Assembly (NCBI GenBank): GCA_017630995.1
Contig: JAGBUD010000058.1
Coordinates: 1-6,703 of the forward strand
DNA from: Clostridia bacterium
GTDB taxonomy: Bacteria; Bacillota_A; Clostridia; Oscillospirales; CAG-272
Length of the DNA stretch: 6,703 bases
Reading direction: 5' to 3'
Every line of letters starts with the position of its first letter. Positions within the stretch are counted from its first letter, which is position 1. Shown here piece after piece: positions 1-6,703 of this stretch. Under the pieces are notes generated by a model. The model did not search any database and was not told the origin of the DNA. It worked only from the letters and a program-made list of their open reading frames with translations. The position numbers and the translations under genes are program-made.

Positions 1-2159
1 CTTTTGATAGCTTTGACGTGTCGGGGCTTTCGCTCGGAGCAAGATATAAAAGCGGCAGAGTGGTTGATATTCCAAGAGATGAGCTTTGCGTTTCATATAA
101 GAATGGCGATGGCTTGCGCTTCGGTGATAATTACGTAACCGTTTCGTATATGGGGGTGAATATTTCCCATCCTATAACCGTTTATCCTGCGGAATACGAT
201 ATGAGCGGCGTTGAATTTTTTGACGAGGAGTTTATCTATGACGGCAGTGTCCATTATCCCACCCCCGTCGGCAAGCTGCCGACGGGGGTAGACGGAAGCT
301 CTCCGAGCGTCAGCTTTTCGTCGGGAGTCCTAAACGTTTCGGAGGGAAAGGTGACAGTAACTGTTTATTTCTATTCCGAGAGCGAAAACTACGCAAATCC
401 GAAGCCGATGACGGTCAGTTTATGCGTTTTGCCGCGCGGTGTAAGCGTCAGCTGGGGCGAGGCGGAGCATATATATAGCGGTGAGCCGTTTTTGCCTAGT
501 GCCTCTTGCGCGGAATGTGAAATTTCTCTGTCAGGCGCCGGCACGGCTGTCGGTGAATACACGGCGCGCGCAGTGTCCCTTGATTCAAATTATTACGTCT
601 TGAACGGTGAGCTTACGTTCAAAATTCTGAAAGCGGAAAACTCATGGGCAGAGGAGCCGAGCATTGAAAGCATATTCGCCACGGGAATCTTATCTCCGGT
701 TGGAAAATCCGCCTTTGGTGTAACCGAATATCTTTTTAAGTCCGAAGAGGAAATTATTGAAATGCCCCGCGTGGTAGGAAGATATTATTTCAAGGCGTAT
801 TCAAGCGGTGACGAAAATCACTATGCAATGGAATCTGAATGGATAGAATTCGAAATAAAGGCGGTTTTTGCGCTTGATTTTTGGGTCGAGCTTTCAAGGA
901 GCGAGTTTTTGACTCTGTCGCAAATTTCGGATAATGATATTTCGGCATTCGCCGAATATAACGACGGAAGCGTTAAGGAAATTCCATTCTCCGAAATCGA
1001 AATTGTATATAATAGCGGCGATTGCTTTTCTGTTGGGGACAGCTCCGTTTCATTTAGGTTTTCCGAGCTTTGCGCGTCGGGGAAAATAAGCGTTCAAAAG
1101 CGGGTAATCGGGCTTCCCGAAATTCCGAGCGTCGAGTATAGCGGCAAAAACCAAGCGCCAAATGAAATTGACCTCGATCTTTTTGATTATGAATTCGGAG
1201 AAATGCGCGATGTCGGAAAATACGAAATTACGCTCTCCGTAAAGGATACGGAAAATTACGAATTTGAAAACGGCAAGACACAGTGCGTCGCCCTCTTTGA
1301 AATTGAAAAGCGGCGTATAACCGTCAAAATCTCGGATATCGAAAAGTATTTCTTTTCAAAGGAAAGCGAGCCGGGCTTTGAGGTAGTGTCGGGCGCTCTT
1401 ATCAGCGGGGAGCCGCTCGTATGTGAGTATATCGTAAGCGGTGAGGCGGTAAACGCGGTATTCGAAAATTCAAATTACGAGGTCAACGTTATTCAAGGCA
1501 AGGTTGTCGAGTATAAAAGGCTCTCTCCCGGCGATTCGAGAAGCGCGTTTCTTTTGGTGATTATCTTTATATTCTCTATGCTTGCATTTGTGTTTATCTA
1601 TATAAACCGCAAGCGTATTTTGGAAGAGTACCGCGAGCACCTTTCAAAAAGCGATAGCTTTATCCCCTCAATGCCCGAGGCGGAGAAAAGCAAGCCGAGC
1701 GCAATCGAAAAGCGGAAATTCAAATCCGATTTGTCTGTAAGCGGCAATGCCGAGGAGGAGCGCGCCGAGGTAATCGCGGAAAAAATAGGGGAGATTGAAT
1801 TTGAATCGAGCGAGCAAACGGTGATAGACGCCGCCTATGCCGACGGCACGATAACAGATTCGCTTGCAAAAGACCTCTTGCGTCGCGATATTGATATAAT
1901 CACCGACGGCAGACGCAGAAGAATTATTAATATAGACACCTTATCAAGAAGCTTTGCCTCGGGTGATAGAATTGATATAAATATCCTAAAGGAAAAACGG
2001 CTGATTCCTTACGACACGGGGTATATAAAGGTGCTTGCAAGAGGGATTATAGATAAGCCGCTTGACGTCTACGCAAACGAATTCAGCCTTACCGCAGTTA
2101 AGATGATAGTCCTTTCGGGCGGCAAGGCTGTAAGAGTCAGCACGCAAAGGAAAAATTGA
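1..2159 (+). CDS. Membrane-anchored Ig-like/MBG-repeat surface protein with cytoplasmic uL15-like domain (5' partial)
   Basis: The frame is open from the left edge (first whole codon at 3), so the start is missing; the GTG at 18 lies inside a domain and is probably not the start. Residues below count from that GTG. Residues 1-60 and 284-362 are related Ig-like modules (Y-x-[SD]-G-x-V-x-[ED]-I-P, then Y-x-[NS]-G-D and [FV]-G-D). Residues 61-139, 140-208, 209-283, 363-431 and 432-503 resemble MBG/YDG-type repeats (YDGxxxYP, G-x-LP-x-GV, VGxY, DxxNY, VSGALISGE). Residues 510-529 form a hydrophobic helix followed by NRKR, a stop-transfer signal, so the repeats should be outside and about 180 residues inside. 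After a charged linker, residues 636-707 match the uL15 C-terminal domain: NIDTL at 638-642, IKVLARG at 670-676, KPLDVYANEFS at 680-690 and SGGKA at 700-704. The Gly/Lys/Arg-rich rRNA-binding half of true uL15 is absent. Adhesion or envelope sensing is plausible but not shown. No terminator is evident after the stop. Confidence 0.85.
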   Translation, partial: FDSFDVSGLSLGARYKSGRVVDIPRDELCVSYKNGDGLRFGDNYVTVSYMGVNISHPITVYPAEYDMSGVEFFDEEFIYDGSVHYPTPVGKLPTGVDGSSPSVSFSSGVLNVSEGKVTVTVYFYSESENYANPKPMTVSLCVLPRGVSVSWGEAEHIYSGEPFLPSASCAECEISLSGAGTAVGEYTARAVSLDSNYYVLNGELTFKILKAENSWAEEPSIESIFATGILSPVGKSAFGVTEYLFKSEEEIIEMPRVVGRYYFKAYSSGDENHYAMESEWIEFEIKAVFALDFWVELSRSEFLTLSQISDNDISAFAEYNDGSVKEIPFSEIEIVYNSGDCFSVGDSSVSFRFSELCASGKISVQKRVIGLPEIPSVEYSGKNQAPNEIDLDLFDYEFGEMRDVGKYEITLSVKDTENYEFENGKTQCVALFEIEKRRITVKISDIEKYFFSKESEPGFEVVSGALISGEPLVCEYIVSGEAVNAVFENSNYEVNVIQGKVVEYKRLSPGDSRSAFLLVIIFIFSMLAFVFIYINRKRILEEYREHLSKSDSFIPSMPEAEKSKPSAIEKRKFKSDLSVSGNAEEERAEVIAEKIGEIEFESSEQTVIDAAYADGTITDSLAKDLLRRDIDIITDGRRRRIINIDTLSRSFASGDRIDINILKEKRLIPYDTGYIKVLARGIIDKPLDVYANEFSLTAVKMIVLSGGKAVRVSTQRKN
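261..289. repeat. Perfect 13-bp inverted repeat with 3-nt loop inside the surface-protein gene
   Basis: The left arm 261-273 (ACCCCCGTCGGCA) is the exact reverse complement of the right arm 277-289, separated by AGC. It is strongly GC-rich compared with the surrounding coding sequence. It encodes the conserved G-x-LP-x-GV part of the first MBG/YDG-like repeat. There is no T-run on either side, so it is not a standard terminator. The fold would be very stable in mRNA or single-stranded DNA. Confidence 0.85.
1923..2138 (+). other. uL15 (ribosomal L15/L18e superfamily)-like domain inside the surface protein
   Basis: These codons encode the last conserved segment of the surface protein. The order of motifs follows bacterial uL15: hydrophobic-N-[LI]-D-x-L, a short helix region with F-A-x-G, a second L-x-E/K-x-x-[LV]-I segment, IKVL-x-x-G, K-[KP]-L-x-V-x-A-N-x-F-S, and a terminal GGKA. 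This was judged by eye against remembered uL15 sequences, not by a computed alignment. The segment just before it (about 595-635) is a predicted helical stretch ending in four arginines. Only the globular C-terminal part of uL15 is present, so it is not a functional ribosomal protein by itself. Confidence 0.75.
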
Positions 2160-2177
2160 GAAAATTCCTTTAGGGTA

Positions 2178-2206
2178 TTGCAAAATATATAAATAAGTGG
2201 TAAAAT
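2178..2206 (+). promoter_or_regulatory. Sigma-A type promoter for the ECF S-component gene
   Basis: A -35-like TTGCAA (2178-2183, 4 of 6 consensus) is followed after exactly 17 bp by TAAAAT (2201-2206, 5 of 6). TGG directly before the -10 box gives an extended -10 element. Transcription would start near 2213, leaving a leader of about 35 nt before the ATG at 2248, too short for most riboswitches. It would separate this gene and those downstream from the surface-protein gene. Confidence 0.55.
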
Positions 2207-2233
2207 AATGACGTTCAAATATTATTAAACCGC

Positions 2234-2808
2234 AAAGGTATTTTATCATGGCAACAATAACAAAGACCGTTAACGTCAGAAAGCTCGTATATCTCGCAAT
2301 TCTGACGGCTCTTGTAATTCTTCTTCAGCTTGTATTCGCTCCCCTAATCGGCTCCGCAACAGGACTTTCGCCCGCTTTGGTTTTCATTCCGATAGTTTTG
2401 GGGGTCTCCGTATGCGGTATTTTCGGCGGAGCTTGGCTCGGTGCGGTGTTCTCGTTTATCGTTCTTTTTGATCCCACAACCGTTCCTTTCTTTGAGTACC
2501 GTCCGTTTTTCACGGTTTTGCTCGTATTTATGAAGGGTGTCGGCGCCGCGCTTATAGCAGGTCTTATTTTCAAGCTTCTTCGCAATAAAAACCGTTACGT
2601 TGCAATAACTCTTGCGGCTCTTGCAGCTCCCGTTGTTAACACGGCGATTTTCGTCCTCGGCTGCTATGCGTTTTTCCTTGAGCTTACGGGAGTGGAAATT
2701 TATGCGCTCTTTACCACGGTGAATTTCGGTGTTGAGGTAGCAGTTAACATCATTATGGTGCCCGTCGTTTACCGTATCCTTGAGGTCAGCAAGATTTCAT
2801 TAAACTAA
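2234..2808 (+). CDS. ECF transporter S component (substrate-binding membrane subunit), substrate unknown
   Basis: The ATG at 2248 is preceded by AAAGGT (2234-2239) at 8 nt spacing; the coding part is 2248-2808. The 186-residue product is almost wholly hydrophobic, with about five to six membrane segments: roughly 13-33, 43-59, 60-75, 87-110, 118-146 and 160-178. The length, the N-terminal basic stretch leading into an Ala-rich helix (LAILTALVILLQ), the small-residue-rich FGGAWLGAVFS segment ending in F-D-P (74-76), the PVVNTAIFVLG motif (128-138) and the C-terminal NFGVEVAVNIIMVP segment all fit S components of energy-coupling factor transporters. These bind a vitamin or other micronutrient and work with the shared EcfA-EcfA'-EcfT module, which is not in this window, so this looks like a group II (shared-energiser) system. 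I cannot assign the substrate: no riboswitch or biosynthetic neighbour points to one. Confidence 0.85.
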
Positions 2809-2815
2809 CTTAATC

Positions 2816-2849
2816 AAAGCCGCAGTCGGTATTTCACGGCTACGGCTTT
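2816..2849 (+). terminator. Possible weak hairpin between the ECF and RluA-family genes
   Basis: AAAGCCG (2816-2822) can pair with CGGCTTT (2843-2849) across a 20-nt interval that allows two more pairs after one mismatch. Only AACTTTAGG follows, with no continuous T-run, so termination would be inefficient at best. It could instead be a processing or attenuation hairpin that tunes expression of the downstream pair. Its right arm ends 6 bases before the AGGAG of the next gene. Confidence 0.25.
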
Positions 2850-2867
2850 AACTTTAGGAGATTTTCT

Positions 2868-3533
2868 GTGGAGATTTTATATAAGGACAAAAACGTTTTG
2901 GCGGTATTCAAGCCCCCGGCAATAGCCTCCCAGCCCGACCCTACGGGTGATGCGGACGCTATGACTCTGGCAGCAGGTATGCTTTCGGATATGGGTGAAA
3001 GCGACGACCTTTATCTCGTTCACAGGCTGGACAGAGTGGTTGGCGGTGTTCTTGTTTTTGCAAGGAATAAAAAGAGTGCGGCGGCGCTCTCCGAGCTTAT
3101 ATCAACCCACGTAGCAGAGAAGGATTATCTTGCCGTGGTTGAGGGTGTTGCAGAGGGAGGCAGACTCGTTGACCTGATTTTTAAGGACAGTGCAGCGGGC
3201 AAAAGCTTCGTCGTTGACAGAATGAGAGCGGGTGTCAAGGAAGCAAGGCTTACCTACGAGCCTATAAAAACGCTCGATATAGACGGCAGAGCAGCAACGC
3301 TCGTTAAAATCAGACTTGAAACGGGCAGATTTCATCAAATCCGCGCGCAGTTTTCATCGCGAAAAATGTCGCTTTTGGGAGATAAAAAGTACGGCAGCCG
3401 CGACGCAAAGGCGAAAATGCCCGCCCTCTTTGCATATCATCTCGGATTTGAGTTATTCGGAAAAAGATACGATTTTGAAAAAAAGCCTGACACACATACG
3501 TATCCGTGGTCTTGCTTCGGTGAATATATATGA
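2868..3533 (+). CDS. RluA-family RNA pseudouridine synthase
   Basis: The GTG start is fixed by AGGAG (2856-2860) at 7 nt spacing. The product has 221 residues and begins directly with the catalytic domain (ILYKDKNVLAVFKPP, the usual opening 'you are here' strand of RluA-type enzymes), so it lacks the N-terminal S4 RNA-binding domain found in RluC/RluD. The catalytic motif is HRLDR at 52-56 with the nucleophilic aspartate D55; it continues VVGGVLVFARN, a variant of the classic HRLDxxTSG seen in many clostridial members. The second conserved motif ETGRFHQIRAQF is in the C-terminal half, followed by the usual GDKKYGS. It should isomerise uridine to pseudouridine in rRNA or tRNA; the target position cannot be read from sequence. 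It overlaps the next gene by 4 bp (ATGA), suggesting translational coupling. Confidence 0.92.
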   Translation: MEILYKDKNVLAVFKPPAIASQPDPTGDADAMTLAAGMLSDMGESDDLYLVHRLDRVVGGVLVFARNKKSAAALSELISTHVAEKDYLAVVEGVAEGGRLVDLIFKDSAAGKSFVVDRMRAGVKEARLTYEPIKTLDIDGRAATLVKIRLETGRFHQIRAQFSSRKMSLLGDKKYGSRDAKAKMPALFAYHLGFELFGKRYDFEKKPDTHTYPWSCFGEYI

Positions 3534-4702
3534 CAGAAAAGCTATACTATAAAAGCGCATACATAAAAAGCTTCGACGCTTGCGTCTTGCTTTCTCAAAA
3601 GCGAGATGACGGAAGCTATATAACCGTTCTCGATAAAACAGCCTTCTTCCCCGAGGAGGGCGGTCAGTATTCTGATAGCGGAGAAATATCGGGCGATAAG
3701 GTTATCAAGGTTTATGAGGAGAGCGGAATTATATACCACGTCACCGAGCGCGAGCATAAGGTTGGAGAGTGCGTTTTCTGCTCGATTGATTTTGATGAAA
3801 GATACGAGAAAATGCAGTCACACACGGCAGAGCATATCCTTTCGGGAATCATTCATTCGCTTTACGGCTTAAATAACGTCGGCTTTCACCTCGGTGCAGA
3901 CGAGGTAACTATGGATATAGACGCGCCCCTTTCGGCAGAGGAGCTTGCAAGGGTTGAGCTTCTGGCAAACGAGGCAGTCTATAAAAACGTTGAGGTTGAG
4001 TCGCTTTTTCCCTCTGCACAGGAAGCGAAAAATATAGAATACCGTTCAAAGCTCGATATAACCGAGGGGCTTCGCATTATAAGAATAGGTGACGTTGACA
4101 GCTGCGCTTGCTGTGCGCCCCACGTTGCAAGAACGGGCGAAATCGGTGCAATAAAAATCCTCGATTTTGCGGGACTTCGCGGCGGAATACGAATCCGTAT
4201 TGCCGCAGGTCGCAGAGCGCAAAGAATTTTCGTGAAAATGCAAGAAAACCTAGCAAAAATATCCGCGCTTCTCTCTGTGCCAAAGCTCGAATGCGGGGTT
4301 GCGGTTGAAAAGCTCCTCTCTGATTATTCCGCCATAAAGGGCGAATTTTCCTCGTTTAAGCTCGGATATTATAAAAAGCTCGGTGAGTCGGCTGAAAGCG
4401 CGAGCGCCGCACTTTACAGCTTCGACGGTGCGGATTACGACGAGCTGCGCGCTTTCTTAAACGCGGCGGCAAGCCGCTTCGGTATGTTGATTTTGCTCTC
4501 CGTATGCGAGCAAAACGTGAAATACATAATTTATTCGTCAAATACCCCGATGAATACCGAAATCAAAAAAATAAACGCCGCCCTCTGCGGTAAGGGCGGC
4601 GGTAAATCCGATATGGTTCAAGGTAGCTTCTCGCTCGATATCGAAAGCATTGAAGACTATTTTTTAAAGGAATACGGCGCGCGTATCAGTCCTCGCACTT
4701 GA
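3530..4702 (+). CDS. AlaX-like alanyl-tRNA editing protein with DHHA1 domain
   Basis: The 390-residue product resembles the editing half of alanyl-tRNA synthetase without the aminoacylation domain. Residues 1-90 form the AlaX/tRNA_SAD N-terminal barrel with the FFPEEGGQ.SDSG motif (39-50). The zinc and catalytic site is HTAEH (H98, H102) plus C-x3-H in SCACCAPH (C194, H198), equivalent to the CGGTH motif of AlaRS. The C-terminal part is a coiled linker then a DHHA1 domain with its GKGGGKSDMVQG loop (354-365). The family hydrolyses mischarged Ser- or Gly-tRNA(Ala), protecting translation accuracy. All key residues are present, so it should be active. The ATG overlaps the stop of the pseudouridine synthase gene (ATGA) and has no strong ribosome binding site of its own, consistent with coupled translation. 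Its 3' end overlaps the convergent deaminase gene by 17 bp. Confidence 0.9.
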   Translation: MTEKLYYKSAYIKSFDACVLLSQKRDDGSYITVLDKTAFFPEEGGQYSDSGEISGDKVIKVYEESGIIYHVTEREHKVGECVFCSIDFDERYEKMQSHTAEHILSGIIHSLYGLNNVGFHLGADEVTMDIDAPLSAEELARVELLANEAVYKNVEVESLFPSAQEAKNIEYRSKLDITEGLRIIRIGDVDSCACCAPHVARTGEIGAIKILDFAGLRGGIRIRIAAGRRAQRIFVKMQENLAKISALLSVPKLECGVAVEKLLSDYSAIKGEFSSFKLGYYKKLGESAESASAALYSFDGADYDELRAFLNAAASRFGMLILLSVCEQNVKYIIYSSNTPMNTEIKKINAALCGKGGGKSDMVQGSFSLDIESIEDYFLKEYGARISPRT

Positions 4703-5183
4703 GGTTTAGAACAATCTCCGTCTTTGTGGGCTTGATTCGCGTGAGCTTAACTCCCGCTGCGTTCAGCATTCTTCTCGATGCTATTGTGGAGGGAGTATTC
4801 TTATATTTATCCGAGAGGTAAACGACCTCTGCCACGCCCGCTTGAATTATCGCCTTTGCGCATTCGTTGCAGGGGAAAAGGGCAACGTAAAGCTTTGAGC
4901 CCGCAAGGTTCTTTCCTCTTGAATTGAGAATTGCGTTAAGCTCCGCGTGAACGACGAACTGATATTTGGTCTCGCCCTCGGCTTCGTTTCTGTTCCAAGG
5001 AAACTCGTCGTCGGAGCAGCCGTGCGGAAATCCGTTATATCCCGTTGAGAGTATGCGGTTATTCTCGTCAACTATGCAAGCGCCAACTTGAGTGTTGGGG
5101 TCCTTTGAACGCTCTGCGGCAAGAAGTGCCACTCCCATAAAGTAGTCGTCCCAGGTTATGTAGTCTTGTCTTTTATCTGCCAT
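4686..5183 (-). CDS. Deoxycytidylate (dCMP) deaminase family protein
   Basis: The 165-residue product carries the zinc-dependent cytidine/dCMP deaminase signature: HAEL with H79 (zinc ligand) and E81 (proton shuttle), and PCNECAK with C105 and C108 (zinc ligands). The N-terminal W-D-x-Y-F-M and SKDPNTQVGACIVD segments, the GYNGFPHGCSDDEFPW loop and the overall length are typical of dCMP deaminases (ComEB/Dctd type), which convert dCMP to dUMP for thymidylate synthesis. Cytosolic. The ATG at 5183 has GAGGTA (5196-5191) 7 nt upstream and a consensus promoter, so the start is secure. The gene stands alone on this strand, diverges from the radical SAM gene and converges on the AlaX gene. A related free-nucleoside or other nucleotide deaminase specificity cannot be excluded. 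Confidence 0.92.
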   Translation of the reverse strand: MADKRQDYITWDDYFMGVALLAAERSKDPNTQVGACIVDENNRILSTGYNGFPHGCSDDEFPWNRNEAEGETKYQFVVHAELNAILNSRGKNLAGSKLYVALFPCNECAKAIIQAGVAEVVYLSDKYKNTPSTIASRRMLNAAGVKLTRIKPTKTEIVLNLKCED

Positions 5184-5214
5184 GGCTATTTACCTCAAAT
5201 ATCCGTTTTTTAAG

Positions 5215-5243
5215 ATTATAGCACATATTTTTTAGCATGTCAA
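5215..5243 (-). promoter_or_regulatory. Consensus sigma-A promoter of the dCMP deaminase gene
   Basis: On the minus strand TTGACA (5243-5238) is followed by a 17-bp spacer (5237-5221) and TATAAT (5220-5215), with TGC immediately before the -10 box, an extended -10. Both hexamers match consensus at all six positions. Transcription should start near 5208, giving a leader of about 25 nt that holds only the ribosome binding site. The -35 box lies only 22 bp upstream of the divergent radical SAM start codon. Confidence 0.85.
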
Positions 5244-5254
5244 CATTATAAATT

Positions 5255-6174
5255 TTGGAGAAAATATGAAAAGCGAAGCCTTTAGTGAAAAAAACTATGA
5301 GAAATGTATGCTTTGCGCCCACTCCTGCGGTGTTAACAGAACGCGGGGAGAGGTCGGAAGATGCGGTGCAACCGATAAAATAATTCTCGCCCGTGCCGCG
5401 CTTCATAAATGGGAGGAGCCTATCATTTCGGGCAACGTCGGCTCGGGAACAATCTTCTTTTCGGGTTGCTCGCTCGGTTGCGTATACTGTCAAAATTACG
5501 ACATAAGCCGAGGAAAAATAAAAAAAGAGGTCACGCCGCAGCGCCTCTCGCAAATTATGCTTGAGCTTGAATCGCGCGGTGCGCATAACGTCAATTTCGT
5601 AACGCCAACGCACTTTGCGCCCTCCGTAATATCCGCAACTGCCGCGGCTCGCGCTGCGGGGCTCACTGTTCCTATCGTATATAATACGTCTTCATTCGAT
5701 TCCTTAAACACCGTTCGCGCCCTCGACGGCACGGTAGACGTCTATCTTGCCGACCTTAAATATCACACGCAGAATCTCGCGCAAAAATATTCCTATGCCA
5801 AGGAATATCCCGCGGCGGCAAAAGCCGCTATCGAGGAGATGGTAAAGCAAAAGGGCGCGGCAGTTATACGCGATTCGCTTATGAAATCCGGCGTTATAAT
5901 AAGAATTCTCATTCTCCCCGGGCATATAGCCGAGGCAAAGCTCCTTATATCCTACGTCTTGCAAAAATACGGCAGTGACGTATATTTAAGCCTTATGAGC
6001 CAATACACGCCGCCTGCCGATATGCCGCCCCCGATAAACCGCAAGCTTACCCGCGCGGAATACGAGGAGGTCTGTGATTTCGCGGTCAAAAAGGGTCTTA
6101 AATGCGGATTTTTCCAAGAGCCCGAAAGTGCCTCCGAGGATTTTATTCCCGATTTTGATTTCAGCGGAGTTTAA
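5255..6174 (+). CDS. PflX-like radical SAM protein (putative glycyl-radical-enzyme activase relative)
   Basis: The coding part is 5266-6174; TTGGAG at 5255-5260 lies 5 nt before the ATG. The 302-residue product has the radical SAM cluster motif C-x3-C-x2-C as GCSLGCVYCQNYDIS (C68, C72, C75), binding a [4Fe-4S] cluster that cleaves S-adenosylmethionine. Upstream of it is a second cysteine set, C14-x2-C17-x3-C21-x11-C33, in the context CGVNRTRGEVGRCGA, followed by ARAALHKWEEPIISG and GSGTIFFSG. This arrangement is characteristic of the PflX group (COG1313), annotated as putative pyruvate formate-lyase activating proteins but with no firmly established substrate. No glycyl radical enzyme is encoded nearby. 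A strong promoter of its own is not obvious in the 80-bp divergent gap. The gene ends 1 bp before the convergent membrane-protein gene. Confidence 0.9.
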
Positions 6175-6175
6175 A

Positions 6176-6703
6176 CTACTTACTTATAGAATAATTCATC
6201 GTCATAGGGTCGCGGAAAAGAGGAATGTGCGGCGGATAATAGGTGAAAATGACGAAAGCCAAAAGGTATGCCGCCATAATCGAAAGCGCCGCAATCTCAA
6301 ATGCTCCGCCCGAAAAGCGCATAGGCTTTAACATTCTGTAGAATGAAAATCCGAATGCAACGAGGAATGCTGAAATGAAAATTCCGATGTTAACCGCCAT
6401 ATTGTTAACCCCGAATGCACCGATTACAGTGTAGTAATTCGTAATCATAAAGAGAAGTCCAAGGGTAAGTCCCGAAAGCTTTGCCGTAAAGAAGCAGTGC
6501 ACGTCCTTTCCGTAAACGAAATATTCTGCCACGGTAGCGTAAATGAAAGGGAAATAAAGAAGCTTTAGGTGCTCCCAAATGCTCTCGTTAACGGGGGATA
6601 TAAGACCGACGATCAAGTTTTCGCCCGTCCAGTCAAAAGTAAAATGTAAAAGCGTTCCTATAGTTATGCTCAAAAGAAAAAGAATTATCGTGGTAACCGT
6701 GTA
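6176..6703 (-). CDS. DUF6512-like small integral membrane protein (5' partial)
   Basis: The frame stays open to the right edge. The TTG at 6673 looks like an internal codon, not the start, because upstream codons continue a hydrophobic helix (YTVTTIILFLLSITIGTLLHF), so only the first few residues are missing. Five membrane segments are visible: this first helix, then around LKLLYFPFIYATVAEYF, LSGLTLGLLFMITNYY, IGIFISAFLVAFGFSFY and IAALSIMAAYLLAFVIFTYYPP. The loop after helix 1 has PVNESIWEHLKL, a motif I associate with the uncharacterised DUF6512 family of about 170-190 residues; the exact family number is from memory. Function is unknown. The stop TAG is 1 bp from the end of the convergent radical SAM gene, leaving no room for a shared terminator. 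Confidence 0.75.
   Translation of the reverse strand, partial: YTVTTIILFLLSITIGTLLHFTFDWTGENLIVGLISPVNESIWEHLKLLYFPFIYATVAEYFVYGKDVHCFFTAKLSGLTLGLLFMITNYYTVIGAFGVNNMAVNIGIFISAFLVAFGFSFYRMLKPMRFSGGAFEIAALSIMAAYLLAFVIFTYYPPHIPLFRDPMTMNYSISK

Follow-up and report, generated by a model that had tools for sequence, protein, structure and literature searches.

Some Clostridia carry a ribosomal uL15-like domain as the C-terminal tail of membrane-anchored surface proteins

To our knowledge, the fold of uL15 and eL18 has been described from ribosomes only. Bacterial surface proteins with Ig-like repeats usually stop soon after their membrane helix, or bear a sorting signal. A review of extraribosomal functions (PMC10931766) names uL15 a single time in the available portion, where it appears as part of the spc operon, and a paper on the ribosome of Enterococcus faecalis describes variable loops in the C-terminal domain of uL15 (PMC7530986). 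Our search of the open-access literature brought up no account of uL15 domains in surface proteins, nor did the phrase "uL15 family ribosomal protein" appear in the literature searched. What was known already is the domain itself (PF00828) and some annotated records; the reuse of a ribosomal-protein domain on surface proteins, for which we found no paper, appears to be new.

The window (the whole 6,703-nucleotide stretch of DNA that was analyzed) opens with a gene of 718 codons (nt 3..2159, + strand) whose 5' end is open. The encoded ectodomain (residues 1-513; 3..1541, +) is made of Ig-like/MBG-type repeats, with its N-terminus cut off by the window edge. Pfam's Big_3 (PF07523) matches residues 2-60 (E = 2e-6); an MBG_2 match reached 18.3 bits, which is below its cut-off of 25. 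The 5' end of the window protein lies outside the window, and a full-length relative (P0008, 1177 amino acids) has a hydrophobic segment at its N-terminus. The ectodomain is followed by a membrane helix (residues 514-534; 1542..1604, +), with a hydropathy of 3.05 over residues 516-534, and directly after it by a basic stop-transfer that we read from the sequence, NRKRILEEYREH (1605..1640, +). With its Ig-like ectodomain, helix, and basic cytoplasmic flank, the protein is a membrane-anchored Ig-like surface protein. The initial annotation had described a repeat ectodomain and a single membrane helix with a basic stop-transfer, and the Big_3 match, the hydropathy, and NRKRILEEYREH bear this out. 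In the translation of the window gene, we saw no LPXTG signal by eye within 30 residues upstream of the helix, and 184 residues follow the helix, unlike the short basic end of sortase-anchored (LPXTG) proteins. On these two grounds we did not class the protein as sortase-anchored.

The rest of the window (2248-6703) carries genes for an ECF transporter S component, an RluA-type pseudouridine synthase, an AlaX-like tRNA editing protein, a dCMP/cytidine deaminase (- strand), a radical SAM protein, and a DUF6512 protein (- strand). Two other loci, L001 and L108, also contain relatives of the window's RluA, AlaX, deaminase, and radical SAM genes. An Rfam scan of the window gave no match at the gathering score.

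Beyond the stop-transfer, the window protein continues with a charged cytoplasmic linker of about 60 residues (1641..1820, +), a cap (1821..1901, +), and the globular domain of uL15 (residues 641-710; 1923..2132, +), which we identified from a PF00828 match and a predicted fold. PF00828 (Ribosomal_L27A) matches residues 641-710 over the whole profile (positions 1-72 of 72; E = 1.4e-11; 45 bits against a cut-off of 21.5). The bacterial rplO model TIGR01071 matches only at its positions 74-143 of 144 (E = 1.2e-6), with 28.4 bits against a curated cut-off of 77.95, and the eL18/L18e model NF003079 matches residues 676-713 (E = 3.3e-4). Among the 42 PDB sequences found at E ≤ 10, 39 are named as uL15/L15/L27A or eL18; of the remainder, 5xy3_a was deposited without a name and two are unrelated. 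The predicted fold of the tail is near-identical to that of uL15 and superposes on it. The likeness to uL15 that the initial annotation had proposed is upheld by the whole-profile match and by this superposition; the two outcomes that it had named as fatal (no significant uL15/L18e profile match, or a predicted fold that does not superpose) were both checked, and neither occurred. It had also stated that the Gly-rich rRNA-binding half is missing, and the alignment to TIGR01071 from position 74 onwards agrees: this N-terminal half is absent from the tail, and across 58 genomes, the below-cut-off (tail) matches listed start at TIGR01071 position 60 or later. Its place is taken by the tail-specific cap, an EAxxLISDxxAxxLI-type sequence with two short helices (model residues 8-14 and 17-23, or protein residues 610-616 and 619-625, in the predicted model). 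The rplO gene sits in the spc operon, before secY; there is no secY among the genes 3' of the tail gene, and its upstream side is outside the window. In its missing N-terminal half, its score below the TIGR01071 cut-off, its lack of the invariant residues of rplO (see below), and its gene order without a following secY, the window tail departs from a functional ribosomal uL15.

Residues 500-718, used as the query of a protein search, gave 95 homologs, all of which contain PF00828. Two of the 95 have a source name, which is "uL15 family ribosomal protein [Clostridia bacterium]", the kind of mislabelling that the initial annotation had said might occur. More than one PF00828 match was found in 4 of 293 genomes of the class of genome G001, G001 included. 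A search with the tail alignment found tails in 9 of 295 genomes of G001's order, where they separated cleanly from rplO: tails had E ≤ 5.5e-26 and started at model positions 1-2, while the rplO-type matches listed had E ≥ 1.3e-16 and started at position 26 or later. At E ≤ 1e-20, tails are present in 33 of 196 genomes of G001's family, in 33 of 247 genomes of G005's order, and, within a phylum sample, in 1 of 299 genomes, which is G001 itself. The five loci with named sources come from Clostridia bacteria, one Christensenellaceae bacterium, and Candidatus Alloclostridium intestinigallinarum. All five are from metagenome-assembled genomes (four by title and one by contig name), as might be expected if the tail were a chance similarity, a misassembly, or an annotation artefact. 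We give that explanation a negligible probability in view of the 95 homologs, the E value of 1.4e-11, the near-identical fold, and the syntenic copies in L001 and L108; the number of homologs, together with the tails in 33 of 196 and 33 of 247 genomes, refutes it. The presence of a uL15-like tail on a surface-anchored repeat protein is confirmed as real.

One genome of 1.6 Mb (G874) has 13 uL15-tail matches (L081-L093). Several of its tails are in proteins of 1926-2529 amino acids that have long E/K/R/Q-rich cytoplasmic stretches, and many of its tail genes run into contig ends, as one would expect if assembly fails at tails of near-identical sequence.

We looked for rplO in 58 of the 68 genomes that we had identified as carriers. 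A separate rplO scored above the cut-off in 53 of the 58 (including G658, where it matched only over positions 1-104 of 144), as the initial annotation had anticipated. The other five (G578, G670, G689, G711, and G731) had tail-type matches only and no rplO above the cut-off, probably because these assemblies are incomplete. The initial annotation holds for the uL15 identity, the fold, the missing half, the cytoplasmic side (see below), the separate rplO, and the mislabelling. It does not hold where it said that this domain is not a normal module of cell-surface proteins, as the tail is recurrent on surface proteins in parts of the Clostridia.

To place the tail relative to the membrane, we used 155 proteins, of which 95 are the homologs and 60 come from loci; the set includes some duplicates and near-copies. 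A helix precedes the tail in 138 of the 155, and several of the 17 members without a helix start at contig ends. When we counted lysine and arginine in the 15 residues on either side of the last helix, there were more after it in 116 of 138 proteins, with 15 ties and 7 in the reverse direction. Furthermore, in L133-L135, a tail protein without a transmembrane helix is encoded next to a protein whose N-terminus carries a hydrophobic segment. The latter protein also has a C-terminal helix in L134 and L135, and in L133 it is cut by the contig end. Because of the charge bias and because of these helix-less tail proteins, we conclude that the tail is cytoplasmic, as first described.

The tail is also nearly fixed in its place, and it is conserved. 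No more than 20 residues lie between the tail and the C-terminus in 153 of the 155 proteins, and the maximum is 24. Its identity to the window tail has a median of 62.6% across 64 window-type homologs, while the ectodomains have a median identity to the window's of 31.6% (60 homologs with at least 200 aligned residues). One conserved tail at the end of many diverging ectodomains is what would be expected of a docking module, and we propose, at roughly even chances, that a duplicate of the uL15 C-domain became a cytoplasmic docking module of surface proteins that binds a candidate partner. The C-terminal globular domain of uL15 would have been duplicated, and the copy would have shed the rRNA-binding half and acquired the helical cap at its N-terminal end along with a remodelled helix at its C-terminal end. 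In some Clostridia it would then have come to form the cytoplasmic C-terminus of surface proteins anchored in the membrane. Its remodelled face may then bind a common cytoplasmic or membrane-associated protein, or other tails, and docking of this kind could cluster, position, or retain surface proteins with differing ectodomains. In short, surface proteins seem to have gained an inner handle that was once part of the ribosome. One locus outside the 155-protein set, L049, fits this proposal less well, as 108 residues follow its tail.

From 234 cut-outs we kept 131 tails that are non-redundant at 90%, and we compared them with 17 rplO proteins from G001's order, using the numbering of the window protein. 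G681, K685, A698, I702, G706, and G707 are common to both. K699, K701, E703, and E710 are invariant in the 17 rplO proteins; in the tails, 699 is V or I, 701 is M (1.00), 703 is mostly A, V, or L, and 710 is mostly I or V. (The window protein has V, M, and V at 699, 701, and 703.) E700 (0.76 in rplO) is replaced by K (0.99 in tails), T684 (0.88) by D (0.78), and N680 (0.65) by R (0.75). In the cap, A613 (.83), D619 (.94), and A622 (.95) are conserved across the 131 tails. The last helix is the segment that differs from rplO most consistently, with three of rplO's invariant charged residues being hydrophobic in tails; the class-defining segment of the window protein is FSLTAVKMIVLSGG (2082..2123, +), with V699, K700, and M701 where rplO has K699, mostly E700, and K701. 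As read from the alignment, this conserved charged-to-hydrophobic switch suggests contact with a protein, or packing within the domain, more than the ribosomal site, and it favors docking, although the new hydrophobic residues may just pack on the tail's own cap. We rejected the argument that loss of charge means loss of RNA binding, as the domain has no less net charge in tails (+1.6) than in rplO (+0.35). This charge, along with the conservation of K676, K685, and the newly gained K700, is compatible with RNA binding and counts against docking. In a tree of 45 tails and 17 rplO sequences (72 columns; unrooted, with clostridial rplO only), one branch (100/99) separates the two sets. This single branch, and the separate rplO of most carriers, count in favor of the docking proposal. 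The identity of the domain, its cytoplasmic side, and its single branch apart from rplO are supported.

K676, K685, and K700 also suit the alternative suggested by the initial annotation, a ribosome or RNA tether, which would attach ribosomes, assembly intermediates, or mRNA to the membrane. Its fold is that of an rRNA-binding protein, and in many relatives it adjoins a YjbR/MmcQ-like domain, whose fold is described as double-wing DNA-binding (PMC7641849). Such a tether would have to work without the half that threads into rRNA and after the loss of K699, K701, E703, and E710, and alongside the cell's own uL15, which should fill the ribosomal site. We think it unlikely.

Relatives of the window protein differ in what precedes the tail. 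Window-type proteins (architecture A) have an N-terminal hydrophobic segment, an Ig/MBG ectodomain, a transmembrane helix, the linker, and the tail. Architecture B has a single N-terminal transmembrane helix, an acidic stretch, a YY domain, and the tail. Architecture C has other ectodomains, such as the Flg_new/InlB-type repeat of P0084, and then a transmembrane helix, YY, and the tail. Lengths range from 171 and 177 amino acids in L106 and L107, which are just a transmembrane helix and a tail, to 5176, 5218, and 5335 amino acids in L094, L096, and L098. In L004:3711-8357 there are five stretches of InlB-type (Flg_new) repeats, and the best of these (residues 623-667) follows the helix at 601-619 and so is on its predicted cytoplasmic side. 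P0072 has GTPase-type Pfam domains beside PF00828 and is possibly a chimeric assembly; it shares its last 130 residues with P0073-P0082.

YY is our name for a cytoplasmic domain with the pattern RSFxAKLIQS...YYxELKN and no convincing Pfam match (examples are P0070, P0099, and L127). It is present in 40 of the 60 tail proteins from loci and in 24 of the 95 homologs. The YY profile did not match any other gene called in the tail loci; elsewhere, 14 of its 17 matches lack PF00828, and seven of these have DUF1508. Neither YY nor DUF1508 matches the window protein, whose linker lacks the YjbR-like domain. A predicted model of YY plus tail (pLDDT 87.7, pTM 0.65) matched E. coli YjbR (2fki) in Foldseek at rank 25 (E = 4.3e-3, probability 1.00), with a TM-score of 0.61 by target and an rmsd of 4.4. 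The best 50 VIA-align rows for the same model were all of the ribosomal uL15 type, with no YjbR, so the likeness of YY to YjbR comes solely from Foldseek. DUF1508 repeats, with two matched stretches in each protein, lie between the membrane helix and the tail in L117:9848-11563 (- strand) and L105:8331-10175 (+ strand).

These modular cytoplasmic halves, and the pairing of the YjbR-like domain with DUF1508 in proteins without uL15, would suit a tail that relays the state of the ectodomain to the cytoplasm. We consider such a signalling role quite improbable, as the minimal members have nothing except a helix and the tail, and among the 40 largest clusters of neighboring genes (see below), the sole signalling-like one is c22, which is response-regulator-like by eye and was found only in L093 and L128.

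Of the 60 tail genes, 24 were short (under 600 amino acids) after those at contig edges were dropped. We asked how often these abut a co-directional gene for a surface protein, defined as at least 500 amino acids long and bearing one to three hydrophobic segments in positions that suit such a protein. Eight of the 24 do, at 3-31 bp (L117, L122, L123, L128, L131, L133, L134, and L135), versus 11 of 401 other genes; Fisher's exact test gives 1.5e-6, which is too small a value, since kinship among L133-L135, and between L123 and L128, leaves about five independent cases. This split form argues for docking. We also clustered 680 genes from 64 loci and the window. Apart from the adjacent surface proteins of the split form, none of the families in the 40 largest clusters is seen repeatedly at one set place next to tail genes, which counts against docking. 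Cluster 1, whose sequence is that of an ABC-type ATPase, is present in 16 loci, and its position relative to the tail gene varies. Among clusters found in 3-4 loci, c13 and c14 are surface proteins that adjoin the tail gene (in L123 and L128, and in L133-L135); L132 belongs with these loci, and no tail gene was called there. Others of this size are common to syntenic relatives (the window, L001, and L108; or L003-L005).

A folded domain could also hold a protein in place with no specific partner, as a stable cytoplasmic knob that stops surface proteins from slipping out of cells that lack a sortase. This would account for retention and for the almost invariable C-terminal position of the tail, and sortase (PF04203) is indeed rare in carriers: it was found in 5 of 66 genomes with tails (3 of 16 and 2 of 50) and in 24 of 40 sampled relatives without tails (20 listed of 163 from G001's family and 20 listed of 214 from G005's order). 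By group, the counts are 5 of 33 versus 13 of 20, and 0 of 33 versus 11 of 20. Pooled, Fisher's exact test gives 6.6e-9, with kinship ignored. On an RpoB tree of 97 of the 106 genomes (nine with RpoB missing or partial were left out), there are at least 17 changes in the presence of the tail, 7 of them forced by well-supported branches, and 12 in that of sortase. Across 7 supported independent pairs, sortase was on average opposite to the tail in 1.0, the same in 0.1, and no different in 5.8; in G005's order, many tail-less neighbors of carriers also lack sortase. As the association is not significant on this tree, and as the tail-less sample is limited to the genomes listed, we rejected it as proof of a link. 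The direction fits and the 7-pair test is low in power, so we treat the rarity of sortase in carriers as a lead. A passive knob would need neither the helix-less tail proteins of L133-L135 nor the conserved tail-specific residues, and we regard it as distinctly unlikely.

A stronger form of the docking proposal would give certain Clostridia a dedicated attachment system for surface proteins: the uL15-like tail, whether fused or encoded by an adjacent gene, would plug into one common putative cytoplasmic receptor and take the role that sortases have in other bacteria. We consider this possible but doubtful.

If the docking proposal is correct, a core ribosomal domain would have taken an unrelated job as the inner tail of a large family of surface proteins, and the conserved residues of the tail would show where to seek the partner. 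For annotation, surface proteins can be entered as ribosomal proteins, as with the two named homologs, and marker-gene counts based on PF00828 could mislead in a genome such as G874, with its 13 extra matches.

Compared with uL15 (rplO; PF00828 and TIGR01071), the tail lacks the N-terminal rRNA-binding half, is fused to the C-terminus of a membrane protein, and has V/K/M/hydrophobic in place of the K/E/K/E helix, and most of the carriers tested have a separate rplO. The eL18/L18e proteins share the domain family PF00828, but they match the tail less well than bacterial rplO does (3.3e-4 versus 1.2e-6) and belong to the archaeal/eukaryotic ribosome. MmcQ/YjbR-like and DUF1508 modules adjoin the uL15-like tail on the cytoplasmic side in relatives and have no match in the window protein. 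Finally, the window protein is like the bacterial Ig-like surface proteins (with Big_3 or MBG repeats) in its ectodomain repeats and its C-terminal membrane helix, and differs from them by the folded cytoplasmic domain that follows the helix.
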